Origin: Desulfovibrio sp. UCD-KL4C
Lineage (GTDB): Bacteria; Desulfobacterota; Desulfovibrionia; Desulfovibrionales; Desulfovibrionaceae
DNA: 64,000 nt
Reading direction: 5' to 3'
NCBI RefSeq assembly: GCF_006210265.1
Contig: NZ_VCNC01000002.1
Span: 372,001-436,000, forward strand
Shown here: positions 1 to 64,000 of the stretch, piece by piece
Layout of the letters: the number at the start of each line of letters is the position of its first letter
Numbering within the stretch: position 1 is the stretch's first letter
Notes under the pieces: model-generated
Databases searched by the model: none
What the model saw: the letters and a program-made list of their open reading frames with translations, nothing else
Told to the model about the DNA's origin: nothing
Position numbers and translations under genes: made by a program

Positions 1-401
1 ACAATACCAACTTTCATTCCTTTATCTCGAGCAACTTCTGCAATGGATTTAACATCTTTCTGGCGTGGAGTCATACCGAGCATTCCGATGTTAGTTTTCT
101 GTCCACTCGCAATAGCAGTTCCGGCTGCAGCGGAACCTGTGATAAACCTGTCAGCAGCATAAGTTGTTGTCATCCCCTGTGAAGGAAAACTGTTCATAAC
201 TAACTGCTTACCTAAAAAGGCTTCGGCAGCAGCTCTCTGCGGTATTCCCATTCCATCACCGATAAAGAGAAATACATATTTAGCAGGAGTTCCTTTATAA
301 ACCTTCACGGATTTGGTTTTAGCATGGGCCGGAATTGCTGTAAGAAGAACAGCACAGACGAACAACAATATTAAATGTTTACCTTTACGATAAAAAGTCA
401 T
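1..401 (-). CDS. Alkaline phosphatase, N-terminal part (runs off the window)
   Basis: The reading frame starts at an ATG at 401, preceded on the minus strand by a GGAGG ribosome site, and stays open to the window edge (133 codons). Residues 1-27 form a Sec signal peptide (charged start, hydrophobic core, AHA cleavage site). It is followed by FLFIGDGMG, the first metal-binding aspartate region of the PhoA superfamily, and by TGSAAAGTAIASG around the nucleophile Ser90. The product should hydrolyse phosphate monoesters in the periplasm. The residue before the nucleophile is Gly where E. coli PhoA has Asp. It is divergent from the cytochrome/rnf operon. The C-terminal metal ligands are outside the window, so the subfamily cannot be settled. 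Confidence 0.85.
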   Translation of the reverse strand, partial: MTFYRKGKHLILLFVCAVLLTAIPAHAKTKSVKVYKGTPAKYVFLFIGDGMGIPQRAAAEAFLGKQLVMNSFPSQGMTTTYAADRFITGSAAAGTAIASGQKTNIGMLGMTPRQKDVKSIAEVARDKGMKVGI

Positions 402-625
402 TAGAGCCTCCGAATTTAAAGAAATTAATAGTTAAAAATAAATTCATCTTAAGCAGAGACTCATCTACCAATCTCAAATGACTGTTGTGTCACAACCTAG
501 CAACAATCTGATAACTAATGTGATTATCTTTCTTTTTTGATCATACAAAAGTTAAACTAGACAAAACCGTAGCGTTTACCTATATAATTTATAGGTAAAT
601 TCCCTTTTAAAACGAGGAACAGTCG
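402..625. other. Divergent intergenic region between phosphatase and rnf operon
   Basis: These 224 bases lie between two divergent start codons and hold the promoter of each. The half nearest rnf contains the palindrome and TATAAT described separately. No reading frame with a ribosome site was seen. Confidence 0.6.
558..599 (+). promoter_or_regulatory. Putative rnf promoter with palindromic operator over the -10 box
   Basis: A perfect inverted repeat, TTTACCTATA-5 nt-TATAGGTAAA, occupies 575-599. A consensus TATAAT (583-588) lies inside it, and TAGACA (558-563) is the nearest -35-like hexamer, with a long 19-bp gap. The start codon of the first operon gene is 27 bases downstream of the repeat. 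A dimeric regulator bound here would block RNA polymerase. The repeat does not resemble the Rex, Fur or Fnr consensus as I know them. The function is inferred. Confidence 0.5.
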
Positions 626-1372
626 GTGCAAAAAAAGTTCTTTCCAATCATAATTATAACTGTACTGTTACTTGGATTAGCTGTTACCGGATATATACTT
701 CCAACACAGAAACAAAAAGTTCCGGTTAGAATTTTATTCCAAAACAGTGGCGGTAAGGTAATTTTCAAACATTTAAAGCACCACCAGATTTACGAGATTT
801 CATGCGATAAATGTCACCACGAGCGCAAAACAGCTAATAACGATCCTCTTCCATGCGGATCATGCCACCCGGAATCTTTTGACAAAGACTTTGTTCGCAA
901 TCACATAAATTCTTTTCCAGACAATACTTACTGCATAAAATGTCATCATGCAGAGCTTGGCAAACTCAATTTTAATCACGAAGCTCATGAAGAGCATGCT
1001 GACGACGATTGTCAGACTTGCCACCATGGGGAGGACATTGAAGAAGAACTTCAGAAATGTTCAAACTGCCATACCAGTGCCGGAACAAAAGAAATTCCAA
1101 GTATCAGAGATGCAGCACATGATCGCTGCGTAAAATGTCACGAAGGTCAGTTCAAAGACGGACTCAAAGGCTGTAATCCATGTCACAAAATGAAAGACAT
1201 GACCCATTACAAAGGCGACACAACTCCATGTGCACAATGCCACCAAAAGCCAAGTAAAGATCTAGTGCTGAATCGTATGAGTGCATTCCATGATCAATGT
1301 ATGATATGCCACAGAGAACTTAAAAAAGGGCCGTATAAAGATAATGATTGTGACAAGTGTCATTTAAGATAA
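626..1372 (+). CDS. dhcA: Membrane-anchored decaheme c-type cytochrome of the Rnf locus
   Basis: The 248-residue protein has an N-terminal hydrophobic segment (about residues 6-26, without a clear cleavage site). Ten CXXCH heme-attachment motifs follow, with many additional histidines suited to bis-His ligation. It starts at a GTG with GAGG 9 bases upstream. In Desulfovibrio a multiheme cytochrome precedes rnfC, and the gene there has been called dhcA. The predicted role is electron exchange between the Rnf membrane core and periplasmic cytochromes. It overlaps or abuts rnfC, so co-translation is likely. The heme count is read directly; the electron partner is inferred. Confidence 0.9.
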   Translation: MQKKFFPIIIITVLLLGLAVTGYILPTQKQKVPVRILFQNSGGKVIFKHLKHHQIYEISCDKCHHERKTANNDPLPCGSCHPESFDKDFVRNHINSFPDNTYCIKCHHAELGKLNFNHEAHEEHADDDCQTCHHGEDIEEELQKCSNCHTSAGTKEIPSIRDAAHDRCVKCHEGQFKDGLKGCNPCHKMKDMTHYKGDTTPCAQCHQKPSKDLVLNRMSAFHDQCMICHRELKKGPYKDNDCDKCHLR

Positions 1373-1389
1373 AGGCGGATACTTCCATT

Positions 1390-2544
1390 ATGAATCCTAT
1401 TTTTTCACTTATTCCATCAGAGCGCGGTCCGGTGCTGAAAATAAGAGATCAACATTTAAGTTCAGCGCTGTTGATATCTCTGGAAATTACTGGACTAAAA
1501 CCACTTACCGCAGTTGGTGAACTTGTCGCAAAAGGACAAAAAATTGCTTTTGATCATGAGAGCACACGTTCATCAGTTCACTCTTCAGTGTCAGGAAAAG
1601 TCCTAAACGTAAAAAAAGACTTTATTCTCATTGAAGAGCAAGGAGAGCTTGTTGCGGAGCCATTAACATTTAACACCACCGACAGTTCTTCCATGCTCGC
1701 AGACCTTAGAGACGCGGGGATTGACGTTAGCCGTTTTAAACAAGGATGTACTCTAATCATCAACACAGTTCCGGCAGAAGCTGGAATAGACGGACATAGA
1801 TTCTTAATCGAAGGATTTAATCATATAATGTGTGAAGGGTTGAATTTTCTAAAGAAAGCCCTTTCACCGAAAGCTTCAGCTATCGCCGTACCACAAGGCA
1901 TGGCATGGACTCTTCCGGGCTGCACCGCTCATGAAATAAAGCCGATCTATCCAAACGGATTATCTGCAATGATCATTAAGACTGTCACCGGAAAAGAAAT
2001 GCCTGCCGGAGTTTGCATTGTAGACGCTGCAACTCTTTATAGAATAGGGAGAACCGTTCACGGCAAACAGCCGGCAACCGAAATCATGATAAAAATCGGA
2101 AACACACTCTTTCAAGCGCCGATAGGCACAACAGTCGGACTATTAGTAAGCAAAGCTGGATATACTCTATCAGAAGGTGATAGAGTTATTCTAGGCGGTC
2201 CTTTATCAGGAAAAGCTGTCTACTCACTAAACCACGGAATTTCAGCGGATACGCAGGGAATAACCGTTATTACAGGTAACAAAGAACCTGTAACAAAGGA
2301 TTCACCATGTGTCGGATGCGGAGAATGTGTAATCAGATGTCCGGCTAGACTGATGCCGAACATGATCTCCAGACACGCTGAATTCGGGCTGTTTGAAAAT
2401 ACTAAGGCGTATTTCATCGGTTCATGTTTTGAATGCGGGCTTTGCGCTTATTGGTGCACGGCTAAGCGTCCCTTGCTGCAATATATTAGACTGGCCAAAA
2501 AAGAACTTTTCAGCAAACCAATACTTGAAGATCTTCGGGAATAA
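1390..2544 (+). CDS. rnfC: Electron transport complex protein RnfC (divergent, FMN/NADH loop absent)
   Basis: The C-terminal half carries the two RnfC ferredoxin-type clusters, CVGCGECVIRCP (Cys307/310/313/317) and CFECGLCAYWC (Cys346/349/352/356), which pass electrons in the peripheral arm. I chose the ATG at 1390, preceded by AGGCGG just after the cytochrome stop. An ATG at 1357 in the same frame would overlap the cytochrome gene and has no ribosome site. At 384 residues it is shorter than typical RnfC (about 440 or more). The glycine-rich GLGGAGFP loop and the following NGAECEPY motif, which bind FMN and NADH in RnfC/Nqo1 proteins, are missing. The aligned stretch reads AGIDVSRFKQG...NTVPAEAG. 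See the findings. Confidence 0.9.
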   Translation: MNPIFSLIPSERGPVLKIRDQHLSSALLISLEITGLKPLTAVGELVAKGQKIAFDHESTRSSVHSSVSGKVLNVKKDFILIEEQGELVAEPLTFNTTDSSSMLADLRDAGIDVSRFKQGCTLIINTVPAEAGIDGHRFLIEGFNHIMCEGLNFLKKALSPKASAIAVPQGMAWTLPGCTAHEIKPIYPNGLSAMIIKTVTGKEMPAGVCIVDAATLYRIGRTVHGKQPATEIMIKIGNTLFQAPIGTTVGLLVSKAGYTLSEGDRVILGGPLSGKAVYSLNHGISADTQGITVITGNKEPVTKDSPCVGCGECVIRCPARLMPNMISRHAEFGLFENTKAYFIGSCFECGLCAYWCTAKRPLLQYIRLAKKELFSKPILEDLRE

Positions 2545-2546
2545 AT

Positions 2547-3521
2547 ATGAAACCGATAAGCGGAGCCCCTGTTTTAACAGTTTCAAGTTCTCCTCATATT
2601 CATTGCGGGCGAACCATTAAAGGAACTTCTTTTGAAATACTGCTGGCCTTACTCCTCGCAGCAGGATTTGCTATCTGGCACAGCAATATACTTGCAATGA
2701 GAATTCTTGCTCTTTCATGCGTGGTCGCGGTCCTTACAGAAGCTGCCTGCCTACGTATAATGAAACGTGAAATTGAATCCGACAACTACACAGCTCTACT
2801 ATGCGGCCTTATGTTCGGATTTCTCATAGCACCAAGTTCTCCTTGGTGGCTTGTAGCTGTCGGTAGCTCGCTTTCAATAATACTGGGAAGAATGGTCTTC
2901 GGTGGTCTTGGAGGTTCTCCATTATGTGCTCCGCTAGTAGGCTGGGCCATCTGCAAAGTTTCATGGCCTGATCTTATGGATTTTGACATAACAATGCTGG
3001 GTTCGGAACTGACCTACCCGCTGAGTCAACTTAAAAATTTCGGTCCTGAAACACTAAACGAGTATTCCTTAAAATCATTATTATTAGGATTCCAGCTTGG
3101 CGGATCAGGAGCAGCGCAATCCGGTCCAATTCTTCTCGGTGGATTATACCTGCTAAGTCGTAAAATTATCCGACCCGATATCCCTTTAGCCTTTATTGCA
3201 GGTGTAACTTTCACCGCAGCGACTTTTTATGCAATATCTCCTCTTGATTACTGCTCACCGATTTATCACCTATTATGCGGAAGCACATTATTCGGAGCTT
3301 TCTTTCTTGCAACAGACGGTTCCTCTTCTCCTGTTGGACATATCCCGATGATTGCCTTCGGATTTATTGCCGGAGTACTGGTCATAATCATAAGAATTTA
3401 CGGAATATATCCTGATGGAGTTCCATTTGCCATATTGCTTGCAAATCTGACAACGCCACTACTCGAAAAAATCAGACCTAAACCCTTCGGTGGAATAACC
3501 AATATACATTTGCAGAGGTAA
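2547..3521 (+). CDS. rnfD: Electron transport complex protein RnfD
   Basis: This is a polytopic membrane subunit (324 residues) with the family segments FGGLGG (about 118-123), LATDG (254-258) and YPDGVPFAILLAN near the C-terminus. It begins two bases after the rnfC stop. In other bacteria RnfD holds FMN linked to a threonine within a D-x-x-(S/T)-(G/A)-(A/S)-T motif. Here the aligned segment reads DGSSSPV, so the acceptor position (residue 263) is valine in an ungapped alignment. The subunit is clearly recognisable and in the right operon position, but its covalent flavin site appears lost. Serines nearby could conceivably substitute. Confidence 0.92.
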   Translation: MKPISGAPVLTVSSSPHIHCGRTIKGTSFEILLALLLAAGFAIWHSNILAMRILALSCVVAVLTEAACLRIMKREIESDNYTALLCGLMFGFLIAPSSPWWLVAVGSSLSIILGRMVFGGLGGSPLCAPLVGWAICKVSWPDLMDFDITMLGSELTYPLSQLKNFGPETLNEYSLKSLLLGFQLGGSGAAQSGPILLGGLYLLSRKIIRPDIPLAFIAGVTFTAATFYAISPLDYCSPIYHLLCGSTLFGAFFLATDGSSSPVGHIPMIAFGFIAGVLVIIIRIYGIYPDGVPFAILLANLTTPLLEKIRPKPFGGITNIHLQR

Positions 3522-3524
3522 ATT

Positions 3525-4112
3525 ATGAATGAAACCTTTAAAATGATCGTGGTTCTTTCACTCTTATGCGGATTGTCAGGTTTTACCCTTGCAACCCTGA
3601 AAGATACTACCTCAAATAAAATTGAGGAACAAGTCATGACCTATGTGCAAGGGCCTGCAATCGATAAAGTTTTAAAAGGTTTTAGTAATTCTCCGGTTAA
3701 GGACCGCAAAAAATTTGTAATTCCGGGAACCAGAAAACAGGTCACGGTTTTCCCTGCAATTAAAGATAATAAACTTTTCGGAGTGGCTCTTGAAACATCT
3801 GCCAAAGGTTTCGGCGGAGATGTCGGTGTAATGGTTGGTTTTAATGTTGATAAGCTTAACCTTTTAGGCATCGGCATTACAGCTATGAAGGAAACTCCAG
3901 GCATTGGCGCAAGAATTGCCAAACACGGATTTACTGATCAATTCAAAGATCACTCAGCTTCTGTTGAACTCTCTTTCAAGGGGGGAACCATTAACGGCAT
4001 TGCAGGAGCAACTATTTCATCAACGGCGTCAGTTGAGGCGGTAAAAAAAGCAATTAATATCTTCAACCAAATCAAACCGCAAATCAATACGGCATGGACA
4101 AAGGGGTCTTGA
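3525..4112 (+). CDS. rnfG: Electron transport complex protein RnfG (FMN-binding domain)
   Basis: The 195-residue protein has one N-terminal membrane anchor (about residues 5-24) and a periplasmic FMN-binding domain. The flavin-acceptor motif is N-G-I-A-G-A-T (Thr163), compared with the usual D-x-x-S-G-A-T. The acceptor threonine is kept, but the Asp and Ser that help ApbE recognise the site are changed. The ETPGIGAR segment typical of the family is present (123-130). It starts four bases after the rnfD stop, with GAGG upstream. No apbE flavin-transferase gene is found in this window. Confidence 0.93.
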   Translation: MNETFKMIVVLSLLCGLSGFTLATLKDTTSNKIEEQVMTYVQGPAIDKVLKGFSNSPVKDRKKFVIPGTRKQVTVFPAIKDNKLFGVALETSAKGFGGDVGVMVGFNVDKLNLLGIGITAMKETPGIGARIAKHGFTDQFKDHSASVELSFKGGTINGIAGATISSTASVEAVKKAINIFNQIKPQINTAWTKGS

Positions 4113-4114
4113 TC

Positions 4115-4780
4115 ATGAGCAGATTTTGGAAAGAATTTTCTAAAGGATTATGGACCGATCTTGCTCCATTTAAAATAGTACTTGGTCTTTGTCCTATTCT
4201 GGCGGTTACTAAGAGTGCCGATAACGGATTTGGAATGGGAATAGCTGTAATTTTTGTCCTGACACTTTCAAATATCTTTGTATCAGCTGTAAGAAAAATA
4301 ATTCCTGCAAAAGTTCGAATTGCCTGCTTCATTGTTATCGCGGCTTCATTAGTTGTCGCGGTTGAATTACTGATGCAGGCATATGCATATCCGCTCTACC
4401 AGCAACTTGGTATTTTTGTTCCGCTCATTGTTGTTAACTGCATCATTCTCGGACGCGCGGAAGCATTTGCATCTAAAAATACTGTACTTCTTTCGGCTGC
4501 AGATGGATTAGGAATAGGGATTGGGTACACAATGTCTCTTACAGTTCTCGGAAGCCTGCGTGAACTTTTCGGGTATGGAACTCTTTTCGGTATTCAAATC
4601 ATGCCTGAAACTTTTAAGCCCTTTAAATTTATGATTGAAGCTCCGGGGGCATTTGTCTGCCTTGGAATCCTTTTAGCTGCTATGAACGCTTTTACAAACA
4701 GCCAGAGACACAAAAAAGGACAAGCCGTGCTTGATAACCCTACCCACGATTGTAAAACATGCGGCATATGCGGACAGTAA
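4115..4780 (+). CDS. rnfE: Electron transport complex protein RnfE
   Basis: This multi-spanning membrane subunit is 221 residues long from the ATG at 4115. That start has AAGGGG upstream and gives the family-type N-terminus MSRFWKEFSKGLW. An in-frame ATG at 4094 would overlap rnfG and is less likely. The cysteines in LGLCPILAV and VVNCIILGRAEAFA match those that, with RnfA, hold the intramembrane [2Fe-2S] cluster. The extreme C-terminus, HDCKTCGICGQ, adds three closely spaced cysteines (C-x2-C-x2-C). That is an uncommon tail that might bind metal. Confidence 0.92.
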   Translation: MSRFWKEFSKGLWTDLAPFKIVLGLCPILAVTKSADNGFGMGIAVIFVLTLSNIFVSAVRKIIPAKVRIACFIVIAASLVVAVELLMQAYAYPLYQQLGIFVPLIVVNCIILGRAEAFASKNTVLLSAADGLGIGIGYTMSLTVLGSLRELFGYGTLFGIQIMPETFKPFKFMIEAPGAFVCLGILLAAMNAFTNSQRHKKGQAVLDNPTHDCKTCGICGQ

Positions 4781-4810
4781 ATTAATAACTACGCACTGAG
4801 AGATCAGCAT

Positions 4811-5386
4811 ATGAAAGAATATTTCCTCCTTTTCATATCAGCCATATTTGTAAACAACATTGTTCTGGCCCAATACCTCGGCAATTGTCCGTTTATCGGG
4901 ACATCCAAAAATATCTCAGTTGCAATAGGCATGGGCAGCGCAGTTGTTTTTGTTGCCACAATGGCGGCTTCCATAACATGGGCTGTCCAGCAATATCTAC
5001 TAGCCCCGCTCGGACTGGAGTATCTGCAAACCTTAACTTTTATTCTGGTCATTGCTGCTCTGGTACAATTCGTTGAAATGTTTTTAAAAAAAGCTGTCCC
5101 TCCGCTATATAAAGCCCTCGGAATATTTCTACCGCTGATCACAACCAACTGCGCTGTTATGGGGATAGCTATTATCTGCCAACGTGAAGAATTTACTTTT
5201 GTTAAAACTGTAGCGTTTTCTTTTGCATCAGGGCTCGGTTTCATGCTCGCATTAATTGTATTATCTGCAATACGTGAAAAAATAGAAGTTTCCAGAGTAC
5301 CTGAGGCTCTAAAAGGAACACCAGTTGCTTTAATTATGGTAGGCCTAATGTCCTTAGCATTTTTTGCGTTCAAAGGAATGATCTGA
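4811..5386 (+). CDS. rnfA: Electron transport complex protein RnfA
   Basis: The 191-residue membrane protein has about six hydrophobic spans. The conserved segments AQYLGNCPFIGTSK near the N-terminus and TTNCAVMGIAI in the middle supply the two cysteines that, together with those of RnfE, hold the intramembrane [2Fe-2S] cluster. It is separated from rnfE by 30 bases and lies in the standard C-D-G-E-A-B order. Nothing in the sequence departs from the family. The cluster sites of A and E are intact although the flavin sites of C and D are not. Confidence 0.94.
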   Translation: MKEYFLLFISAIFVNNIVLAQYLGNCPFIGTSKNISVAIGMGSAVVFVATMAASITWAVQQYLLAPLGLEYLQTLTFILVIAALVQFVEMFLKKAVPPLYKALGIFLPLITTNCAVMGIAIICQREEFTFVKTVAFSFASGLGFMLALIVLSAIREKIEVSRVPEALKGTPVALIMVGLMSLAFFAFKGMI

Positions 5387-5417
5387 TGAAATCACCAGCA
5401 GACCTAGGCAGAACAAA

Positions 5418-7526
5418 ATGATCACATCATCAATACTTGTTCTTTTCGGATTAGGTTTTGTCGCGGCTGTAATTCTTGCTGTGGCTTCTAAAATTCTATT
5501 TGTAAAAGAAGATCCACGCATAGCTCTCCTGGAAGATGTTCTTCCAGGAGTCAACTGCGGTGGGTGCGGTTACGCCGGTTGCGGAGGGGCCGCCAACGCG
5601 GTTGTTGAGGGTAAATCAGGATCCAATGTCTGCGTAATCGGAGGGCTTGAGACGGCTAAGGCAGTTGCGGCAGTAATGGGTCTTGAAGTAGTAGAAATGG
5701 AACCGGAGCTGGCATTCCGAGACTGCACCGGAGGCCTTCGCGCTGAAGAGCTGTACCATTACGAAGGAGCTAAGGATTGTCGCGCACAGGCTCTCCTCTA
5801 CGAAGGAAGCAAAACTTGCCCTGAAGGGTGCTTAGGGTTTGGTACATGCGTATCCGTCTGCCCGTTTGATGCAATTCATATGGGGCCAGAAGGTTTACCT
5901 GTTGTTGATCCTCTTGCTTGCAAATCTTGCAGAAAATGCGTCGATGCATGCCCGCGTAATGTCCTTTCGATTATATCCATGAGTGAAAGGCTCCTTCATC
6001 AGGAAGAAGTCAACGATTGCCTTGCGCCGTGCCGTCAAAAATGTCCGGGACAGATTAATATTCCTAAATACATTGAGCTGGCAAGAAAAGGTGATTACGC
6101 AGGAGCAGTAAACACAATTCGTGAACGTAATCCATTACTTCTTGTATGCGGTCGAATATGCCCCCGTCCCTGTGAAGCTGATTGTCGTAGAGCACATGTT
6201 GATGAGCCTGTAGGAATCAATATGATCAAAAGATTTGTTGCAGACTGGGAAATGAAAAACAATCTTCGCCTCGAAATTCCATGCGCCCAAAAGACTGGTC
6301 ATAAAGTTGCCATTATCGGCGGAGGTCCGGCCGGACTTTCCTGTGCTTACTTCCTGCGCAGACTCGGGCACAGCCCTACAATTTTTGAATCAATGCCGAA
6401 ACTTGGCGGACAACTCCGCTACGGTATACCAGAATACAGGCTGCCTAAAAAAGATTTAGAATGGGAAATTCAAGGTATTCTCGACTTAGGAATGGAAGTT
6501 TACACAGATGTACAATTCGGAATAGACTTCACAATACAAAGCCTAGAGGAAGATGGATTTGAAGCGTTCTTCATGGGACTTGGTGCATGGTCTAGCGGTA
6601 ACCTGAGAATTGAAGGAGAAGAAGCAGAAGGTGTCCTTAGCGGAATAGAAATGCTCACATCTATAGGCCTTAACAACCCTCCTGAAATAGGCCCGAAGGT
6701 TTTAGTTATTGGAGGCGGCAGCACTGCAATAGATACAGCAAGAACAAGCATAAGGCTCGGATGTGATGTTACTATAATCTATCGCCGTACTCAAAATGAA
6801 ATGCCGGCCCATGTTGATGAGATTAAAGATGCGCAGGAAGAAGGTGTTAAGTTTATTTTTTTAACAGCCCCTATTCAGGTTGTTATAGATGAATATGGCC
6901 AAGCCTCCCACCTTGAATGTATAAAGATGAAACTTGGCAACCCCGATGATTCAGGGCGCTGCAGACCTGTTCCGATAGAAGGAACGGAGATCAGATACCC
7001 TGCCGATACTATTATCTCTGCGATTGGACAAAAACCTTCACTCTCCTGCTTTTACTCTGAAGATTCAGAAGAATGTCCAATCGATTTCACACGTTGGAAA
7101 ACAGTAAATGCCGATCCGGACACACTACAAACATCTGTCCCCAATGTTTTTGCAGGAGGAGACCTGTTCAGCGGACCTGATCTTGTTATTTCAGCAGTTG
7201 GAGCAGGACGCAGGGCTGCGCGGTCTATCCACTTTTTATTAACAAAAGGCAAAATACCTGTAGCCGATAATATTATGCGGAAGTTAATTCCTTATACACT
7301 ATTCAAAGATGTGGACGGACTTAATAATAAATGTCGTGTCCCGATGCCTCATCTTTGCGAGGGGGCTTACCGGATTTCGACGTTCAGGGAAGTAGAAGGA
7401 ACGTTATCCGAAGAACAGCTTAAGCAGGAAGCATCACGTTGTCTAAGGTGTGGTTTGATATGTTATGATAGAGATGTTTCCCTTGCTGATATTGTGACAG
7501 CAAGGGTAGGAGAAAAAGTAGAATAG
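5418..7526 (+). CDS. rnfB: RnfB fused to a GltD/NfnB-like FAD-NAD(P)H oxidoreductase
   Basis: This is a 702-residue fusion. Residues 4-28 are a membrane anchor. Cys47/50/55/72 form the RnfB N-terminal [4Fe-4S] site (CGGCGYAGC). Residues 134-178 carry an eight-cysteine ferredoxin domain (CPEGCLGFGTCVSVC and CKSCRKCVDAC). Residues 195-700 are a complete GltD/NfnB-type module: Cys201/205/209 and Cys244/248/252/256 for Fe-S clusters, an FAD Rossmann motif GGGPAG at 301-306, an NAD(P) motif GGGSTA at 432-437 and a closing AGGD FAD motif. Ordinary RnfB has about 200-330 residues. The fused part would move electrons between NAD(P)H and the RnfB ferredoxin clusters on the cytoplasmic side. It is the last gene of the operon. 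Confidence 0.93.
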   Translation: MITSSILVLFGLGFVAAVILAVASKILFVKEDPRIALLEDVLPGVNCGGCGYAGCGGAANAVVEGKSGSNVCVIGGLETAKAVAAVMGLEVVEMEPELAFRDCTGGLRAEELYHYEGAKDCRAQALLYEGSKTCPEGCLGFGTCVSVCPFDAIHMGPEGLPVVDPLACKSCRKCVDACPRNVLSIISMSERLLHQEEVNDCLAPCRQKCPGQINIPKYIELARKGDYAGAVNTIRERNPLLLVCGRICPRPCEADCRRAHVDEPVGINMIKRFVADWEMKNNLRLEIPCAQKTGHKVAIIGGGPAGLSCAYFLRRLGHSPTIFESMPKLGGQLRYGIPEYRLPKKDLEWEIQGILDLGMEVYTDVQFGIDFTIQSLEEDGFEAFFMGLGAWSSGNLRIEGEEAEGVLSGIEMLTSIGLNNPPEIGPKVLVIGGGSTAIDTARTSIRLGCDVTIIYRRTQNEMPAHVDEIKDAQEEGVKFIFLTAPIQVVIDEYGQASHLECIKMKLGNPDDSGRCRPVPIEGTEIRYPADTIISAIGQKPSLSCFYSEDSEECPIDFTRWKTVNADPDTLQTSVPNVFAGGDLFSGPDLVISAVGAGRRAARSIHFLLTKGKIPVADNIMRKLIPYTLFKDVDGLNNKCRVPMPHLCEGAYRISTFREVEGTLSEEQLKQEASRCLRCGLICYDRDVSLADIVTARVGEKVE

Positions 7527-7559
7527 TAAGAAAATCAAGTTCTAAAAGATAACCAAGCA

Positions 7560-7610
7560 TAAAAAAAGGCGCGAAGAGTAACCACTCTTCACGCCTAAAC
7601 TTTTTATTTT
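7560..7610. terminator. Bidirectional intrinsic terminator between rnfB and the 7624-8079 gene
   Basis: Stem AGGCG-GAAGAGT (7567-7579) pairs with ACTCTTC-CGCCT (7584-7596) with one mismatch. It is flanked by an A run on the left and CTTTTTATTTT on the right, so it serves both convergent transcripts. Confidence 0.88.
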
Positions 7611-7623
7611 CAAATCATAAACT

Positions 7624-8079
7624 TTATTTCTGGAGGCCGGACTGAACATCCTTAAGAATTTCCTGAACCTTGGCAAGTTTGGCCTGTTCTTCAGGAGTGA
7701 GTTGCTGACTGATATAATTAGCTTTCTGAGTCATTTCATCAATCATACCATCCATAATAATATGTCTTGTCTTCAAAGGAAGTTTTTCAAGCTCTACAAG
7801 TCTGTTATCAACAGTTGTCATCTGAGTATTCAGAGTTTCAACCTGTCCGCGAACGCCCTGAAGATCTTTAACTTCAGTAGCTAAGTTACTTAAATTTTGG
7901 TTTAGGCCATAAAAAAAGACTACGAGAAGAACAATCGCCATGAATGATATGATGACTGCTACTTTTCCCATATCTTTCTGAGCTGATTCGCCAATTCCCG
8001 CTGCGAAATTCTGCTCTGTTGTTTCCTCTTTTTTCTGATAGTCTTCGATCTGATGTATTTTTTCAGATGCTGCACTCAT
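7624..8079 (-). CDS. Hypothetical membrane-anchored coiled-coil protein
   Basis: The 151-residue protein has an acidic, soluble N-terminus (1-45), one membrane span (about 46-65, VAVIISFMAIVLLVVFFYGL region) and a following coiled coil rich in Leu/Val heptads (about 68-110). Its tail contains QQLTPEEQAKLAKVQEIL. The start is supported by AGGAGG 7 bases upstream. I do not recognise the family. The topology suggests a signal-anchored protein with an extracytoplasmic coiled coil that may oligomerise. It is monocistronic and convergent with the rnf operon. Confidence 0.75.
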   Translation of the reverse strand: MSAASEKIHQIEDYQKKEETTEQNFAAGIGESAQKDMGKVAVIISFMAIVLLVVFFYGLNQNLSNLATEVKDLQGVRGQVETLNTQMTTVDNRLVELEKLPLKTRHIIMDGMIDEMTQKANYISQQLTPEEQAKLAKVQEILKDVQSGLQK

Positions 8080-8437
8080 TTTTATTTCCTCCTAACTAGT
8101 CATGTTTAAAACCGATAAATAGAATAAGTGAAGGATGATTTCAAAGCAAGAAAATATCCATATTTAAAAATATCCTTGTATCCATAGGGCCCGTAATTTC
8201 TGGCATAAAAGATCTGATTTTGCAACTTCTTATCATTAATAATTTCTTGTGAACATCTTAAATCAATCACAATTTTATCCACTTATATTATCATTCAGTT
8301 TTAAACACACTCCCATATTCATAATATTACTTAATAAAACTTTACCGAATCTAAATATTGGTTCATAAATTGCATATCCCCCACCAGAACAAATAAGTGC
8401 GGAAAATATTTCTCGTCTAAAATTTCAGGAGCATGAT
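8080..8437. other. Intergenic region between divergent hypothetical genes
   Basis: These 358 AT-rich bases must hold the promoters of two divergent genes. I saw no convincing reading frame, RNA gene or perfect repeat. A -24/-12-like pair near 8207 has the wrong spacing. Confidence 0.5.
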
Positions 8438-9442
8438 ATGATTAACTCTGCAAGTATGCTAGCAAGCGGAACAGCTGGAAGTTATTTTTCAAACATCGCA
8501 AATGAATCTTCTAATACTGCGACTTCTACCCCTCAAATTACAAAAGATATGACTCCAAGCCAAATTCGCAGGCAACTCCAGATGCAGTTTGCATCTCAAA
8601 GTTTTGGACTTAATTCAGGTGAACAGCAACAAATAGGTTCATACTTTTCACAGATTAATAATATTTATGGAGTGGACGACAGTAAGCTTCGTAAGCAGGA
8701 AGAAGCAGAATTCAAAGAGCTGAAATCACAATTAGACGACATTTACGGACTTTCCGGTGAGCCTAAAAAATTGACTGCTGAAGAACAGAACAAGGTAGAT
8801 GAAATCCAAGAAGAATTGGATAAACTCTATGATATTCTTCCCACAAAAGAACCAGAAGGTTCTGATATAAAAAGAGCTGAAAGCCTTAAATGGGAACTTA
8901 AAAAACTATATTACCCTGAGGGAAAAGTTTTAACCGCTGCAGAAAAAAAAGTTGAATCTTCTATCCAGTCTGAACTTAAAGAATTATTCGGCATTAATGG
9001 CCCGAAAACTCTAACGGATGAAGAACAAGTAACTGCAGATGAACTAAGAAAACAAATAGATGAAATACAGGGCACGACTCCAAAAGAGCTGACCGCTGAA
9101 GAAAAAGAAAAAGCTGACGATATCCTTAAAAAGATGGAAGAACTTGCCGGTAAAATTGTCACTCATGGACTGAGTAACATAGAAAAAAATCTATATAATA
9201 ACCTTGATGATCGTTTAGACAAACTTACAAAGTTATCAAAAGAAAGAGCCTTGACGGATAAAGAACAAGATGAATTACAGAAAACTACTGAAAACATAAA
9301 TACTCTTCTTGATAAGGCAGCAAAAATTCAAGACCAACAGGATGCACAGGCCAACCAAGTATATTCTCAAATGAATGGTTTCTTCTCACAGATGGGTATG
9401 GGATCCAGCGGAGGCGGTACATTACTTTCTACCCTTGTTTAA
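8438..9442 (+). CDS. Hypothetical protein with about nine tandem helical repeats
   Basis: The protein has 334 residues and no signal peptide. After a Ser/Thr-rich N-terminus (1-57), the region 58-298 is built of about nine degenerate repeats of 26-31 residues. Each follows the pattern L-T-x-E-E-x-x-x-x-x-E-I-x-x-E-L-D-x-L-Y-G. They begin near Leu58, 84, 112, about 143, 165, 192, 218, 245 and 272. The C-terminus (299-334) is Gln/Met/Gly-rich. The repeats predict helical hairpins or a long rod. AGGAG lies 8 bases before the ATG. No known family is recognised. A structural, scaffolding or secreted filament role is possible but is not shown by the sequence. Confidence 0.75.
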   Translation: MINSASMLASGTAGSYFSNIANESSNTATSTPQITKDMTPSQIRRQLQMQFASQSFGLNSGEQQQIGSYFSQINNIYGVDDSKLRKQEEAEFKELKSQLDDIYGLSGEPKKLTAEEQNKVDEIQEELDKLYDILPTKEPEGSDIKRAESLKWELKKLYYPEGKVLTAAEKKVESSIQSELKELFGINGPKTLTDEEQVTADELRKQIDEIQGTTPKELTAEEKEKADDILKKMEELAGKIVTHGLSNIEKNLYNNLDDRLDKLTKLSKERALTDKEQDELQKTTENINTLLDKAAKIQDQQDAQANQVYSQMNGFFSQMGMGSSGGGTLLSTLV

Positions 9443-9566
9443 GTAGAAAAATTCTTTATATGTTTTTACTTGATAAGCTTGCTTTTTTTTCTTACCTCTG
9501 AGCCTGTTGAACAAAGCAGGAGTTAATGCTCCATTATATAAATTTTCAGGAACCAGAGGAGCGCAG

Positions 9567-9782
9567 ATGCCTATTTATGAATTCAAGTGTAATAAGTGTG
9601 GGAAAGAATTTGATGAACTTGTCATGCCCGGCAAAGATATAAAAGCTGTTTGCCCGGAATGCGGAAAAACTGAATGTGAAAAATTACTTTCCAAAGGGAA
9701 TGTCAGACCTAACGGGATTCCAAAAGGCAAAGGAGGATATAAACTATCACCATGCCATGAGTGCAAATCTCAAAATAAATAA
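9567..9782 (+). CDS. FmdB-family zinc-ribbon protein
   Basis: This is a small protein (71 residues) that begins MPIYEFKCNKCGKEF, the hallmark start of the FmdB/CxxC_CxxC_SSSS family. A second CPEC pair follows to complete a four-cysteine zinc ribbon, and a further CHEC pair lies near the C-terminus. The ATG at 9567 is preceded by GAGG. A longer in-frame start at 9507 is unlikely. Members are called putative regulatory proteins from the methylotroph fmdB gene, but their function is not established. It is followed by a strong terminator. Confidence 0.85.
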   Translation: MPIYEFKCNKCGKEFDELVMPGKDIKAVCPECGKTECEKLLSKGNVRPNGIPKGKGGYKLSPCHECKSQNK

Positions 9783-9805
9783 ATTTTCTAGATTAATAGA
9801 AACGC

Positions 9806-9848
9806 AGAAAGCCCTCTGTTTTATTATATAACAGAGGGCTTTCTTTTA
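9806..9848 (+). terminator. Intrinsic terminator after the zinc-ribbon gene
   Basis: A perfect 15-bp stem, AGAAAGCCCTCTGTT (9806-9820) with AACAGAGGGCTTTCT (9830-9844), is followed by TTTT. Confidence 0.92.
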
Positions 9849-9876
9849 GCCTTAATAAATTTTAAAAACACTACAA

Positions 9877-10617
9877 CTAAAACTCAGAAGGCATAACTTC
9901 AAACATGCTGTAATCTCCGGGTCTGCGATAATTAAAATACCGTCTTGATTCAATTCCAAGGCGCTCATGCAATCCGTCAAGCCACTCTGTCCGTCCTAAA
10001 GAGTGAGTCGGCACAAAAATATGAGGTTGTACTTTTTTAACTAAAAGCGGCCCCCCTGCCAAGCTCTCAAGCCTTCTTTCAACATTAGAAAAAGCAATAT
10101 GCGACCCAAATTCTGAAATTCTATCTACCGCATTTTCAAAAAATGTATTTGCAAATTTTTGTTCAGCATAGGAAGAACTTTCCCAGTCCCAACAGGCTAA
10201 ATCACCACCATTATATATTTTTAATCCTTCAACTGTTTCAATCATAAACGCTACACCTAAATCATTCGACATAAGTGTTTCTATTTTTAAGCTTTCAAAA
10301 AAATACTTTTCATCCGGCTCAACAACAATCGTATTATCAAAACAAATATTTTGATACATCTCTCCGATATCATCCGCCAGAACAGCCATCACAGATTTAG
10401 CACAATCACACACATCCATATAATCCGGAGCAAAATGATCCAAATGGCTGTGAGAAAAAAAAACAATAACATCGCGTCCGCGAATAGCATCTTCTAATGC
10501 AGACAGAGTCCTACGCATCCGGAACCTCTGTGCCGGAATATCAAAAACTATACTCAAGGCCCCAATATCAAGAACAAAACAATTATGAAAAATATAGGTA
10601 ATTTTAAATTTTATCAT
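9877..10617 (-). CDS. Metallo-beta-lactamase-fold hydrolase
   Basis: The 246-residue protein carries HSHLDH at residues 56-61, the H-x-H-x-D-H metal site of MBL-fold hydrolases. A downstream PTHSLGRTEW segment probably supplies a further His ligand. It resembles the UPF0173/UlaG-like group, whose substrates vary widely, so none is assigned. It starts 8 bases after the stop of mltA and is probably translated from the same transcript. No signal peptide is seen, so it should be cytoplasmic. Confidence 0.85.
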   Translation of the reverse strand: MIKFKITYIFHNCFVLDIGALSIVFDIPAQRFRMRRTLSALEDAIRGRDVIVFFSHSHLDHFAPDYMDVCDCAKSVMAVLADDIGEMYQNICFDNTIVVEPDEKYFFESLKIETLMSNDLGVAFMIETVEGLKIYNGGDLACWDWESSSYAEQKFANTFFENAVDRISEFGSHIAFSNVERRLESLAGGPLLVKKVQPHIFVPTHSLGRTEWLDGLHERLGIESRRYFNYRRPGDYSMFEVMPSEF

Positions 10618-10625
10618 TACGTAAA

Positions 10626-11870
10626 CTATTTCTTACACTCGTCAGATTTTTTTTGGAAATACTGATTAAGAGCCTCTCTGCTGATGGGAAGATAAATATG
10701 CGACCATGACTTCAAATGCCCTGCTAAAAATTCAGCTTCAGCACCAGACCCGCAAAATAAATCAACTCTAGTTCCTTTAATAGCCCCACCTCTGTCTTGC
10801 GCCATAACCATTTTCGTAAACGTTTTCTTACTCTCCACACCTTCTTGTGGAAGCTTTGTTGTTAGTAGCGCCATAGATCCAAGAGGCAGAACTTTGCTGT
10901 CCACAGCCACACTTGCCATAGAAGTAAGAGGAGCATTCATAGCTCCATATGGACCGGAATCATCCAATCTGAAAAAGACATAACTTGGATTAGTAGTGAG
11001 CAACTCTTCAACAAGATCAGGGTTATCCTTCAGAAATTTGCGTATGCCCTGCATACTCATTCCTTCTTTAGGCATAAGACCTCTTTTAATTAGAATTTTA
11101 CCTAATGACACATACTTTTGTCCATTTTTTCCAGCATAAAGAATATGCTTCACACTGCCGTCTGCCAGCAATAGTCTTCCAGAACCTTGAATTTGCAGGA
11201 CAAACACATCAACAAGGCTCTTAGCCCAAGCGACTTCGAATCCTTTATTCTTTAATGTACCTTCAAAATCAATGGCCTTACGGTCATCGTATGGCACAAC
11301 AGCCCCATCTTCAATTTTATAAATTAACTGTTCCCCTTTCCAGCGATAATGGAATTTACCAAGATCCAAAGCTTTAAGATCAGTAGGAACACTGTATAAT
11401 GGATATGGATAAGCTGGGTCCGGAGTTAGTGAAGCTTCAAGATATGGCTCATAGTAGCCGGTCAATAAAGTACGAGGCGATAAAGCAAACCAGACAAATT
11501 TATCTTTTAAAAGGTCTGGATAAACATCAAGCTCAGGTAATATTTCTAACAACTCTTCATTAGTACGAGCAAGCATCCCCCAAGTAATTTCCATGTTGCC
11601 ATATTTTACAGCAACTTCATCACCCTGTTTTTTAGAAAGATACTTAATATTTTCTTTAATTCCAGCCTCAAGATCCACCCATGACTGTTTTTCGCCATTT
11701 GGTGAATTTAAACGGCTGAGGATTGAATTTAAGTGAGTTTCATCAACTTGAAAAAGACCTTTAACGGCATCAGGATGAATATCTTTTGATACACACCCTG
11801 CAAACAGAAAAAAAAACAATATAGAGACAATAGCCAATTTTGAAGTACTATAAGACAAATAAACCCGCAT
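10626..11870 (-). CDS. mltA: Membrane-bound lytic murein transglycosylase A
   Basis: The 414-residue lipoprotein has a signal peptide with lipobox LFAGC (lipidated Cys26). The MltA barrel follows (for example LTGYYEPYLEAS), with a C-terminal 3D domain (AQDRGGAIKGTRVDLFCGSG) whose aspartates form the active site. The enzyme cleaves the MurNAc-GlcNAc bond of peptidoglycan with 1,6-anhydro formation in the outer-membrane periplasmic face. The length agrees with the family. It leads a two-gene minus-strand unit with the MBL-fold hydrolase. Confidence 0.93.
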   Translation of the reverse strand: MRVYLSYSTSKLAIVSILFFFLFAGCVSKDIHPDAVKGLFQVDETHLNSILSRLNSPNGEKQSWVDLEAGIKENIKYLSKKQGDEVAVKYGNMEITWGMLARTNEELLEILPELDVYPDLLKDKFVWFALSPRTLLTGYYEPYLEASLTPDPAYPYPLYSVPTDLKALDLGKFHYRWKGEQLIYKIEDGAVVPYDDRKAIDFEGTLKNKGFEVAWAKSLVDVFVLQIQGSGRLLLADGSVKHILYAGKNGQKYVSLGKILIKRGLMPKEGMSMQGIRKFLKDNPDLVEELLTTNPSYVFFRLDDSGPYGAMNAPLTSMASVAVDSKVLPLGSMALLTTKLPQEGVESKKTFTKMVMAQDRGGAIKGTRVDLFCGSGAEAEFLAGHLKSWSHIYLPISREALNQYFQKKSDECKK

Positions 11871-12128
11871 TTTAAATTTGCTCCCGACATGATTCGTTAT
11901 TTAAAGAAGATTAGAAAAATAAAAGTGACCTAATGGGAGAATCTACTAAAACTATAAACAAAAAGTTAAAGCATTCATTAAAATTTTTTAAATAATTAAA
12001 TCTGAATTCTTAAAAATGAAAGACATTACCTCTGGCAATGAAATTTCACCCTTTAATTAAAATGGTGAACCTTTTTTACATTACAACCTTCTAATAAATA
12101 AGCTAAAATTAACAAAAAAACTCGTTCA

Positions 12129-13223
12129 TTATTTTTTATTCTTTAAGATATCTTGAAATTCAAGTCCGTAAATATCCAGCATAACCATCAAAAAAGTTAA
12201 TATCATAGGGCCGTAAAGTATACCTAAAGCGCCGAAAGCGTTGATCCCGCCAAGAATTGAAAGAAAAACATAAATTGTTGAAACACTGGAAGAATCCCTT
12301 ACAATAATCGGGCGTAAAATAGTATCGATTCCAGTAACTAATATTCCGCACCAGAGCCCAAGAAAAATGGCCATATGAATCTTACCAATCAATAGAAGAT
12401 ATAAAGTTGCCGGAACCCATATTATACCCGTACCAAGGACAGGAATAAGTGATGTAAACCCCATCATAGCACCCCAAAATAATGCAGGTATATGAGCGAT
12501 AGCTAGACCTATACCGCCGACAAGACCTTGAAGAACCGCAATACATAAACTGCCTACAAGAACTGATTTTGAAACTTTACGCAGACTTGTAAATATAAAA
12601 TCTTCCTGTTCAGCACGTAATGGTGAAAGGTATTTAATTCTGGCAATAAATCTGATCCCGTCTTTTAAAAAAGAGAATACTAGAAAAGTCATTATAAAGA
12701 ATTGAGCGATAAGCCCTGCCATATTTCCAGCCAGCCAAGTCCCGGAGGTAAGCATAGACTGCCCGAAAATCTTGGAATATTCTATACCTTTTGCTTTTAT
12801 ATCATTCGAATCTAATTCAAGAAAAGGGATCTTATCTTCTATCCAGTTTAAGTAAACATCAAGTTTATGTGTATTCATGATTTTCGAGATATCAGCATGC
12901 TTCAGCCAACTATTTATCTCTGAAATAGAATCTACACCCTGCCCAATCAAGCCTAGAAATAGAATTAGAGCTGGTATTATGATGGCAAAAACAATAATAC
13001 ACACAGTCAAGAATGAGGCTAAAGCAGAGTGCCCTTTCAGCAATTTGCAAATTCGCTGACTCAAAGGATAAAAAAGCCCAGAAAGAATAATCGAAATGAT
13101 AATTGTATTTAAAAAAGGTTTTGCAACCGAATACCCCAAAGCAATTGCTGTTGCTAAAAGGAAAACTAGAAACAAGGTGTAAATAATTGGAGATTTCGGA
13201 GCTAATTTCCCTAAAGGAGCCAT
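12129..13223 (-). CDS. AI-2E family transporter (YdiK/PerM-like)
   Basis: The 364-residue protein has about eight hydrophobic segments. The family pattern is present: paired N-terminal spans, a central soluble stretch (about 95-150) and the C-terminal GALGILYGPMILTFLMV signature. The family was named after TqsA, which exports autoinducer-2, but members also act as Na+/H+ antiporters or unknown exporters. The neighbours give no hint of substrate. It is monocistronic. Confidence 0.88.
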   Translation of the reverse strand: MAPLGKLAPKSPIIYTLFLVFLLATAIALGYSVAKPFLNTIIISIILSGLFYPLSQRICKLLKGHSALASFLTVCIIVFAIIIPALILFLGLIGQGVDSISEINSWLKHADISKIMNTHKLDVYLNWIEDKIPFLELDSNDIKAKGIEYSKIFGQSMLTSGTWLAGNMAGLIAQFFIMTFLVFSFLKDGIRFIARIKYLSPLRAEQEDFIFTSLRKVSKSVLVGSLCIAVLQGLVGGIGLAIAHIPALFWGAMMGFTSLIPVLGTGIIWVPATLYLLLIGKIHMAIFLGLWCGILVTGIDTILRPIIVRDSSSVSTIYVFLSILGGINAFGALGILYGPMILTFLMVMLDIYGLEFQDILKNKK

Positions 13224-13286
13224 AAAAAAACCTTATAATAATTAAAACTTACAGGTAGTTATAAAAGTCTTTTCTAAACAGACAAA

Positions 13287-15248
13287 TTAAATTAAGTCCG
13301 ATTTTAAGACATAATCAGACATGATGTTAAGAGTTGTATCTAATTCACGTTTCAAACGGACGACCATGCTTGAAAGGCTATCAAGAGGTCCATTAGGATC
13401 AATATTTTCTATATCGCGCGCGAGCTGACAAATCTTTCCGGCTCCTACATCCAGAGCCATTTCACGCAATATCATCACGCCATTAATAACTACTTCAAAA
13501 TCAGAATCCGCCGCAGAGTTAACTATACTTTCCATATGGCCCGGAACAATTTTTAAAAAATGACTGAAAACATCTCTTACAAGTGAAGCGTCACCTTCAA
13601 AACGGTTGATAGTATCTTTAACATCTAAATACGATGGACCGTCATCACAATCAATTAATTCAGTCGCGCAATTAGATTTATCAACTGTCATATTAAAAAT
13701 GGAAGCAATGCCCTCCAATAATCTTAATGAACGAACAGGTTTTGAAAGATATCCATTCATTCCTGCCTGTAAACATTTCGTCTTATCGCCCATCTTGGCA
13801 TGAGCCGTCAGTGCTAAAATTGGTATATCAGGATCAATATTATCAATCGACCCTGATCTGATTAATTTAGTTGTTTCAAATCCATCCATCACGGGCATTT
13901 GAACATCCATAATAATCATATCAAATTTTTTAGACATTAAAAGCTCAATCGCTTCTCTTCCGTTTTCAGCGGTATCAAGTTTACAATCAGTATTTTCTAA
14001 AAAAGAAGAAACGACTCGTCTGGTGATTGCATTATCATCCACAAACAAGATCTTTTTAGTATCGTTAGAAGGCGCTATAACATAATCAGGTTCATAAGCT
14101 AACTGAGCCCCTGTTTCCGGAATTTTAAATATTGCTGTAAAAAGAAAACTGCTACCAGAAAACGGCACTGTTTCTAACCACATTGTACCTTGGAGCATAT
14201 TCACTAAATTATATGAAATAGTTAAGCCAAGTCCTATTCCGCCATGCTTACGCGTCATATAATCTTCAAGCTGAGTAAAACTGTTAAAAATACAGTCTGC
14301 CTTTTCGCTAGAAATACCCTGACCTGTGTCAGTGACAGCAAAAAGCAATCTTACAAATCCAGCGGGATAAGGTTCATCTTCAATGCTGTCCGGCATAACC
14401 TCAATAAGCAATCCGCCACAATCAGTATATTTTATTGCATTACTGACAAGATTATTCAAAATTTGGATAAGCCTTCCGGAATCTCCCTTTAATCCATAAG
14501 GAACATCAGGGTGAACAAAGCATTCCAAGCAAAGATTTTTTTTCACAGCTGACGCTATATGTGTATTAGCTACTCCGGCTAATATTTCTCGTAAATTAAA
14601 ATATCCTTCTCTTAATTCCAAAATACGGCTTTCAATCTTTGAATAGTCCAGAAGTTCATTTAAAACATTTAGGAGAGATGTTGCAGAGCCTTTAATTAGC
14701 TCAATATACTCCTTCTGCTCAGAATCAACATTTGTACCGAGCAGAATATCACTAAGCCCAAGAATACCATTCATAGGAGTTCTAAGTTCATGGCTCATTG
14801 TTGCTAAAAAGGAGCTTTTTGCTTCATTAGCAGCTTCAGCATTATGAAGAGCCCGTTTCGCTTCCTGTTCCATTCCATGCTTATATAAAGCAATCTCAAT
14901 AGCTGACCGAAGATCTCTCTCTTCAAACGGTTTTAAAAGATAGCCATATGGTTCGGAAAGTTTAGCTCGGTTAATGGTAATATCGTCAGAGTATGCTGTA
15001 AGAAAAATAATAGGGATATCATAAGTTTTAATAATTATATTTGCAGCCTCAACTCCGTCCATTTTACCGCTAAGCTTGATATCCATCAAAACAAGGTCTG
15101 GTTTTAACTTTTCTACTTTAGATATAGCTTCCAGCCCTGACACAGCATCCCCGGAAAATACGTATCCGAGACGCTTTAAAGTCGCCTGAATATCAAGACT
15201 TACGATTCTTTCGTCATCAACAACAAGAATTTTTTTTCCGGAAATCAT
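13287..15248 (-). CDS. Hybrid sensor kinase: REC-HisKA-HATPase-REC-degenerate HPt
   Basis: Numbering is from the ATG at 15248, which has GGAG five bases upstream; a GTG two codons earlier is possible. An N-terminal receiver has phosphoacceptor Asp56 (VLMDIKLSG). It is followed by HisKA with His153 ([11 protein letters not shown]) and an HATPase with TDTGQGI and a GGIGLGL box. A second receiver carries the [13 protein letters not shown] acceptor and the KPV lysine. The C-terminal ~110 residues resemble an HPt domain, but the phosphotransfer histidine is methionine (codon 13473-13475). There is no membrane span, so it is a cytoplasmic kinase driven through its first receiver. It is monocistronic and ends in a run without an obvious hairpin. 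Confidence 0.9.
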
Positions 15249-15340
15249 TAACACTCCATTTGCCGACTAACTTACTTGAATAGAAATCTAAGATACAAAC
15301 ATTATAAATTTTACGCAAATTCATAAATACCAATTTCAAA

Positions 15341-15372
15341 TAAAAAACCGGTCCTGAAAAATCAGTACCGGT
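15341..15372 (-). terminator. Terminator of the minus-strand amino-acid ABC operon
   Basis: The stem is ACCGGT-CTGA (15347-15357) with TCAG-ACCGGT (15362-15372), with one mismatch. On the minus strand it is followed by a TTTTTTA tract. Confidence 0.88.
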
Positions 15373-15413
15373 CAAAAAATATTCATATTATATCAAATAT
15401 GAAGTCAACATCT

Positions 15414-16151
15414 TTAAAGTATTTGACTGAGAAATTGCTTCAAACGCGGATGATCAGTTCCGTTAAAAAACTCCTGAGGAGGAGCGCATGCTATAATGCG
15501 CCCTTCTTCCATAAAAACTATTCTATCAGCCACTTCTCTGGCAAACCCCATTTCATGAGTAACTACAACCATAGTCATCCCTTCAATGGCAAGATTTTTC
15601 ATAACATCAAGAACCTCACCTATCATCTCAGGATCAAGTGCCGAGGTTGGTTCATCGAATAGCATTATTTTAGGGTTCATAGCCAACGCTCGGGCTATAG
15701 CAACTCTCTGTTGCTGTCCTCCGGACAGCTTTGAAGGATAAACATCTGCTTTTTCATTAATTCCGACTTTTTCCAACAAATCAACCGCAATAGCCTTAGC
15801 TTCTTCCGTATCAAGACCTTTCAGCTTAACTGGGGCCATTATCAGATTTTCAAGAACTGTTTTATGCGGAAAAAGGTTAAAAGACTGGAAAACCATTCCA
15901 AGTTCCTGACGGATGCTGTTGATATTATTTTCAGGATCATGAATATCTAATCCATCTACAACAATAGATCCACGACTAATTTCTTCAAGTCGGTTTATTG
16001 AACGTAAAAGAGTACTTTTACCAGAACCTGAAGGCCCGATAATTACAACTTTTTCACCAGGCTTGATTTCAAGTGAAACATCACTAAGAGCAGCAAGATC
16101 ACCGAAGAACTTATAAACATTTTTTATTTCGATAATTGGTTTAACGGTCAT
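15414..16151 (-). CDS. Polar amino-acid ABC transporter, ATP-binding subunit
   Basis: The 245-residue ATPase has Walker [11 protein letters not shown]-loop [10 protein letters not shown], signature LSGGQQQR, Walker [15 protein letters not shown] and switch TTHE-type VVTHEMG. All are typical of GlnQ/HisP proteins energising uptake of polar amino acids. It overlaps the end of the permease gene by 11 bases, indicating translational coupling. Its closest relative in the window is the ATPase at 20141-20872, with long identical stretches. The actual substrate cannot be read from sequence. Confidence 0.94.
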
Positions 16152-16923
16152 ACTGGGTCAACCTCTCTTCCATATGACTAACGGCTTTTGAAAGGATCAG
16201 AGTAATAACAAGATATAAAAGTGCAATCATCGTATAAGTCTCAAAGTACTGAAAACTTGAGGCAGCAAATTCACGGCCACGTCTTAAAATATCTGCTACC
16301 GCCAAAATTGAAACAAGTGAAGAGTCTTTGAGCAATGCAATAAATTCATTACCAACCGGAGGCAAAATTGTTCTCCAAGCTTGCGGGAGAATAACCATAA
16401 ACATTGTTTGATTTTTATCAAATCCAAGTGATCTAGCCGCTTCAGTTTGCCCGTTATCAACTGACTCAATTCCTGCGCGAAAAATTTCGCCCATATACGC
16501 ACCGTAGCAAACACTCATAGCGATCACAGCAGAAAACATATCCGGAACCTGAAGAATGCGTCCCAGCGCGTAGTAGATATAAAAAAGTTGAACGAGAAGA
16601 GGAATACCTCTTACAACTTCAACATAGGTTGACGCAATGAGATTGAAAAAAGAGTTCTTTGAAATTCTACCAAGACCGGTAAATAAACCTATTACCAAAG
16701 CACCCATAATTGAAAAAATAGTTACCTGAAATGTAACAAGAATGCCATCAGGAACAAATAGAATGATATCTTTATATGGATCAGGTTTTGTTATTACAAG
16801 AAAAAGGATAACAGAGATAGCACCTATAAATGATACCCACCATGCGTTCAGCAGTCCTTTATCATGTTGCCCTGGTATACTGGCACCATCCGTGACTTCA
16901 ATTTTGACTTGTTTGTTTTTCAT
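16141..16923 (-). CDS. Polar amino-acid ABC transporter, permease subunit
   Basis: The 260-residue HisM/GlnP-type membrane protein has five or more spans. The EAA motif ([22 protein letters not shown]) is the ATPase docking loop, and [21 protein letters not shown] is the family signature. It is preceded by the binding-protein gene, with a hairpin between the two, and overlaps the ATPase gene. It probably forms a homodimer in the cytoplasmic membrane. Confidence 0.93.
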
Positions 16924-16946
16924 ATTCTTTTACCCGGCTACAGTAA

Positions 16947-16983
16947 AAGCCGGAATCGGTTTAAGCATTTCCGACCCCGGCTT
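16947..16983 (-). terminator. Hairpin between binding-protein and permease genes
   Basis: On the minus strand, AAGCCGG-GG-TCGG pairs with CCGA-TT-CCGGCTT around an 11-nt loop, followed by TTTTAC. It is probably a partial terminator or 3' mRNA stabiliser that raises binding-protein expression over permease. Confidence 0.7.
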
Positions 16984-17016
16984 AACTTTTAATTTTCAAG
17001 CCTAATGGTTTGCCTT

Positions 17017-17784
17017 TTAGTTAGATCCGAACCATTTTGCTTTAATCTTGTCATATGTGCCATCTTTAACAACTGCTGCTAAGCCCTTATTAATCAGGTC
17101 TAGTGCTTCTTTGTTACCTTTCTGAAATGCTACACCAAGATATTCAGGAGTGTCACTTTTGACAACAAAAGCTATCTTAAGTCTTTGTGCATATTCTTCC
17201 TGCTGCAAAGCAAAATCAGCAGCGATAGGATCGTCACACACAACAGCAGAAATACGGCCATTATATAAATCTTCCATTGCGAGACCAACTTCATCGTAGG
17301 ATTTAGCAACAATTCCATCTACTTTTTTTATCGCAAAATATCCTGTAGTACCAATCTGCGCTCCAACATTCTTGCCGTTAAAATCAGCCAAAGTTTTAGC
17401 TTTTGAATCTTTATTCGTTACAACAGATTGCTGAACTTCAAAATATGGTGTTGAAAAATCCATAGCTTTCTTACGTGCGTCATTAATGGAAACGGAAGAA
17501 CATATGCAATCATACTTTCCAGAAGCAAGACCTGCAAAAATACCATCCCAAGCTACATTTTTGATATCAACAACATACCCGCCCGCTTTGGCCGCAGCTT
17601 TCATTAAATCAACAGAAAAACCAACAATCTGCTTATCTGAATTGATAAATTCCATAGGAGGCCACGTGCAATCAGATGCAACTGTAATAACTGGCTTTCC
17701 TTCACTATTAGTGTGCATATCAGCTTCGGCAGAAAATCCTACAAGCATAGCTAACATCAAAATCACGACAATCTTCTTTAACAT
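17017..17784 (-). CDS. Polar amino-acid ABC transporter, periplasmic substrate-binding protein
   Basis: The 255-residue protein has a Sec signal peptide (about residues 1-21, ending AEA). An SBP_bac_3 domain follows, with the conserved opening DCTWPPMEFINSD and the FSVDLMKAAAKAGG segment. It captures an amino acid in the periplasm and delivers it to the permease downstream. GGAGGGG lies just before the ATG. Upstream on the minus strand are TTGACA (17858-17863) and TATAAT (17838-17843), but only 14 bases apart, so the promoter is tentative. Confidence 0.94.
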   Translation of the reverse strand: MLKKIVVILMLAMLVGFSAEADMHTNSEGKPVITVASDCTWPPMEFINSDKQIVGFSVDLMKAAAKAGGYVVDIKNVAWDGIFAGLASGKYDCICSSVSINDARKKAMDFSTPYFEVQQSVVTNKDSKAKTLADFNGKNVGAQIGTTGYFAIKKVDGIVAKSYDEVGLAMEDLYNGRISAVVCDDPIAADFALQQEEYAQRLKIAFVVKSDTPEYLGVAFQKGNKEALDLINKGLAAVVKDGTYDKIKAKWFGSN

Positions 17785-17979
17785 CTTATCCCCTCCAAAA
17801 AATTGTTAAAAAAACACAATAATTTACAAACATGAAAATTATATAAATTAAACCCCATGTCAATACAACCACCATGAACAAGTTTGTTTATTTGCTTTTT
17901 GCGTAATACATGGAATCAATTGTTGAGTTTATCTCATAAAAAGGGTAAATTGTCTGATTATTTTTTAAGGGGCAATATC

Positions 17980-18147
17980 ATGAAAAAAAAGGCTAGAGAA
18001 GTTAGACAGGAAGCTGTTGAGGTTGTTTGTCCCAAATGCAGGGAAACATGCATTGTTTATTTCCCAAAAGAATCTATGCCGACTTGTCCTTATTGCAAGG
18101 TTGAGATGATTATCAAAGAAGTTCTTACTGAAGGAAAATACGGTTGA
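17980..18147 (+). CDS. Small zinc-ribbon protein
   Basis: The protein has 55 residues. The ATG at 17980 is preceded by AAGGGG; a longer open frame upstream has no ribosome site. It has a Lys/Arg-rich start followed by CPKCRETC and CPYC, spaced like a four-cysteine zinc ribbon. It sits alone between two divergent amino-acid ABC operons. The family is not recognised. Nucleic-acid or protein binding is possible for such ribbons but is not shown. Confidence 0.78.
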   Translation: MKKKAREVRQEAVEVVCPKCRETCIVYFPKESMPTCPYCKVEMIIKEVLTEGKYG

Positions 18148-18215
18148 TCAACTGATATACCTGAATATGTATTCGTAATCTTACCTAACTCAATAACTAT
18201 AATAAGAGGAAAAAC

Positions 18216-19034
18216 ATGAAAAAAGTTTGTTTACTTTTTACACTGATACTCACACTTGGATTTGCACTTAGCGCTCACGCATCTGACATTGATCTTGCAC
18301 AAAAGTCCACCCTCAACTCTATTATGAAAAGAGGGGAACTGCGTTGTGGAATAGATTCAGGATACCTTCCTTTTGAAATGACCGATAAAAATGGTAGATT
18401 CATTGGATTTGAAATTGACATAGCCCGTGAAATGGCAAAAGCGATGGGTGTAAAATTTGTTCCTGTCAATATGGCTTTTGATGGTATCATTCCAGCTCTT
18501 CTGACTGACAAAATTGATATTATCACAGCAGGAATGACAGTTAACTCAAAACGCAATCTCCAGATTAATTTTGCAGATCCGCTCATCGTTGTAGGACAGA
18601 CTGTCATTGTAAACAAAAAGCTTGAAGGAAAAATTAAATCTTACAAAGATCTTAATAGTCCTGAGTACACACTTGTTTCAAAACTCGGAACAACAGGTGA
18701 ACAGGCAGCTAAACGCCTTCTCCCTAAAGCAAATTACAAATCATTCGAAACAGAAACAGATGCAGCTCTTGAAGTGCTCAATGGGAAAGCCTCTGCAATG
18801 GTTTATGACCTTCCTTTCAACTCAATCTTCATGGCGGAACAAGGTAAGGGCAAACTTTTCTTCATAAATAAACCTTTCACCTACGAACCTATTGCATGGG
18901 GAATCTGTAAAGGTGATCCTGACTTTCTCAACTTCCTTAATAACTTCCTCCGTCAGATCAAAAATGATGGTCGTTATGACAAACTCTATAATAAATGGTT
19001 CAAAAGCACTACTTGGCGTAAAAACATGCAATAA
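18216..19034 (+). CDS. Polar amino-acid ABC transporter, periplasmic substrate-binding protein
   Basis: The 272-residue protein has a signal peptide (about 1-22, ending AHA) and a complete SBP_bac_3 domain. Family landmarks are RCGIDSGYLPFEM near the N-terminus, GFEIDIAREMAKAMG, and SKLGTTGEQAAKR in the second lobe. It is the first gene of a plus-strand operon, with AGAGG before the ATG. It is the counterpart of the binding protein at 17017-17784 but clearly diverged, so the two systems probably take different amino acids. Confidence 0.93.
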   Translation: MKKVCLLFTLILTLGFALSAHASDIDLAQKSTLNSIMKRGELRCGIDSGYLPFEMTDKNGRFIGFEIDIAREMAKAMGVKFVPVNMAFDGIIPALLTDKIDIITAGMTVNSKRNLQINFADPLIVVGQTVIVNKKLEGKIKSYKDLNSPEYTLVSKLGTTGEQAAKRLLPKANYKSFETETDAALEVLNGKASAMVYDLPFNSIFMAEQGKGKLFFINKPFTYEPIAWGICKGDPDFLNFLNNFLRQIKNDGRYDKLYNKWFKSTTWRKNMQ

Positions 19035-19049
19035 ACTTGCAAGTACCTA

Positions 19050-19086
19050 AAAAACAGGGGGGGGATATCCCCCCTGTTTTTTTTTA
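19050..19086 (+). terminator. Strong hairpin with T tract between binding-protein and permease genes
   Basis: Stem AAAAACAGGGGGG pairs with CCCCCCTGTTTTT around a short loop and runs into nine or more T. It looks like a full intrinsic terminator yet lies inside an ABC operon. Readthrough, or a second promoter, must supply the permease and ATPase. Confidence 0.88.
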
Positions 19087-19127
19087 TTTTAAACATAACC
19101 TTTTTCATAAAATCGGCTTAATATACT

Positions 19128-20141
19128 ATGAGTGGACATTCTTTAAGAACTCCCGGCAAAGGGCGTAACTACATCCTGTTTTGGAAATCGTTTTTTTATA
19201 TTGCCCTTATCGGGACTATAGCGGGACTTTATTGGACAACTCAGCAAGTTGATTATGTATGGCGCTGGGAACGCATTCCAAACTACTTTTACTTTCAAGA
19301 TGAGCTGGATATAACGAGCAGTCTAGACGGACAGATATCCTCAATTAAAAAAAATGGCCCCAACTCGCTTGTTATAATAAAAGGTGAAGATAACAATTCT
19401 GTGCAATATGAAGTACCGAGTGACACTCTTATTGTATATCAAGGAGATTCCATATTTACAGGAGACACACTTGGCATTGAAAAAGAATGGAAGATGGGGA
19501 TTCTTTTAAAGGGCTTACTAGTTACTTTAAAAGTAAGTGCTATTTCCATAGTCTTCGGTATTGCACTTGGGTTATTCACAGGATTGGCAAGGATTTCATC
19601 AAATCCTGCACTTAAAATGTCGGCTATTACTTACATTGAACTAATTCGAGGCTCCCCTCTTCTAGTCCAAATTTTTATTTGGTACTTTGTACTCGGAACT
19701 CTTATTAATAGCTTGCTAGGTAAGTATGATATAGCACAAATACCATCCATATGGTTTGGAATCGCCTCTCTTGCAATTTTTGCAGGGGCATATGTTGCAG
19801 AAATAGTTCGCGCTGGTATTCAATCTGTCAGTCGCGGTCAAATGGAAGCAGCACGTTCTTTAGGTATGTCTAAATATTACGCGATGAGACACATTATACT
19901 TCCACAAGCGTTCAGAAGAATACTTCCTCCGCTTGCAGGACAGTTTATAAGTATGATTAAAGATTCATCGCTACTTGGAATAATTGCAGTAAGAGACCTA
20001 ACTAAAGCAACTAGAGAAGCAGTCTCCAGCAGTTTGCAACCGTTTGAACTATGGTTTCTATGCGCTGTGCTTTACCTCATTCTCACTTTTGCTTTCTCCA
20101 TGTTCGTGCAATATCTTGAAAAAAGAATGGTACAGAGATAA
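19128..20141 (+). CDS. Polar amino-acid ABC transporter permease with inserted periplasmic domain
   Basis: The protein has 337 residues, about 75 longer than the permease at 16141-16923. After the first span (about 17-36) there is a soluble insertion (about 38-120) rich in beta-forming residues, before the usual five-span HisM/GlnP core begins. The core has the EAA loop ([22 protein letters not shown]) and the [13 protein letters not shown] signature. Topology places the insert outside the membrane, where it could contact the binding protein. The stop codon overlaps the ATPase start (TAATG). Confidence 0.92.
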
Positions 20142-20872
20142 TGATAGAAGTACAAAATATATACAAAACTTTCTATGTAACACATGAAGTACAAGCACTT
20201 TCTAATGTTTCGCATACAGTCAAACAAGGCGAAGTTGTAGTCGTAATCGGTCCTTCAGGGTCTGGAAAAAGTACTTTTTTAAGGTGCCTTAACAGACTTG
20301 AATACGCAGACTCCGGTCATATCTTTATTGACGGAGTAGATATTCTATCACCAAAGACAAATATTAATAAGATTAGAGAAGAAGTTGGTATGGTTTTTCA
20401 ATCATTTAACTTATTTCCACATAAAACAGTACTTGAGAACCTGACCATTGCTCAAACAGTTGTACGCAACCGTTCTAAGGGTGAAGCAATAGAAAAAGCT
20501 ATGCACCTCCTTAAGAAGGTAGGAATTCATGATAAAGCAGAAGTCTATCCCACACAGCTTTCCGGCGGTCAGCAACAACGTGTGGCCATAGCACGCTCAC
20601 TTGCAATGGACCCAAAAATTCTTCTTTTTGACGAACCAACCTCAGCTCTTGACCCGGAAATGATCGGTGAAGTTCTTGATGTAATGAAAACGGTTGCTAA
20701 AGAAGGCATGACAATGGTTGTGGTAACTCATGAAATGGGATTTGCCAAAGAAGTAGCTGATGAAGTTGTTTTTATGGACCATGGAATGATTATAGAAAAA
20801 GGCACTCCTGATCATTTTTTTACCAATCCGGAATCAGAGAGAACAAAAGCATTCTTGAGTCAAATTCTATAA
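20141..20872 (+). CDS. Polar amino-acid ABC transporter, ATP-binding subunit
   Basis: The 243-residue GlnQ-type ATPase has Walker [20 protein letters not shown], signature LSGGQQQR and Walker [15 protein letters not shown]. The stretch [11 protein letters not shown] is shared with the ATPase at 15414-16151, so the two are paralogues from duplication. It is translationally coupled to the permease through a one-base overlap. The operon closes with a strong terminator. Confidence 0.94.
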
Positions 20873-20895
20873 GTAATTAAAATTGATAATAAATC

Positions 20896-20934
20896 AAAAG
20901 CCGCCCAACTTTCAACTGGGCGGCTTTTGATTTT
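20896..20934 (+). terminator. Intrinsic terminator after the plus-strand ABC operon
   Basis: A 12-bp stem, AAAAGCCGCCCA with TGGGCGGCTTTT, is followed by GATTTT. It may also stop transcription of the convergent small membrane-protein gene. Confidence 0.88.
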
Positions 20935-20958
20935 GATTACATAAACCACAAATTATCT

Positions 20959-21165
20959 CTACTTTGAATCAGAATCTTTGCTATCCTTAACATTTTTCAT
21001 TGTCACCCCGGCAAGACAACCAATCAGCATTCCAAGTAATAAAGCACGCTGAAAATCCATAAAAAACCAACCGGCAATTGCGCCGAGTGATCCCCCAACA
21101 AGTATTCCGCGAGCCATACATTCCAGCCATCTTTCAAAATTCTTATCTATTTTCAAGTCACTCAT
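20959..21165 (-). CDS. Small hypothetical protein with two membrane spans
   Basis: The 68-residue protein has a short charged N-terminus, two closely spaced hydrophobic glycine-rich segments (about 18-35 and 40-56) and a charged Lys/Asp/Ser tail. The paired spans with a tight turn resemble glycine-zipper or AtpZ-like small proteins, but I cannot assign a family. It begins 16 bases after the PilZ-like gene stop, so it probably shares that transcript. Confidence 0.7.
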   Translation of the reverse strand: MSDLKIDKNFERWLECMARGILVGGSLGAIAGWFFMDFQRALLLGMLIGCLAGVTMKNVKDSKDSDSK

Positions 21166-21181
21166 ATTATTACCTTTTAAT

Positions 21182-21856
21182 TTACATTAATTCTTCTATC
21201 TGATCTGCTTGAGCTTCTGTTAGGTTCAAGAATCTTACTTCGATACCTGGCAACTTATCCGTATATCCCCAAAGTTGAACATTTCTGACAATTGACAAAA
21301 TTGGAGTTCTATCAGCCAGTTCCTTTATAACAACGGAAAGAGGATCACCTTCATCCCACTTGCTAACAGAAAAAAAGAATCCCCCTTCTTCTGAAATTTT
21401 AAACGTGACACTCTTCTCAATTCCTATATAACCTGAACTGTATTCCTTACGAAGCAGCACATTCAAAACTCTAGAAGAAATTCTACTACCGCGCAATGAT
21501 CGTGCTGAAAAATTTGAACAAACCGTTATTACAAAATCATCCAGCTCTTTACTTCCACCTGAAAAAATTCCGACAGGAATGCCACGGATACTATTATCAG
21601 ATGCCCGATAGGTAACTCTTAAAACCGGAAATCTTTCAATAAAAAGATTTGCCTCAGCTTTATCCTTACCCTTTGCCCGTACAACTGTTGCAACATCGAA
21701 AAGAAACCCATTATATTTAATTTTATTGAATTTTTTAAGGATGTCACTAAAATTATCAATAACGTCATACTCAACATTAAGAGCTTCAAGAGCCTTAATG
21801 TAAGCTTCACGGCTTTGTCCCGGCATGCAAATAAGAAGAATCCTAACAGAATCCAA
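21182..21856 (-). CDS. PilZ-like domain protein with receiver-like N-terminus
   Basis: The protein has 224 residues. Residues 1-90 have alternating beta/alpha segments like a receiver domain but lack an obvious acidic phosphorylation pocket. From about residue 115 an Arg-rich stretch (RSLRGSRISSR) is followed by ISEEGGFFF and a G-D-x-L-S-V-V motif. That pattern matches PilZ domains, which bind cyclic di-GMP. The usual D/N-x-S-x-x-G is K-I-S-E-E-G here, so binding is uncertain. It is divergent from the response-regulator kinase at 22074, across a 217-base AT-rich gap. Confidence 0.6.
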   Translation of the reverse strand: MDSVRILLICMPGQSREAYIKALEALNVEYDVIDNFSDILKKFNKIKYNGFLFDVATVVRAKGKDKAEANLFIERFPVLRVTYRASDNSIRGIPVGIFSGGSKELDDFVITVCSNFSARSLRGSRISSRVLNVLLRKEYSSGYIGIEKSVTFKISEEGGFFFSVSKWDEGDPLSVVIKELADRTPILSIVRNVQLWGYTDKLPGIEVRFLNLTEAQADQIEELM

Positions 21857-22073
21857 TTTTGAGAACCTCCAAATCAGTGGTTCTAGTTTACGCTGAGCTT
21901 TTTATACTTTATATATAATAAAAAAATATAAAAATATAAGCAAACTCAAATTACTAAACTATGATATCATTAATTTTAATATTTCATCCCAATTATGGTC
22001 AAATCTCTTTCCTAACAGTTCCATAGATTGTATTTATGAAAAAATCATCAACTCTAAATGGAAAAAACAACTA

Positions 22074-23207
22074 ATGCATAACTCTCCACGGATATTAACA
22101 ATTGATGATGATGAAGGGGCCAGACTCTCGATTGCCCACTATCTTGAAGATAGTGGCTACGTTGTATTACAAGCCACAAACGGACTAGAAGGACTTGATG
22201 TTTTTCATAAAAAATCTCCTGACGTAGTTCTTCTTGATTTAAGAATGCCAGAAATAGACGGTCTTTCTGTTCTTAAAACTATCGGTCAGGAAGCCCCGCT
22301 AACACCCGTTATTGTAGTTTCAGGAACCGGTTCATTTGAAGACGTCATTGCAACAATAAGACTTGGAGCATGGGATTATATTCCGAAACCTATTATTGAC
22401 TTAACAGAGCTTGAATCCTCAATTGTAAGAACCCTTGAACGAGCCAGACTTCTTGTTGAAAATGAGCGTTACAAAAAAGAATTAGAGATAAAAATAAGAG
22501 AACGCACAGAAGAACTTCAGCGAACCAATATAATCCTATCAGAAGAAATTACTGCACGTAAGGCTTCTGAACAATTAGTTCGAGAATCACTTACTGAAAA
22601 AGAAGTTATGCTAAAAGAGATTCATCATCGCGTTAAAAATAACCTGCAGGTTATTTCCAGCCTGCTCAGCCTCCAAAGCGGCTACACTGAAGATGTTAAG
22701 TCAAAAAATATGTTGAGAGAATGTCAACACAGAGTCCGGTCAATGTCCATGCTACATGAAAGACTTTACCGCTCCGACGATCTCTCGCAAATCGATATGA
22801 AAGAATACGCACAAACACTTATGAATTTTCTGCTTAGATCATATTCTATTGATAACAGCATACATACCTCATTCGAGATCAATGACATTAAACTCGGTAT
22901 TGATTCCGCAGTTCCGTGCGGATTAATAATAAACGAGCTTCTCTCTAATTCACTCAAACACGCCTTTCCGGACAAAAAACAAGGAAATCTTTTTGTGTCT
23001 ATGTTACGCAAAGGAAATGACATAGCTTTGACAGTTTCTGACGATGGAATCGGATTGCCGGACAATTTTGAAATCGGAAGCACAAAAACACTCGGCATAA
23101 CTTTAGTCGAAACGCTATCAGAACAGCTATGCGGAAAAATGATAATTGATAAAACAATTGGAACATCTTTCCAAATAATTTTTCCCGCTAAAACTCCGAC
23201 TTGCTAG
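22074..23207 (+). CDS. Response regulator-histidine kinase fusion (REC-HisKA_2-HATPase)
   Basis: The 377-residue protein has a receiver with acceptor Asp55 (VVLLDLRMPEIDG) and a signalling helix (about 125-170). A HisKA_2 dimerisation domain follows, with KEIHHRVKNNLQVI (His184/185), then an HATPase with NELLSNSLKHA and a DDGIGLP box. There is no membrane segment. Such kinases are activated by phosphorylation of their own receiver and pass phosphate to a separate regulator. The next gene encodes a STAS antagonist, so the pair may belong to a partner-switching or stress circuit. That link is inferred from position only. Confidence 0.9.
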   Translation: MHNSPRILTIDDDEGARLSIAHYLEDSGYVVLQATNGLEGLDVFHKKSPDVVLLDLRMPEIDGLSVLKTIGQEAPLTPVIVVSGTGSFEDVIATIRLGAWDYIPKPIIDLTELESSIVRTLERARLLVENERYKKELEIKIRERTEELQRTNIILSEEITARKASEQLVRESLTEKEVMLKEIHHRVKNNLQVISSLLSLQSGYTEDVKSKNMLRECQHRVRSMSMLHERLYRSDDLSQIDMKEYAQTLMNFLLRSYSIDNSIHTSFEINDIKLGIDSAVPCGLIINELLSNSLKHAFPDKKQGNLFVSMLRKGNDIALTVSDDGIGLPDNFEIGSTKTLGITLVETLSEQLCGKMIIDKTIGTSFQIIFPAKTPTC

Positions 23208-23212
23208 ATTTT

Positions 23213-23248
23213 AAAAGGCGGTGTAGCTTTCTACACGTGATCCTTTTA
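23213..23248 (+). terminator. Weak hairpin between kinase and STAS genes
   Basis: The inner stem is GTGTAG-CTTT-CTACAC and the outer stem AAAAGG/CCTTTT, followed by ATTA. It may attenuate transcription between the two genes. Confidence 0.5.
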
Positions 23249-23277
23249 TTAGAACCACATAATCAGAAGGAATAAAA

Positions 23278-23631
23278 ATGGAACTTAAATTCAAAGATGC
23301 AGATGAAATAACAATTGTGAAACTTGATGCGCCAGAACTTAACCATGTCGTTAGCCATGATTTTCAACGTCAGATTGCGCCTCTTTTTGATGAGAAAAAA
23401 TTAAACCTCGCACTTGATATGGGCAGTGTAGACTTCATGGACAGCATGGGAATAGGAACACTTATTACCTTGCGCAATAAACTCATGAAAGAAAAAGGCA
23501 CTATAGCAATGTTTAACCTGAGTGATCGAGTCAAGAAAATCATTGATATAGCTGCGCTACACAAAATCTTTTCCATCTATGATTCAGAAAATGAAGCGGT
23601 GGAAGGGTTAAAACAACAACTTTTATCTTAG
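23278..23631 (+). CDS. STAS-domain anti-sigma factor antagonist
   Basis: The 117-residue protein spans a single STAS domain of the SpoIIAA/RsbV type. The conserved loop DFMDSMGIGTLI contains Ser56, the residue phosphorylated by an anti-sigma kinase in this family. It is cytoplasmic and would bind a partner kinase when unphosphorylated. No anti-sigma kinase is encoded beside it; only the HisKA_2 kinase lies upstream. Ribosome site AGAAGGA precedes the ATG, and a clear terminator follows. Confidence 0.9.
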   Translation: MELKFKDADEITIVKLDAPELNHVVSHDFQRQIAPLFDEKKLNLALDMGSVDFMDSMGIGTLITLRNKLMKEKGTIAMFNLSDRVKKIIDIAALHKIFSIYDSENEAVEGLKQQLLS

Positions 23632-23644
23632 TTTTTTTAAAATC

Positions 23645-23685
23645 CAGCCGGATATATTCTTAGAGTATACCCGGCTGTTTTTTTT
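23645..23685 (+). terminator. Intrinsic terminator after the STAS gene
   Basis: Stem CAGCCGG (23645-23651) with CCGGCTG (23671-23677) is followed by eight T. Confidence 0.88.
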
Positions 23686-23721
23686 AATTCCTACGATCAC
23701 ACCACTTATCACAGCCATTAT

Positions 23722-24711
23722 ATGAGCAAAACATACTCTATTATTACGGAATGTTATGATATTTTAAAAAATTCTGTAAATGTCTCACTTAGTCTTTTTA
23801 AAATAATGATTCCAATTGTTATTGCTGTTAAAATTCTTCAAGAAATGAACCTTATTGGCTACCTTGCCACGCCGCTTTCACCTATAATGAAGCTGGTTGG
23901 TCTTCCCGGTGAAATGGGACTTGTGTGGGCAACAGCAATGATAAATAACATTTACAGCGGCCTTGTAGTATTCCTCAGCCTTGCCAAAGACTCTCCACTT
24001 TCAGCGGCACAGACCACCATACTCGGCACAATGATTCTAGTCGCACACGCAATGCCTGTAGAGCTTAGAGTCGTACAAAGTTCAGGTCCGAGATTAATTT
24101 TTCAAGCAATCATAAGGTTTGTCGGTGCGTTAACCATCGGGATGATACTTAATTCTATTTACGGATATTTCGATCTGTTACAAGGCCCTGCTCACATCAT
24201 TTTAACTCCTGACTCTTCTGCCGTCCATAAAACGATACTGATGTGGGCCTTAGGAGAAATTAAAAATTTAATTTCAATTTTCTGTATTATTACAACATTA
24301 CTGACACTAATGAAAATACTCTCCAAGCTTCGAATCCTCTCCGCTGCCGACTTTTTGCTTCGCCCGCTACTACGGCTCATGGGGATTGGCCCAAAAGCTT
24401 CTGCGCTTACGGTTGTAGGCCTTACTATGGGACTTTCGTATGGTGGAGGCTTAATTATCCATGAAACTAAATCCGGCAACATTGATAAAAAAGATGTTTT
24501 TTATTCCTTAACCTTAATGGGATTATGTCACAGCCTTATTGAAGATACATTTCTTCTTCTAATGATTGGCGGACATGTTTCCGGATTATTCTGGGGTAGA
24601 TTAATATTTTCAATTGTAGTTGTCGCTATTCTTGTACAGATAACTAAAATTATCCCTGAAAATTTCTGCGATAAATTTTTATGGAGCGTCCCTAAAAACT
24701 TAAGCGCTTAA
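23722..24711 (+). CDS. Nucleoside-recognition (Gate) domain membrane protein
   Basis: The 329-residue protein has about eight hydrophobic segments and two repeats of the Gate/nucleoside-recognition type. One is around MGLVWATAMINNIYSGLVV, and one around LTVVGLTMGLSYGGGLIIHE. The family includes SpmA/SpmB-like and FeoB-Gate-like proteins, mostly of unknown transported substrate. It is monocistronic between the STAS gene and a long intergenic region. Confidence 0.85.
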   Translation: MSKTYSIITECYDILKNSVNVSLSLFKIMIPIVIAVKILQEMNLIGYLATPLSPIMKLVGLPGEMGLVWATAMINNIYSGLVVFLSLAKDSPLSAAQTTILGTMILVAHAMPVELRVVQSSGPRLIFQAIIRFVGALTIGMILNSIYGYFDLLQGPAHIILTPDSSAVHKTILMWALGEIKNLISIFCIITTLLTLMKILSKLRILSAADFLLRPLLRLMGIGPKASALTVVGLTMGLSYGGGLIIHETKSGNIDKKDVFYSLTLMGLCHSLIEDTFLLLMIGGHVSGLFWGRLIFSIVVVAILVQITKIIPENFCDKFLWSVPKNLSA

Positions 24712-25178
24712 AAAGATTAAAGTCACTTTTCCGGCGCTTCTTTCCTCTTTATTTATAGTTAGCAAACCAAGCAAATACTGAAGTCTATGTATTTTCATCG
24801 TTTATAAGAGTAATCACAAATTCGGCACACTTACTGCATGCTAATATATAAACAGCACAGCTGACAAATAAGCGAAGATTAAAAAAACATACAAATAAGG
24901 CTAACGCCAGTAAAACAAGAGTCTTCCTTCACACAGCTAACTGTAAAAGAAAATGTTCTGGATAATATGCGAGTGCAGACTTCGGTGGAATCGAACAGCT
25001 TAAGAATAAAACTATACAAAAGCGTTTCCACCTGCCTCCCGCGATTATTTCGGACATTTTTTTTTAAATCTTATACCTACTGCCCATCTAACTGTTATTT
25101 TAATTATCTTGCAATCATATATTGCCCTTCCCTGCTTCTCTTGATAACGATTCCTTTCCAGAAAGGAGGAAACGTTTT
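24712..25178 (+). other. Long intergenic region with sigma-54-like promoter and structured segment
   Basis: A -24/-12-like element (CGGCAC-N5-CTGCA, 24823-24838) has exactly ten bases between its GG and GC. About 130 bases beyond the predicted start lies an extended imperfect hairpin with core GGTGGAA (24984-24990) with TTCCACC (25026-25032) and flanking GCAG/CTGC. A nine-T run follows near 25057. This could be a small RNA or a long 5' leader for trmL. Neither is established. Confidence 0.4.
24822..24838 (+). promoter_or_regulatory. Candidate sigma-54 promoter
   Basis: The invariant GG (24824-24825) and GC (24836-24837) dinucleotides are present with the correct 10-base spacing, and the GGCAC box is intact. 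The second box reads CTGCA instead of TTGCA. Transcription would start near 24849. Confidence 0.4.
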
Positions 25179-25646
25179 ATGAACCCTTTCAGTATTGTTC
25201 TTTTTGAACCTGAAATTCCACCCAACACCGGCAATATAGCCAGGCTTTGCGCAGGCACAGATACAAAACTTCACCTCATTGAACCTCTTGGATTTTCTAT
25301 ATCAGATAAGCATTTAAAACGTGCAGGCCTCGATTACTGGCCGAATGTTAAACTTTCTGTATGGAAAAATTGGCAGGATTTCATGGAAAATGTCGAAGTT
25401 GGACGACTCGTGACAACAAGTGCAAAGCGTGGAACATCTTTATTCAAATTTGAGTTTAAACCTGGCGACCACCTCGTATTAGGCCCTGAAACACGTGGAC
25501 TGCCAGAATGGATGTTTAAAGATATTACACACGCAGTAAATATCCCTACAACCAAGAAAATTAGAAGTTTAAACCTTTCAACTTCAGCCGGAATTATTTT
25601 ATATCAAGCTCTTGCAAGTTTAAATGATGATGCACTGTTTGATTAA
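25179..25646 (+). CDS. trmL: tRNA (cytidine(34)-2'-O)-methyltransferase
   Basis: The 155-residue SpoU/TrmD-fold (SPOUT) enzyme opens with SIVLFEPEIPPNTGNIARLCAGT. It carries the cofactor-knot motifs LGPETRGLP and NLSTSAGIILYQ, as in E. coli TrmL (YibK). It uses SAM to methylate the ribose at wobble position 34 of tRNA-Leu. The ATG at 25179 is supported by AAGGAGG 9 bases upstream; the open frame extends to 25122 but without a ribosome site there. Confidence 0.93.
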   Translation: MNPFSIVLFEPEIPPNTGNIARLCAGTDTKLHLIEPLGFSISDKHLKRAGLDYWPNVKLSVWKNWQDFMENVEVGRLVTTSAKRGTSLFKFEFKPGDHLVLGPETRGLPEWMFKDITHAVNIPTTKKIRSLNLSTSAGIILYQALASLNDDALFD

Positions 25647-25802
25647 ACATCAATGAGTTCGTTTAAAACAACATCCAGATTTAAGAATTATTAATCCAAT
25701 ATACACTCTTTGTACCTTTTTCTATAAATCTTTGCTTCTTGCATAAGAAGACTGCAAGAGATATATTGTTGTTTTTAAAAATATTATCATGACGGAGAAT
25801 TT

Positions 25803-26825
25803 ATGAGACTTCTTGTTACTGGCGGATGCGGTTTTATCGGAACCAATTTTTTATACCTGATGCAGGAGCGCCATCCGGACTGGAAGATTATCAATCTGGA
25901 TAAGCTAACCTATGCCGGAAACAGAAAGAATCTACTTGCTATTGAAAATAACATCGATACCGATTACCACTTCGTCCATGGTGATATCTGTGATAAACAA
26001 TTTGTCGCAAATCTTATTGAAGAGTATAAAATTGAAGCTGTAGTAAACTTCGCTGCTGAATCACATGTGGATAGATCTATAAACGATCCGGCCCCATTTT
26101 TAACAACCAATATCCAAGGTGCGCAAAATCTTATGGAATGCGCCCGTCAGGCCGGCATAGAAAAATTTGTCCACGTCTCAACCGATGAAGTATACGGGAC
26201 TCTTAGCAAAAATGATCCTGCTTTCACAGAGATGACCCCACTCACCCCGAATAGTCCCTATTCAGCATCTAAAGCAGGTGCCGACCTTATGGCCCGCGCT
26301 TACTTTGAAACTTATAATTTTCCCATCTCCATAACTCGATGCTCGAACAATTACGGACCATATCAATTTCCTGAGAAACTAATCCCGCTAATGTTTATAA
26401 AAATATCTGCAGGCGAACAGCTCCCTATTTACGGAGATGGAACTAACATTCGCGACTGGATTTATGTGGATGATCACTGTACAGGAGTTGAGTTGACACT
26501 ACTTAACGGCCACCCTGGTCGGGCATACAATTTCGGCGGAGCGGCTGAAAAAACAAACCTTGAACTGGTGCGCGAACTTTTAACCATACTTGGAAAAGAT
26601 GAATCGCTAATTACTTTTGTTAAGGACAGACCAGGACATGACCAACGGTATGCTATGGATTTCACCATGGCTCAAAATGAACTTGGATTCAGTCCAAGCG
26701 TTACTTTTACTGAAGGTATCCGTAAAACAATCAAGTGGTATCAAGATAATACTTTATGGCTAGAAGAAGTCAAAAGCGGTTCTTACCGAGACTTTATGGC
26801 CGAGTGGTATGGAGATCGAAAATGA
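25803..26825 (+). CDS. rfbB: dTDP-glucose 4,6-dehydratase
   Basis: The 340-residue short-chain dehydrogenase-type enzyme has the NAD motif TGGCGFIGTNF at the N-terminus, a STDEVYG segment and catalytic YSASKAG. It makes dTDP-4-keto-6-deoxyglucose, the second step of dTDP-rhamnose synthesis for surface polysaccharide. It overlaps the next gene by four bases (ATGA). RfbA and RfbC homologues are not in the window. Confidence 0.95.
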   Translation: MRLLVTGGCGFIGTNFLYLMQERHPDWKIINLDKLTYAGNRKNLLAIENNIDTDYHFVHGDICDKQFVANLIEEYKIEAVVNFAAESHVDRSINDPAPFLTTNIQGAQNLMECARQAGIEKFVHVSTDEVYGTLSKNDPAFTEMTPLTPNSPYSASKAGADLMARAYFETYNFPISITRCSNNYGPYQFPEKLIPLMFIKISAGEQLPIYGDGTNIRDWIYVDDHCTGVELTLLNGHPGRAYNFGGAAEKTNLELVRELLTILGKDESLITFVKDRPGHDQRYAMDFTMAQNELGFSPSVTFTEGIRKTIKWYQDNTLWLEEVKSGSYRDFMAEWYGDRK

Positions 26826-27700
26826 TTGAATTAAAAGGCAAAAAAGCCGTCATACTAGGTGGTAGCACTGGACTTTTAGGGCAAAGTCTTACTGAAGCAT
26901 TACGCAAAAATAATGTTATAGTAATCCCGCTTTCGCGAAATGATTTTGACCCATTAGATGAACAGTCAACAACTGCTTTCTTTGAACGAGAAGAACCGGA
27001 TTACATATTCAACACAATTGCGTATACAATGGTAGATCAAGCGGAAGAAGAGCAAAACCAAGCTCACCTTCTTAATACAACTCTTCCGGTAATTCTAGGT
27101 AGAATAGCTAAAAAACACCAAGCTAAACTTATTCATTTCAGTACAGATTTTGTTTTTGATGGCAAAAAAGATTCCCCATATACCGAAACAGATAAAACAA
27201 ATCCTAAATCAGTATATGGAACTACAAAACTTGACGGTGAAGATAAGCTCCTAGATATTGAATACGAAAATATACTGATAATTAGAACGGCTTGGCTGTT
27301 CGGACCGTACAAAACAAATTTTGTACAAAAAATACTTAATATTGCCCGTGAAAAAGATTTTTTGAGCATTGTTCATGATCAAACAGGTTCACCAACCTAC
27401 ACTCCAGATCTGTCAGAATACACGATCGCGCTACTAAAAGCCGAAGCCAACGGTATTTTTAACGTTGTAAATTCAGGAAAAGCCAGTTGGTGTGAACTTG
27501 CCACAGAAGCCATCAACTGTGCAGGTATAAACTGCCTCATAACTCCTGTACCAACAAGTTCCTACCCCACAAAAGCAGAAAGACCGTCCTATTCAGTTCT
27601 GGACACATCCAAATTCACCGAAGTAACAAAGATAACTCCCCGTTCATGGGTTCAGGCACTTCGCGACTATCTCTATAACGACCTACAAAATGATTTTTAA
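26822..27700 (+). CDS. rfbD: dTDP-4-dehydrorhamnose reductase
   Basis: The 292-residue enzyme begins MIELKGKKAVILGGSTGLLGQSL (NADPH-binding) and carries the STDFVFDG and YGTTKLDGE motifs of RmlD. It reduces dTDP-4-keto-rhamnose to dTDP-L-rhamnose. The start chosen is the ATG that overlaps the rfbB stop by four bases. An upstream in-frame ATG at 26756 lies inside rfbB and is rejected. Translational coupling with rfbB is likely. Confidence 0.93.
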   Translation: MIELKGKKAVILGGSTGLLGQSLTEALRKNNVIVIPLSRNDFDPLDEQSTTAFFEREEPDYIFNTIAYTMVDQAEEEQNQAHLLNTTLPVILGRIAKKHQAKLIHFSTDFVFDGKKDSPYTETDKTNPKSVYGTTKLDGEDKLLDIEYENILIIRTAWLFGPYKTNFVQKILNIAREKDFLSIVHDQTGSPTYTPDLSEYTIALLKAEANGIFNVVNSGKASWCELATEAINCAGINCLITPVPTSSYPTKAERPSYSVLDTSKFTEVTKITPRSWVQALRDYLYNDLQNDF

Positions 27701-27730
27701 AACACTTATAAGAGTTTAAACTTACTTACT

Positions 27731-28705
27731 ATGGTTAAAATTACACCCACGTCATTACGTAACACTATCCAGTTTGTAATGACTGCATTCTGTATCTTTG
27801 TTGGGTACCGGTTTTATCTTTTTTATCAATTTATGAACGGCAGTTCCTCAGTTGCTGTAAATAAGCCGGGTGCAGTTGAAGGATTTTTACCTATTAGTGC
27901 CCTGCTTTCATTCAAACAGCTCATAACCAATGGAATATACGACGAAGTTCACCCCGCAGGTCTTACAATCTTTATTGCTGTACTTGTTATGTCACTACTT
28001 CTACGCAAAGGCTTTTGCGGATACCTTTGTCCAATCGGCTTCGTAAGCAATCTGCTAAGCAAACTAGGGCGAAAAACAAAGCATATAATCAAGGTTACAG
28101 GCAAAATTGAATTTGTTTTGTTAATCCCTAAATATATCGCCGGAGCTTTTTTTCTTAACGCAGTTTTTTTTAAAATGGGACCTCGAGCAACATCTTCATT
28201 TATTCATTCATCGTTTAATTATACGGGTGAAGCACGAATGCTCCATTTCTTCACCCATCTTGGATTGGTTTCAGCATTAGTCATAGCATCAATAGTCATA
28301 CTATGTATTTTTATACCATATTTCTGGTGCCGTTTTTTATGTCCCTATGGGGCTCTGCTTGGTGTAATTTCCAAACTTTCCCCTATTGCTGTAAAACGCA
28401 ATCAAGATCTGTGTATAAAATGCGGTAAATGCTCAAAAGTATGCCCAGGTGGAATTCAGGTAGAAACTAAAACAATTATCAACTCATCTGAATGCATAGG
28501 ATGCACACAATGCATCGGGAGTTGCCCCGTAAATGATTGTTTAACTCTGACCGACCGCCTGAGCCGCAAACGACGTCCATGGGCTACAATTGCTATTGGG
28601 TGTGTATTCATCCTTATGCTTTATTATGTGACAGCAGTTGTAACTAACCATTGGGATTCTCCTTTGCCAAATGAAATGCTTCGCAGATACTACATAAATA
28701 TGTAA
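27731..28705 (+). CDS. NapH/NosR-like membrane polyferredoxin
   Basis: The 324-residue protein has about five membrane spans, two C-x3-C-P motifs (CGYLCPIGF and CRFLCPYGA) and two [4Fe-4S] ferredoxin motifs (CIKCGKCSKVC and CIGCTQCIGSC). This is the architecture of NapH/NosR-type quinol- or electron-transfer proteins. No periplasmic reductase partner is encoded next to it. It shares a bidirectional terminator with the convergent AOR gene. The partner and direction of electron flow are unknown. Confidence 0.88.
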   Translation: MVKITPTSLRNTIQFVMTAFCIFVGYRFYLFYQFMNGSSSVAVNKPGAVEGFLPISALLSFKQLITNGIYDEVHPAGLTIFIAVLVMSLLLRKGFCGYLCPIGFVSNLLSKLGRKTKHIIKVTGKIEFVLLIPKYIAGAFFLNAVFFKMGPRATSSFIHSSFNYTGEARMLHFFTHLGLVSALVIASIVILCIFIPYFWCRFLCPYGALLGVISKLSPIAVKRNQDLCIKCGKCSKVCPGGIQVETKTIINSSECIGCTQCIGSCPVNDCLTLTDRLSRKRRPWATIAIGCVFILMLYYVTAVVTNHWDSPLPNEMLRRYYINM

Positions 28706-28730
28706 CTTAGCGTCCATTAAATAACACAAG

Positions 28731-28766
28731 AAAAGCCTCTCAGAGAAATTCTCTGAGAGGCTTTTT
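28731..28766. terminator. Bidirectional terminator between polyferredoxin and AOR genes
   Basis: A 17-bp perfect stem, AAAAGCCTCTCAGAGAA with TTCTCTGAGAGGCTTTT, has a one-base loop. A and T runs flank it, so it works in both directions. Confidence 0.93.
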
Positions 28767-28789
28767 ACATACGTTAAACCGAATAAGCT

Positions 28790-30517
28790 TTAGACTTTCG
28801 CAGCCTGAAGTTCTTCAACTGAGTAATCCCATATGGTATCATGAGGTTCAAGGTTTTCTTCACTGAAGAAACGAGGAAGTTGATCATCAAACTTAGTAAA
28901 TCCGGCGTTCGCATTAAATTCAAGCTCGTTCTTAAGAGTATTAACTCCAAGAGCAATAAAATCATCAGCTGTGAATTCAATACCGTGCGATGCGGCAACT
29001 AAGTCACAGATACACTGAACAGCGTCTTCAGTATCAAGAACAGCAAATGCAACGAATAGACACAGGCCTAAAGCATCAATTGATGCAGTAGCTATCTGAA
29101 GATTTTTGGACAGTTCAATCTGACCTTCTCTGGAAAGCGGATCAACATCTCCACCAATTTTAAGAATATTAGTAGCAACTGCGTATCCGGCAGTATGGTC
29201 ACCGCCCATAGGGGTTGTTGCATAAGTAACGCCTATCCCCTTCACAGAACGTGGATCGTACGCAGGGAGAGCCTGACCTTTGACAGTAGGGATACGATCA
29301 ACACCGAAAGCTTTACCGGCAAAAACAGTCCCATTTCCGATAATGCGTCCCATTGGGTCAGTAGATCCGACCTTTTTCAACAGAGCAAGAGCGGCATCAC
29401 CATCACCCCACTCCAGAATGCCGCCATCCATTGCTACTGCCATGGTACAACCCATTTCGATGGTATCGATACCTTTCTCGTCGCAAACACGGTCCATTGT
29501 CGCAATAACATCAATATCTTTAACTAAACAGTTAGCGCCAAAGCCCCATACTGTTTCATATTCAAATCCTGACGTGAGATAATCGCCATTTTTATCGTTG
29601 TAACGCTGTGAACACTGAATAACACATCCGGTATGACAGCCTTCTTTAGTTTTTCCATTACGCGATTCAATAATTTCCGCAATTTTCTCGCCAGAAATGT
29701 CAGCAACATCGTCAAAACGCCCTGTACGGAAGTTCTTTGTCGGCAATGCCCCTGCCTCGTTAATAATATTAACAAGGATAGAAGTTCCATATGCAGGAAG
29801 TCCTTCACCTGTTACAGGGTGACCTATCAGAATTTCTGTCCAACGTTTACGAGCTACTTTAAATTTTTCAAGATCGACTGCAGTGACGCGTCCAGATACA
29901 GCAGGGTCAAGAACAATAGCTTTAATTTTCTTAGATCCCATCACTGCTCCCATACCGCCACGCCCGGCAGATCTGGCAGGGTTTAAATGAGGATCTGAGA
30001 ATTGAATTGTGGAAGCAGCAAGACATTGTTCACCAGCCGGACCGGCTAAAGCGGTTACAACCTTTTCGCCATAAATTTTCTTAAGATCGGCATGTGCAGG
30101 GTAATTATCTTTACCTACTATTGCTGTGGCATCTTTGAACACGACCTTGTCAGCATAAATTTCTATAATTGAAAATAGCGCATCTTGCGCAGGTTTGTCT
30201 TCAAATACAATTGCCAGCAGATCAAGCCTAGGCAGAACCTGAGCAAATTGCCCTCCGGTGTTACTTTCTTTAATCCCACCAGTAAGCGGTGATTTAGCAC
30301 CACAGGAAAGTCTCCCGGAGTTGGCTGCGCCAGTATTAGCGAGAATGCCAGCAGCAAAAACGAGTTTATTTGATGAGGAAAGTGGATGGCAATCAGCTGG
30401 TACCTCTTTATTTACAAGTCTAGAAGTAAGTGCGCGACCGCCAAGTCCTGCGTATTCGCCAAGTTCTTCAAAAATAAATTCTTTAGTACGAGTATTGATT
30501 CTAAGGATTCTGGGCAT
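28790..30517 (-). CDS. Aldehyde:ferredoxin oxidoreductase family protein (tungsto-/molybdopterin)
   Basis: The 575-residue protein starts with the RILRINTRTKEF and GLGGRALTSRLV segments of the AOR N-terminal domain and contains GAANSGRLSCGAKSPLTGG. A [4Fe-4S] motif, GCHTGCVIQC, lies mid-protein and GLCLF supplies the fourth cysteine near the C-terminus. The family oxidises aldehydes to acids with reduction of ferredoxin, using a tungstopterin. The ATG has AAGGTGG upstream. The upstream region is very AT-rich with phased direct repeats, suggesting regulated expression. Confidence 0.93.
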   Translation of the reverse strand: MPRILRINTRTKEFIFEELGEYAGLGGRALTSRLVNKEVPADCHPLSSSNKLVFAAGILANTGAANSGRLSCGAKSPLTGGIKESNTGGQFAQVLPRLDLLAIVFEDKPAQDALFSIIEIYADKVVFKDATAIVGKDNYPAHADLKKIYGEKVVTALAGPAGEQCLAASTIQFSDPHLNPARSAGRGGMGAVMGSKKIKAIVLDPAVSGRVTAVDLEKFKVARKRWTEILIGHPVTGEGLPAYGTSILVNIINEAGALPTKNFRTGRFDDVADISGEKIAEIIESRNGKTKEGCHTGCVIQCSQRYNDKNGDYLTSGFEYETVWGFGANCLVKDIDVIATMDRVCDEKGIDTIEMGCTMAVAMDGGILEWGDGDAALALLKKVGSTDPMGRIIGNGTVFAGKAFGVDRIPTVKGQALPAYDPRSVKGIGVTYATTPMGGDHTAGYAVATNILKIGGDVDPLSREGQIELSKNLQIATASIDALGLCLFVAFAVLDTEDAVQCICDLVAASHGIEFTADDFIALGVNTLKNELEFNANAGFTKFDDQLPRFFSEENLEPHDTIWDYSVEELQAAKV

Positions 30518-30631
30518 ATGACCACCTTAAATTAAAGTTAATTCCAACCAACCTTCAACAAAATATAATAGTAAAATCATTAATAAGCAGCATAATTATA
30601 TATGTGTATTGAAAGTTGTCAAAACAATTAA

Positions 30632-30683
30632 ATTATATCTTTTAAGACATAACACAATTTTTATTATATCTTTAAAAACATAA
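30632..30683. repeat. Two 21-bp direct repeats, phased by 31 bp
   Basis: Copies at 30632-30652 and 30663-30683 share 19 of 21 bases and begin ATTATATCTTT. The start-to-start distance of 31 bp is about three helical turns, so both face the same side of DNA, 115-165 bases upstream of the AOR start. They may be tandem activator sites. Confidence 0.6.
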
Positions 30684-30693
30684 TAAATTTAAT

Positions 30694-30720
30694 AATGGTG
30701 TATTAAGTAAATATACCATT
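30694..30720. repeat. 27-bp imperfect palindrome upstream of AOR
   Basis: Arms AATGGTGTATT (30694-30704) and AATATACCATT (30710-30720) pair with one mismatch around a five-base centre. The shape is that of an operator, but the region is so AT-rich that chance is possible. Confidence 0.45.
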
Positions 30721-30884
30721 TTAAAAACAATACAACAATAATTTATTTAATTTAATAAAAAGTTAATACATTATTATATACTAATTAAATTTTATAACAA
30801 TAAAATTAAAATAAATAATTAAAAGATATTGTATAAAAACTCAATTTTAACAAAACATAATTAGTATATACAATTTTAATATTA

Positions 30885-30923
30885 TTAAAAAAAAAGCGGG
30901 GATGGTTTTTCAACCATCCCCGC
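30885..30923 (-). terminator. Intrinsic terminator of the yajC-secD-secF operon
   Basis: A 12-bp stem, GCGGGGATGGTT with AACCATCCCCGC, is followed on the minus strand by a run of nine T. Confidence 0.93.
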
Positions 30924-30953
30924 ATACAAAAGCAATATCTAAGAAACTAACGA

Positions 30954-32027
30954 TTATACTGCGTCAACTTCTGGAATATCCTTTTCAATCGCACTAGGAC
31001 CAAATCCGATAAGAATTGGACTTGCAACAAAGATTGAAGAGTAAGTCCCGATGCCGACACCGATCAACATTGCTAAAGCAAAATCATGAATAACCCCACC
31101 CCCCAAAACAAACAATGCAATAATTACAAGCAAGGTAGTGCCTGAAGTCAAGATTGTTCTACTGAGAGTCTGGTTAACACTGATATTAATAGTGTCAGCA
31201 AGATCTTTCCCGATTTTTCCATAAACATTTTCACGGATACGGTCAAAAACGATAATAGTATCATTCAATGAATAACCGATAATCGTCAGCAGAGCCGCGA
31301 TAATCGTAAGGTCAAACTCTTTGCCGAGCAAAGAGAATATACCAACTGTTATAAGCACGTCATGAATAAGGGCGACAATAGCCCCCAACGCATAATTAAG
31401 TTTTAAATACCAACATAAGCCAACAGTTATAATAAGCGCTGCAAAGATGAGTAAAGAGGTCGAAACCCCTGCCAACTCGAGCACACTGATTCCACCGAAG
31501 AGCCCACCAGCCATTATAGCTGCTGCAAACCATCGTTGCTCAAAACGACCAGAGATATAAATTGCAATAAGAAGTACTGCAAAATAAAGAGCTTCAATCG
31601 CCTTGGTTCTTAAGTCAGCACCAACCTTCGGCCCAACCATTTCAAGTCGCTGAATATCAAAATTAACACCTTTAAGATTGGCATTAAAATCCTTAGTTAT
31701 TTTTTTACGAATAATTTCAGAAGCGACACTTGAGGTAGAAGTTCTGATAAGAATTTCATTATCATCAACATGACCGAAACGCTGAACAACAAGTCCTGGC
31801 AGGTCAGTATCATTGAGAGCTTGCTTAACATCTTTAACATCAACAAGCTTATCAAATTTAACCTGAACCACAATCCCGCCGGCAAAGTCGATACCATACT
31901 TGGGTCCACCCTTCATGATTAAAGAGCCGATTCCAAGCAAAATCAAAATAGCGGAAAACAAGAACGCTTTATTTTTGAATCCGATAAAGTCAATATGAGT
32001 ATCGGGTTTAATTAATTGCAATCCCAT
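30954..32027 (-). CDS. secF: Protein translocase subunit SecF
   Basis: The 357-residue membrane protein has an N-terminal span, a periplasmic domain with YGIDFAGGIVVQVKF, and a five-span C-terminal block containing SLNDTIIVFDRIREN, the SecF signature. With SecD it uses the proton or sodium gradient to pull exported proteins into the periplasm. It lies 13 bases downstream of secD and is the last gene of the unit. Confidence 0.96.
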   Translation of the reverse strand: MGLQLIKPDTHIDFIGFKNKAFLFSAILILLGIGSLIMKGGPKYGIDFAGGIVVQVKFDKLVDVKDVKQALNDTDLPGLVVQRFGHVDDNEILIRTSTSSVASEIIRKKITKDFNANLKGVNFDIQRLEMVGPKVGADLRTKAIEALYFAVLLIAIYISGRFEQRWFAAAIMAGGLFGGISVLELAGVSTSLLIFAALIITVGLCWYLKLNYALGAIVALIHDVLITVGIFSLLGKEFDLTIIAALLTIIGYSLNDTIIVFDRIRENVYGKIGKDLADTINISVNQTLSRTILTSGTTLLVIIALFVLGGGVIHDFALAMLIGVGIGTYSSIFVASPILIGFGPSAIEKDIPEVDAV

Positions 32028-32040
32028 TTATTCACTCTCC

Positions 32041-33642
32041 CTAAATACTCAGCGACGCATCAGCTGCGCGCTTGGAGGTGTAAATATCGAACATGATACG
32101 GGTGACGAAAATAGCAGTAAACATCGAGGTAATAATACCAAGAGTTAGTGTTACTGCAAATCCCCGGATCGGTCCGGTACCGAATTGGTACAGAATAACA
32201 GCTGCAATCACAGTTGTGATATTAGCATCAAGAATAGTAAGGGTTGCTCTGCTGTATCCTTCGATAATCGCAGCTTTAGCCGTAAGCCCTCTTCTTAATT
32301 CCTCGCGAATGCGCTCAAATATGATAACGTTCGCATCCACAGCCATACCGATGGTAAGAATAATACCCGCGATACCCGGAAGAGTCAGAGTAGCTCCAAA
32401 AGCAGCTAATCCGGCAAGAATCAAAAGAACGTTAAGAACAAGCACTACATCTGCTACAAAACCAGCAAAACCGTAGTATACAAGCATGAATACCAGAACA
32501 AGAGCACTACCTACGACAGCGGCCATTACGCCTTTATCAATAGATTCCTGTCCAAGAGAAGGCCCAACTGTTCTTTGCTCCTGAATAGAAACCGGAGCAG
32601 GAAGTGATCCGGCTCTAAGTACGATAGCAAGGTCATGAGCTTCGTCAGTTGTATAACTTCCTGTAATACTAGCTTTACCACCGCTGATGCGATCCTGAAT
32701 AGTCGGAGCTGAATAGACTTTACCGTCAAGAACGATAGCCATTCTTTTCTTAATATTCTCACCTGTAACGCGTTCAAAAATCCTTGCCCCTCTACCATTA
32801 AAGCTGAGAGTAACATAAGGTTTTCCGAACTGGTCAAAGCGAGTCTGAGCATCATTAATAAATTCACCGGTAAGCATTGCTTCTTTTCTTAAAACAATAG
32901 GCTTTTCGATATAAGATCCGTCAGGAAGTCTGTGTTTAATAACAGTTACTTCACGACCTGGAGCAACAATACCCTTAGCAGCTTTTTCAAGATCAGCAGA
33001 ATCATCTACCACTTTAAATTCTAAGTGAGCTGTTTTACCAATAATCTTGATAGCTCTTTCAGGGTCCTGCATACCGGGCAACTGAATCTGAATGCGATTG
33101 CCTTCCTGCTTGCGGATATCAGGCTCTGCAACACCAAACTGGTCAATACGGTTGCGGATAGTTTTAATAGCCTGATCCATTGTGAGCTTAGTTAGCTCCT
33201 TCTTATATTCCGAAGTTGGAGCAAAGATATAAGTAACTTTCCCGTCAGGCTTTGTAACCGCACTGACGACACTCAAATGATTAAATTCTTTTTTAACCAA
33301 AGAATTCAATTTTTCCTGCTGCTCTTTTTTGAGCAAAACAGCTTCAATTTTCTCGCCATTGATAACATCGGGCTGTAGAACAATAATTCCCTTCTCTCTG
33401 GCAACGGCTCTAAGGTCGTCCCCCATACGGGCTAAAGTATTGTCCAACGCTTTATCCATATCTACCCCAAGGGTAAGATGGATACCACCTTTAAGATCAA
33501 GGCCTAAACTGATTTTGTCATTCGGCAGGAAACGAGCCATGGCCGAATTCTGAACTGCAGGTGATGTTGGCAGAAGATAAATACTTCCAAGCACAACCAC
33601 CAACAAAGTCAGAGCAATTCTCCAACGAAGACTCCCGTTCAT
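32041..33642 (-). CDS. secD: Protein translocase subunit SecD
   Basis: The 533-residue protein has the N-terminal LGLDLKGGIHLTLGVD motif of the periplasmic P1 domain. A QFGVAEPDIRKQ segment follows, and a C-terminal six-span membrane domain with GMAVDANVIIFERIREEL. It partners SecF and YajC at SecYEG. AGGAG lies directly before the ATG. Confidence 0.96.
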   Translation of the reverse strand: MNGSLRWRIALTLLVVVLGSIYLLPTSPAVQNSAMARFLPNDKISLGLDLKGGIHLTLGVDMDKALDNTLARMGDDLRAVAREKGIIVLQPDVINGEKIEAVLLKKEQQEKLNSLVKKEFNHLSVVSAVTKPDGKVTYIFAPTSEYKKELTKLTMDQAIKTIRNRIDQFGVAEPDIRKQEGNRIQIQLPGMQDPERAIKIIGKTAHLEFKVVDDSADLEKAAKGIVAPGREVTVIKHRLPDGSYIEKPIVLRKEAMLTGEFINDAQTRFDQFGKPYVTLSFNGRGARIFERVTGENIKKRMAIVLDGKVYSAPTIQDRISGGKASITGSYTTDEAHDLAIVLRAGSLPAPVSIQEQRTVGPSLGQESIDKGVMAAVVGSALVLVFMLVYYGFAGFVADVVLVLNVLLILAGLAAFGATLTLPGIAGIILTIGMAVDANVIIFERIREELRRGLTAKAAIIEGYSRATLTILDANITTVIAAVILYQFGTGPIRGFAVTLTLGIITSMFTAIFVTRIMFDIYTSKRAADASLSI

Positions 33643-33758
33643 CTCCTCTCCCTTTATAAATTCAAATAGGAAATGTTACAACACACTTAAAAAGGCAAGC
33701 ACCGCCGGAAGGACCGAACAAGGTGACTTGCCTTTGCAAGGCTGCATTACAAAAAGGT

Positions 33759-34112
33759 TTATTTACCTTTTTTTTCTTCCTTAGCAGAAACGGCCATACC
33801 GGCAACATAACCTCTGTCAACTTTAACCTGAAAACCTTCAGCAAGTTCGACAGTAAGTTCATCACCATTAACAGCAACAATTCTACCATAAAGACCACCA
33901 CCAGTCAGGATACGATCACCCTTCTGGAGACCTGCAAGCATTTCTTTATGCTGTTTAGCTTTTTTTTGCTGTGGCCTGATAAGCAAGAAATAGAAAATTG
34001 CAAACATAAGAATTAAAGGCAGAAAGGAGCCGAGAGCACCAGCTGGACCTGCCTGTCCCTGCCCTCCTCCCATAGAACCCATCGCGTGTGCGATCTTGTC
34101 AAAAAACATCAT
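33759..34112 (-). CDS. yajC: Preprotein translocase subunit YajC
   Basis: The 117-residue protein has one membrane span (about 28-46) followed by the family signature LLIRPQQKKAKQHKEML and a small cytoplasmic domain (GDRILTGGGLYGRIV). An unusually Gly/Gln-rich stretch (MGGGQGQAGPAG) lies before the span. AGGAGG precedes the ATG. It is upstream of secD-secF in the common order. Confidence 0.95.
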   Translation of the reverse strand: MMFFDKIAHAMGSMGGGQGQAGPAGALGSFLPLILMFAIFYFLLIRPQQKKAKQHKEMLAGLQKGDRILTGGGLYGRIVAVNGDELTVELAEGFQVKVDRGYVAGMAVSAKEEKKGK

Positions 34113-34561
34113 GTCCTCCTGAAAAGACTGTGTACGAGATAAATAATCCGCCTATTACGCGAGAACAACCATGTTCCCGTAAGGGCGGTGAAAGCGACAC
34201 ACGCTCACACCGATTTCCTCAAATTAATCCCTGATAAACTCTTGATTTCTAGCAAGAAGATACCATTTACAGGATTTACCGAAATATAAAAAACTTTTTT
34301 TTAAAATAACTATCACTCAGGCATTAGAAACATCTGTTTTTAGCAGAAAATATACCCATAAGCAAAACAGCTAATTTATACATAAAAAGTATTTATTTTT
34401 CAAACAATTACACGGACTGAAAACAAATTTTCATAAAGCAAAACACCGAATATACACTCGATAACCGACATTGCCACGAACGTAAATAGCTAACAGACAA
34501 TTAAACACTGCCCTTGCCTAAGTGGTTCGCCCTACGGTGTAAAGGATTTTCTATTTGTTAT
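34113..34561. other. Upstream region of yajC with leader hairpins
   Basis: The 449 bases lie between yajC and the end of the next minus-strand gene. Near yajC, 34186-34212 forms CGGTG-AGCG/CGCT-CACCG and 34161-34178 forms a GAGAACA/TGTTC hairpin, so the yajC transcript has a structured leader. No gene or clear terminator was found in the remainder (34213-34561). Confidence 0.4.
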
Positions 34562-35851
34562 CTAGCTTTTTAAGGGAGTCCACTCTTTTAAAAAAAACTC
34601 ATTTGGCCACATCAGGATATCCGGACGACCATCGCATAACCTGTTTTGAGTTACGCTATCAAGTTCGCATTTAAACTTTATAAATGACGTATACACTCCG
34701 GCATAATCAATATCACCAATTAAAATATAACCTACAAGCCTTGAGGCTTTAAAAACAAGCTTGCGGTAATTATGCTTAATTTCATCATAAAATATATAAC
34801 TTTCATAGTTTTGAATGTCTTCCGATAAATTTATTTCACCCATTGCAACGAACGTCATTCCGTAAAAAACAAATAAATTCATAGATACATTTCTAGACAT
34901 GCCAAATTGATCTTTTACTGGAATAATTTGCTCATTATCGCAAACAACAAAACAATTATGAACCTCGGCTATTTTAGCACAAAGAAGACCGCAAGTTGAC
35001 GAAAACATTTCTGTAACGACTATCACTCCCGCTTCCAAAAAAGACTTATCAGAAAGCAATACCCCTTTAGCAAGATCGGCCTTATCACAAATTATCTTAT
35101 TAACCGAAACGCCGCATTTAAGCAGAATCCCCGCTTCTTCAATCCTACGGACAACAAGATCAGCTGCTCTCTTATCAAACTCCAAAGCAAGAATTCTTTC
35201 TTCAGAATCTACAATAGCAACTTCAAACCCCAAATTAAAAAGTTTTTCAGCAGCTTTTAAACCAGAAACACTTCCACCGAGAACTACAGCTCTTTTAGTA
35301 TTTTTTGAAATATGTATAAAATCATCAAAATTATTTATCTCGGTATGATAATTTTCAGAGATTTCTTTAGATTTTTTATCAACGTGCAGTTTCGTTGTTG
35401 AAACTGAATCATTTTCAAAATATTTGAGTCCACGATTCGGACACGCCTGAATGCAGGCAGGACCTTCTGCTCGACCTGAGCACAAATCACATTTAACAAT
35501 CTTATTGATAAGGCTGTTGCGCTGTATTGACCCGTAAGAACAGCTAACTAGACAGGACCAACATCCAACACACTTTTCAACATTATACTCAACTATACCA
35601 GTGACATTGTTCTTTGATAACGCACCAGCATCACAAACAGTAACACAAGCAGGATCATCACAATGCCTACAGCTAAGAGCAACGCTTATTCCGTTCCTTT
35701 CAAAAACCTGTATCGAAGAAGTCAGCCCCGCCACACGCTCTTTAGTATAGGCAAGGATCAAATCTTTAGCTTCCGAATGTGCGGTAAGACACGCAAGTTC
35801 ACACAATTTACATCCAATGCAGTAATCTTTATCTGGGTAGACTCTTTTCAC
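34562..35851 (-). CDS. Ferredoxin-domain / diverged pyridine-nucleotide-disulfide oxidoreductase
   Basis: The protein has 429 residues. Residues 1-150 form a CooF/DmsB-like four-cluster ferredoxin region (CIGCKLCELAC, CRHCDDPACVTVC, CVGCWSCLVSC, CDLCSGRAEGPACIQAC). Residues 185-350 resemble an FAD/NAD reductase of the NirB/rubredoxin-reductase type, but with lost landmarks. The Rossmann loop reads GGSVSG (normally GxGxxG), and the usual AGD motif near the C-terminus is not present. The frame is intact from a GTG with AGGGA upstream. It lies 9 bases after the GltB-like gene. In related bacteria such a protein partners archaeal-type glutamate synthase. Whether this copy binds FAD is doubtful. 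Confidence 0.8.
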   Translation of the reverse strand: MKRVYPDKDYCIGCKLCELACLTAHSEAKDLILAYTKERVAGLTSSIQVFERNGISVALSCRHCDDPACVTVCDAGALSKNNVTGIVEYNVEKCVGCWSCLVSCSYGSIQRNSLINKIVKCDLCSGRAEGPACIQACPNRGLKYFENDSVSTTKLHVDKKSKEISENYHTEINNFDDFIHISKNTKRAVVLGGSVSGLKAAEKLFNLGFEVAIVDSEERILALEFDKRAADLVVRRIEEAGILLKCGVSVNKIICDKADLAKGVLLSDKSFLEAGVIVVTEMFSSTCGLLCAKIAEVHNCFVVCDNEQIIPVKDQFGMSRNVSMNLFVFYGMTFVAMGEINLSEDIQNYESYIFYDEIKHNYRKLVFKASRLVGYILIGDIDYAGVYTSFIKFKCELDSVTQNRLCDGRPDILMWPNEFFLKEWTPLKS

Positions 35852-35860
35852 AAATATTCC

Positions 35861-36922
35861 CTATTGCCCCGCATGCTTAACGCCCAAAATTGACATTACA
35901 GTAGCTGACAGCCCTACAGCTCTAAGTTTGTCTTTGTTACCGCACAATTCACTACTAGAAGTAATCCCCATTTTGTTTAATATCTGCTTAAATTCGCTAT
36001 TCCATACGCTAAAAATATTGACCATTTTTTCTGCGGCAACTTCCGGATTTTGACGTTTGCAAAGTACTGGATCTGTAGTTGCAATTCCCCATGCACACTT
36101 ACCGGTAGAACACTGACCGCAGCAGGTACAACCGACGGCAACCATTGCAACAAACCCAAGACATGCAGAATTTGCTCCAAGAGCTATCAACTTAGCAGCA
36201 TCAGCACTGCACCGAATATTTACATCTGCTATAACCGACACTTTATTACGAAGCCCTTCATCTTTTAATCTTTGATCAACAACAGCAACAGCAAATTCAA
36301 TAGGTATACCTTCATTAGGTATCACGGAAGAAAAAGGACCTGCCCCCGACTGAAACCCTTCAATGGTGATCACATCTGCCCCATTCTTCACAGCGTTGGC
36401 AGCTAAATCTGCAACATTATGAGCTGCGGGGATAGGCTTAATGTGCATTTTACTTGCAACATCAAAATCTAATCCCAATTTTTCAGACACCATTTTCATG
36501 GCAGTTAATAAATTTGAATTAATTGGAAATGACGTTTTAGAACTAAGAAAAAAAGGATTTATGATTGAATGACAAACAGGCAAAAAAGAATCTTTTATAG
36601 CACTCTCAGCTGAAGAAATATCAAGATATAATTTATCTAAATAACAAAGACCATCCTGTTTCAACTGATTACAATTTGAGCCGACTTGCGGAAAAAATAA
36701 ATTATCATTTTTTACTGTCAGTGCTCCGGTAGGGCAAAAAGGTACGCAGCGCTGACAACCGATACATTTACTATTGTCATGGCGTACATTACCTCGAGCT
36801 TTATCTTGAAAGTGAACTCCATAAGAACACTGCCGAACACAGATTTCACAATTAATACATAATTCCTTATCCCTGCTAATTATGAATTCAGGATAAGCAT
36901 CACTCAATTTATGGAAAAGCAA
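35861..36922 (-). CDS. Shortened GltB-like ferredoxin/FMN-domain protein
   Basis: The 353-residue protein is similar at both ends to archaeal-type glutamate synthase GltB2. It opens with YPEFIISRDKELCINCEIC and a two-cluster ferredoxin (CINCEICVRQC, CIGCQRCVPFC). It closes with the barrel end IPAAHNVADLA...GADVITIEGF and a CTCCGQCSTGKCAWG cluster motif. The usual enzyme has about 500 residues. Here roughly 150 residues in the middle, with the first half of the FMN barrel, are absent. The GGTGAAP-type loop is changed to SGAGPFS. It starts at a TTG with GAGGG upstream. The frame is uninterrupted, suggesting it is kept for a function other than glutamate synthesis. Confidence 0.8.
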   Translation of the reverse strand: MLFHKLSDAYPEFIISRDKELCINCEICVRQCSYGVHFQDKARGNVRHDNSKCIGCQRCVPFCPTGALTVKNDNLFFPQVGSNCNQLKQDGLCYLDKLYLDISSAESAIKDSFLPVCHSIINPFFLSSKTSFPINSNLLTAMKMVSEKLGLDFDVASKMHIKPIPAAHNVADLAANAVKNGADVITIEGFQSGAGPFSSVIPNEGIPIEFAVAVVDQRLKDEGLRNKVSVIADVNIRCSADAAKLIALGANSACLGFVAMVAVGCTCCGQCSTGKCAWGIATTDPVLCKRQNPEVAAEKMVNIFSVWNSEFKQILNKMGITSSSELCGNKDKLRAVGLSATVMSILGVKHAGQ

Positions 36923-36966
36923 AACACCCTCGTTTTCTCTACTTTAAAATAAGCTATCATATAAAT

Positions 36967-37659
36967 TTATTCAGTTATATTTGGCCAGAACATTGTGGCC
37001 CGTGCAGGAGTATAGCCCTGCATAAAAGCTTCACCAAGATTACTGAATCGCACCTTATTTCTACTCATAATAGTTACAGAAAAATTGCTACCGTCACGAA
37101 AACATCTACGACTTCTCATATTTCCAACCCATTTTATATTGAAATCTTTAAGACTGAAAATTTTACGCCAAAAACCTTTCATTTCCGACATAGCTTTTTT
37201 TTGGGTCTGTAATAAAAATTCCTGTTTCGATGGATTATTATTTGGATGAAAATAAAAAAAAGCAGCACCGTTTGCGATCATCAGCTCATTTACCAAAAAT
37301 TTATCCAGATAGATCCATCCCACAGTCCGTCCATAACGATCTTTCGCCTCAACAGGTTCAATGACTACAGTTTTATTTAAAATCATATTTGCCAAAATTT
37401 CGCGTGCTTCTTTGGCATAATACTGCTCAGGTTTACCCTCAAGCCTAAGCTCTGGTGCATCAATAGATGCAAGTCGGATTCTTTCGTTGTTTTCAAGAAT
37501 AAAAGTATCTCCGTCAATCACAGACTTTACTTTGCCTTCAAAAGCATAACTGTTCAATGCACAAAGATGACATAAGCATACCATGATACACAAAAACAAA
37601 ACGGAACCTTTAACGGCTCCGTTTTGTTTTTCATGATCATTATAAGATCTAATCAACAC
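36967..37659 (-). CDS. Exported staphylococcal-nuclease-like (thermonuclease) protein
   Basis: The SNase fold shows VIDGDTF, RLASIDAPE and DRYGRTVG, which supply the catalytic Asp/Arg/Glu positions. A hydrophobic signal segment (VLFLCIMVCLCHLCALNSYA) precedes it. The C-terminal ~50 residues match an Ada-like zinc module in spacing, but its Cys/His ligands are replaced. The start is uncertain. The GTG at 37659 follows the glgP stop, but a strong terminator hairpin lies within the first 25 codons. A TTG at 37599 (AAAGG upstream) or the ATG at 37584 would start after that hairpin. The nuclease should act outside the cytoplasm on DNA or RNA. Confidence 0.8.
   Translation of the reverse strand: MLIRSYNDHEKQNGAVKGSVLFLCIMVCLCHLCALNSYAFEGKVKSVIDGDTFILENNERIRLASIDAPELRLEGKPEQYYAKEAREILANMILNKTVVIEPVEAKDRYGRTVGWIYLDKFLVNELMIANGAAFFYFHPNNNPSKQEFLLQTQKKAMSEMKGFWRKIFSLKDFNIKWVGNMRSRRCFRDGSNFSVTIMSRNKVRFSNLGEAFMQGYTPARATMFWPNITE
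37591..37631. terminator. Terminator downstream of glgP, at the nuclease 5' end
   Basis: Stem ACAAAACGGA (37596-37605) with TCCGTTTTGT (37618-37627), plus CC/GG, is flanked on both sides by T runs (minus: TTTTTG). It should end the glgP transcript and argues for a nuclease start downstream of it. Confidence 0.8.
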
Positions 37660-37672
37660 ATTATCACCATAT

Positions 37673-40240
37673 TTATTGCGCCCAGTGTATAAGTCCAAGA
37701 GAATGCGGATCAAGCAAAAGTTCATGATGAGGAAGAATTCTAACAGTATATCCGAACCTTCCGGCTTCATTTGGAAGAACTTCGCCCTGATAAAGGTACC
37801 ATCCAGACCCTAAATCTTCTTCAGAAGTCATTATTATTGTTTTACGTCCAAGAAATGCTCTGTCCTGACTGACCGGTCCTGCATATATTTCAACTTGAAC
37901 ATCTTCAGTATTTAAACCGTTCAGAAAGACTTCTGCACTGACAATAATAGGTTCTTGGACATATATATCCGTATGCACTTCAGAAATAATATTTCTGATT
38001 TTAAGACTTGACCACTGCGTCATAAGCTCAACTCTCCAGGCTGCTAATGACTTAGCTCCCTTGAAGTCATCTTTCGACATTGTCTTATAATTATTAAAAG
38101 CTGGTAAATAAGCTTTTTCAGTATAATCTTCAACCATCCGATTTGCATTGAACTCAGGGCCTAGTTTGCACAAAGCAGCTTTGACCTTAGCAACCCAGCT
38201 TCGAGGGAGACTACCATGCCCGCGATCATAAAAATCAGGAATTATATCATTTTCCAACACCTTATAAAGGGTCTGACTTTCAACAAAATCCTGATATTCG
38301 TGATCATTATAGTCTTCACGCCTACCTATTGCCCAGCCGAGGCTATTGTCTTCCTGATACGCTTCGTCCCACCACCCGTCAGGAGTGCTAAACTGCAACA
38401 CACCGTTAGCCATTGCTTTCATGCCACTTGTTCCACAAGCTTCAAGCGGTCGACGCGGAGTGTTCAGCCAAATATCACAACCTTGAACCAGATAATTAGC
38501 CATTTTCATATCATAATCTTCAAGAAAAACCATACTCATGCGGCATTCTTCACGGCGGCAAAGCTGAATCAAATCCTGAATCAACTTCTTGCCTTCGTTG
38601 TCCTGAGGATGTGCCTTACCTGCAAAAATAAACTGTACAGGATGTCTAGTATCAGAAATAAGTTTGATTAATCTATCTTTATCTCTGAGCAGAAGACCAG
38701 CTCTCTTATAAGTTGCAAATCTGCGTGCAAATCCAATAGTTAACGCTCTCGGGTCAAGCACTTCTTCTGCAAGTTCGATTTCTTTTCTACGTGCACCAAC
38801 ATTCAACAACTGCTTGCGAAGCCTTTTGCGTACAAAATCTACAAGCCGCTCTCTGAGCCGTTCATGTGTCCTCCAAAGCTCAGCATCAGGAATATTATCA
38901 ACCTCTCTCCAGATACGGACGCCATCAGGGTCTTCACGCCAGTTTGGGCCAAGATAACGATCGAAAAGAAGTGAAATATCATTAGCAACCCATGTAGGCA
39001 TATGAACACCGTTGGTAATAGCTCCAATGGGAACATCTTCAACAGGATACTGAGGCCAAACCTTCTGCCACATATTTCTCGAAACATGTCCATGCAGTTT
39101 GGACACACCGTTATTAAAACGAGACAGCTTAAGTGCAAGAACTGTCATACAAAACAATTCATTGTCATCACGTGGATCTTCCCTGCCCAGAGCGAGAAAT
39201 ACTTTGTAGGCAAGACCCATTGTCTGAGCATACGATTCAAAATAAGGTCGCATCAATTCAGCAGGGAAGCGATCATTTCCTGCTGGTACTGGAGTATGTG
39301 TTGTGAAGATACTTGAAGATGCAACCATCTCCATTGCAGCCTCAAAAGACATACCATGATCAGCCATAAACACTCTGATGCGCTCAAGCCCGGCAAAAGC
39401 AGAATGCCCTTCATTCATATGAATGACACTCGGTTCAAGACCTAATGCGGCAAGAGCTTTAACTCCACCTACACCGAGTAGAATTTCCTGCCACAACCTC
39501 ATTTCAAGGTCTCCGCCATAAAGACGGGCTGTAATAGCTTTAAACTGAGTAGTATTTTCTGAAATATTAGTATCAAGAAGATAAAGCGTGACGCGCCCTA
39601 CTGATACTTTCCAAACTTTTACATGGAGCGGCTCACCTTTCAATTTAACAGTAAATTTAAGATCATCGCCCTTCGCGTTCTTAACAGGTTTAATCGGCAT
39701 TTCCTCAAAATCGTGACTTGGATAACGTTCCTGCTGCCATCCATCCTGAGTCATATACTGGCGAAAATAACCATGCTGATAACATAATCCGATACCCACA
39801 AGAGGAATATTTAAATCACTGGATGACTTGAGATGATCACCTGCAAGAATACCCAGCCCTCCGGAATAAATCGGTAAACTTAAGCCTATACCGTATTCAA
39901 GGCTGAAATAGGCAACAACAGATTGCCCCTGCTTTGCTCCTTCAAATTTATAAGGGCAACTTACTCTAGCGAGATAGTTACTCTGAATCCTAACAGCTTC
40001 ATTAAGACGCTGGGTGAAAAACACATCCGTAGCAAGCTCTTCAAGTTGCTTCTGCGGCATACTGTTTAAAAATGCTACAGGATTTTGTTGACAATCCCGC
40101 CACAAACTTTGATCAATCGAAGAAAAGATGCTGGAAATATCGTTATTCCAAACAAATAAAAAATTATATGCTAAATCCCACAGTCTTTCCAACTGTTTAG
40201 GCAAACGAGGAACAACGCTATAAATGCGAAGCGGTTGCAT
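37673..40240 (-). CDS. glgP: Alpha-glucan (glycogen/maltodextrin) phosphorylase
   Basis: The 855-residue protein belongs to the GT35 subgroup with a DUF3417 N-terminal domain (about 10-120, RLWDLAYNFLFVWN). The catalytic domain follows, with HMNEGHSAF, THTPVPAGND and the PLP-lysine region ACGTSGMKAMANG (about 620). The enzyme releases glucose 1-phosphate from storage glucan. GGAGAA lies before the ATG. It is monocistronic by its downstream terminator. No glycogen synthase or branching enzyme is present in the window. Confidence 0.94.
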   Translation of the reverse strand: MQPLRIYSVVPRLPKQLERLWDLAYNFLFVWNNDISSIFSSIDQSLWRDCQQNPVAFLNSMPQKQLEELATDVFFTQRLNEAVRIQSNYLARVSCPYKFEGAKQGQSVVAYFSLEYGIGLSLPIYSGGLGILAGDHLKSSSDLNIPLVGIGLCYQHGYFRQYMTQDGWQQERYPSHDFEEMPIKPVKNAKGDDLKFTVKLKGEPLHVKVWKVSVGRVTLYLLDTNISENTTQFKAITARLYGGDLEMRLWQEILLGVGGVKALAALGLEPSVIHMNEGHSAFAGLERIRVFMADHGMSFEAAMEMVASSSIFTTHTPVPAGNDRFPAELMRPYFESYAQTMGLAYKVFLALGREDPRDDNELFCMTVLALKLSRFNNGVSKLHGHVSRNMWQKVWPQYPVEDVPIGAITNGVHMPTWVANDISLLFDRYLGPNWREDPDGVRIWREVDNIPDAELWRTHERLRERLVDFVRKRLRKQLLNVGARRKEIELAEEVLDPRALTIGFARRFATYKRAGLLLRDKDRLIKLISDTRHPVQFIFAGKAHPQDNEGKKLIQDLIQLCRREECRMSMVFLEDYDMKMANYLVQGCDIWLNTPRRPLEACGTSGMKAMANGVLQFSTPDGWWDEAYQEDNSLGWAIGRREDYNDHEYQDFVESQTLYKVLENDIIPDFYDRGHGSLPRSWVAKVKAALCKLGPEFNANRMVEDYTEKAYLPAFNNYKTMSKDDFKGAKSLAAWRVELMTQWSSLKIRNIISEVHTDIYVQEPIIVSAEVFLNGLNTEDVQVEIYAGPVSQDRAFLGRKTIIMTSEEDLGSGWYLYQGEVLPNEAGRFGYTVRILPHHELLLDPHSLGLIHWAQ

Positions 40241-40445
40241 ACTTATTCTCCTTAGTTAGTATAGATTTTTAGCCGGGCAGAAATTAATCTACCAAAAAAA
40301 TAAAATTTTTACACCTATTTTTATTATTTGCACTATTAAAAGAGTTTTTTCAAGATAGTTTAATTTAATTTTATGTAGAAAGTTGACACTTGTAACTTGT
40401 AAGAGCACGATCTGTGATCTGAATTTTTTCTAAAGGATTATATGT

Positions 40446-40919
40446 ATGACGACTTCAAACACACATTTTATTGACGTAAAAGTTAAATACCTTAGTGATT
40501 TATCTAAAAATAGCGGAATGGAATATTCAACTCCAAACTCTGCTGGAATTGATTTGCGAGCCTGCATAGACACCGATTTTATTGAAATTAAGCCCGGTGA
40601 AAAATATGCTTTACCTACCGGAATTGCCATTGAAATTACCGTGAATGGAATTGCTGGCTTTATATACTCACGAAGCGGACTTGGTACAAAAGAAGGACTT
40701 ACCGTCAGTCAAGGGGTCGGAGTTATTGACCCTGACTACCGCGGAGAAATTAAAGTTTCACTCCTTAATACCTCTGGAGAAATCCGACGAATTGAGCGCG
40801 GACAGCGCATAGCACAATTAGTTTTTATGCCCTATTATCACGCGTCAATTATCCCCTGCGAAGAGCTATCTTCTACTGAACGTGGTAGTGGCGGATTCGG
40901 ACACACTGGTAAAAAATAA
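40446..40919 (+). CDS. dut: dUTP diphosphatase
   Basis: The 157-residue trimeric dUTPase has all five motifs in order: AGIDLRA, YSRSGLG, GVIDPDYRGEI, RGQRIAQLV and the C-terminal RGSGGFGHTG. It hydrolyses dUTP to dUMP and pyrophosphate, protecting DNA from uracil and feeding thymidylate synthesis. AAAGGA lies upstream of the ATG. It is followed 31 bases later by argD. Confidence 0.96.
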   Translation: MTTSNTHFIDVKVKYLSDLSKNSGMEYSTPNSAGIDLRACIDTDFIEIKPGEKYALPTGIAIEITVNGIAGFIYSRSGLGTKEGLTVSQGVGVIDPDYRGEIKVSLLNTSGEIRRIERGQRIAQLVFMPYYHASIIPCEELSSTERGSGGFGHTGKK

Positions 40920-40950
40920 TAACCTTTCAATTAATATAAGTGAAACAGTT

Positions 40951-42153
40951 ATGAATAAACATAAAGTTCTTGTAAACAAACAAAATGAATCCATCTGCAA
41001 CACTTACGGCAGATATCCGGTAAATGTAACTGAAGCTAAAGGCAGCAGACTATGGGATCTTGACGGGCGGGAATATATAGACCTGCTTTCCGGCATATCC
41101 GTTGCTAACCTTGGCCACTGCCGTGATGATCTTGCAGCCCTGATGGCTGAACAAGCTTGCAAACTAGTAATGGTCAGCAACCTTTTCTATCAAGAAGAGC
41201 AAGTTGAGTGTGCTGAAAAACTTCTAGCAACATGTGACGCGGATAAAGTCTTTTTCTGCAACTCAGGAGCAGAAGCCAACGAAGCCGCTATCAAGCTGGC
41301 CAGAAAATACATGCGCACCATTAAGAAAAGGGATGCCTATGAAATTATTACTCTCGAAGGATCTTTTCATGGCAGAACGCTGGCAACACTGACAGCAACA
41401 GGTCAAACAGGACCAATTAAAGAGGGGTACGATCCTCTTCCTGAAGGATTTTCATATGCACCAGCCGATGACATTGATGCAATGGCAGCTATGGTCTCAG
41501 ACAAGACTGCGGCTATTATGATTGAAATCGTTCAAGGTGAAGGCGGTATTAAGCCTTTAGCTCATGACTATGTAAAAAGTCTTGCTAAAATTGCTAAAGA
41601 TAAAGATATTTTACTTATAGTAGATGAAGTTCAGTCTGGACTCTGCCGGACAGGAAAATGGTGGGCGCACCAACATTATGGAATAACTCCTGACATTTTC
41701 ACTTCGGCAAAAGCTCTTGCCAATGGACTTCCTATGGGAGCAATGCTCGCAACGGATAAAGTAGCAAAAGGCTTTACTCCAGGCAGCCACGCCACAACAT
41801 TTGGTGGAGGAGCACTGGTTTCAAAAGTTTCTTCAAAGGTTCTGGATATCATGACCGAAGAAAAAATTGCTGACAGAGCGGCTGAACTTGGGGACTTTTT
41901 CATTAAAGAAGCACTAAAAATTAAAGATAAGCATCCGGGCAAGATTGTATCTGTCAGAGGTCTTGGTTTAATGCTTGGCATTGAGCTGGGGTTTGATGGA
42001 AATGAAATATTTTCCAAACTTCGTGATGAAGGTTTTATACTGAACCTCACAAAGGGTAAAATATTACGTCTTCTTCCGGCTCTCACCATTGATCGTGCTG
42101 ATCTTGTTTCGTTCCTTAAGACTTTAGATAAAGCTTTCAATGAGATGGATTAG
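40951..42153 (+). CDS. argD: Acetylornithine aminotransferase
   Basis: This 400-residue class III aminotransferase has the PLP site VDEVQSGLCRTG followed by FTSAKALANGLPMGAML, with the Schiff-base lysine, and an N-terminal LLSGISVANLGHC segment. It transfers an amino group from glutamate to N-acetylglutamate semialdehyde in arginine synthesis, and often also acts in lysine synthesis. The ATG at 40951 is chosen; an in-frame ATG at 40882 lies inside dut and is unlikely. Confidence 0.93.
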   Translation: MNKHKVLVNKQNESICNTYGRYPVNVTEAKGSRLWDLDGREYIDLLSGISVANLGHCRDDLAALMAEQACKLVMVSNLFYQEEQVECAEKLLATCDADKVFFCNSGAEANEAAIKLARKYMRTIKKRDAYEIITLEGSFHGRTLATLTATGQTGPIKEGYDPLPEGFSYAPADDIDAMAAMVSDKTAAIMIEIVQGEGGIKPLAHDYVKSLAKIAKDKDILLIVDEVQSGLCRTGKWWAHQHYGITPDIFTSAKALANGLPMGAMLATDKVAKGFTPGSHATTFGGGALVSKVSSKVLDIMTEEKIADRAAELGDFFIKEALKIKDKHPGKIVSVRGLGLMLGIELGFDGNEIFSKLRDEGFILNLTKGKILRLLPALTIDRADLVSFLKTLDKAFNEMD

Positions 42154-42221
42154 CAAAGCCGTACCGTCATTCTATCCAAACTTATCTTTATAGTATAAGG
42201 TAAAAAAAAGGGAGGGAAGAA

Positions 42222-42428
42222 ATGAATACAATCACCCCTTCTCCGCATGTAGAGGGAACTGCTCAAGATGCAGGAGTAATACCTGTAAACAAGCTTGAAC
42301 GAACTGACATTGCAAACAGTTTGCACGGTCCGGCTCTAAGAGCTCATGAAGCAGATCAAGCTACAGAAGCAGCAACAGTTATGAATCGTATTACCGGAAA
42401 AGGCACTATTATCGATCAAATGATATAG
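42222..42428 (+). CDS. Small hypothetical protein
   Basis: The protein has 68 residues with no membrane span or cysteine. The N-terminal third is Pro/Thr-rich. The remainder is polar and probably helical (RTDIANSLHGPALRAHEADQATEAATVMNRI). A very strong ribosome site (GGGAGGG) precedes the ATG and a terminator follows, so it is a real, separately expressed gene. I do not recognise the family. Confidence 0.7.
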   Translation: MNTITPSPHVEGTAQDAGVIPVNKLERTDIANSLHGPALRAHEADQATEAATVMNRITGKGTIIDQMI

Positions 42429-42445
42429 AACTTATCCTTAAAAAT

Positions 42446-42498
42446 AAAAGCCCAAGAATCACGCATATAATTTCATATGTGGGTAATTGGGCTTTTTT
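42446..42498 (+). terminator. Intrinsic terminator after the small hypothetical gene
   Basis: Stem AAAAGCCCAA with TTGGGCTTTT closes a loop that itself contains a CATATAA/TTCATATG partial stem. It ends in TTTTTT. Confidence 0.82.
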
Positions 42499-42540
42499 AC
42501 AGCACAAAAAAGATCTTAACAACTAAACAAGGCAACTGAA

Positions 42541-43413
42541 ATGTCCACACTTCTCAAAATTCAATTCACATTACCAGAATCAGAAACAGCAGAATGCCAA
42601 ATATACCTTTCAGGAAGAGTAGCTCACGGATGGGAAGAAAAACCACTTGAAGACGACACTATCTTTTATACCATTCATCTCGAAGATCACCCTCTCGGAT
42701 CCGAAATTATTGCAGAGATAAAAAAACGATGGCCGGAAGCTGAATGTATTAGTGAAGAAATTGAAGCTGAAAACTGGGGCCTAGCATGGAAAAAATACTT
42801 CAAACCAATCGTTTGCGGAGATATGTTCGAAGTTTTGCCACCGTGGCTGATGGACACTAAAACCGAAGGTTTACGGCATATTATAATCGAACCTAAAATG
42901 GCTTTCGGGACAGGCGGACATCCGACAACAGCTCTTTGCCTTGAACTGATCAGTAAACTTTTCCGCGAAGGTAAACTTGACACGAAAATGAATTTCTTTG
43001 ATCTCGGCACTGGTTCTGCCATCCTTTCAATTGCCCTTGCTAAACTAGGTGTTAAAGGAACAGGAGTAGATATTGATCCGCAGTCTATTGTCTGCGCTCT
43101 GGAAAACCTACAAAATAACGGTGTTGAATCCGACGTAACCCTTGCAGTAGGAAGTGCGGATTGCATTGATCAAAAGCTTAAATACGATCTTGTAGTTGCA
43201 AATATTTTATCCGGGCCGCTAATCGAACTTTCTTCTGCTATTATTGCCAGACTGAAAAAAAACTCCATTCTAATTCTTTCAGGAATTTTGAATGAACAGG
43301 CTGAAGGAGTTGCAAAGGCTTACATCACTAAAGGGTTGCCTGCTCCTGAAATATTCATAGACGGTGAATGGGCAGCTCTGCTCTGGAAAAACACAGATTC
43401 AACTGACAGTTAA
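42541..43413 (+). CDS. prmA: Ribosomal protein L11 methyltransferase
   Basis: The 290-residue protein has an N-terminal substrate-recognition domain and a SAM-binding Rossmann domain. Landmarks are FGTGGHPTTALCLELI, the SAM motif FDLGTGSAILSIALAKLG and the NILSGPL catalytic motif of PrmA. It methylates lysines and the N-terminus of ribosomal protein L11. It is followed 11 bases later by a HhH-GPD glycosylase gene. Confidence 0.93.
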   Translation: MSTLLKIQFTLPESETAECQIYLSGRVAHGWEEKPLEDDTIFYTIHLEDHPLGSEIIAEIKKRWPEAECISEEIEAENWGLAWKKYFKPIVCGDMFEVLPPWLMDTKTEGLRHIIIEPKMAFGTGGHPTTALCLELISKLFREGKLDTKMNFFDLGTGSAILSIALAKLGVKGTGVDIDPQSIVCALENLQNNGVESDVTLAVGSADCIDQKLKYDLVVANILSGPLIELSSAIIARLKKNSILILSGILNEQAEGVAKAYITKGLPAPEIFIDGEWAALLWKNTDSTDS

Positions 43414-43424
43414 GCAAAATACTA

Positions 43425-44078
43425 ATGAATAGAGAATCTTTACTTATGGGCTACTACGAAGCCTTGTATACAGCCCTCGGACCATCCAACTGGTGGCCCG
43501 GTGAAACTCCGTTTGAAATTGCGGTCGGAGCTATATTAGTACAAAATACAAATTGGAAAAATGTCGAAAAAGCTATTCACAACCTTAAAGAAAATGATGC
43601 TCTGACTATTCAGGGACTCCACAAACTATCACTTGAGGAATTGCAGGACCTTATCCGTCCGTCCGGCTTTTTCAAAGTTAAATCTGAAAGACTTATCAAC
43701 TTTCTATTTTTTTTAGATGAGAAGTCAGCCGAATGCATTACAGACTTAGCTGCTTTTGAAACAGCAGACCTGCGACAGCAACTTCTTTCTGTAAAAGGAA
43801 TCGGCCCTGAAACAGCTGATTCAATCCTGCTGTATGCACTTGGCAAACCTATATTTGTTGTAGATGCCTACACTCGTAGAATTTTTAACAGACATATGCT
43901 AATTCACGAAGATATTGAGTATCACGAACTTCAAGATTTCTTTATGGACGTTTTAAACAAAGATGTTGAACTATTTAACGAATACCATGCGCTTATAGTC
44001 AAAACAGCAAAAAAATGGTGTAAAAAAAATAATCCTGATTGTACTAATTGCCCTCTGGGCGGATTTCTTAAAAAATAA
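43425..44078 (+). CDS. HhH-GPD DNA glycosylase (endonuclease III-like)
   Basis: The 217-residue protein has a helix-hairpin-helix motif SVKGIGPETADSILLYAL and the catalytic aspartate in VVDAYTRRIF, as in the MpgII/endonuclease III group. The lysine that forms a Schiff base in endonuclease III is Pro/Glu here (GIGPETA), pointing to a glycosylase without lyase activity. The C-terminal cluster shows only three of the four expected cysteines (C-x6-C-x2-C). The fourth position is Leu near the end. It probably removes alkylated or damaged bases; the exact lesion is unknown. Confidence 0.87.
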   Translation: MNRESLLMGYYEALYTALGPSNWWPGETPFEIAVGAILVQNTNWKNVEKAIHNLKENDALTIQGLHKLSLEELQDLIRPSGFFKVKSERLINFLFFLDEKSAECITDLAAFETADLRQQLLSVKGIGPETADSILLYALGKPIFVVDAYTRRIFNRHMLIHEDIEYHELQDFFMDVLNKDVELFNEYHALIVKTAKKWCKKNNPDCTNCPLGGFLKK

Positions 44079-44091
44079 CCTATTATAAAAT

Positions 44092-45219
44092 ATGCATAAC
44101 GTTTCACTTAGACATATACTATTTGTTGGAACAACTCTGTTAGTTCTTTTTACACTATCGGCTTCATTTTCGATGGCAAATGACTCTACTATAAGTAAAA
44201 TCCGTGAAGCCATCAACAGTCAAAAACAAAATATCCAAAAACAAAAAAAAGTTTTACTAAAGCTCACCCGCGAAGAAAGAGACATGTTTGGAGAACTGGC
44301 TTCAATTGAAGATAGAATTTCAGACATAGAGCGTAAACTATTTAAAAACGAAGATGAGCTGGCTAAAATTGTAGCCGATGAAAATTCAGCTAAAAAAAAA
44401 CATGCTGTATTGCAGAAAGATCTTGATAAGATTCTCGGCAATCTAAAGATTATGCTTGCAAAGCTATGGCCTATTCATTCTCGGAAACTTGAAAACAAAT
44501 TTGGATCTCTTGAAGATTGGGAAAGCTCTGACCGTAATTTTGTATGGCTTGCCTCTGTCTACAAAGAAGCAAAAGCAGAACTGACCAAAGCTGAAAATCA
44601 ATCTAAAAAGATTTTTGAAAACCTTGAAGTCCAGAAAGAGCTTCGTATAAAATCCGAAAAAAAATTAACGACGATCAATAAAACAAAAGATCTTTTACTA
44701 AAAGACAAACTAAGCCTCCTTTCAGGGATTAGACGAATCAGATCCATGAAAATGAGTCGCGAAGAAGAATTAAAAGCTCTTCTTGATACAATTAACAAAC
44801 TGAATTACAAACTCAAAAGCCTGACCAGCAAAAAAATTCTCAACTTCAAAGGAGAATTACCCGCTCCATGCGACGGTAAGGTTAAACTTGACTTTGATCC
44901 TTCTGCAAAACCTCCTGTCCGAGGAGAAGGGTTCGAAACGAATGGTAATATTAATGTTAAATCCATTTTCTGGGGTAAAGTAGTGCACAATGACACCCTC
45001 AGAGGATTTGGACGTGTAGTTATTATTTACCATGGATATAATTATTACTCCCTGTATGCTTACCTTTCGGAAAGCCTTGTAAAAACGGGACAGGAAGTTG
45101 AAAAGGATGAAGTTATCGGAAAAACTGGGTATTACCCAGCACTTAAAGGGACCGGACTCTATTTTGAATTGCGTTTTCACCAGAAACCCGTTAACCCCGA
45201 AAAATGGCTTTCCCGATAA
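44092..45219 (+). CDS. envC: EnvC-like murein hydrolase activator
   Basis: The 375-residue protein has a signal peptide (about 1-25), then a long coiled coil (about 30-245) and a C-terminal LytM/M23 domain. The LytM zinc ligands are absent: the H-x3-D site reads TNGNINV, YAHL is YAYL and the HxH site is LYFEL. The domain is therefore probably inactive, as in E. coli EnvC. EnvC activates amidases that split septal peptidoglycan. It is followed by ctpA and a polysaccharide-deacetylase-like gene, a common trio in proteobacteria. Confidence 0.9.
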   Translation: MHNVSLRHILFVGTTLLVLFTLSASFSMANDSTISKIREAINSQKQNIQKQKKVLLKLTREERDMFGELASIEDRISDIERKLFKNEDELAKIVADENSAKKKHAVLQKDLDKILGNLKIMLAKLWPIHSRKLENKFGSLEDWESSDRNFVWLASVYKEAKAELTKAENQSKKIFENLEVQKELRIKSEKKLTTINKTKDLLLKDKLSLLSGIRRIRSMKMSREEELKALLDTINKLNYKLKSLTSKKILNFKGELPAPCDGKVKLDFDPSAKPPVRGEGFETNGNINVKSIFWGKVVHNDTLRGFGRVVIIYHGYNYYSLYAYLSESLVKTGQEVEKDEVIGKTGYYPALKGTGLYFELRFHQKPVNPEKWLSR

Positions 45220-45271
45220 TAATGATTAATAACTTTCACAAGATACAGCACCCACCCCGCTGGAGGAACCA

Positions 45272-46552
45272 ATGAGAAAAACTTTGTGGATGATAACTAT
45301 CGTCTGTCTTTTTGTAATTTCTGCTTCGCCTCAAAACTCTGAGGCCGTTGACGGAGATCGCTTTCAGCCGTTACGCAGATTCAGTCAGGTACTTGATTTA
45401 GTCGAGCATAACTACGTAGAAGATATTTCCCGCAAAGAACTGGTCGACGATGCCTTAAAAGGTATGCTTGAACAACTTGATCCTCATTCTACTTTTCTTT
45501 CCAAAGAAGATTTCACAGAAATGCAGGAAGCTACAAGCGGAGAGTTCAGCGGAATCGGTATTGAGATCAGCCTTGAAAAAGGACGCTTGACTGTTATATC
45601 CCCTATTGAAGATACTCCTGCATACAAAGCGGGACTAAAGTCCGGCGACCTAATCCTAGAAATTGACGGAACCCCCACACAGTCAATTTCTCTAATGGAA
45701 GCAGTGAGCAAGATCAGAGGCAAACGCGGAACTGACGTAGTACTAACAATTCTGCATAAAGGTGCTAACAAACCACTCAAAGTGACTATCACTCGCGGTT
45801 CTATTCAGATTCAAAGTGTAAAAAGTCAGGAACTTGAAAAAGGATATTTATACCTGAGGCTTACTCGCTTTAGTGAAAATACTACCAGCGACATGCATAA
45901 GGCTCTTGCTCAATACAAAAAGTCACATAAAATCAAAGGTATTGTGTTGGACTTGCGTAACAACCCAGGTGGACTCCTCACACAGGCTGCGTCAGTTGCT
46001 GACACTTTCATTGATAAAGGACTTCTCGTTTATATTGAAGGACGTAATAAAAACAGCAGAAAAGACTTTATGGCAGAAGGCGATGCACAATATGCTGATG
46101 TACCAATGGTCACATTAATTAATTCAGGTTCTGCATCAGCATCTGAAATTGTGGCCGGAGCCTTAAAAGATCACAACAGATCACTGCTCCTCGGTGAACG
46201 TTCATTCGGTAAAGGTTCTGTACAGACCATCATCCCTATGGCAGACGGATCGGGAATAAAACTGACAACAGCCCGCTACTATACACCTAGCGGACGCTCT
46301 ATTCAGGCAGAAGGAATCGATCCTGACATCGTTTACCCATTTGTTCCTCCGGTAAAAGAAGATAACGAAAACGACCGTTTCATAATCCGCGAACAAGACC
46401 TGACAAGGCATCTGGAAAACACAGATGAAACTGAATCTGCTAAAAAAGATGTCCAGACTGACAAGGCTGTTAAAATGCTTGAAAAAGACAACCAGCTACG
46501 ACTTGGCCTACAGCTTGTAAAACAACTTCCACGCCTAAAAAAAATCCAATAG
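45272..46552 (+). CDS. ctpA: Carboxy-terminal processing peptidase (S41)
   Basis: The 426-residue protein has a signal peptide, a PDZ domain (about 95-175, SGIGIEISLEKGRL, GLKSGDLILEIDG) and an S41 catalytic core. The core has the nucleophile in NSGSASASEIVAGAL and the catalytic lysine in FGKGSVQT. It cleaves C-termini of periplasmic proteins. GGAGGA lies before the ATG. It sits between envC and the deacetylase-like gene, consistent with a role in cell-wall remodelling. Confidence 0.94.
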   Translation: MRKTLWMITIVCLFVISASPQNSEAVDGDRFQPLRRFSQVLDLVEHNYVEDISRKELVDDALKGMLEQLDPHSTFLSKEDFTEMQEATSGEFSGIGIEISLEKGRLTVISPIEDTPAYKAGLKSGDLILEIDGTPTQSISLMEAVSKIRGKRGTDVVLTILHKGANKPLKVTITRGSIQIQSVKSQELEKGYLYLRLTRFSENTTSDMHKALAQYKKSHKIKGIVLDLRNNPGGLLTQAASVADTFIDKGLLVYIEGRNKNSRKDFMAEGDAQYADVPMVTLINSGSASASEIVAGALKDHNRSLLLGERSFGKGSVQTIIPMADGSGIKLTTARYYTPSGRSIQAEGIDPDIVYPFVPPVKEDNENDRFIIREQDLTRHLENTDETESAKKDVQTDKAVKMLEKDNQLRLGLQLVKQLPRLKKIQ

Positions 46553-46570
46553 CGTAGAGAGTTAACTGAA

Positions 46571-47836
46571 GTGGAAATTAATAATTCGGATCAAAATAAT
46601 AAGCCCGAAATCCCGGAAAATGATCCGGGAATTCGGGCTTATATTTCAAAACCATTAGGAATTGCAGTTGCAACAATTGCAACTGCTTCTTTTATATGCA
46701 TGATCATTGCTATGTTGATCTTTAGCGATGCAAGTTCAATTGCAAAGCATAAGGAATCCATTCCCCTAGAACAACAGGGGTTCGCTTCAGAAAATTCTAC
46801 AACACCATATGAAGAAATTGAACAAAATGACCTTGAAGATTTAGTCAAAATTGCTGATCTTGCTCTCATTAATGAGCTTAAATTAGCTGAAGTTTCTATG
46901 TCTGATTTAAAACTTGAAGACGTAATATTAAAGAAATACCATGGGCGCTTCTTCCATTTTCAGCAACTTAGATTTCCTATTAAAGGAAACAAGTTAAGTT
47001 TTATCAAAAGTATAAAAAATAGACTAAAGAGTGCTGGGCTTTCTAACAGCATACAAAAAATAGCCGATGACGGCTGGCTTCTAAGCATTAACAAAGTTCC
47101 GACCCACAAATTTTTTATAGACACAGTAACTCAGCAGAAAAAAACAGTTAAAGTTACAATTGATCCCAATGCTCCGAAAATGGCTATTGTCATTGACGAC
47201 ATGGGCGAAAACGTAAATTTAGCACAAAAGTTGGCTAATCTTAATATTCATATAACTTTTTCCATTTGGCCCAACAGCTCTCATGCTGCGGAAGTAGCCA
47301 GAATCGGGAAAAAAAGTAAAAATGAAATAATGATTCATCTCCCGATGGAACCAAAAGGATATCCTAAAGTTCATCCTGGTTCAGATGCCCTGCTTATCGG
47401 CATGAATGCGAAAACGATTCAGCAGCGCGTTCTCGATGCAATTAAAAAAATTCCAAGTGCAATCGGACTAAATAATCATATGGGATCAAGGTTCACGGAA
47501 AATCTTGCTGGAATGCAAGAAGTAATGATTCCTTTACACCAAAAAAAGCTATTTTTTTTAGACAGTCGCACTACAGCAAAAAGCACCGCACGAGCTGCTG
47601 CTAAAAAAGCTAAGGTCACTTTGTACGAAAGAAACATCTTTCTTGATAATGTAAAAGACATTTCTGCAATCAAATTTCAATTAGCTAAAGCTGCTAAAAT
47701 TGCGAGAAAGCGAGGTCAATCAATTGCAATAGGTCACCCGCACCCGGAAACAATTGAAGCAATCAGACAATGGGCTAAGGAATCAAATGGCAAAATAAGA
47801 ATAGTTCCAGTAAAAAAACTTACTCCACATCGTTGA
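46571..47836 (+). CDS. Divergent polysaccharide deacetylase (DUF610/YibQ)
   Basis: The 421-residue protein has an N-terminal membrane anchor (about 30-52), a linker (55-200) and a C-terminal NodB-like domain beginning MAIVIDDMGEN. That domain contains HLPMEPKGYP, NNHMGSRFT and GHPHPETIEA, the signature of the divergent deacetylase group. It starts at a GTG 18 bases after ctpA. Such proteins are periplasmic and commonly linked to envC. The substrate is not known. Confidence 0.88.
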   Translation: MEINNSDQNNKPEIPENDPGIRAYISKPLGIAVATIATASFICMIIAMLIFSDASSIAKHKESIPLEQQGFASENSTTPYEEIEQNDLEDLVKIADLALINELKLAEVSMSDLKLEDVILKKYHGRFFHFQQLRFPIKGNKLSFIKSIKNRLKSAGLSNSIQKIADDGWLLSINKVPTHKFFIDTVTQQKKTVKVTIDPNAPKMAIVIDDMGENVNLAQKLANLNIHITFSIWPNSSHAAEVARIGKKSKNEIMIHLPMEPKGYPKVHPGSDALLIGMNAKTIQQRVLDAIKKIPSAIGLNNHMGSRFTENLAGMQEVMIPLHQKKLFFLDSRTTAKSTARAAAKKAKVTLYERNIFLDNVKDISAIKFQLAKAAKIARKRGQSIAIGHPHPETIEAIRQWAKESNGKIRIVPVKKLTPHR

Positions 47837-47886
47837 AATAATTTTATAGTTAAACAATAATTTCAAAACAAAGGTATTAACAACAG

Positions 47887-48837
47887 ATGAAAAAAATACT
47901 GCTTTTCATGGTATTACTGTTTATGATTGCTGTACCGGTTATCCATTCAGCTCAAAGTTACACTGTATCTATAACACAGATAGTAGAGCACCCTTCTCTT
48001 GATGCAATCCGTGAAGGATTTCAAAACCGCATGAAAGAGGCTGGGGTTAACGTTCAATATAACGTTCATATTGCGCAGGGAAATCAAGCTAACAACATTC
48101 AAATTGCAAACCAGATAAAAGGCGAAAACCCATCTCTAATTTTAGCCATTACAACACCTTCAGCGCAGGCTGTTGCTCAAAAAATTAAAGATAAACCTAT
48201 CCTTTTCACGGGTGTTACGGATCCTGTTGCAGCAGGACTTGTCAGAACCCTTATGATTCCCGGAAAAAATATTACCGGAATGACTGACATGAGCCCTATA
48301 GTCCGCCAAGTAGAACTCATTAAGGAATTTTTACCTAATGTAAAAACCATCGGAACTATCTACAATGCAGGAGAAGCTAATTCTGTTGTACTGATTAAAA
48401 TACTTAAAGATGTGTGCAAGAATTCAGGTATTAAAGTTGAAGCAGCTTCAATCGCCAATTCAAGCGGTGTATATCAGGCTGCAAAATCTCTGATTGGAAA
48501 ATGTGACGCCATATATATCCCAATAGATAATACCGTCGTTTCAGGACTTGAGGCCGCCATAAAAGTATGCAGGCAAAACAAACTGCCAATATTTTCAGCT
48601 GACACAGACTCTGTAAAAAGAGGAACAGTTGCTGCTCTGGCAATAGACTATTACCGCATGGGACTTCAAACCGCAGATATAGCTATTCGCATCCTTAATA
48701 ACAAAGCAATTCCAGCCAGTACTCCAGTTGAATCTCTGGAAAACCTTCAGTTATACATCAACCTTGGAGCTGCTAAAAAAATGGGAGTGATAATTCCTAA
48801 GCAAGTCTTAGACAGAGCAGATAATATTATCAAATAA
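47887..48837 (+). CDS. ABC transporter substrate-binding protein (TrpX family)
   Basis: The 316-residue protein has a signal peptide (about 1-21) and an ABC_sub_bind (DUF534) fold: VSITQIVEHPSLDAIREG, ITTPSAQAVAQ, FTGVTDPVAAGLV and NITGMTDMSP. The family includes tryptophan- or tyrosine-binding TrpX proteins, but other ligands are possible. It leads an operon with the permease and ATPase that follow. A terminator-like hairpin separates it from the permease. Confidence 0.9.
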   Translation: MKKILLFMVLLFMIAVPVIHSAQSYTVSITQIVEHPSLDAIREGFQNRMKEAGVNVQYNVHIAQGNQANNIQIANQIKGENPSLILAITTPSAQAVAQKIKDKPILFTGVTDPVAAGLVRTLMIPGKNITGMTDMSPIVRQVELIKEFLPNVKTIGTIYNAGEANSVVLIKILKDVCKNSGIKVEAASIANSSGVYQAAKSLIGKCDAIYIPIDNTVVSGLEAAIKVCRQNKLPIFSADTDSVKRGTVAALAIDYYRMGLQTADIAIRILNNKAIPASTPVESLENLQLYINLGAAKKMGVIIPKQVLDRADNIIK

Positions 48838-48867
48838 TTGCTATTTGCCAAATCCACTCAATCAAGG

Positions 48868-48900
48868 TAGAGGCGCGATAGACATCGCGCCTCTATTTTT
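48868..48900 (+). terminator. Hairpin with T tract between TrpX-like gene and its permease
   Basis: A perfect 12-bp stem, TAGAGGCGCGAT with ATCGCGCCTCTA, is followed by five T. It looks like an intrinsic terminator placed inside the operon. Confidence 0.88.
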
Positions 48901-48930
48901 ATAAAAACTTTATTACCCCTATTAAAAAAA

Positions 48931-49836
48931 ATGATCAGTTTCTACGCTTTCATGGGTGCTCTTGAACAAGGTTTTGCCTTCGGGCTAATGGTTCTTGGAG
49001 TATACCTTACATTCAGAGTTTTAGACTTTCCGGATCTAACTGTTGACGGCAGCCTACCACTTGGAGCTGCAGTCTCAGCCGTTGCAATCACCAGCGGTTA
49101 CCACCCATTAATTGCTATGGGGTTGGCTGCCTGTGCAGGTTTTATTGCTGGGGCCGTAACCGGAATACTCAATACAAAATTCAAAATATTACATCTTCTC
49201 GCTTCAATTCTGACCATGATTTCACTTTATTCTGTAAACATCCGCATCATGGGACGACCTAATATAACTCTTCTTGGACAAGACACTTTAATTGATAAAT
49301 TTATCAATATATCAGGACTTGCACCCTACCTTGGCACACCGTTACTTTTCGCGATCATATCACTTATTGCGCTTGTAGCTTTAATATGGTTCCTCAAAAC
49401 ATCATTCGGCCTTGCAATACTGGCAACTGGCGACAACCCTATAATGATAACAAGTCTCGGCGTAAACAAAGACATGATGATTATATTCGGAGTTGGTCTA
49501 TCCAACGCAATGGTGGCTTTGTCCGGCGCTTTGGTAGCTCAGAACCAAGGAGCAGCAGATGTAAATATGGGAATCGGTACAATTATAGCCGGACTTGCCT
49601 CTATTATAATAGGTGAAACTATTTTCAGCACAAAGACTCTCAGCTGCGCAATTATTTCAGCGGTGCTAGGTTCTGTTCTTTACAGAATAGCAATTGCGCT
49701 AGCTCTTGGCGTAAAACTTGGAAGTTTTTCATTTACACCAAGTGATCTTAATATCGTCACTGCAGTTCTCGTTATAGCTGCTTTAATCTCTCCACAGATA
49801 AAAGCCAATGTTCTCGGAAGGAGGCTTCGCTCATAA
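48931..49836 (+). CDS. ABC transporter permease (TrpY family)
   Basis: The 301-residue protein has about eight hydrophobic segments and belongs to the BPD_transp_2-type permeases that pair with DUF534 binding proteins. Landmarks are GVYLTFRVLDFPDLTVDGSLPLGAA near the N-terminus and GANPxx-like GDNPIMITSLGVN in the middle. Its stop overlaps the ATPase start by one base (TAATG), so translation is coupled. Confidence 0.92.
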   Translation: MISFYAFMGALEQGFAFGLMVLGVYLTFRVLDFPDLTVDGSLPLGAAVSAVAITSGYHPLIAMGLAACAGFIAGAVTGILNTKFKILHLLASILTMISLYSVNIRIMGRPNITLLGQDTLIDKFINISGLAPYLGTPLLFAIISLIALVALIWFLKTSFGLAILATGDNPIMITSLGVNKDMMIIFGVGLSNAMVALSGALVAQNQGAADVNMGIGTIIAGLASIIIGETIFSTKTLSCAIISAVLGSVLYRIAIALALGVKLGSFSFTPSDLNIVTAVLVIAALISPQIKANVLGRRLRS

Positions 49837-50630
49837 TGCTTACTATCCAAAAAGCCGTTAAAACTTTCAATCCAAACAGTATTAACGAAGTTAAAGCATT
49901 ACGCGGAATTGACCTGCAAGTTGATAAAGGTGATTTCATAACCATTATCGGCTCAAACGGAGCAGGCAAATCAACTTTTTTAAATGCTATTGCCGGATCT
50001 TTTATCCTTACCAGCGGTAACATAGCCATTAACACTAAAGATGTAACTTCATGGCCGGAGCATAAACGTGCCGGAAATCTTGGTAGAGTCTTCCAGGACC
50101 CACTCCTCGGAACCTGCACTTCATTGACTATTGAACAAAATTTGGCATTGGCGCTTAAAAGGGGCCAAACACGCGGGTTTGGATTCGGAGTACGTGCAAA
50201 AGATAAAGTCATTTTTAAAGAACATCTTGCGACACTTGGACTTGGACTTGAAAACAGACTTATAGATAGAGTAGGACTCCTTTCAGGAGGCCAAAGGCAA
50301 GCTCTGACCATGATCATGGCTACCATGACAAGGCCAGACATATTACTGTTAGATGAGCATACTGCAGCTCTTGATCCTAAAACAGGTAAAAAAATTCTTG
50401 ATATAACTGAAGCTGTTGTTCATAGAGATGAACTGACCACATTAATGGTAACTCATAATATGAACCAAGCTATCACTATGGGTAACAGACTGATTATGCT
50501 ACATCAGGGCGAGATTATTCTAGATATTTCCGGTGAAGAGAAGAAGGGACTAAAAGTTGAAGACCTTCTTGCAAGGTTTTACTCCCTTCGCGGCGAGAGT
50601 GTGGCAACTGACAGGATGCTTTTTTCATAA
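49836..50630 (+). CDS. ABC transporter ATP-binding protein (TrpZ family)
   Basis: The 264-residue ATPase has Walker A GSNGAGKST, signature LSGGQRQA, Walker B ILLLDEHTAALDP and switch VTHNM. The DEHTAALDP form is usual in this transporter group. It energises the permease encoded directly upstream. The next gene, ndk, starts 88 bases later and is probably independent. Confidence 0.93.
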   Translation: MLTIQKAVKTFNPNSINEVKALRGIDLQVDKGDFITIIGSNGAGKSTFLNAIAGSFILTSGNIAINTKDVTSWPEHKRAGNLGRVFQDPLLGTCTSLTIEQNLALALKRGQTRGFGFGVRAKDKVIFKEHLATLGLGLENRLIDRVGLLSGGQRQALTMIMATMTRPDILLLDEHTAALDPKTGKKILDITEAVVHRDELTTLMVTHNMNQAITMGNRLIMLHQGEIILDISGEEKKGLKVEDLLARFYSLRGESVATDRMLFS

Positions 50631-50718
50631 AACAGTCAATAATATTTCCTTTGGGTCAGGGTAAATACCTTGGAACATGGGAAAAAACGCAGAAAAATAC
50701 ACTTTGGAGGATTTCACA

Positions 50719-51138
50719 ATGAGCGAACTTACTTTTTCTATCATTAAACCAGATGCAGTTGCGAACAACAAAATCGGTGACATCTTAAAAATGATCTCTG
50801 AGAGTGGACTAAAAATTAAAGCAACTAAAATGATCCATATGTCGAAAGCGCAGGCAGAAGGATTTTATGCTGTTCACAAAGAACGCCCTTTTTTTGGTGA
50901 ACTCGTTGAATTTATGATTTCCGGACCTTGTGTTGTTTCTGTTCTTGAAGGTGATAACGCTATCAAACGTTATCGCGACCTCATGGGTGCAACAAACCCT
51001 GCTGACGCGGCAGAAGGAACCATCCGCAAAGCTTTCGGCGCAGGTATTGAAGCTAATGCATGTCACGGTTCTGATGGACCGGATACAGCAAAAGTTGAAG
51101 TTTCATATTTCTTTAGCAATCTGGAGTTGGTAAACTAG
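50719..51138 (+). CDS. ndk: Nucleoside diphosphate kinase
   Basis: The 139-residue enzyme has the phospho-histidine in NACHGSDG and the opening [12 protein letters not shown]. It moves the gamma phosphate between nucleoside triphosphates and diphosphates. The ATG at 50719 has GGAGG 9 bases upstream and gives the family length. An in-frame ATG at 50677 lacks a ribosome site. The stop is followed two bases later by proC, so the two are co-translated. Confidence 0.96.
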
Positions 51139-51139
51139 C

Positions 51140-51943
51140 ATGAATAAAAAAGTTGGTTTTATAGGCACAGGTAATATGGGGGCCGCCATCATCAAAGGCA
51201 TGGCGGAAGATAAAAATATAAATCTTCTAGGCTTTGATCTCAATAAAACATCACTTGGCCTTCTTGCGGAAGAAACCGGTCTGACTCAGACCGATACAGC
51301 CCGTGACCTAGCCAAGGAATCCGACTATATTGTGCTATGCGTAAAACCTCAGCACGCCGGTCCAGTTTTAGAAGAAATTGCACCGGAACTGAATGAATCA
51401 AAATGCCTTGTTTCAATTGCTGCAGGACTCACTGTCAGCACGCTTAAAGATTTCAGTGAAAACAGATGTTCTGTTGTCCGGGTTATGCCTAGCACTCCTG
51501 CGTTGGTAAATGCCGGAGTTTTTGCTGTATGTATTGATGACTCTCACATCACTGATGATCAAGCTTCTTTTACCCGCGAAATGTTCAAGCCACTCGGCGA
51601 TGTATATACACTTGCAGAAAATCAGTTTGATGCTTTCACAGGTGTTATAGGGTCAGGTCCGGCCTATGTTTTCTATTTCATAGAAGCTATGATCGAATCT
51701 GCTGTTGAACTAGGTCTTCCAAGAGAAAATGCTACCGCAATGGTGAAAAAACTCTTTGAAGGGTCTACAAAATTAGCACAGGAAAGCAAACTGCACGTCA
51801 GCCAGTTGCGTGAAATGGTAACTTCTCCCGGTGGAACAACCGTTCAGGCTCTAATCCATCTGGATCGAACAGCGACTCGCGCAAACATCATAGACGCTGT
51901 TCGCAAAAGTTACGAACGAAGTGCAGAACTAGGCAAAAAATAA
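51140..51943 (+). CDS. proC: Pyrroline-5-carboxylate reductase
   Basis: The 267-residue enzyme has the NAD(P) motif GFIGTGNMGAAII at the N-terminus, VRVMPSTPALVNAG, and the C-terminal signature REMVTSPGGTTVQALIHLD. It reduces pyrroline-5-carboxylate to proline. The ribosome site lies inside the end of ndk (GGAG), consistent with coupling. Confidence 0.96.
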   Translation: MNKKVGFIGTGNMGAAIIKGMAEDKNINLLGFDLNKTSLGLLAEETGLTQTDTARDLAKESDYIVLCVKPQHAGPVLEEIAPELNESKCLVSIAAGLTVSTLKDFSENRCSVVRVMPSTPALVNAGVFAVCIDDSHITDDQASFTREMFKPLGDVYTLAENQFDAFTGVIGSGPAYVFYFIEAMIESAVELGLPRENATAMVKKLFEGSTKLAQESKLHVSQLREMVTSPGGTTVQALIHLDRTATRANIIDAVRKSYERSAELGKK

Positions 51944-51951
51944 TATATTCC

Positions 51952-51989
51952 AGAAGGAGGAAAACACATTTTAATGTTTTCCTCCTTCT
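51952..51989. repeat. Long inverted repeat after proC
   Basis: AGAAGGAGGAAAACA pairs with TGTTTTCCTCCTTCT (12-15 bp) but lacks a T tract on either side. It may stabilise the ndk-proC mRNA 3' end. A strong Shine-Dalgarno sequence and a five-codon ORF fall inside the stem, probably by chance. Confidence 0.7.
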
Positions 51990-51993
51990 AAAC

Positions 51994-52020
51994 AAAAAAA
52001 GAGGCCGCATACGACCTCTT
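51994..52020 (-). terminator. Terminator of cbiB
   Basis: On the minus strand AAGAGG-CG pairs with CG-CCTCTT (one mismatch), followed by a run of seven T. Confidence 0.78.
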
Positions 52021-52045
52021 CAAAAAAAAACAAATTTGATTTTTT

Positions 52046-52996
52046 TTACATTTCAGCAAGCCATACCAACAAGAAATACACGTCCAAAATTATCGCACTT
52101 AAAATTCCGCTAAAAAATATGAGCATACCCAATCTTTTGAGTTTAAGCGAAGTCCACTCACCAACTGGACCCATCACAGGTTTTTCTTTCTCAGCTCCAA
52201 AATAGACGGCTTTTCCGCCCATCTGCCCACCTACGAGCCATGCTGCAGCTGCCATCGGCCATCCTGCATTTGGACTTTCACTCTTTCTGGAATCTTCAAT
52301 TAAATGTTCATAAGCACTTTTCCAGTCAAGATGAAGAATACGCCCTGCCGCAAGCATCATAAACGCAGTGATTCGAGCTGGAATAAATGCTAGAATATCA
52401 TCAGATTTTGCTGCGCAATATCCGAAATCTTTATACCGCTCATTTTTATAACCCCACATTGAATCCATTGTGCTGATCGTCTTATATACCCACATTCCAG
52501 CAGGACCGGTCACAACCAGATAGAAAAACGGGGCTACAAAACCGTCATTCAAATTTTCACTGGTTGTCTCAGCTAAAGCTTTACGAATACCAGCTTCATC
52601 AAGTTCCGTGACATCCCGGCTGACAAGTTGCGAAACAGCAATACGTGCCAATTCGATTTTGCCTTGATCAAGAAGTAATGCGACTTTGCGGCATTCAGAA
52701 AGAAGACCTCCGAGAGCAAGCCCTGCATAAGCCAGATAAAGACCTAAAATTACCCCGACATATGGAATTGAAAGAAATATTTTTAATACACTAAAAATAA
52801 CCAGACAGAAACCAACAACTCCCACTCCGCCCATAATTTTAGGAGCAAGATTCAAATGTCTGACCCATTGATCATAAGAATCAAAAGCCTTCCCCAAATA
52901 ACGTACAGGATGCGGCAACCAGCTTGGATCACCTAAGATCAAATCCGCAATCAGAGCAAGAACAGGAATAAGAAATATTACGGTAGAATTATCCAT
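52046..52996 (-). CDS. cbiB: Adenosylcobinamide-phosphate synthase
   Basis: The 316-residue integral membrane protein of the CobD/CbiB family has LIADLILGDPSWLPHPVRYLG at the N-terminus, the SENLNDG-type motif TTSENLNDGFVAPFFY, and SPNAGWPMAAAAWLV. It attaches aminopropanol phosphate to adenosylcobyric acid in cobalamin synthesis. It stands alone here; no other cobalamin gene and no recognisable cobalamin riboswitch is in the window. Confidence 0.94.
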   Translation of the reverse strand: MDNSTVIFLIPVLALIADLILGDPSWLPHPVRYLGKAFDSYDQWVRHLNLAPKIMGGVGVVGFCLVIFSVLKIFLSIPYVGVILGLYLAYAGLALGGLLSECRKVALLLDQGKIELARIAVSQLVSRDVTELDEAGIRKALAETTSENLNDGFVAPFFYLVVTGPAGMWVYKTISTMDSMWGYKNERYKDFGYCAAKSDDILAFIPARITAFMMLAAGRILHLDWKSAYEHLIEDSRKSESPNAGWPMAAAAWLVGGQMGGKAVYFGAEKEKPVMGPVGEWTSLKLKRLGMLIFFSGILSAIILDVYFLLVWLAEM

Positions 52997-53100
52997 TAAA
53001 ACTTCATCCTCAATTGATTTTGGTTAAGGGTAATCACTTTTTTGGTACAGAAAAACACCAACGCCTATAACTATGAGTAATAAACGTTGCTGGTTATATA

Positions 53101-53135
53101 TAAAAAAGGCGGTACAAAGTTACTTTGTACCGCCT
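53101..53135 (-). terminator. Terminator of the rpsU-rpoD operon
   Basis: A perfect 14-bp stem, AGGCGGTACAAAGT with ACTTTGTACCGCCT, is followed on the minus strand by TTTTTTA. Confidence 0.93.
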
Positions 53136-53141
53136 AAAAGA

Positions 53142-54908
53142 CTAGTTTTCGTAATATGAACGAAGAAGAGCGCTGCGGACAGGATGCCTAAGCTTCCTAA
53201 GAGCCTTGGCTTCGATCTGACGAATACGTTCACGGGTAACGTTGAACAGTTTACCAACCTCTTCAAGAGTGTGGTCGGATTTTTCACCGATACCGAATCT
53301 TTTGCGGAGAACCTGCTCTTCACGAGGAGTAAGATCTGAAAGAACGGTTGCTATCTGCTCACCGAGCTTAGTACTGACGACTTCTTCAGCAGGAGCCGTT
53401 GCTTTTTTATCTTCAATAAAATCACCGAGACTTGAATCTTCTTCATCACCGATAGGTGTTTCAAGAGAAATCGGTTCTTTAGCAATCTTAAGAACTTTTT
53501 TAACTTTTTCGAGCGGGTAATCCATACGCTCAGCAATTTCTTCAGGAGCCGGGTCACGGCCTAATTCCTGAACGAGATAGCGGGAAGTTCTGATCAACTT
53601 ATTGATTGTTTCGATCATATGAACAGGAATACGGATAGTTCTGGCCTGATCAGCAATAGCACGGGTAATAGCCTGTCTGATCCACCATGTTGCGTATGTC
53701 GAAAACTTATAACCACGCTGATATTCAAACTTATCAACAGCTTTCATAAGACCGATGTTACCTTCCTGAATAAGATCAAGGAACTGCAAACCACGGTTAG
53801 TGTATTTTTTAGCAATAGAAACAACCAGTCTGAGGTTCGCTCTGATGAGCTCTTGTTTAGCCTGCATTGCCGATCTGTTACCATGTTTGATACGCCAAAG
53901 GACTTCTTCAAGATCATAAACATTATGACAGCATTTTTCTTGCAAACGAACTAAAATTTCCATTTTACCGGAAATCATTTCTTTGAAAGAAAATAATTCA
54001 TCAACGGTTAAATTGAGTTCAGCTGCTGCTGCAACAGGGTTGATTTCTCTATCATCAATACTTTTAAAGAGGTCTTTAATTTCCTGCTGGGTCTTACCAG
54101 TTGAAAGAATATAAGCAGAAAGATCTCGCTGACAGTTATGCATCTGTCTGACATAATCACCGACAGTCTCAATGATCTGGTCGATCAAAGTCTTTTCGAT
54201 TTTAATATCGCGCAACCTATCAACTATTTCCTGCTTGTAAATCATGATTTCATTTTGCACCCCATAGACTCTACGGTCTAGCTGTGCGCAATAATCAAGC
54301 TTTTCGTATATTTTTTTCTTTTTCTTATAAATCTTTTTAACTTCATCAAGAAGGAAAATAACTCGCTGACGCTGGTTCATCTCGTCTTCGCTCGGATCAT
54401 CTTCTTCGATGGTTTTAACAACATCTTTAAGTTTGATACGTGATTCATCAAGATGTTCACCGACGTTAATAAGTTCTTCAATAGCAACAGGAATTTCAAC
54501 CAGTGCATAAAGAACTTCCATTTCGCCGTTTTCAATCTTTTTAGCGATAACAACTTCACCTTCACGGTCAAGCAGTCCTACAGCACCCATTTCACGCAAA
54601 TACATACGTACTGGGTCAGTACTGCGGGAGACATAATCGATTGAGTCTTCCTCAGTTTCTGTAATATTTATGGTGTCATCAGCACCAACTTCAGCATCGC
54701 TATCAATCAGCTCTTTACCATCACTATCAGTATTAACGATAGCAATATTGAGTTGATCAAAAATCTTAATTACATCTTCAAGCTGCTTGGCTTCATTAAA
54801 TTCAGCAGGCAAAGCCTTACTAAGTTGTTCAAATGTAAGAAAACCTTGTTTCTTACCTTCGGAAATTAAAACCTTAATAGCTTGAATATCTTTAATGTTG
54901 CTCATCAT
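53142..54908 (-). CDS. rpoD: RNA polymerase primary sigma factor (sigma-70)
   Basis: The 588-residue protein has an N-terminal region 1.1, a non-conserved acidic region, and region 2 ([45 protein letters not shown] for -10 recognition). Region 3 follows, then region 4 ([41 protein letters not shown]). It is the housekeeping sigma. Two consecutive ATGs lie right after GGAGGG inside the end of dnaG; the second (54905) has the better spacing. It is the last gene of the macromolecular-synthesis operon. Confidence 0.96.
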
Positions 54909-56622
54909 CCCTCCATACAGAGTCGTTCAGAACTTTGAGATACGCATTTACACGGTCTGAGTCGCCTTCCGCCTGAGCGCGGCGCAAAGCATCTGTGAGC
55001 TGCTTTCTGCCCAAATCATACCGCCGCCTAGCAATAACCTTACAAACATGTCGCCATTCTTCTTCCAGATCTTCACCGGAGAATGGATCTTCCATTCTAC
55101 AGCCTGCCCAGAATGCTTTCTCAGAATCATCAAGATACGGCATTATGTCCTTTCCGCTGTGTGCCATAAATTTTGACCACAGCTTTGTGCCCCATTGTGA
55201 GGTAAGGACTTGCATGATCCCTCTTTCCGAGAGTTCCACGATATGTTCAGGATGCTGTACGGCATACCTCAAGAAATATTTATCATCTTTTTCCTGCCCT
55301 CCGACCGAAACGGGTGCGCGTTGCATCCTTTTTCGGACAACAGGAGGCGAGGATTGTCCCAAAACACCGGAAAAAGTTGATCTTAATTCTGCTTCAGACA
55401 CCCCGAGGCCGGAAGCGACCTTGGGTAAATAAAAAGTTCTAATTGCCGCATTGGACATCTTTTTAAGAAATCCCTGCGACCAATCCATAATTTCACGGGG
55501 AGAATACCCCTCTTTAAGAGTAGCAAGACAAAAGTCCAGCCCGTCTCGCGCTTTATCCAAAAAAACCTGAAATCCTTCAGCACCACGGGTCTGAAGGAGA
55601 CTATCAACATCCTCTCCGTCAGGAAGGACTATAACTCCACAGGAAACACCCTGTGTTAAAATCATTTCAGAACTGCGAAGAGCTGCTTTAAGCCCTGCAC
55701 TGTCTCCATCAAAAACTAAAATAACCTTTGAACAAAAACCTGAAAGTCTTTTGACCTGTTCTGGCGTTAAAGCCGTTCCAAGTACTCCGCAAGAATTTGT
55801 GTAACCGAATTGGTGCAGAGAAATAACATCCATATACCCTTCAGTCAGCAAGGCCTGCTTAGTTCTGGCTATTGATGTTCTTGCCTGAGAAAGTCCATAC
55901 AGGTGCTCTCCTTTTTTATAAATAGGAGTATCACTGCTATTTAAGTACTTCGGTTCTCCTTCAATAATTATTCTTCCGCCAAAAGCAATGACCCGACCCG
56001 ATAAATTTTTAATCGGGAAAATTAATCTTCCGCGAAATCTATCGTAGGTATGGCCTTTAGCGTTCTGAGAAAGTAATCCTGCGCGAACTCCTTCCTCAGG
56101 TGAATAACCATTTGAAACCAAAAATTTCTCAAGCCCCTGCCACTCTTCAGAACTACAACCAAGACCGAAACTTTCGAGAGCTGCGGACTCAACCCCTCTT
56201 TTTTTGAGATACTCTCTTGCAGCACGTCCTTCGGGAAGTTTAAGAAGCCGAGAATAATATTCTGCAGCTTTCTCATGCATCTCGAGAAATTTTTTCTTTT
56301 CAGAACTTCTTTTAGCTGCTCCGGGATCAACTTTACCGGGGGTAAGTTCAACACCGGCCTCTGCCGCCAGTTGCTCTAAAGCATCTTTAAATTCAAGGCC
56401 GTTAATGTTAGAATAAAAATCGAAGATATCACCTGAAGCCTGACAACCGAAACAATAATAAAGACCTTCATCTCCGTTAACAGTAAAAGAAGCCGTCTTT
56501 TCCTGATGAAAAGGACATAATCCTTTCCACCTGCCGGAAACAGGTTTCAACTCTACATACCTTCTGACAATATCTACTAAATCGAGGCGGTCCTTGATAG
56601 CATCAATTGCTGCTCTGTCCAA
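54892..56622 (-). CDS. dnaG: DNA primase
   Basis: The 576-residue protein has an N-terminal CHC2 zinc finger ([11 protein letters not shown] ... [11 protein letters not shown]) and a TOPRIM catalytic domain ([21 protein letters not shown]). A C-terminal helicase-binding region follows. I place the start at a TTG (56622) with GGAGG seven bases upstream; it gives the usual N-terminus and lies after the mutS2 stop. The open frame extends to 56706 but that would overlap mutS2. It synthesises RNA primers and overlaps rpoD by 14-17 bases. Confidence 0.93.
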
Positions 56623-56692
56623 AAAAAGCCTCCAGTTGCCAAAAAAAACAACTAAACCAGAATTTGCATAACACGTAGGTAAAGGTTTTGCA

Positions 56693-58993
56693 CTAAACCA
56701 ATTCAACCATAGTCATACCATCTCCTCCCTGATCTTCAGGAGCTAGAGCATAACTTGCAACCACCGGATTTTCATCAAGGAAAATATGAACCTCACGCCT
56801 TAGAGCGCCTGTTCCGCGACCATGCACGACTTCAATTGTTGTTGCGCCGCGAAGTAACGCCTGATCGAAAAACTTACCAAGTTCACTTATTGCTATATCA
56901 GCACGTTTTCCACGAAGGTCAACCTTAAGAGACATATCTCCAGACGAAGAGGCGTCAACAGAAACTACTGGCTGAGCAGAAATTTGTCCGGATTTGGCTA
57001 CAGGCCCGAGTTGATCAGCAGGCATCCACATTGCCACGCCATCCATATCAACCTTCACCCTTTTTTTTCGGTCATCTTTCTCTAAAACAATACCCTTGCG
57101 ATCCCAATTAATATTTAAAATATCTGAACCAACTTCAATATCATCGTATGAAAAAGTCTTAACAACAGTCTTAACACTGGCGCCGCCACCTATTTTTTCA
57201 CGAGCATCCGCAAGTTTCTTTAATGCAGTTTTACGCCCAACCTTACCATCCTGCCACTCTTTCAAAACAGTTTGAGCTTGAGTTTTAATGTCATTTAATG
57301 CCGCAACACGTTCTTTTTCAAATCTTACTTCAAGCTTGTCACGTTTAGTACGAAGCTTCTCATGTTCCTTAGCAAGTTCTTCAAGCTCTAGCTCTCTGTT
57401 TACAGCAAGTTCATTCAAACGGGACATGACAGAACCAGTATCCGATCCATCCATAAGCAGATATTGCTCAGCCTTGGAGATTAAAGATTCTGGAAAACCA
57501 TGTTCACGTGCAACATCTAAGGCAATAGAAGCTCCAACTTGATCATAAGCAATCCTGAACAAAGGTTTTTTCGTTCCCGGATCAAAAAGGACACTGGCGG
57601 CTCTGACTCCCTCGGTAACAAGGGCATAAGTTTTAAGTGCAGGAAAATGTGTTGCTGCAAAACAGGTAACTTTATCCTCAAGCAATCCGTCCACGACAGC
57701 CTGAGCTAACGCAGCCCCCTGTGCCGGATCAGTTCCTGAACCGAACTCATCCAGAATAAATAAAGTGGATGAATCCATTGAATCCCATATTCTGCTGATA
57801 GACTGAATTTGCGCTGAAAATGTACTTACATTTTCCTCAAGTGATTGTTCATCACCGATAATAACAAAAATTTCTTTAAAAAGAGGAAGTATTGATCCCT
57901 TTTCAACAGTAACCGGAATGCCGCTGAATGCCATAGCAGCCAAAATACCGACAGTTTTAAGGCAGACAGTTTTACCGCCAGCATTACCACCGCTGATAAT
58001 AAGTACACGCTGATCGGCAGGAAGTTCAACATTTAACGGATGTACACCCATTTCCGAAGCCACAAGCAACGGATGGCGAGCTCCCTTCAAATTAAACCCT
58101 GCTCCAGCTTCAACATCAACCGCAACAGCACCCAGAGATTCAGCAAAATTAATTTTTGCCTGAAGTACATCGTAATCAACAAGAAAATTATATGCAGCTT
58201 CACATTCTGCAAGTTCACCACGGACAAGTCCGGTAAGATAAGTCAGGATCTTCAGTTCTTCCAGCCTTTCCTTTTGCTTAAGCTCCTGCATGGTGTTGTT
58301 AAGCTCAACAAGAAATAACGGCTCAAAATAACAGGTTTCACCGGTATTTGAGTAGCTGTGAATAATCCCCTGCAATCGACCTTTAAAATTCGCTTTTAGC
58401 GGCAGAACGTAACGATCAGATGAAATCGTCATGAAGTCGTCCTGCATAAAACGACTTATGTCTTCACCATGAATATAATCCCGAACTTTTTTTGAACAAC
58501 GCTGATAAAGCCCTCTGAGAGAACGTCTGACATCGTAAAGTTCAGGTGAACTTTCGTCACGGATATTTCCATCAGGATCAATACAACGTTTCAAACCTGA
58601 AAATGTTTTTTCAGGCCAGTCAATTCTATCCAAAAATTCAACAATAGAATCCCACTCTCGCTTTTCAGCAATCGAAAGAGCTTCTTTAAGCAAGCGAGTC
58701 TGTCCAAGGGTCTGAACAAGTGCGAAAAGTGCATCAGTATCGAGAATATTGGTAGGCTTAATTAGAAATTTGAAAAGCCCTTCAAGCGGAGGAAAAACAC
58801 TAAGCTTGAACCCAGTTTCCTTAGAAAAATTCTGACCTTGTCTGAAAAAACGAGCCGCAGAATTGATGGCATCAGCTTCTTGCATTGGAGAAAGATCAAG
58901 ACATGACTGAGCTCCAGAAGAAGACACAGTGAAATTTGATAGTACTTTGAGAATCTTTGGAAACTCAAGTAATTGAAGAGATCTAGGCTCCAT
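56693..58993 (-). CDS. mutS2: MutS2-type DNA/ribosome-associated ATPase with Smr domain
   Basis: The 766-residue protein has a MutS core and clamp, an ATPase with Walker A SGGNAGGKT and LFILDEFGSGTDPAQG, a coiled coil (about 510-590) and a C-terminal Smr endonuclease domain (VDLRGKRADIAISEL; VVHGRGTGALRREV). MutS2 suppresses homologous recombination or, in Bacillus, rescues collided ribosomes. It lies between yqeY and dnaG within the macromolecular-synthesis operon, after a terminator-like hairpin. Confidence 0.95.
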   Translation of the reverse strand: MEPRSLQLLEFPKILKVLSNFTVSSSGAQSCLDLSPMQEADAINSAARFFRQGQNFSKETGFKLSVFPPLEGLFKFLIKPTNILDTDALFALVQTLGQTRLLKEALSIAEKREWDSIVEFLDRIDWPEKTFSGLKRCIDPDGNIRDESSPELYDVRRSLRGLYQRCSKKVRDYIHGEDISRFMQDDFMTISSDRYVLPLKANFKGRLQGIIHSYSNTGETCYFEPLFLVELNNTMQELKQKERLEELKILTYLTGLVRGELAECEAAYNFLVDYDVLQAKINFAESLGAVAVDVEAGAGFNLKGARHPLLVASEMGVHPLNVELPADQRVLIISGGNAGGKTVCLKTVGILAAMAFSGIPVTVEKGSILPLFKEIFVIIGDEQSLEENVSTFSAQIQSISRIWDSMDSSTLFILDEFGSGTDPAQGAALAQAVVDGLLEDKVTCFAATHFPALKTYALVTEGVRAASVLFDPGTKKPLFRIAYDQVGASIALDVAREHGFPESLISKAEQYLLMDGSDTGSVMSRLNELAVNRELELEELAKEHEKLRTKRDKLEVRFEKERVAALNDIKTQAQTVLKEWQDGKVGRKTALKKLADAREKIGGGASVKTVVKTFSYDDIEVGSDILNINWDRKGIVLEKDDRKKRVKVDMDGVAMWMPADQLGPVAKSGQISAQPVVSVDASSSGDMSLKVDLRGKRADIAISELGKFFDQALLRGATTIEVVHGRGTGALRREVHIFLDENPVVASYALAPEDQGGDGMTMVELV

Positions 58994-59053
58994 TTGGATT
59001 CCAGTGGGGTTGAGAGGTGATCAACATAATCCTGAAATCTCAGGGACCAATAC

Positions 59054-59100
59054 GGAAAAAACGGCAGTACAGCCCCGGATGAGATCCGGGGCCTGCCGTT
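59054..59100 (-). terminator. Terminator between yqeY and mutS2
   Basis: There are two stacked stems, AACGGCAG/CTGCCGTT (59060-59067 with 59093-59100) and CCCCGGAT/ATCCGGGG inside. On the minus strand six T follow. It may only partly terminate, since dnaG and rpoD lie downstream. Confidence 0.9.
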
Positions 59101-59125
59101 AAATACTAGTTAAAGCAGGTCGAGG

Positions 59126-59569
59126 TCAGGAAAGACGCGAACGTACAAGTCCACTAAGGGCTTTTCCGTCAAACTGTCCTTTATGAGCTGCGGTAATGGC
59201 TTGCATTACTTTACCCATATCCTTGATAGAAGATGCTCCGAGTTCAGCAATTACCTTTTCTACTGCAGCCTCGAGTTCCTCAGGAGAAAGCTCTGGCGGC
59301 ATATAGATTGAAAGGGCTACAATTTCTACAGCCTCTTTCTCAGCAAGTTCAGGACGACCGGCACTTTCATACTGGTCAATAGCGTCCTTGCGCTGCTTAA
59401 TCTGTTTTGCAACAAGATCAAGCACATCTTCATCGGTGACATTGCCACCGCCGTCAACCATACGATTCTTAACAGCTGTCTTGAGATGCCTCAAAACAGC
59501 CTTTTTAACATCATCTTTGGCCTTATAAGCCGCGATATAGTCTTTATCAATCTGCTCAATGAGAGTCAT
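59126..59569 (-). CDS. yqeY: GatB/YqeY domain protein
   Basis: The 147-residue protein corresponds to the YqeY family, related to the tRNA-binding tail domain of GatB. Landmarks are the ending KGQFDGKALSGLVRSRL and the QIKQRKDAIDQYESAGRPELAEKE segment. It is thought to bind tRNA, but its job is not settled. It follows rpsU by three bases and is translationally coupled in the classic rpsU-yqeY-dnaG-rpoD arrangement. Confidence 0.94.
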   Translation of the reverse strand: MTLIEQIDKDYIAAYKAKDDVKKAVLRHLKTAVKNRMVDGGGNVTDEDVLDLVAKQIKQRKDAIDQYESAGRPELAEKEAVEIVALSIYMPPELSPEELEAAVEKVIAELGASSIKDMGKVMQAITAAHKGQFDGKALSGLVRSRLS

Positions 59570-59572
59570 ATA

Positions 59573-59773
59573 TTAACCCATTGAAATTTTGCGCATTTTT
59601 TTAATTAACCTTTTGCGAGCAGCAGCTTTTTTCTTTTTACGCTGTACGCTAGGTTTTTCATAGTGCTGACGTTTTTTGAGTTCGGAAAGAACTCCAGCTT
59701 TTTCAACCTGTTTTTTAAAACGGCGAAGAGCTATTTCGAAATTATCAGAATCTTCAAGGTATACACCGGGCAA
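59573..59773 (-). CDS. rpsU: 30S ribosomal protein S21
   Basis: The 66-residue basic protein has the S21 signature [31 protein letters not shown]. The start is a TTG at 59773 with GGGGGGTGAT upstream, which yields the family N-terminus [11 protein letters not shown]. It leads the macromolecular-synthesis operon. S21 helps the anti-Shine-Dalgarno region of 16S rRNA engage mRNA. Confidence 0.95.
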
Positions 59774-59827
59774 TCAAATCACCCCCCTACATAGATCTCG
59801 CACTTAAAAAAGATGCGGAAGAGAAAT

Positions 59828-59857
59828 CTTGTACAATCATAAACACAGTAAAGTCAA
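59828..59857 (-). promoter_or_regulatory. Candidate sigma-70 promoter of the rpsU operon
   Basis: On the minus strand TTGACT (59857-59852) and TACAAG (59833-59828) are 18 bases apart, about 55 bases upstream of the rpsU start. The -35 is good and the -10 moderate. Confidence 0.45.
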
Positions 59858-59870
59858 GCCTTACTGCAAC

Positions 59871-59907
59871 AAAAAATGTTCAGCACCTAATGCAAGATGC
59901 TGAACAT
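59871..59907 (-). terminator. Terminator of the small membrane-protein gene
   Basis: A perfect 10-bp stem, ATGTTCAGCA with TGCTGAACAT, is followed on the minus strand by six T. Confidence 0.88.
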
Positions 59908-59929
59908 AAAAAAACAAAAGATGAAAGGA

Positions 59930-60106
59930 CTAGTTATGAGCTGCTTGATTTTTAGAATCCATCCAAGCTTTCACAGCACAGTACGCAAGGCCTGCACCGA
60001 GAACAGCAATAACAGCATAAAGAACACCGAAGAAAATAAAGTGATCAGGTTGCCACCAAGGAAGATCCATCGGAAGTGGACTATGTACGGTTTCACCATG
60101 CAACAT
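59930..60106 (-). CDS. Small single-span membrane protein (58 residues)
   Basis: The ATG at 60106 has AAGGAG seven bases upstream, and the TAG stop is 23 bases before a strong terminator. The protein starts MLHGETVHSPLPMDLPWWQPDHFIFF. It has one membrane span (about 23-45, ending in an alanine-rich stretch with one Cys) and ends in a polar, positively charged helix with KAWMDSKN. The aromatic WWQPDHFIFF stretch at the membrane edge is striking. It is too short for common ORF cut-offs. The family is not recognised. A role as an accessory subunit of a membrane complex is plausible but unproven. Confidence 0.75.
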   Translation of the reverse strand: MLHGETVHSPLPMDLPWWQPDHFIFFGVLYAVIAVLGAGLAYCAVKAWMDSKNQAAHN

Positions 60107-60121
60107 TATTAATCTCCTTTG

Positions 60122-60394
60122 TTATTTTACAGCGTCTTTCAACAATTTTCCTGGACGGAATTTAACAACTTTGCAAGCAGGAATTTTAATTTCATCACCA
60201 GTACGGGGATTGCGACCAACACGTTCTTTTCTTTCATCTACCTGAAAGGTTCCAAAACCTGTAAGGGTAAGTTTGCCTTCGCTTACAAGAGTTTCTTCAA
60301 CGGTGTCGAGAAAATAGTTAAGGCAACGCTCTGCGTCTGCTTTAGTCATACCAGCTTTTTCAGCGATCTTTACTACTAATTCTGCCTTTGTCAT
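60122..60394 (-). CDS. hup: HU-family DNA-binding protein
   Basis: The 90-residue histone-like protein has MTKAELVVKIAEKAGMTKADAE and GFGTFQVDERKERVGRNPRTGDEIKIPA, the beta-arm region that bends DNA. It ends VVKFRPGKLLKDAVK. The ATG at 60394 follows AGGAGGAAGG; an upstream in-frame ATG at 60454 is unlikely. It sits 15 bases upstream of the small membrane-protein gene, with which it may be co-transcribed. Confidence 0.94.
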   Translation of the reverse strand: MTKAELVVKIAEKAGMTKADAERCLNYFLDTVEETLVSEGKLTLTGFGTFQVDERKERVGRNPRTGDEIKIPACKVVKFRPGKLLKDAVK

Positions 60395-60644
60395 CTGTCC
60401 TTCCTCCTTAAAACGGAAATTAATTATTTCGACGCACTCATCGACGTCTGCCATTGACCTCGCGTAAGTGCGAGAGTTTGGTTCAAATTCTTAGCCGAGT
60501 GATACAGAGAGATATAAAATCTCACATCCATCATTCAAGTCCAATCTTTACAAATAACCTACCCCAAAAATCAAGTATCACTCTGAGGAAAATTTGCCAT
60601 GTCGAACCTTGATGAAAATCTAAAACAAAATTTTAGCCAACAAG

Positions 60645-61436
60645 TCAAGAGGGAAAATCGTTTTTAATGCAATTATATAGCCCTTGGAACTGTACAGGAG
60701 ACAAGGATTCTGGACGATCTTTGAGCGTAAGTCCCTCTTTCTCAACCCACTCCAACATAGAATCAGAAATGAATGATTTCAATATCTTACCAAGCTGCTT
60801 CCGTCTATACTGGAAACAAAATTTAATAAGCTTTGCAAGTCCCTCAGGATCACTAGGTTTTTCTAAATCAGGGCGCAAATAAAATTTTATAACTGCGGAG
60901 TCTACCTTCGGTTTCGGCTTAAAAACTGTAGGAGGGACTTGAAAAAGATATTGGGTCTGGCAAAAACTTTGTATCCATGCACTGATCCCTCCATACTTTT
61001 TTGAACCTTGTTCAGCAGTGATTCTAAGTCCAACTTCATGCTGAACCATAAAAACGCAATTCACAGCTGGACTTTTGGCAGCGATATCCCACATAAGTTT
61101 AGAAGCGACATTGTACGGCAGGTTACCGACAATTTTCCATTTTTTAGAAGGATCAAGATTTTCCCAAACAAATTTTAAAGCATCTTCTTGAATAACTTCA
61201 GCCGTTGGATACTCTTCAGCAAGAGCAGGTGCAAGATATCTATCCTTCTCGATCAGTACCAGCTTTTTAGGGGCAGCTTCCAGTATATGTTTTGTTAATG
61301 CTCCCTGACCTGGGCCAATCTCAAGCACAGAATCTTTTTCTGAAATCTTAAGACTGTCCACAATTTTACGTGCTATATTATCATCTTGTAAAAAATTCTG
61401 ACCTAAACTCTTCTTAGCCTTATGTCTGACTTCCAC
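60645..61436 (-). CDS. rsmA: 16S rRNA (adenine(1518)-N6/adenine(1519)-N6)-dimethyltransferase
   Basis: The 263-residue SAM enzyme has KKSLGQNFLQDDNIARKIV, the cofactor motif VLEIGPGQGALT, and the catalytic VGNLPYNVASKLM. These are the KsgA/Dim1 signatures. It dimethylates two adjacent adenines near the 3' end of 16S rRNA. It is monocistronic on the minus strand, with only a weak CTAAAA/TTTTAG hairpin beyond its stop. Confidence 0.95.
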   Translation of the reverse strand: MEVRHKAKKSLGQNFLQDDNIARKIVDSLKISEKDSVLEIGPGQGALTKHILEAAPKKLVLIEKDRYLAPALAEEYPTAEVIQEDALKFVWENLDPSKKWKIVGNLPYNVASKLMWDIAAKSPAVNCVFMVQHEVGLRITAEQGSKKYGGISAWIQSFCQTQYLFQVPPTVFKPKPKVDSAVIKFYLRPDLEKPSDPEGLAKLIKFCFQYRRKQLGKILKSFISDSMLEWVEKEGLTLKDRPESLSPVQFQGLYNCIKNDFPS

Positions 61437-61601
61437 AAAAACTCCATTTAAAAATAATTACTTCTGGCAACTTAAAAAAAGGACCATACCTTTATGCACC
61501 CACATTCTGCAAGCTTTAGGTTGCCACCTCAAGAGAGCTCTTGTCCTATTACTTATTAAGTTGCTATAGAAACATCAAATTTACGTATCGGGAGATAATT
61601 C

Positions 61602-62912
61602 ATGAAAAATTTTCTTAGCAACTACTTCAAAATTGAAGAACACGGCTCAACTATCAGCCGTGAAATAATAGCCGGCATGACAACCTTTGCCACCATGGCT
61701 TATATTATTATCGTCAACCCTAAAATTCTGGAAGCAGCAGGGATTCCCTTCGGACCAAGCATGGTTGCCACAATCATCAGTGCTTTTTTTGGAACCATGG
61801 CAATGGGACTTTACGCTAAAAGACCATTTGCAGTTGCGCCGTATATGGGGGAAAATGCCTTCATCGCCTTCACGGTTGTAAAAGTTATGGGTTACAGTTG
61901 GCAGACTGCCATCGGAGCAATTTTTATAGGCGGCGTTTTATTTGTAATTTTTACAACAACTGGCATAAGATCCTGGATGATTTCGGCAATTCCAAAAAAT
62001 TTAAAAAATGCCTTTGTAGTAGGGATAGGACTTTTCCTTACTTTCATCGGACTTAACACTACTGGGATTGTATCAATAGGGGTTCCCGGGGCACCTATCC
62101 ATCTCGGAGACATTTCAAATCCGGCTACACTTTTAGCCATCACCTGCTTTTTTCTCATGGCCATGCTAATGGCCAGAAAAGTAAACGGTGCAATCATTAT
62201 TGGCATCATCGTGACAACAGTCGGAGCATTTTTCTTAGGAGTATCCACACCTCCAACATCATTTTTCAGCATGCCACCGTCACTTGAGCCGACATTCCTT
62301 CAGCTTGATATCACCGGAACATTTACATGGGGGTTTATATCAGTCATTTTGACAGTTTTCATTTTAGATTTTCTGGACACAATGGGTACCCTCTATGCAG
62401 TATCGCACCATGCAGGACTTCTTGATGAGAACGGAGACTTACCGGAAATCGAAAAACCACTTTTAGTTGATGCGATAACAACTGTACTTGCAGCTTTGCT
62501 CGGCACAACCACAGCCGGAGTATTTGTTGAATCTGCTACAGGGATCGAGGCTGGAGGCAGAACAGGCTTAACCGCAGTTACAACCGCCCTGCTCTTTCTG
62601 GCGGCCCTCTTTTTAGAACCAATTTTAACTACTATTCCGCCATGCGCATATGGACCAAGTTTAATTATTGTCGGCATGCTTATGATTGCTCCATGTAAAG
62701 ATCTTGAAGTTGAAGATATGTCAGAACTTGTTCCGGCATTTTTGGTTATAGCTTTAATGAGCTTCACATATAATCTTGGAACAGGCATGACAGCCGGATT
62801 CATCGCATATCCGTTCATGAAAACAGTCACTGGAAAAATTAATGAAATATCAGCTGGAATGTGGATGCTTTGCTTTCTGTCAGTCTTATTCTTTCTAACA
62901 TGCCCACATTAA
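61602..62912 (+). CDS. NCS2 family purine permease (AzgA/PbuG-like)
   Basis: The 436-residue membrane transporter has the AzgA-type landmarks REIIAGMTTFATMAYIIIVNP, GLNTTGIVSIG and LDFLDTMGTLYAV, with VESATGIEAGGRTGLTAVTTALLFL in the second half. It probably takes up hypoxanthine, guanine or adenine. The adenine phosphoribosyltransferase and purine nucleoside phosphorylase genes next door support a purine-salvage role. No purine riboswitch was recognised upstream. Confidence 0.92.
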   Translation: MKNFLSNYFKIEEHGSTISREIIAGMTTFATMAYIIIVNPKILEAAGIPFGPSMVATIISAFFGTMAMGLYAKRPFAVAPYMGENAFIAFTVVKVMGYSWQTAIGAIFIGGVLFVIFTTTGIRSWMISAIPKNLKNAFVVGIGLFLTFIGLNTTGIVSIGVPGAPIHLGDISNPATLLAITCFFLMAMLMARKVNGAIIIGIIVTTVGAFFLGVSTPPTSFFSMPPSLEPTFLQLDITGTFTWGFISVILTVFILDFLDTMGTLYAVSHHAGLLDENGDLPEIEKPLLVDAITTVLAALLGTTTAGVFVESATGIEAGGRTGLTAVTTALLFLAALFLEPILTTIPPCAYGPSLIIVGMLMIAPCKDLEVEDMSELVPAFLVIALMSFTYNLGTGMTAGFIAYPFMKTVTGKINEISAGMWMLCFLSVLFFLTCPH

Positions 62913-63042
62913 TTTTAAAATTTAGTGACTATATAATGGGATTTGATTGCTGATAAATGTTCAATTTCTACCTTTGACAACTTTTATGAAAGCATCTAAT
63001 TCCATTCCTCAAATATCAAATTCCACAGGATGGAGGAAGTTC

Positions 63043-63555
63043 ATGAATTTAAGGGAATATATCCGCGATGTGCCTAATTTCCCTAAAGAAGGCATCGTAT
63101 ACTTTGACATTACACCACTTTTGGCTGACCCAAAAGTTTTTCAATATACCATCGACATGATGGCTGAACGTTTCAGCGAATACAAAGCAGACAAAATAGC
63201 AGCGGCTGAAGCAAGAGGGTTTATTTTCGGTGCACCATTGGCCTATAAACTCGGGATCGGTTTTGTGCCTATCCGTAAACCCGGCAAACTCCCTTATGAC
63301 ACAATCTCAGTCAGTTATGACCTTGAATACGGCTCCGACAGCCTTTGCATGCACGTTGACGCTATTGCGAAAGATGAAGACGTGTTGCTCATAGATGACG
63401 TTCTGGCCACAGGTGGAACAGCAGAAGGCATGGTCAAGCTAGTCGAAAAAGCAGGCGGAAACGTCTCTGGAATCGGATTTCTAGTTGAACTTGGTTTTCT
63501 GGATGGTGCAGGCAGACTTAACGGCATTCCCAACTCTCATCTGCTAAAACTGTAA
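63043..63555 (+). CDS. apt: Adenine phosphoribosyltransferase
   Basis: The 170-residue enzyme starts MNLREYIRDVPNFPKEGIVYFDITPLL and carries the PRPP-binding loop VLLIDDVLATGGTAEG and the AEARGFIFGAPLAYKLG segment. It converts adenine and PRPP to AMP. The ATG at 63043 has GGAGGAA upstream; the open frame extends to 62947 without a ribosome site. It is followed by a terminator, then an MTA phosphorylase gene. Confidence 0.96.
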   Translation: MNLREYIRDVPNFPKEGIVYFDITPLLADPKVFQYTIDMMAERFSEYKADKIAAAEARGFIFGAPLAYKLGIGFVPIRKPGKLPYDTISVSYDLEYGSDSLCMHVDAIAKDEDVLLIDDVLATGGTAEGMVKLVEKAGGNVSGIGFLVELGFLDGAGRLNGIPNSHLLKL

Positions 63556-63568
63556 AAGACAATTATTT

Positions 63569-63612
63569 AAATCTCCTTTTTACATATCCTGCTGTAAAAA
63601 GGAGATTTTTTG
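63569..63612 (+). terminator. Intrinsic terminator after apt
   Basis: A perfect 16-bp stem, AAATCTCCTTTTTACA with TGTAAAAAGGAGATTT, runs into TTTTTT. Confidence 0.92.
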
Positions 63613-63654
63613 ATAATCACAAACTTAATTTTTTGTTAACAGGGAAGAAATAAA

Positions 63655-64000
63655 ATGGCAGTGATCGGAATAATCGGCGGCAGTGGACTTGATAATCCAG
63701 ATATTATTCAAAATGCTAAAGACTCCATTATTTCAAACAAATGGGGAAAACCTAGCTCTCCCATAAAATCCGGAACCATTTCTGGAACAGAGGTGCACAT
63801 CATTGGTCGTCATGGCAGAGAGCATACTATTCCGCCCACTTATGTAAATAACAGAGCAAATATTCAAGCACTGAAAGACCTAGGCTGTGACTACATTCTT
63901 GCAACTACAGCTGTAGGCTCATTACGTGAAGAAATTGACCGCGGGCATCTGGTTATCATTGATCAATTTATAGATTTCACCCGCAAACGTGATACTACAT
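63655..64000 (+). CDS. mtnP: S-methyl-5'-thioadenosine phosphorylase, N-terminal part
   Basis: The ATG at 63655 follows AGGGAAG, and the frame is open to the window edge (115 codons). The product begins MAVIGIIGGSGLDNP and contains GRHGREHTIPPTYVNNRANI and ATTAVGSLREEI, motifs of the MtnP/PNP phosphorylase family. It would split methylthioadenosine into adenine and methylthioribose 1-phosphate, and adenine then feeds Apt encoded upstream. Specificity against other purine nucleosides cannot be decided from this part. Confidence 0.9.
   Translation, partial: MAVIGIIGGSGLDNPDIIQNAKDSIISNKWGKPSSPIKSGTISGTEVHIIGRHGREHTIPPTYVNNRANIQALKDLGCDYILATTAVGSLREEIDRGHLVIIDQFIDFTRKRDTT

Follow-up and report, generated by a model that had tools for sequence, protein, structure and literature searches.

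The canonical Rnf complex, as in A. woodii, C. tetanomorphum and A. vinelandii, is built on the RnfABCDGE core and carries an FMN/NADH site in RnfC and a covalent-FMN threonine in RnfD. Among the Desulfobacteraceae (D. toluolica, D. multivorans), a further form has been described as Tol2-type Rnf or Rnf2. According to the available parts of PMC5109826 and PMC11887813, its RnfB of about 700 residues carries an NAD(P) module, its RnfC is without the NADH-oxidoreductase and SLBB domains, and a gene for a cytochrome of about 15 kDa lies in the cluster. In Desulfovibrio, the operon dhcA-rnfCDGEABF has the multiheme cytochrome gene first (extracts of PMC4841214, PMC4215793 and PMC11434368). The archaeal Rnf of M. 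acetivorans also has a multiheme cytochrome, and the available portion of PMC4023990 describes no reaction with NAD(P) and proposes transfer from RnfG to cytochrome c. In Na+-NQR, NAD(P)H enters on a flavoprotein subunit and the RnfC-type subunit is without FMN.

In the present study, we analysed a window of 64,000 nucleotides from Desulfovibrio sp. UCD-KL4C, in which a decaheme cytochrome gene is followed by rnfCDGEAB (positions 626-7526, + strand). By its features, this Rnf is of a kind that has been reported from sulfate reducers, and the reservation of the initial annotation that some features may be known was justified: a ~700-residue RnfB with an RnfC lacking the NADH site is in print (PMC5109826, in extract). 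Likened by description, it shares the three Tol2-type features, but its cytochrome is decaheme, and its genome adds a cysteine tail on RnfE and a second fused RnfB paralogue with an eroded NADP(H) motif. The gene order is that of the Desulfovibrio operon, and the loop-less RnfC is shared with it, judging from related genomes; in contrast, RnfB of D. vulgaris is unfused (30.9 in the size column of the PMC10920352 extract, taken as kDa), and in many Desulfovibrionaceae rnfB is described as lost, with an FAD-dependent oxidoreductase in its place (extract of PMC11434368). The placing of Desulfovibrionaceae in Rnf1 by the available text of PMC11887813 is contradicted by the RnfC data given below. 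Compared by score and description, M. acetivorans differs in that its RnfC, used as a control, lies above the TIGR01945 cut-off. With canonical Rnf the window complex has the core, the RnfA/RnfE sites and the RnfG site in common, but it is without the RnfC and RnfD sites. It resembles Na+-NQR in principle, whereas NqrF is FNR-like (PMC11889175, in extract) and the window module is GltD-like, and the window RnfC retains Fe-S cysteines, unlike Na+-NQR. Our literature search found nothing on the loss of the RnfD threonine, the order of loss and fusion events, or the RnfE cysteine tail.

Operon parts and lost flavin sites

The features of the operon are as follows.

626-1372, + strand: decaheme c-type cytochrome, class III-like and DhcA-like, with 10 CxxCH and an N-terminal signal or anchor
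1357-2544, + strand: RnfC, 395 residues, without FMN/NADH loop and SLBB; 8 of 8 Fe-S cysteines kept
1717-1764, + strand: RnfC loop deletion site (glycine-rich FMN/NADH loop, E. coli RsxC 146-157)
2547-3521, + strand: RnfD, with Y157 (3015-3017) at the position of the covalent-FMN threonine; D257 kept
2925-2927, + strand: RnfD C127, at the position of the riboflavin-contact asparagine
3525-4112, + strand: RnfG, with acceptor Thr163 (4011-4013) kept
4094-4780, + strand: RnfE, with cluster cysteines C33 and C116 kept; the start is probably 4115 rather than 4094
4751-4771, + strand: C-terminal cysteine tail CKTCGIC of RnfE
4811-5386, + strand: RnfA, with C26 and C114 kept
5418-5987, + strand: RnfB core, with membrane helix, CGGCGYAGC Fe-S domain and ferredoxin domain
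5988-7526, + strand: GltD/NfnB-like module fused to RnfB, with Fer4_20 (6018-6263) and FAD motif (6312-6338)
6705-6743 and 6780-6809, + strand: NADP(H) motifs of the module; C-terminal CLRCGLIC at 7440-7463
7567-7596, strand not assigned: terminator-like hairpin directly 3' of rnfB; such matches across the region are no more numerous than in shuffled sequence

In a domain profile search, the first ORF matched Cytochrom_CIII. RnfC reached 150 bits against TIGR01945 (cut-off 246), gave no SLBB match, and remained below the cut-off for Complex1_51K (24 vs 31 bits). In alignment with E. coli RsxC (146-184), it matches 2 of the 13 FMN/NADH positions, and the stretch has 50 residues vs 62-64 in loop-intact RnfCs. 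In RnfD, Y157 stands where all 25 loop-intact RnfDs of our survey carry the acceptor threonine. Judged by sequence, the window Rnf is therefore without either site that marks Rnf1 (ferredoxin:NAD+), namely the RnfC FMN/NADH site and the RnfD covalent-FMN threonine. For RnfC and RnfB, AlphaFold prediction from alignments of two rows gave low mean pLDDT (29.5 and 31.5). The RnfA/RnfE cluster cysteines are intact, as had been stated before, and together with the RnfG acceptor threonine they place the complex in the Rnf core. Thus, all the losses in RnfC and RnfD and the gains in RnfB and cytochrome reported by the initial annotation were confirmed in the window.

The window genome has a second rnf operon with a fused RnfB (49% identical) and a loop-less RnfC; a canonical RnfC, which would have spoken against the earlier proposal, was searched for in this genome and none was found. 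No apbE follows rnfB in the window operon, and the genome holds three apbE-family genes, one in the second rnf operon and two others. Among the operons examined, the RnfE tail is confined to those of the window's family and of a single sister family.

Survey of rnf operons and order of events

We compared 112 rnf operons. They were selected for the length of RnfB and the score of RnfC among hits fetched in part, and not at random, so that shares in this sample are not frequencies. Left out were L141 (contig shared with L016), L001-L013 and L015 (short, from the window's own genome), the loci whose fetched sequence contained no RnfC (L019, L059, L061, L062, L067-L070, L075, L124-L131) and the outgroup loci L144-L163; L103, whose RnfB is cut by a contig end, was counted apart. 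A related-locus search with RnfC as query gave a single named relative.

The RnfC site was intact in 25 operons, all of which have unfused RnfB and no neighbouring multiheme cytochrome. It was lost in the other 87 (46 with fused RnfB, 40 unfused, 1 cut). The loss in RnfC extends to RnfD: the acceptor threonine is found in 25/25 loop-intact vs 3/87 loop-lost operons, the riboflavin asparagine in 25/25 vs 31/87 and the aspartate in 25/25 vs 55/87. On the other side, the RnfG acceptor threonine is kept in 86 of the 87 loop-lost operons, RnfA C26/C114 and RnfE C26 in all, and RnfE C109 in all except one gap. All 8 RnfC Fe-S cysteines are present in 112/112. A multiheme cytochrome ORF lies within 3 kb of rnfC in 77/87 loop-lost vs 0/25 loop-intact operons; the other 10 have no ORF with at least two CxxCH in the fetched stretch. 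Chance or misassembly was ruled out, as the same pattern recurs in 87 operons forming one clade.

Loss of the RnfC loop without any RnfB fusion had been named as an observation that would refute the earlier proposal, and it was made here: strict coupling was rejected by the 40 loop-lost operons with a complete, unfused RnfB. It was also considered that the module had split off there rather than been lost; no separate module-like ORF was found at these loci (downstream sequence of 247 bases in L035, 1065 in L120 and 2.7-5.4 kb otherwise), and this was rejected. The loop-lost operons of the phylum group together in a single clade (support 100/99). Their tree indicates one loss of the RnfC site, which preceded the fusion, and a subsequent loss of the module in a single clade. 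The chemistry thus did not simply move from RnfC to RnfB as first proposed, and the RnfD threonine, lost together with the RnfC site, points to an exit at periplasmic RnfG and not by way of RnfC. Because the tree shows a single loss of the loop, few independent changes underlie the link between this loss and the cytochromes.

The fused RnfB module

RnfB (702 residues) consists of the core (1-190), Fer4_20 (201-282) and Pyr_redox_2 (296-597), and its module has the elements of a GltD/NfnB-like enzyme: FAD GxGxxG, NADP(H) GGGxTA and YRR, and the Fer4_20 cysteines. The GGGxTAxDxAR and YRRTxxEMPA motifs are intact and resemble those of NfnI alpha; we take the ligand of the YRR motif to be NADP(H). 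The part of the earlier proposal that therefore stands is NADPH entry at RnfB, which is plausible in this copy. A 600-residue relative without the first ~95 residues lies in a cluster with 2-oxoacid:ferredoxin oxidoreductase and succinyl-CoA ligase, as would be expected from its gene setting for a soluble ferredoxin:NADP oxidoreductase. The tree of GltD-like modules is compatible with one or several origins of the fusion. In a plasmid collection no full-length fused RnfB was found (of 186 records with a match, none covers 80%).

The best solved relatives of the module are GltD-like stretches of a molybdopterin oxidoreductase, NfnA and a formate dehydrogenase subunit, followed by NfnI alpha and glutamate synthase. 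An NfnB-like module that divides the electrons of NADPH between ferredoxin on one side and the Rnf chain on the other would agree with the alignment of RnfB residues 203-611 to NfnI alpha (E 1e-88), but the stretches of larger enzymes match better, and we regard such bifurcation as very improbable. It also seems very improbable that the fused module and some parts of the complex are remnants that no longer take part in redox reactions: the NADP(H) motif is eroded in 19/46 fused RnfBs, the second copy of this genome among them (15 of 15 pentaheme-type operons in the window's family and 4 further fused RnfBs), yet the window operon and 26 further fused ones have YRR, and D. alaskensis depends on rnf for growth with sulfate on H2, formate, ethanol, malate and fumarate (PMC4215793, in extract).

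The reading closest to the earlier proposal is a swap of the output, in which the U-shaped path is kept through RnfG, a non-covalent RnfD flavin and the RnfC clusters and ends at the RnfB module docked on RnfC, giving a ferredoxin:NADP+ pump. It would account for the RnfC clusters in all 112 operons, for the intact NADP(H) motifs of the window and for the absence of any fused RnfB beside an intact loop (0/25). However, the RnfC site is equally lost in the 40 unfused operons, the RnfD threonine is kept in 1/41 loop-lost operons not counted as fused, the motifs are eroded in the 19 modules, and in A. woodii the RnfB-RnfC cluster distance exceeds 30 A (PMC11889175, in extract). We consider this swap unlikely.

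A proposed cytochrome-linked Rnf

In the loop-lost operons the kept sites run up to RnfG, the lost sites lie beyond it, and a multiheme cytochrome is mostly close by. The intact NADP(H) motifs of the window, the 600-residue relative and the precedent of M. acetivorans speak on the same side. We give about an even chance that the operon encodes an ion-coupled oxidoreductase between ferredoxin, here also NADPH, and periplasmic cytochrome c, with exit at RnfG. The sequences show the kept and lost sites and, on a tree, the order of the changes; we infer the path, its direction, the ion coupling and the choice of NADPH over NADH. Electrons of ferredoxin would enter RnfB at its ferredoxin domain on the cytoplasmic side; NADPH would deliver its electrons, in the window copy, to the FAD/NADP(H) module fused to RnfB. 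The iron-sulfur cluster of RnfA/RnfE would carry them across the membrane to the FMN of periplasmic RnfG, from which the decaheme cytochrome and, in the periplasm, the pool of cytochrome c would receive them. Of the usual return leg (RnfD flavins, RnfC clusters, RnfC FMN, NAD), the FMN/NADH site in RnfC and the RnfD threonine are lost, and RnfC would remain as a scaffold or side wire; on the other hand, RnfD may still hold a non-covalent flavin. The reverse is presumably possible, with the ion gradient and reduced periplasmic cytochrome driving electrons to ferredoxin or NADPH.

In the available parts of the sources, D. vulgaris Rnf is suggested to be a ferredoxin:cytochrome c3 oxidoreductase besides ferredoxin:NAD+ (PMC10920352), and attempts at ferredoxin-to-NAD+ ion pumping in D. 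alaskensis vesicles were unsuccessful (PMC4841214). Against a cytochrome exit, the same text judges direct electron transfer from H2 to Rnf unlikely. The conserved RnfC clusters also count against it, as a dead return leg leaves them unexplained, and so do the 10 loop-lost operons in which the fetched stretch showed no multiheme cytochrome ORF. The RnfG motif D..[ST]GAT is not followed in the window (NGIAGAT) and in 13/19 decaheme fused operons, and apbE is absent from 18/19 of these loci, so flavinylation of RnfG is not certain; loop-intact operons show both too (15/25, with 4 unaligned, and 21/25 in the fetched stretch), and the window genome has apbE-family genes elsewhere.

An Nqr-like transfer from RnfD to menaquinone, with RnfC as an NqrA-like scaffold and the cytochrome as an accessory, appears improbable to us. 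NqrA, a homologue of RnfC, carries no redox cofactors (PMC12174285, in extract), near-invariant RnfD residues of loop-intact operons are replaced (E. coli position 128: Arg in 23/25, Trp in 76/87 loop-lost), and the D. alaskensis dhcA mutant had almost no phenotype (PMC4215793, in extract), which also speaks against the cytochrome exit. The NqrB path, however, needs its own flavins and the acceptor threonine is gone in the window RnfD; moreover, RnfC retains its clusters, and a multiheme cytochrome accompanies most loop-lost operons.

Returning to exit at RnfG, it predicts covalent flavin on RnfG only, not on RnfD. No pyridine-nucleotide site was recognisable in the unfused Desulfovibrionaceae-type Rnf. 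We suggest, with somewhat less than even confidence, that nearly all Rnf of Desulfovibrionaceae and the sister family, including the unfused classical Desulfovibrio form, couples ferredoxin to periplasmic cytochrome c and ions and not ferredoxin to NAD+, in a lineage that branched once, gained the RnfB module, lost it in one clade and added the RnfE tail, which possibly binds a cluster. Energy models of sulfate reducers give the Rnf reaction as ferredoxin to NAD+. Should nearly all Desulfovibrionaceae Rnf lack the NAD site, these models need a different acceptor, for which the pool of periplasmic cytochromes is the simplest candidate, and this could fit the need for Rnf in D. alaskensis on periplasmically oxidised H2 or formate.

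The window operon and other RnfC-like loci of its genome

The rnf loci of the window's genome are as follows:
626-7526, + strand: operon of cytochrome, rnfC, rnfD, rnfG, rnfE, rnfA and rnfB, the first in the window, each product assigned by Pfam and NCBIfam
7567-7596: terminator-like hairpin after this operon
G000:C2:92000-106000: second rnf operon of the genome (L014)

The losses and gains claimed for the window operon in the initial annotation were confirmed, namely a decaheme head gene, an RnfC without the FMN/NADH loop, an RnfD without the flavin-acceptor Thr and a module-bearing RnfB; at the acceptor position of RnfD we find Tyr157. The cytochrome encoded by the head gene is multiheme, with ten CxxCH motifs, and carries a signal or anchor at its N-terminus. 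RnfC (395 aa) is 77% identical to that of a Desulfovibrio MAG, and its main alignment to solved RnfCs begins at residue 133 (chain residue 157 of 7zc6), preceded by a weak N-terminal match piece. In the fused RnfB (702 aa), the core is followed by a module of Fer4_20 and Pyr_redox_2, whose nearest solved structures are the GltD-like stretches of a molybdopterin oxidoreductase, NfnA and a formate dehydrogenase subunit, followed by NfnI alpha and then glutamate synthase.

The second operon encodes a cytochrome ORF with 5 CxxCH motifs, a loop-less RnfC 38% identical to the window RnfC and a fused RnfB of 704 aa (49% identical) with an eroded NADP(H) motif, and is followed by an apbE gene. A third RnfC-like protein (L005, G000:C1:286874-290485) has the SLBB domain and an intact GAGGAGLPTHVK loop of FMN type; its gene lies next to one for an alcohol dehydrogenase and one resembling shell-protein genes, and we take the protein to be PduS-like. 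A canonical RnfC was not found in this genome by protein or family search; the initial annotation had named canonical RnfC and RnfB elsewhere in the genome, with the window operon silent, as evidence against its reading.

RnfC loop loss, RnfB fusion and the cytochrome

We compared 112 distinct rnf operons chosen from search listings: 2 from the window's genome, 1 from the Desulfovibrio MAG, 70 from the same class (picked from 149 genomes), 32 from the phylum (198 genomes) and 7 from named records (E. coli and six others). RnfC was scored at thirteen FMN/NADH positions in the numbering of E. coli RsxC, and the scores were bimodal, with 25 operons matching 12-13 of the 13 positions (loop-intact), 87 matching at most 6 (loop-lost) and none between. 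All eight cluster cysteines of RnfC are present in every row of the alignment. The loop is deleted, leaving 49-51 residues, in the 68 loop-lost operons of family f1, taken as the Desulfovibrionaceae, and f2, its sister family in the same order; in the remaining 19 it is replaced in sequence and is 59-79 residues long. Since 11 of these 19 score above the cut-off of the RnfC family profile TIGR01945, family score alone cannot tell loop-lost from loop-intact operons. Within the class, this profile matched at E 1e-20 in 100 of the 149 genomes and the cut-off was exceeded in only 5, two of them loop-intact (G023, G096; loci L025, L026) and three (L018, L021, L036) failing the RnfC residue test; part of the remaining matches are probably PduS-like proteins rather than Rnf. 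Desulfovibrionaceae have been assigned to the canonical type, Rnf1 (PMC11887813), which the RnfC data of this sample contradict. G023 and G096 carry, besides a loop-intact Rnf without cytochrome, a loop-less fused Rnf elsewhere in the genome, so both Rnf kinds can coexist in one genome.

The proposal that NAD(P)H chemistry moved from RnfC to RnfB is partly supported. The losses and gains are seen, and RnfB is unfused in 25/25 loop-intact operons, but the loop is also lost where no fusion exists: of the 87 loop-lost operons, 46 are fused and 40 unfused, a cytochrome being present in 41 and 36 of these, respectively, and one is left unassigned. A multiheme ORF, defined by at least 4 CxxCH on the same strand within 3 kb, was found in none of the 25 loop-intact operons.

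The YRR motif is present in 27 of the 46 fused operons, the window included, mostly alongside GGGxTAxDxxR. The NADP(H) motif is eroded in 15 pentaheme-type f1 operons (L014 among them) and four others (L071-L074), and judged from these motifs not every fused module looks capable of NADP(H) binding. The motifs are intact in N-truncated relatives of fused RnfB (L067-L070, ~600 aa each); the read-through match of L067 extends further upstream, across stops, and the 600-aa proteins of L068 (G253) and L069 (G221) are without the first ~95 residues. L069 neighbours genes for a 2-oxoacid:ferredoxin oxidoreductase and a succinyl-CoA ligase, which suggests a soluble ferredoxin:NADP oxidoreductase.

A separate GltD-like ORF lies in the same stretch of loop-intact rnf loci L085, L086, L087, L089, L090 and L091, a possible setting for fusion; these ORFs fall outside the fused RnfB modules in the module tree.

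Membrane subunits and order of events

In A. woodii, the covalent-FMN acceptor Thr of RnfD is T156, and riboflavin contacts N123 and D249 (PMC11889175, excerpts). The acceptor Thr is kept in 25/25 loop-intact operons but in 3/87 loop-lost ones. At the contact positions, located by counting along the RnfD alignment, the Asn is kept in 25/25 against 31/87 and the Asp in 25/25 against 55/87. Excerpts of a 2025 review of solved RNF and NQR describe the membrane-subunit cofactors as strictly conserved (PMC12174285), to which the loop-lost RnfD looks like an exception.

The acceptor Thr of RnfG occurs in 86/87 loop-lost operons (one Ser) and was aligned in 21 loop-intact ones, with 4 gaps. The cluster cysteines of RnfA and RnfE are retained across the loop-lost group, with RnfE C109 in 87/88 rows and one gap (duplicate L141 counted in); RnfE was found in 24 loop-intact operons, four of which have Ala at C109. 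RnfG departs from D..[ST]GAT in 13/19 decaheme fused versus 15/25 loop-intact operons (4 unaligned), and this departure is little informative because loop-intact operons depart too. As apbE is missing from 18/19 decaheme fused loci (the window and 17 others), RnfG flavinylation may need an unlinked ApbE. In addition, RnfE ends in a C-terminal CxxCxxC in 61/68 loop-lost f1 and f2 operons, or 65/68 by a relaxed pattern (window, 4751-4771; L014; 63 other f1/f2 loci), and in none of 43 other RnfEs (0/19 other loop-lost, 0/24 loop-intact); the tail is a possible binding site for a metal or Fe-S cluster.

On a tree of RnfA, RnfE and RnfD with the acceptor region cut out (94 operons, rooted on the loop-intact ones), the loop-lost operons form one clade (bootstrap 100, SH-aLRT 99), and the loop changes state once, fusion twice and cytochrome presence three times. 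The earliest loop-lost branch is unfused (5 rows) and fused operons come next; the window's fused clade (29 rows, 99/93) has as its sister a nested, unfused clade with 24 rows from f1 and f2 (97/95). The most economical account is that the module was gained once and lost once later. A quick tree of 110 rows gave three fusion changes, the third due to the inclusion of L103, whose RnfB is cut by a contig end, and the module tree did not separate a single from a multiple fusion origin. We infer that the unfused clade is the D. vulgaris/D. alaskensis type, given its gene order and the subunit sizes in the literature.

Proposed electron path and relation to described Rnf complexes

In the known Rnf, electrons pass from ferredoxin through RnfB, RnfA/E, RnfG FMN, RnfD FMN and riboflavin, RnfC clusters and RnfC FMN to NAD (PMC11889175, excerpts). 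The sites kept in loop-lost Rnf end at RnfG, and most of the lost sites lie beyond it. Electrons may exit at RnfG to the multiheme cytochrome encoded at the operon head, and the fused module may give the window copy another, NADPH-linked, site on the cytoplasmic face where electrons enter or leave; the direction and ion coupling are what we infer, and the RnfG-exit path does not account for the retained RnfC clusters. The same arrangement, RnfG plus a multiheme cytochrome, was proposed for the Rnf of M. acetivorans (PMC4023990, excerpts). In D. alaskensis, the mutant of the cytochrome gene dhcA is reported in excerpts of PMC4215793 to have a weak phenotype, which speaks against this cytochrome being indispensable.

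Excerpts of PMC5109826 describe, for D. toluolica and D. multivorans, an RnfB of ~700 aa with NAD-binding sites and an RnfC without NADH and SLBB domains, with a cytochrome also in the D. multivorans rnf cluster, and state that the mode of action must differ. According to excerpts of PMC11434368, an FAD-dependent oxidoreductase replaces RnfB in many Desulfovibrionaceae and a decaheme cytochrome adjoins the operon; ferredoxin:cyt c3 is named as a possible Rnf reaction in those of PMC10920352. In the portions of papers covered by our literature search, we found nothing on the RnfE cysteine tail, on sulfate reducers whose RnfD has lost the Thr, or on unfused Desulfovibrio Rnf without the RnfC loop. 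Overall, the window operon belongs to the already described Rnf2-like kind, with extra features through which the ferredoxin:NAD+ label given to Desulfovibrio Rnf can be tested.
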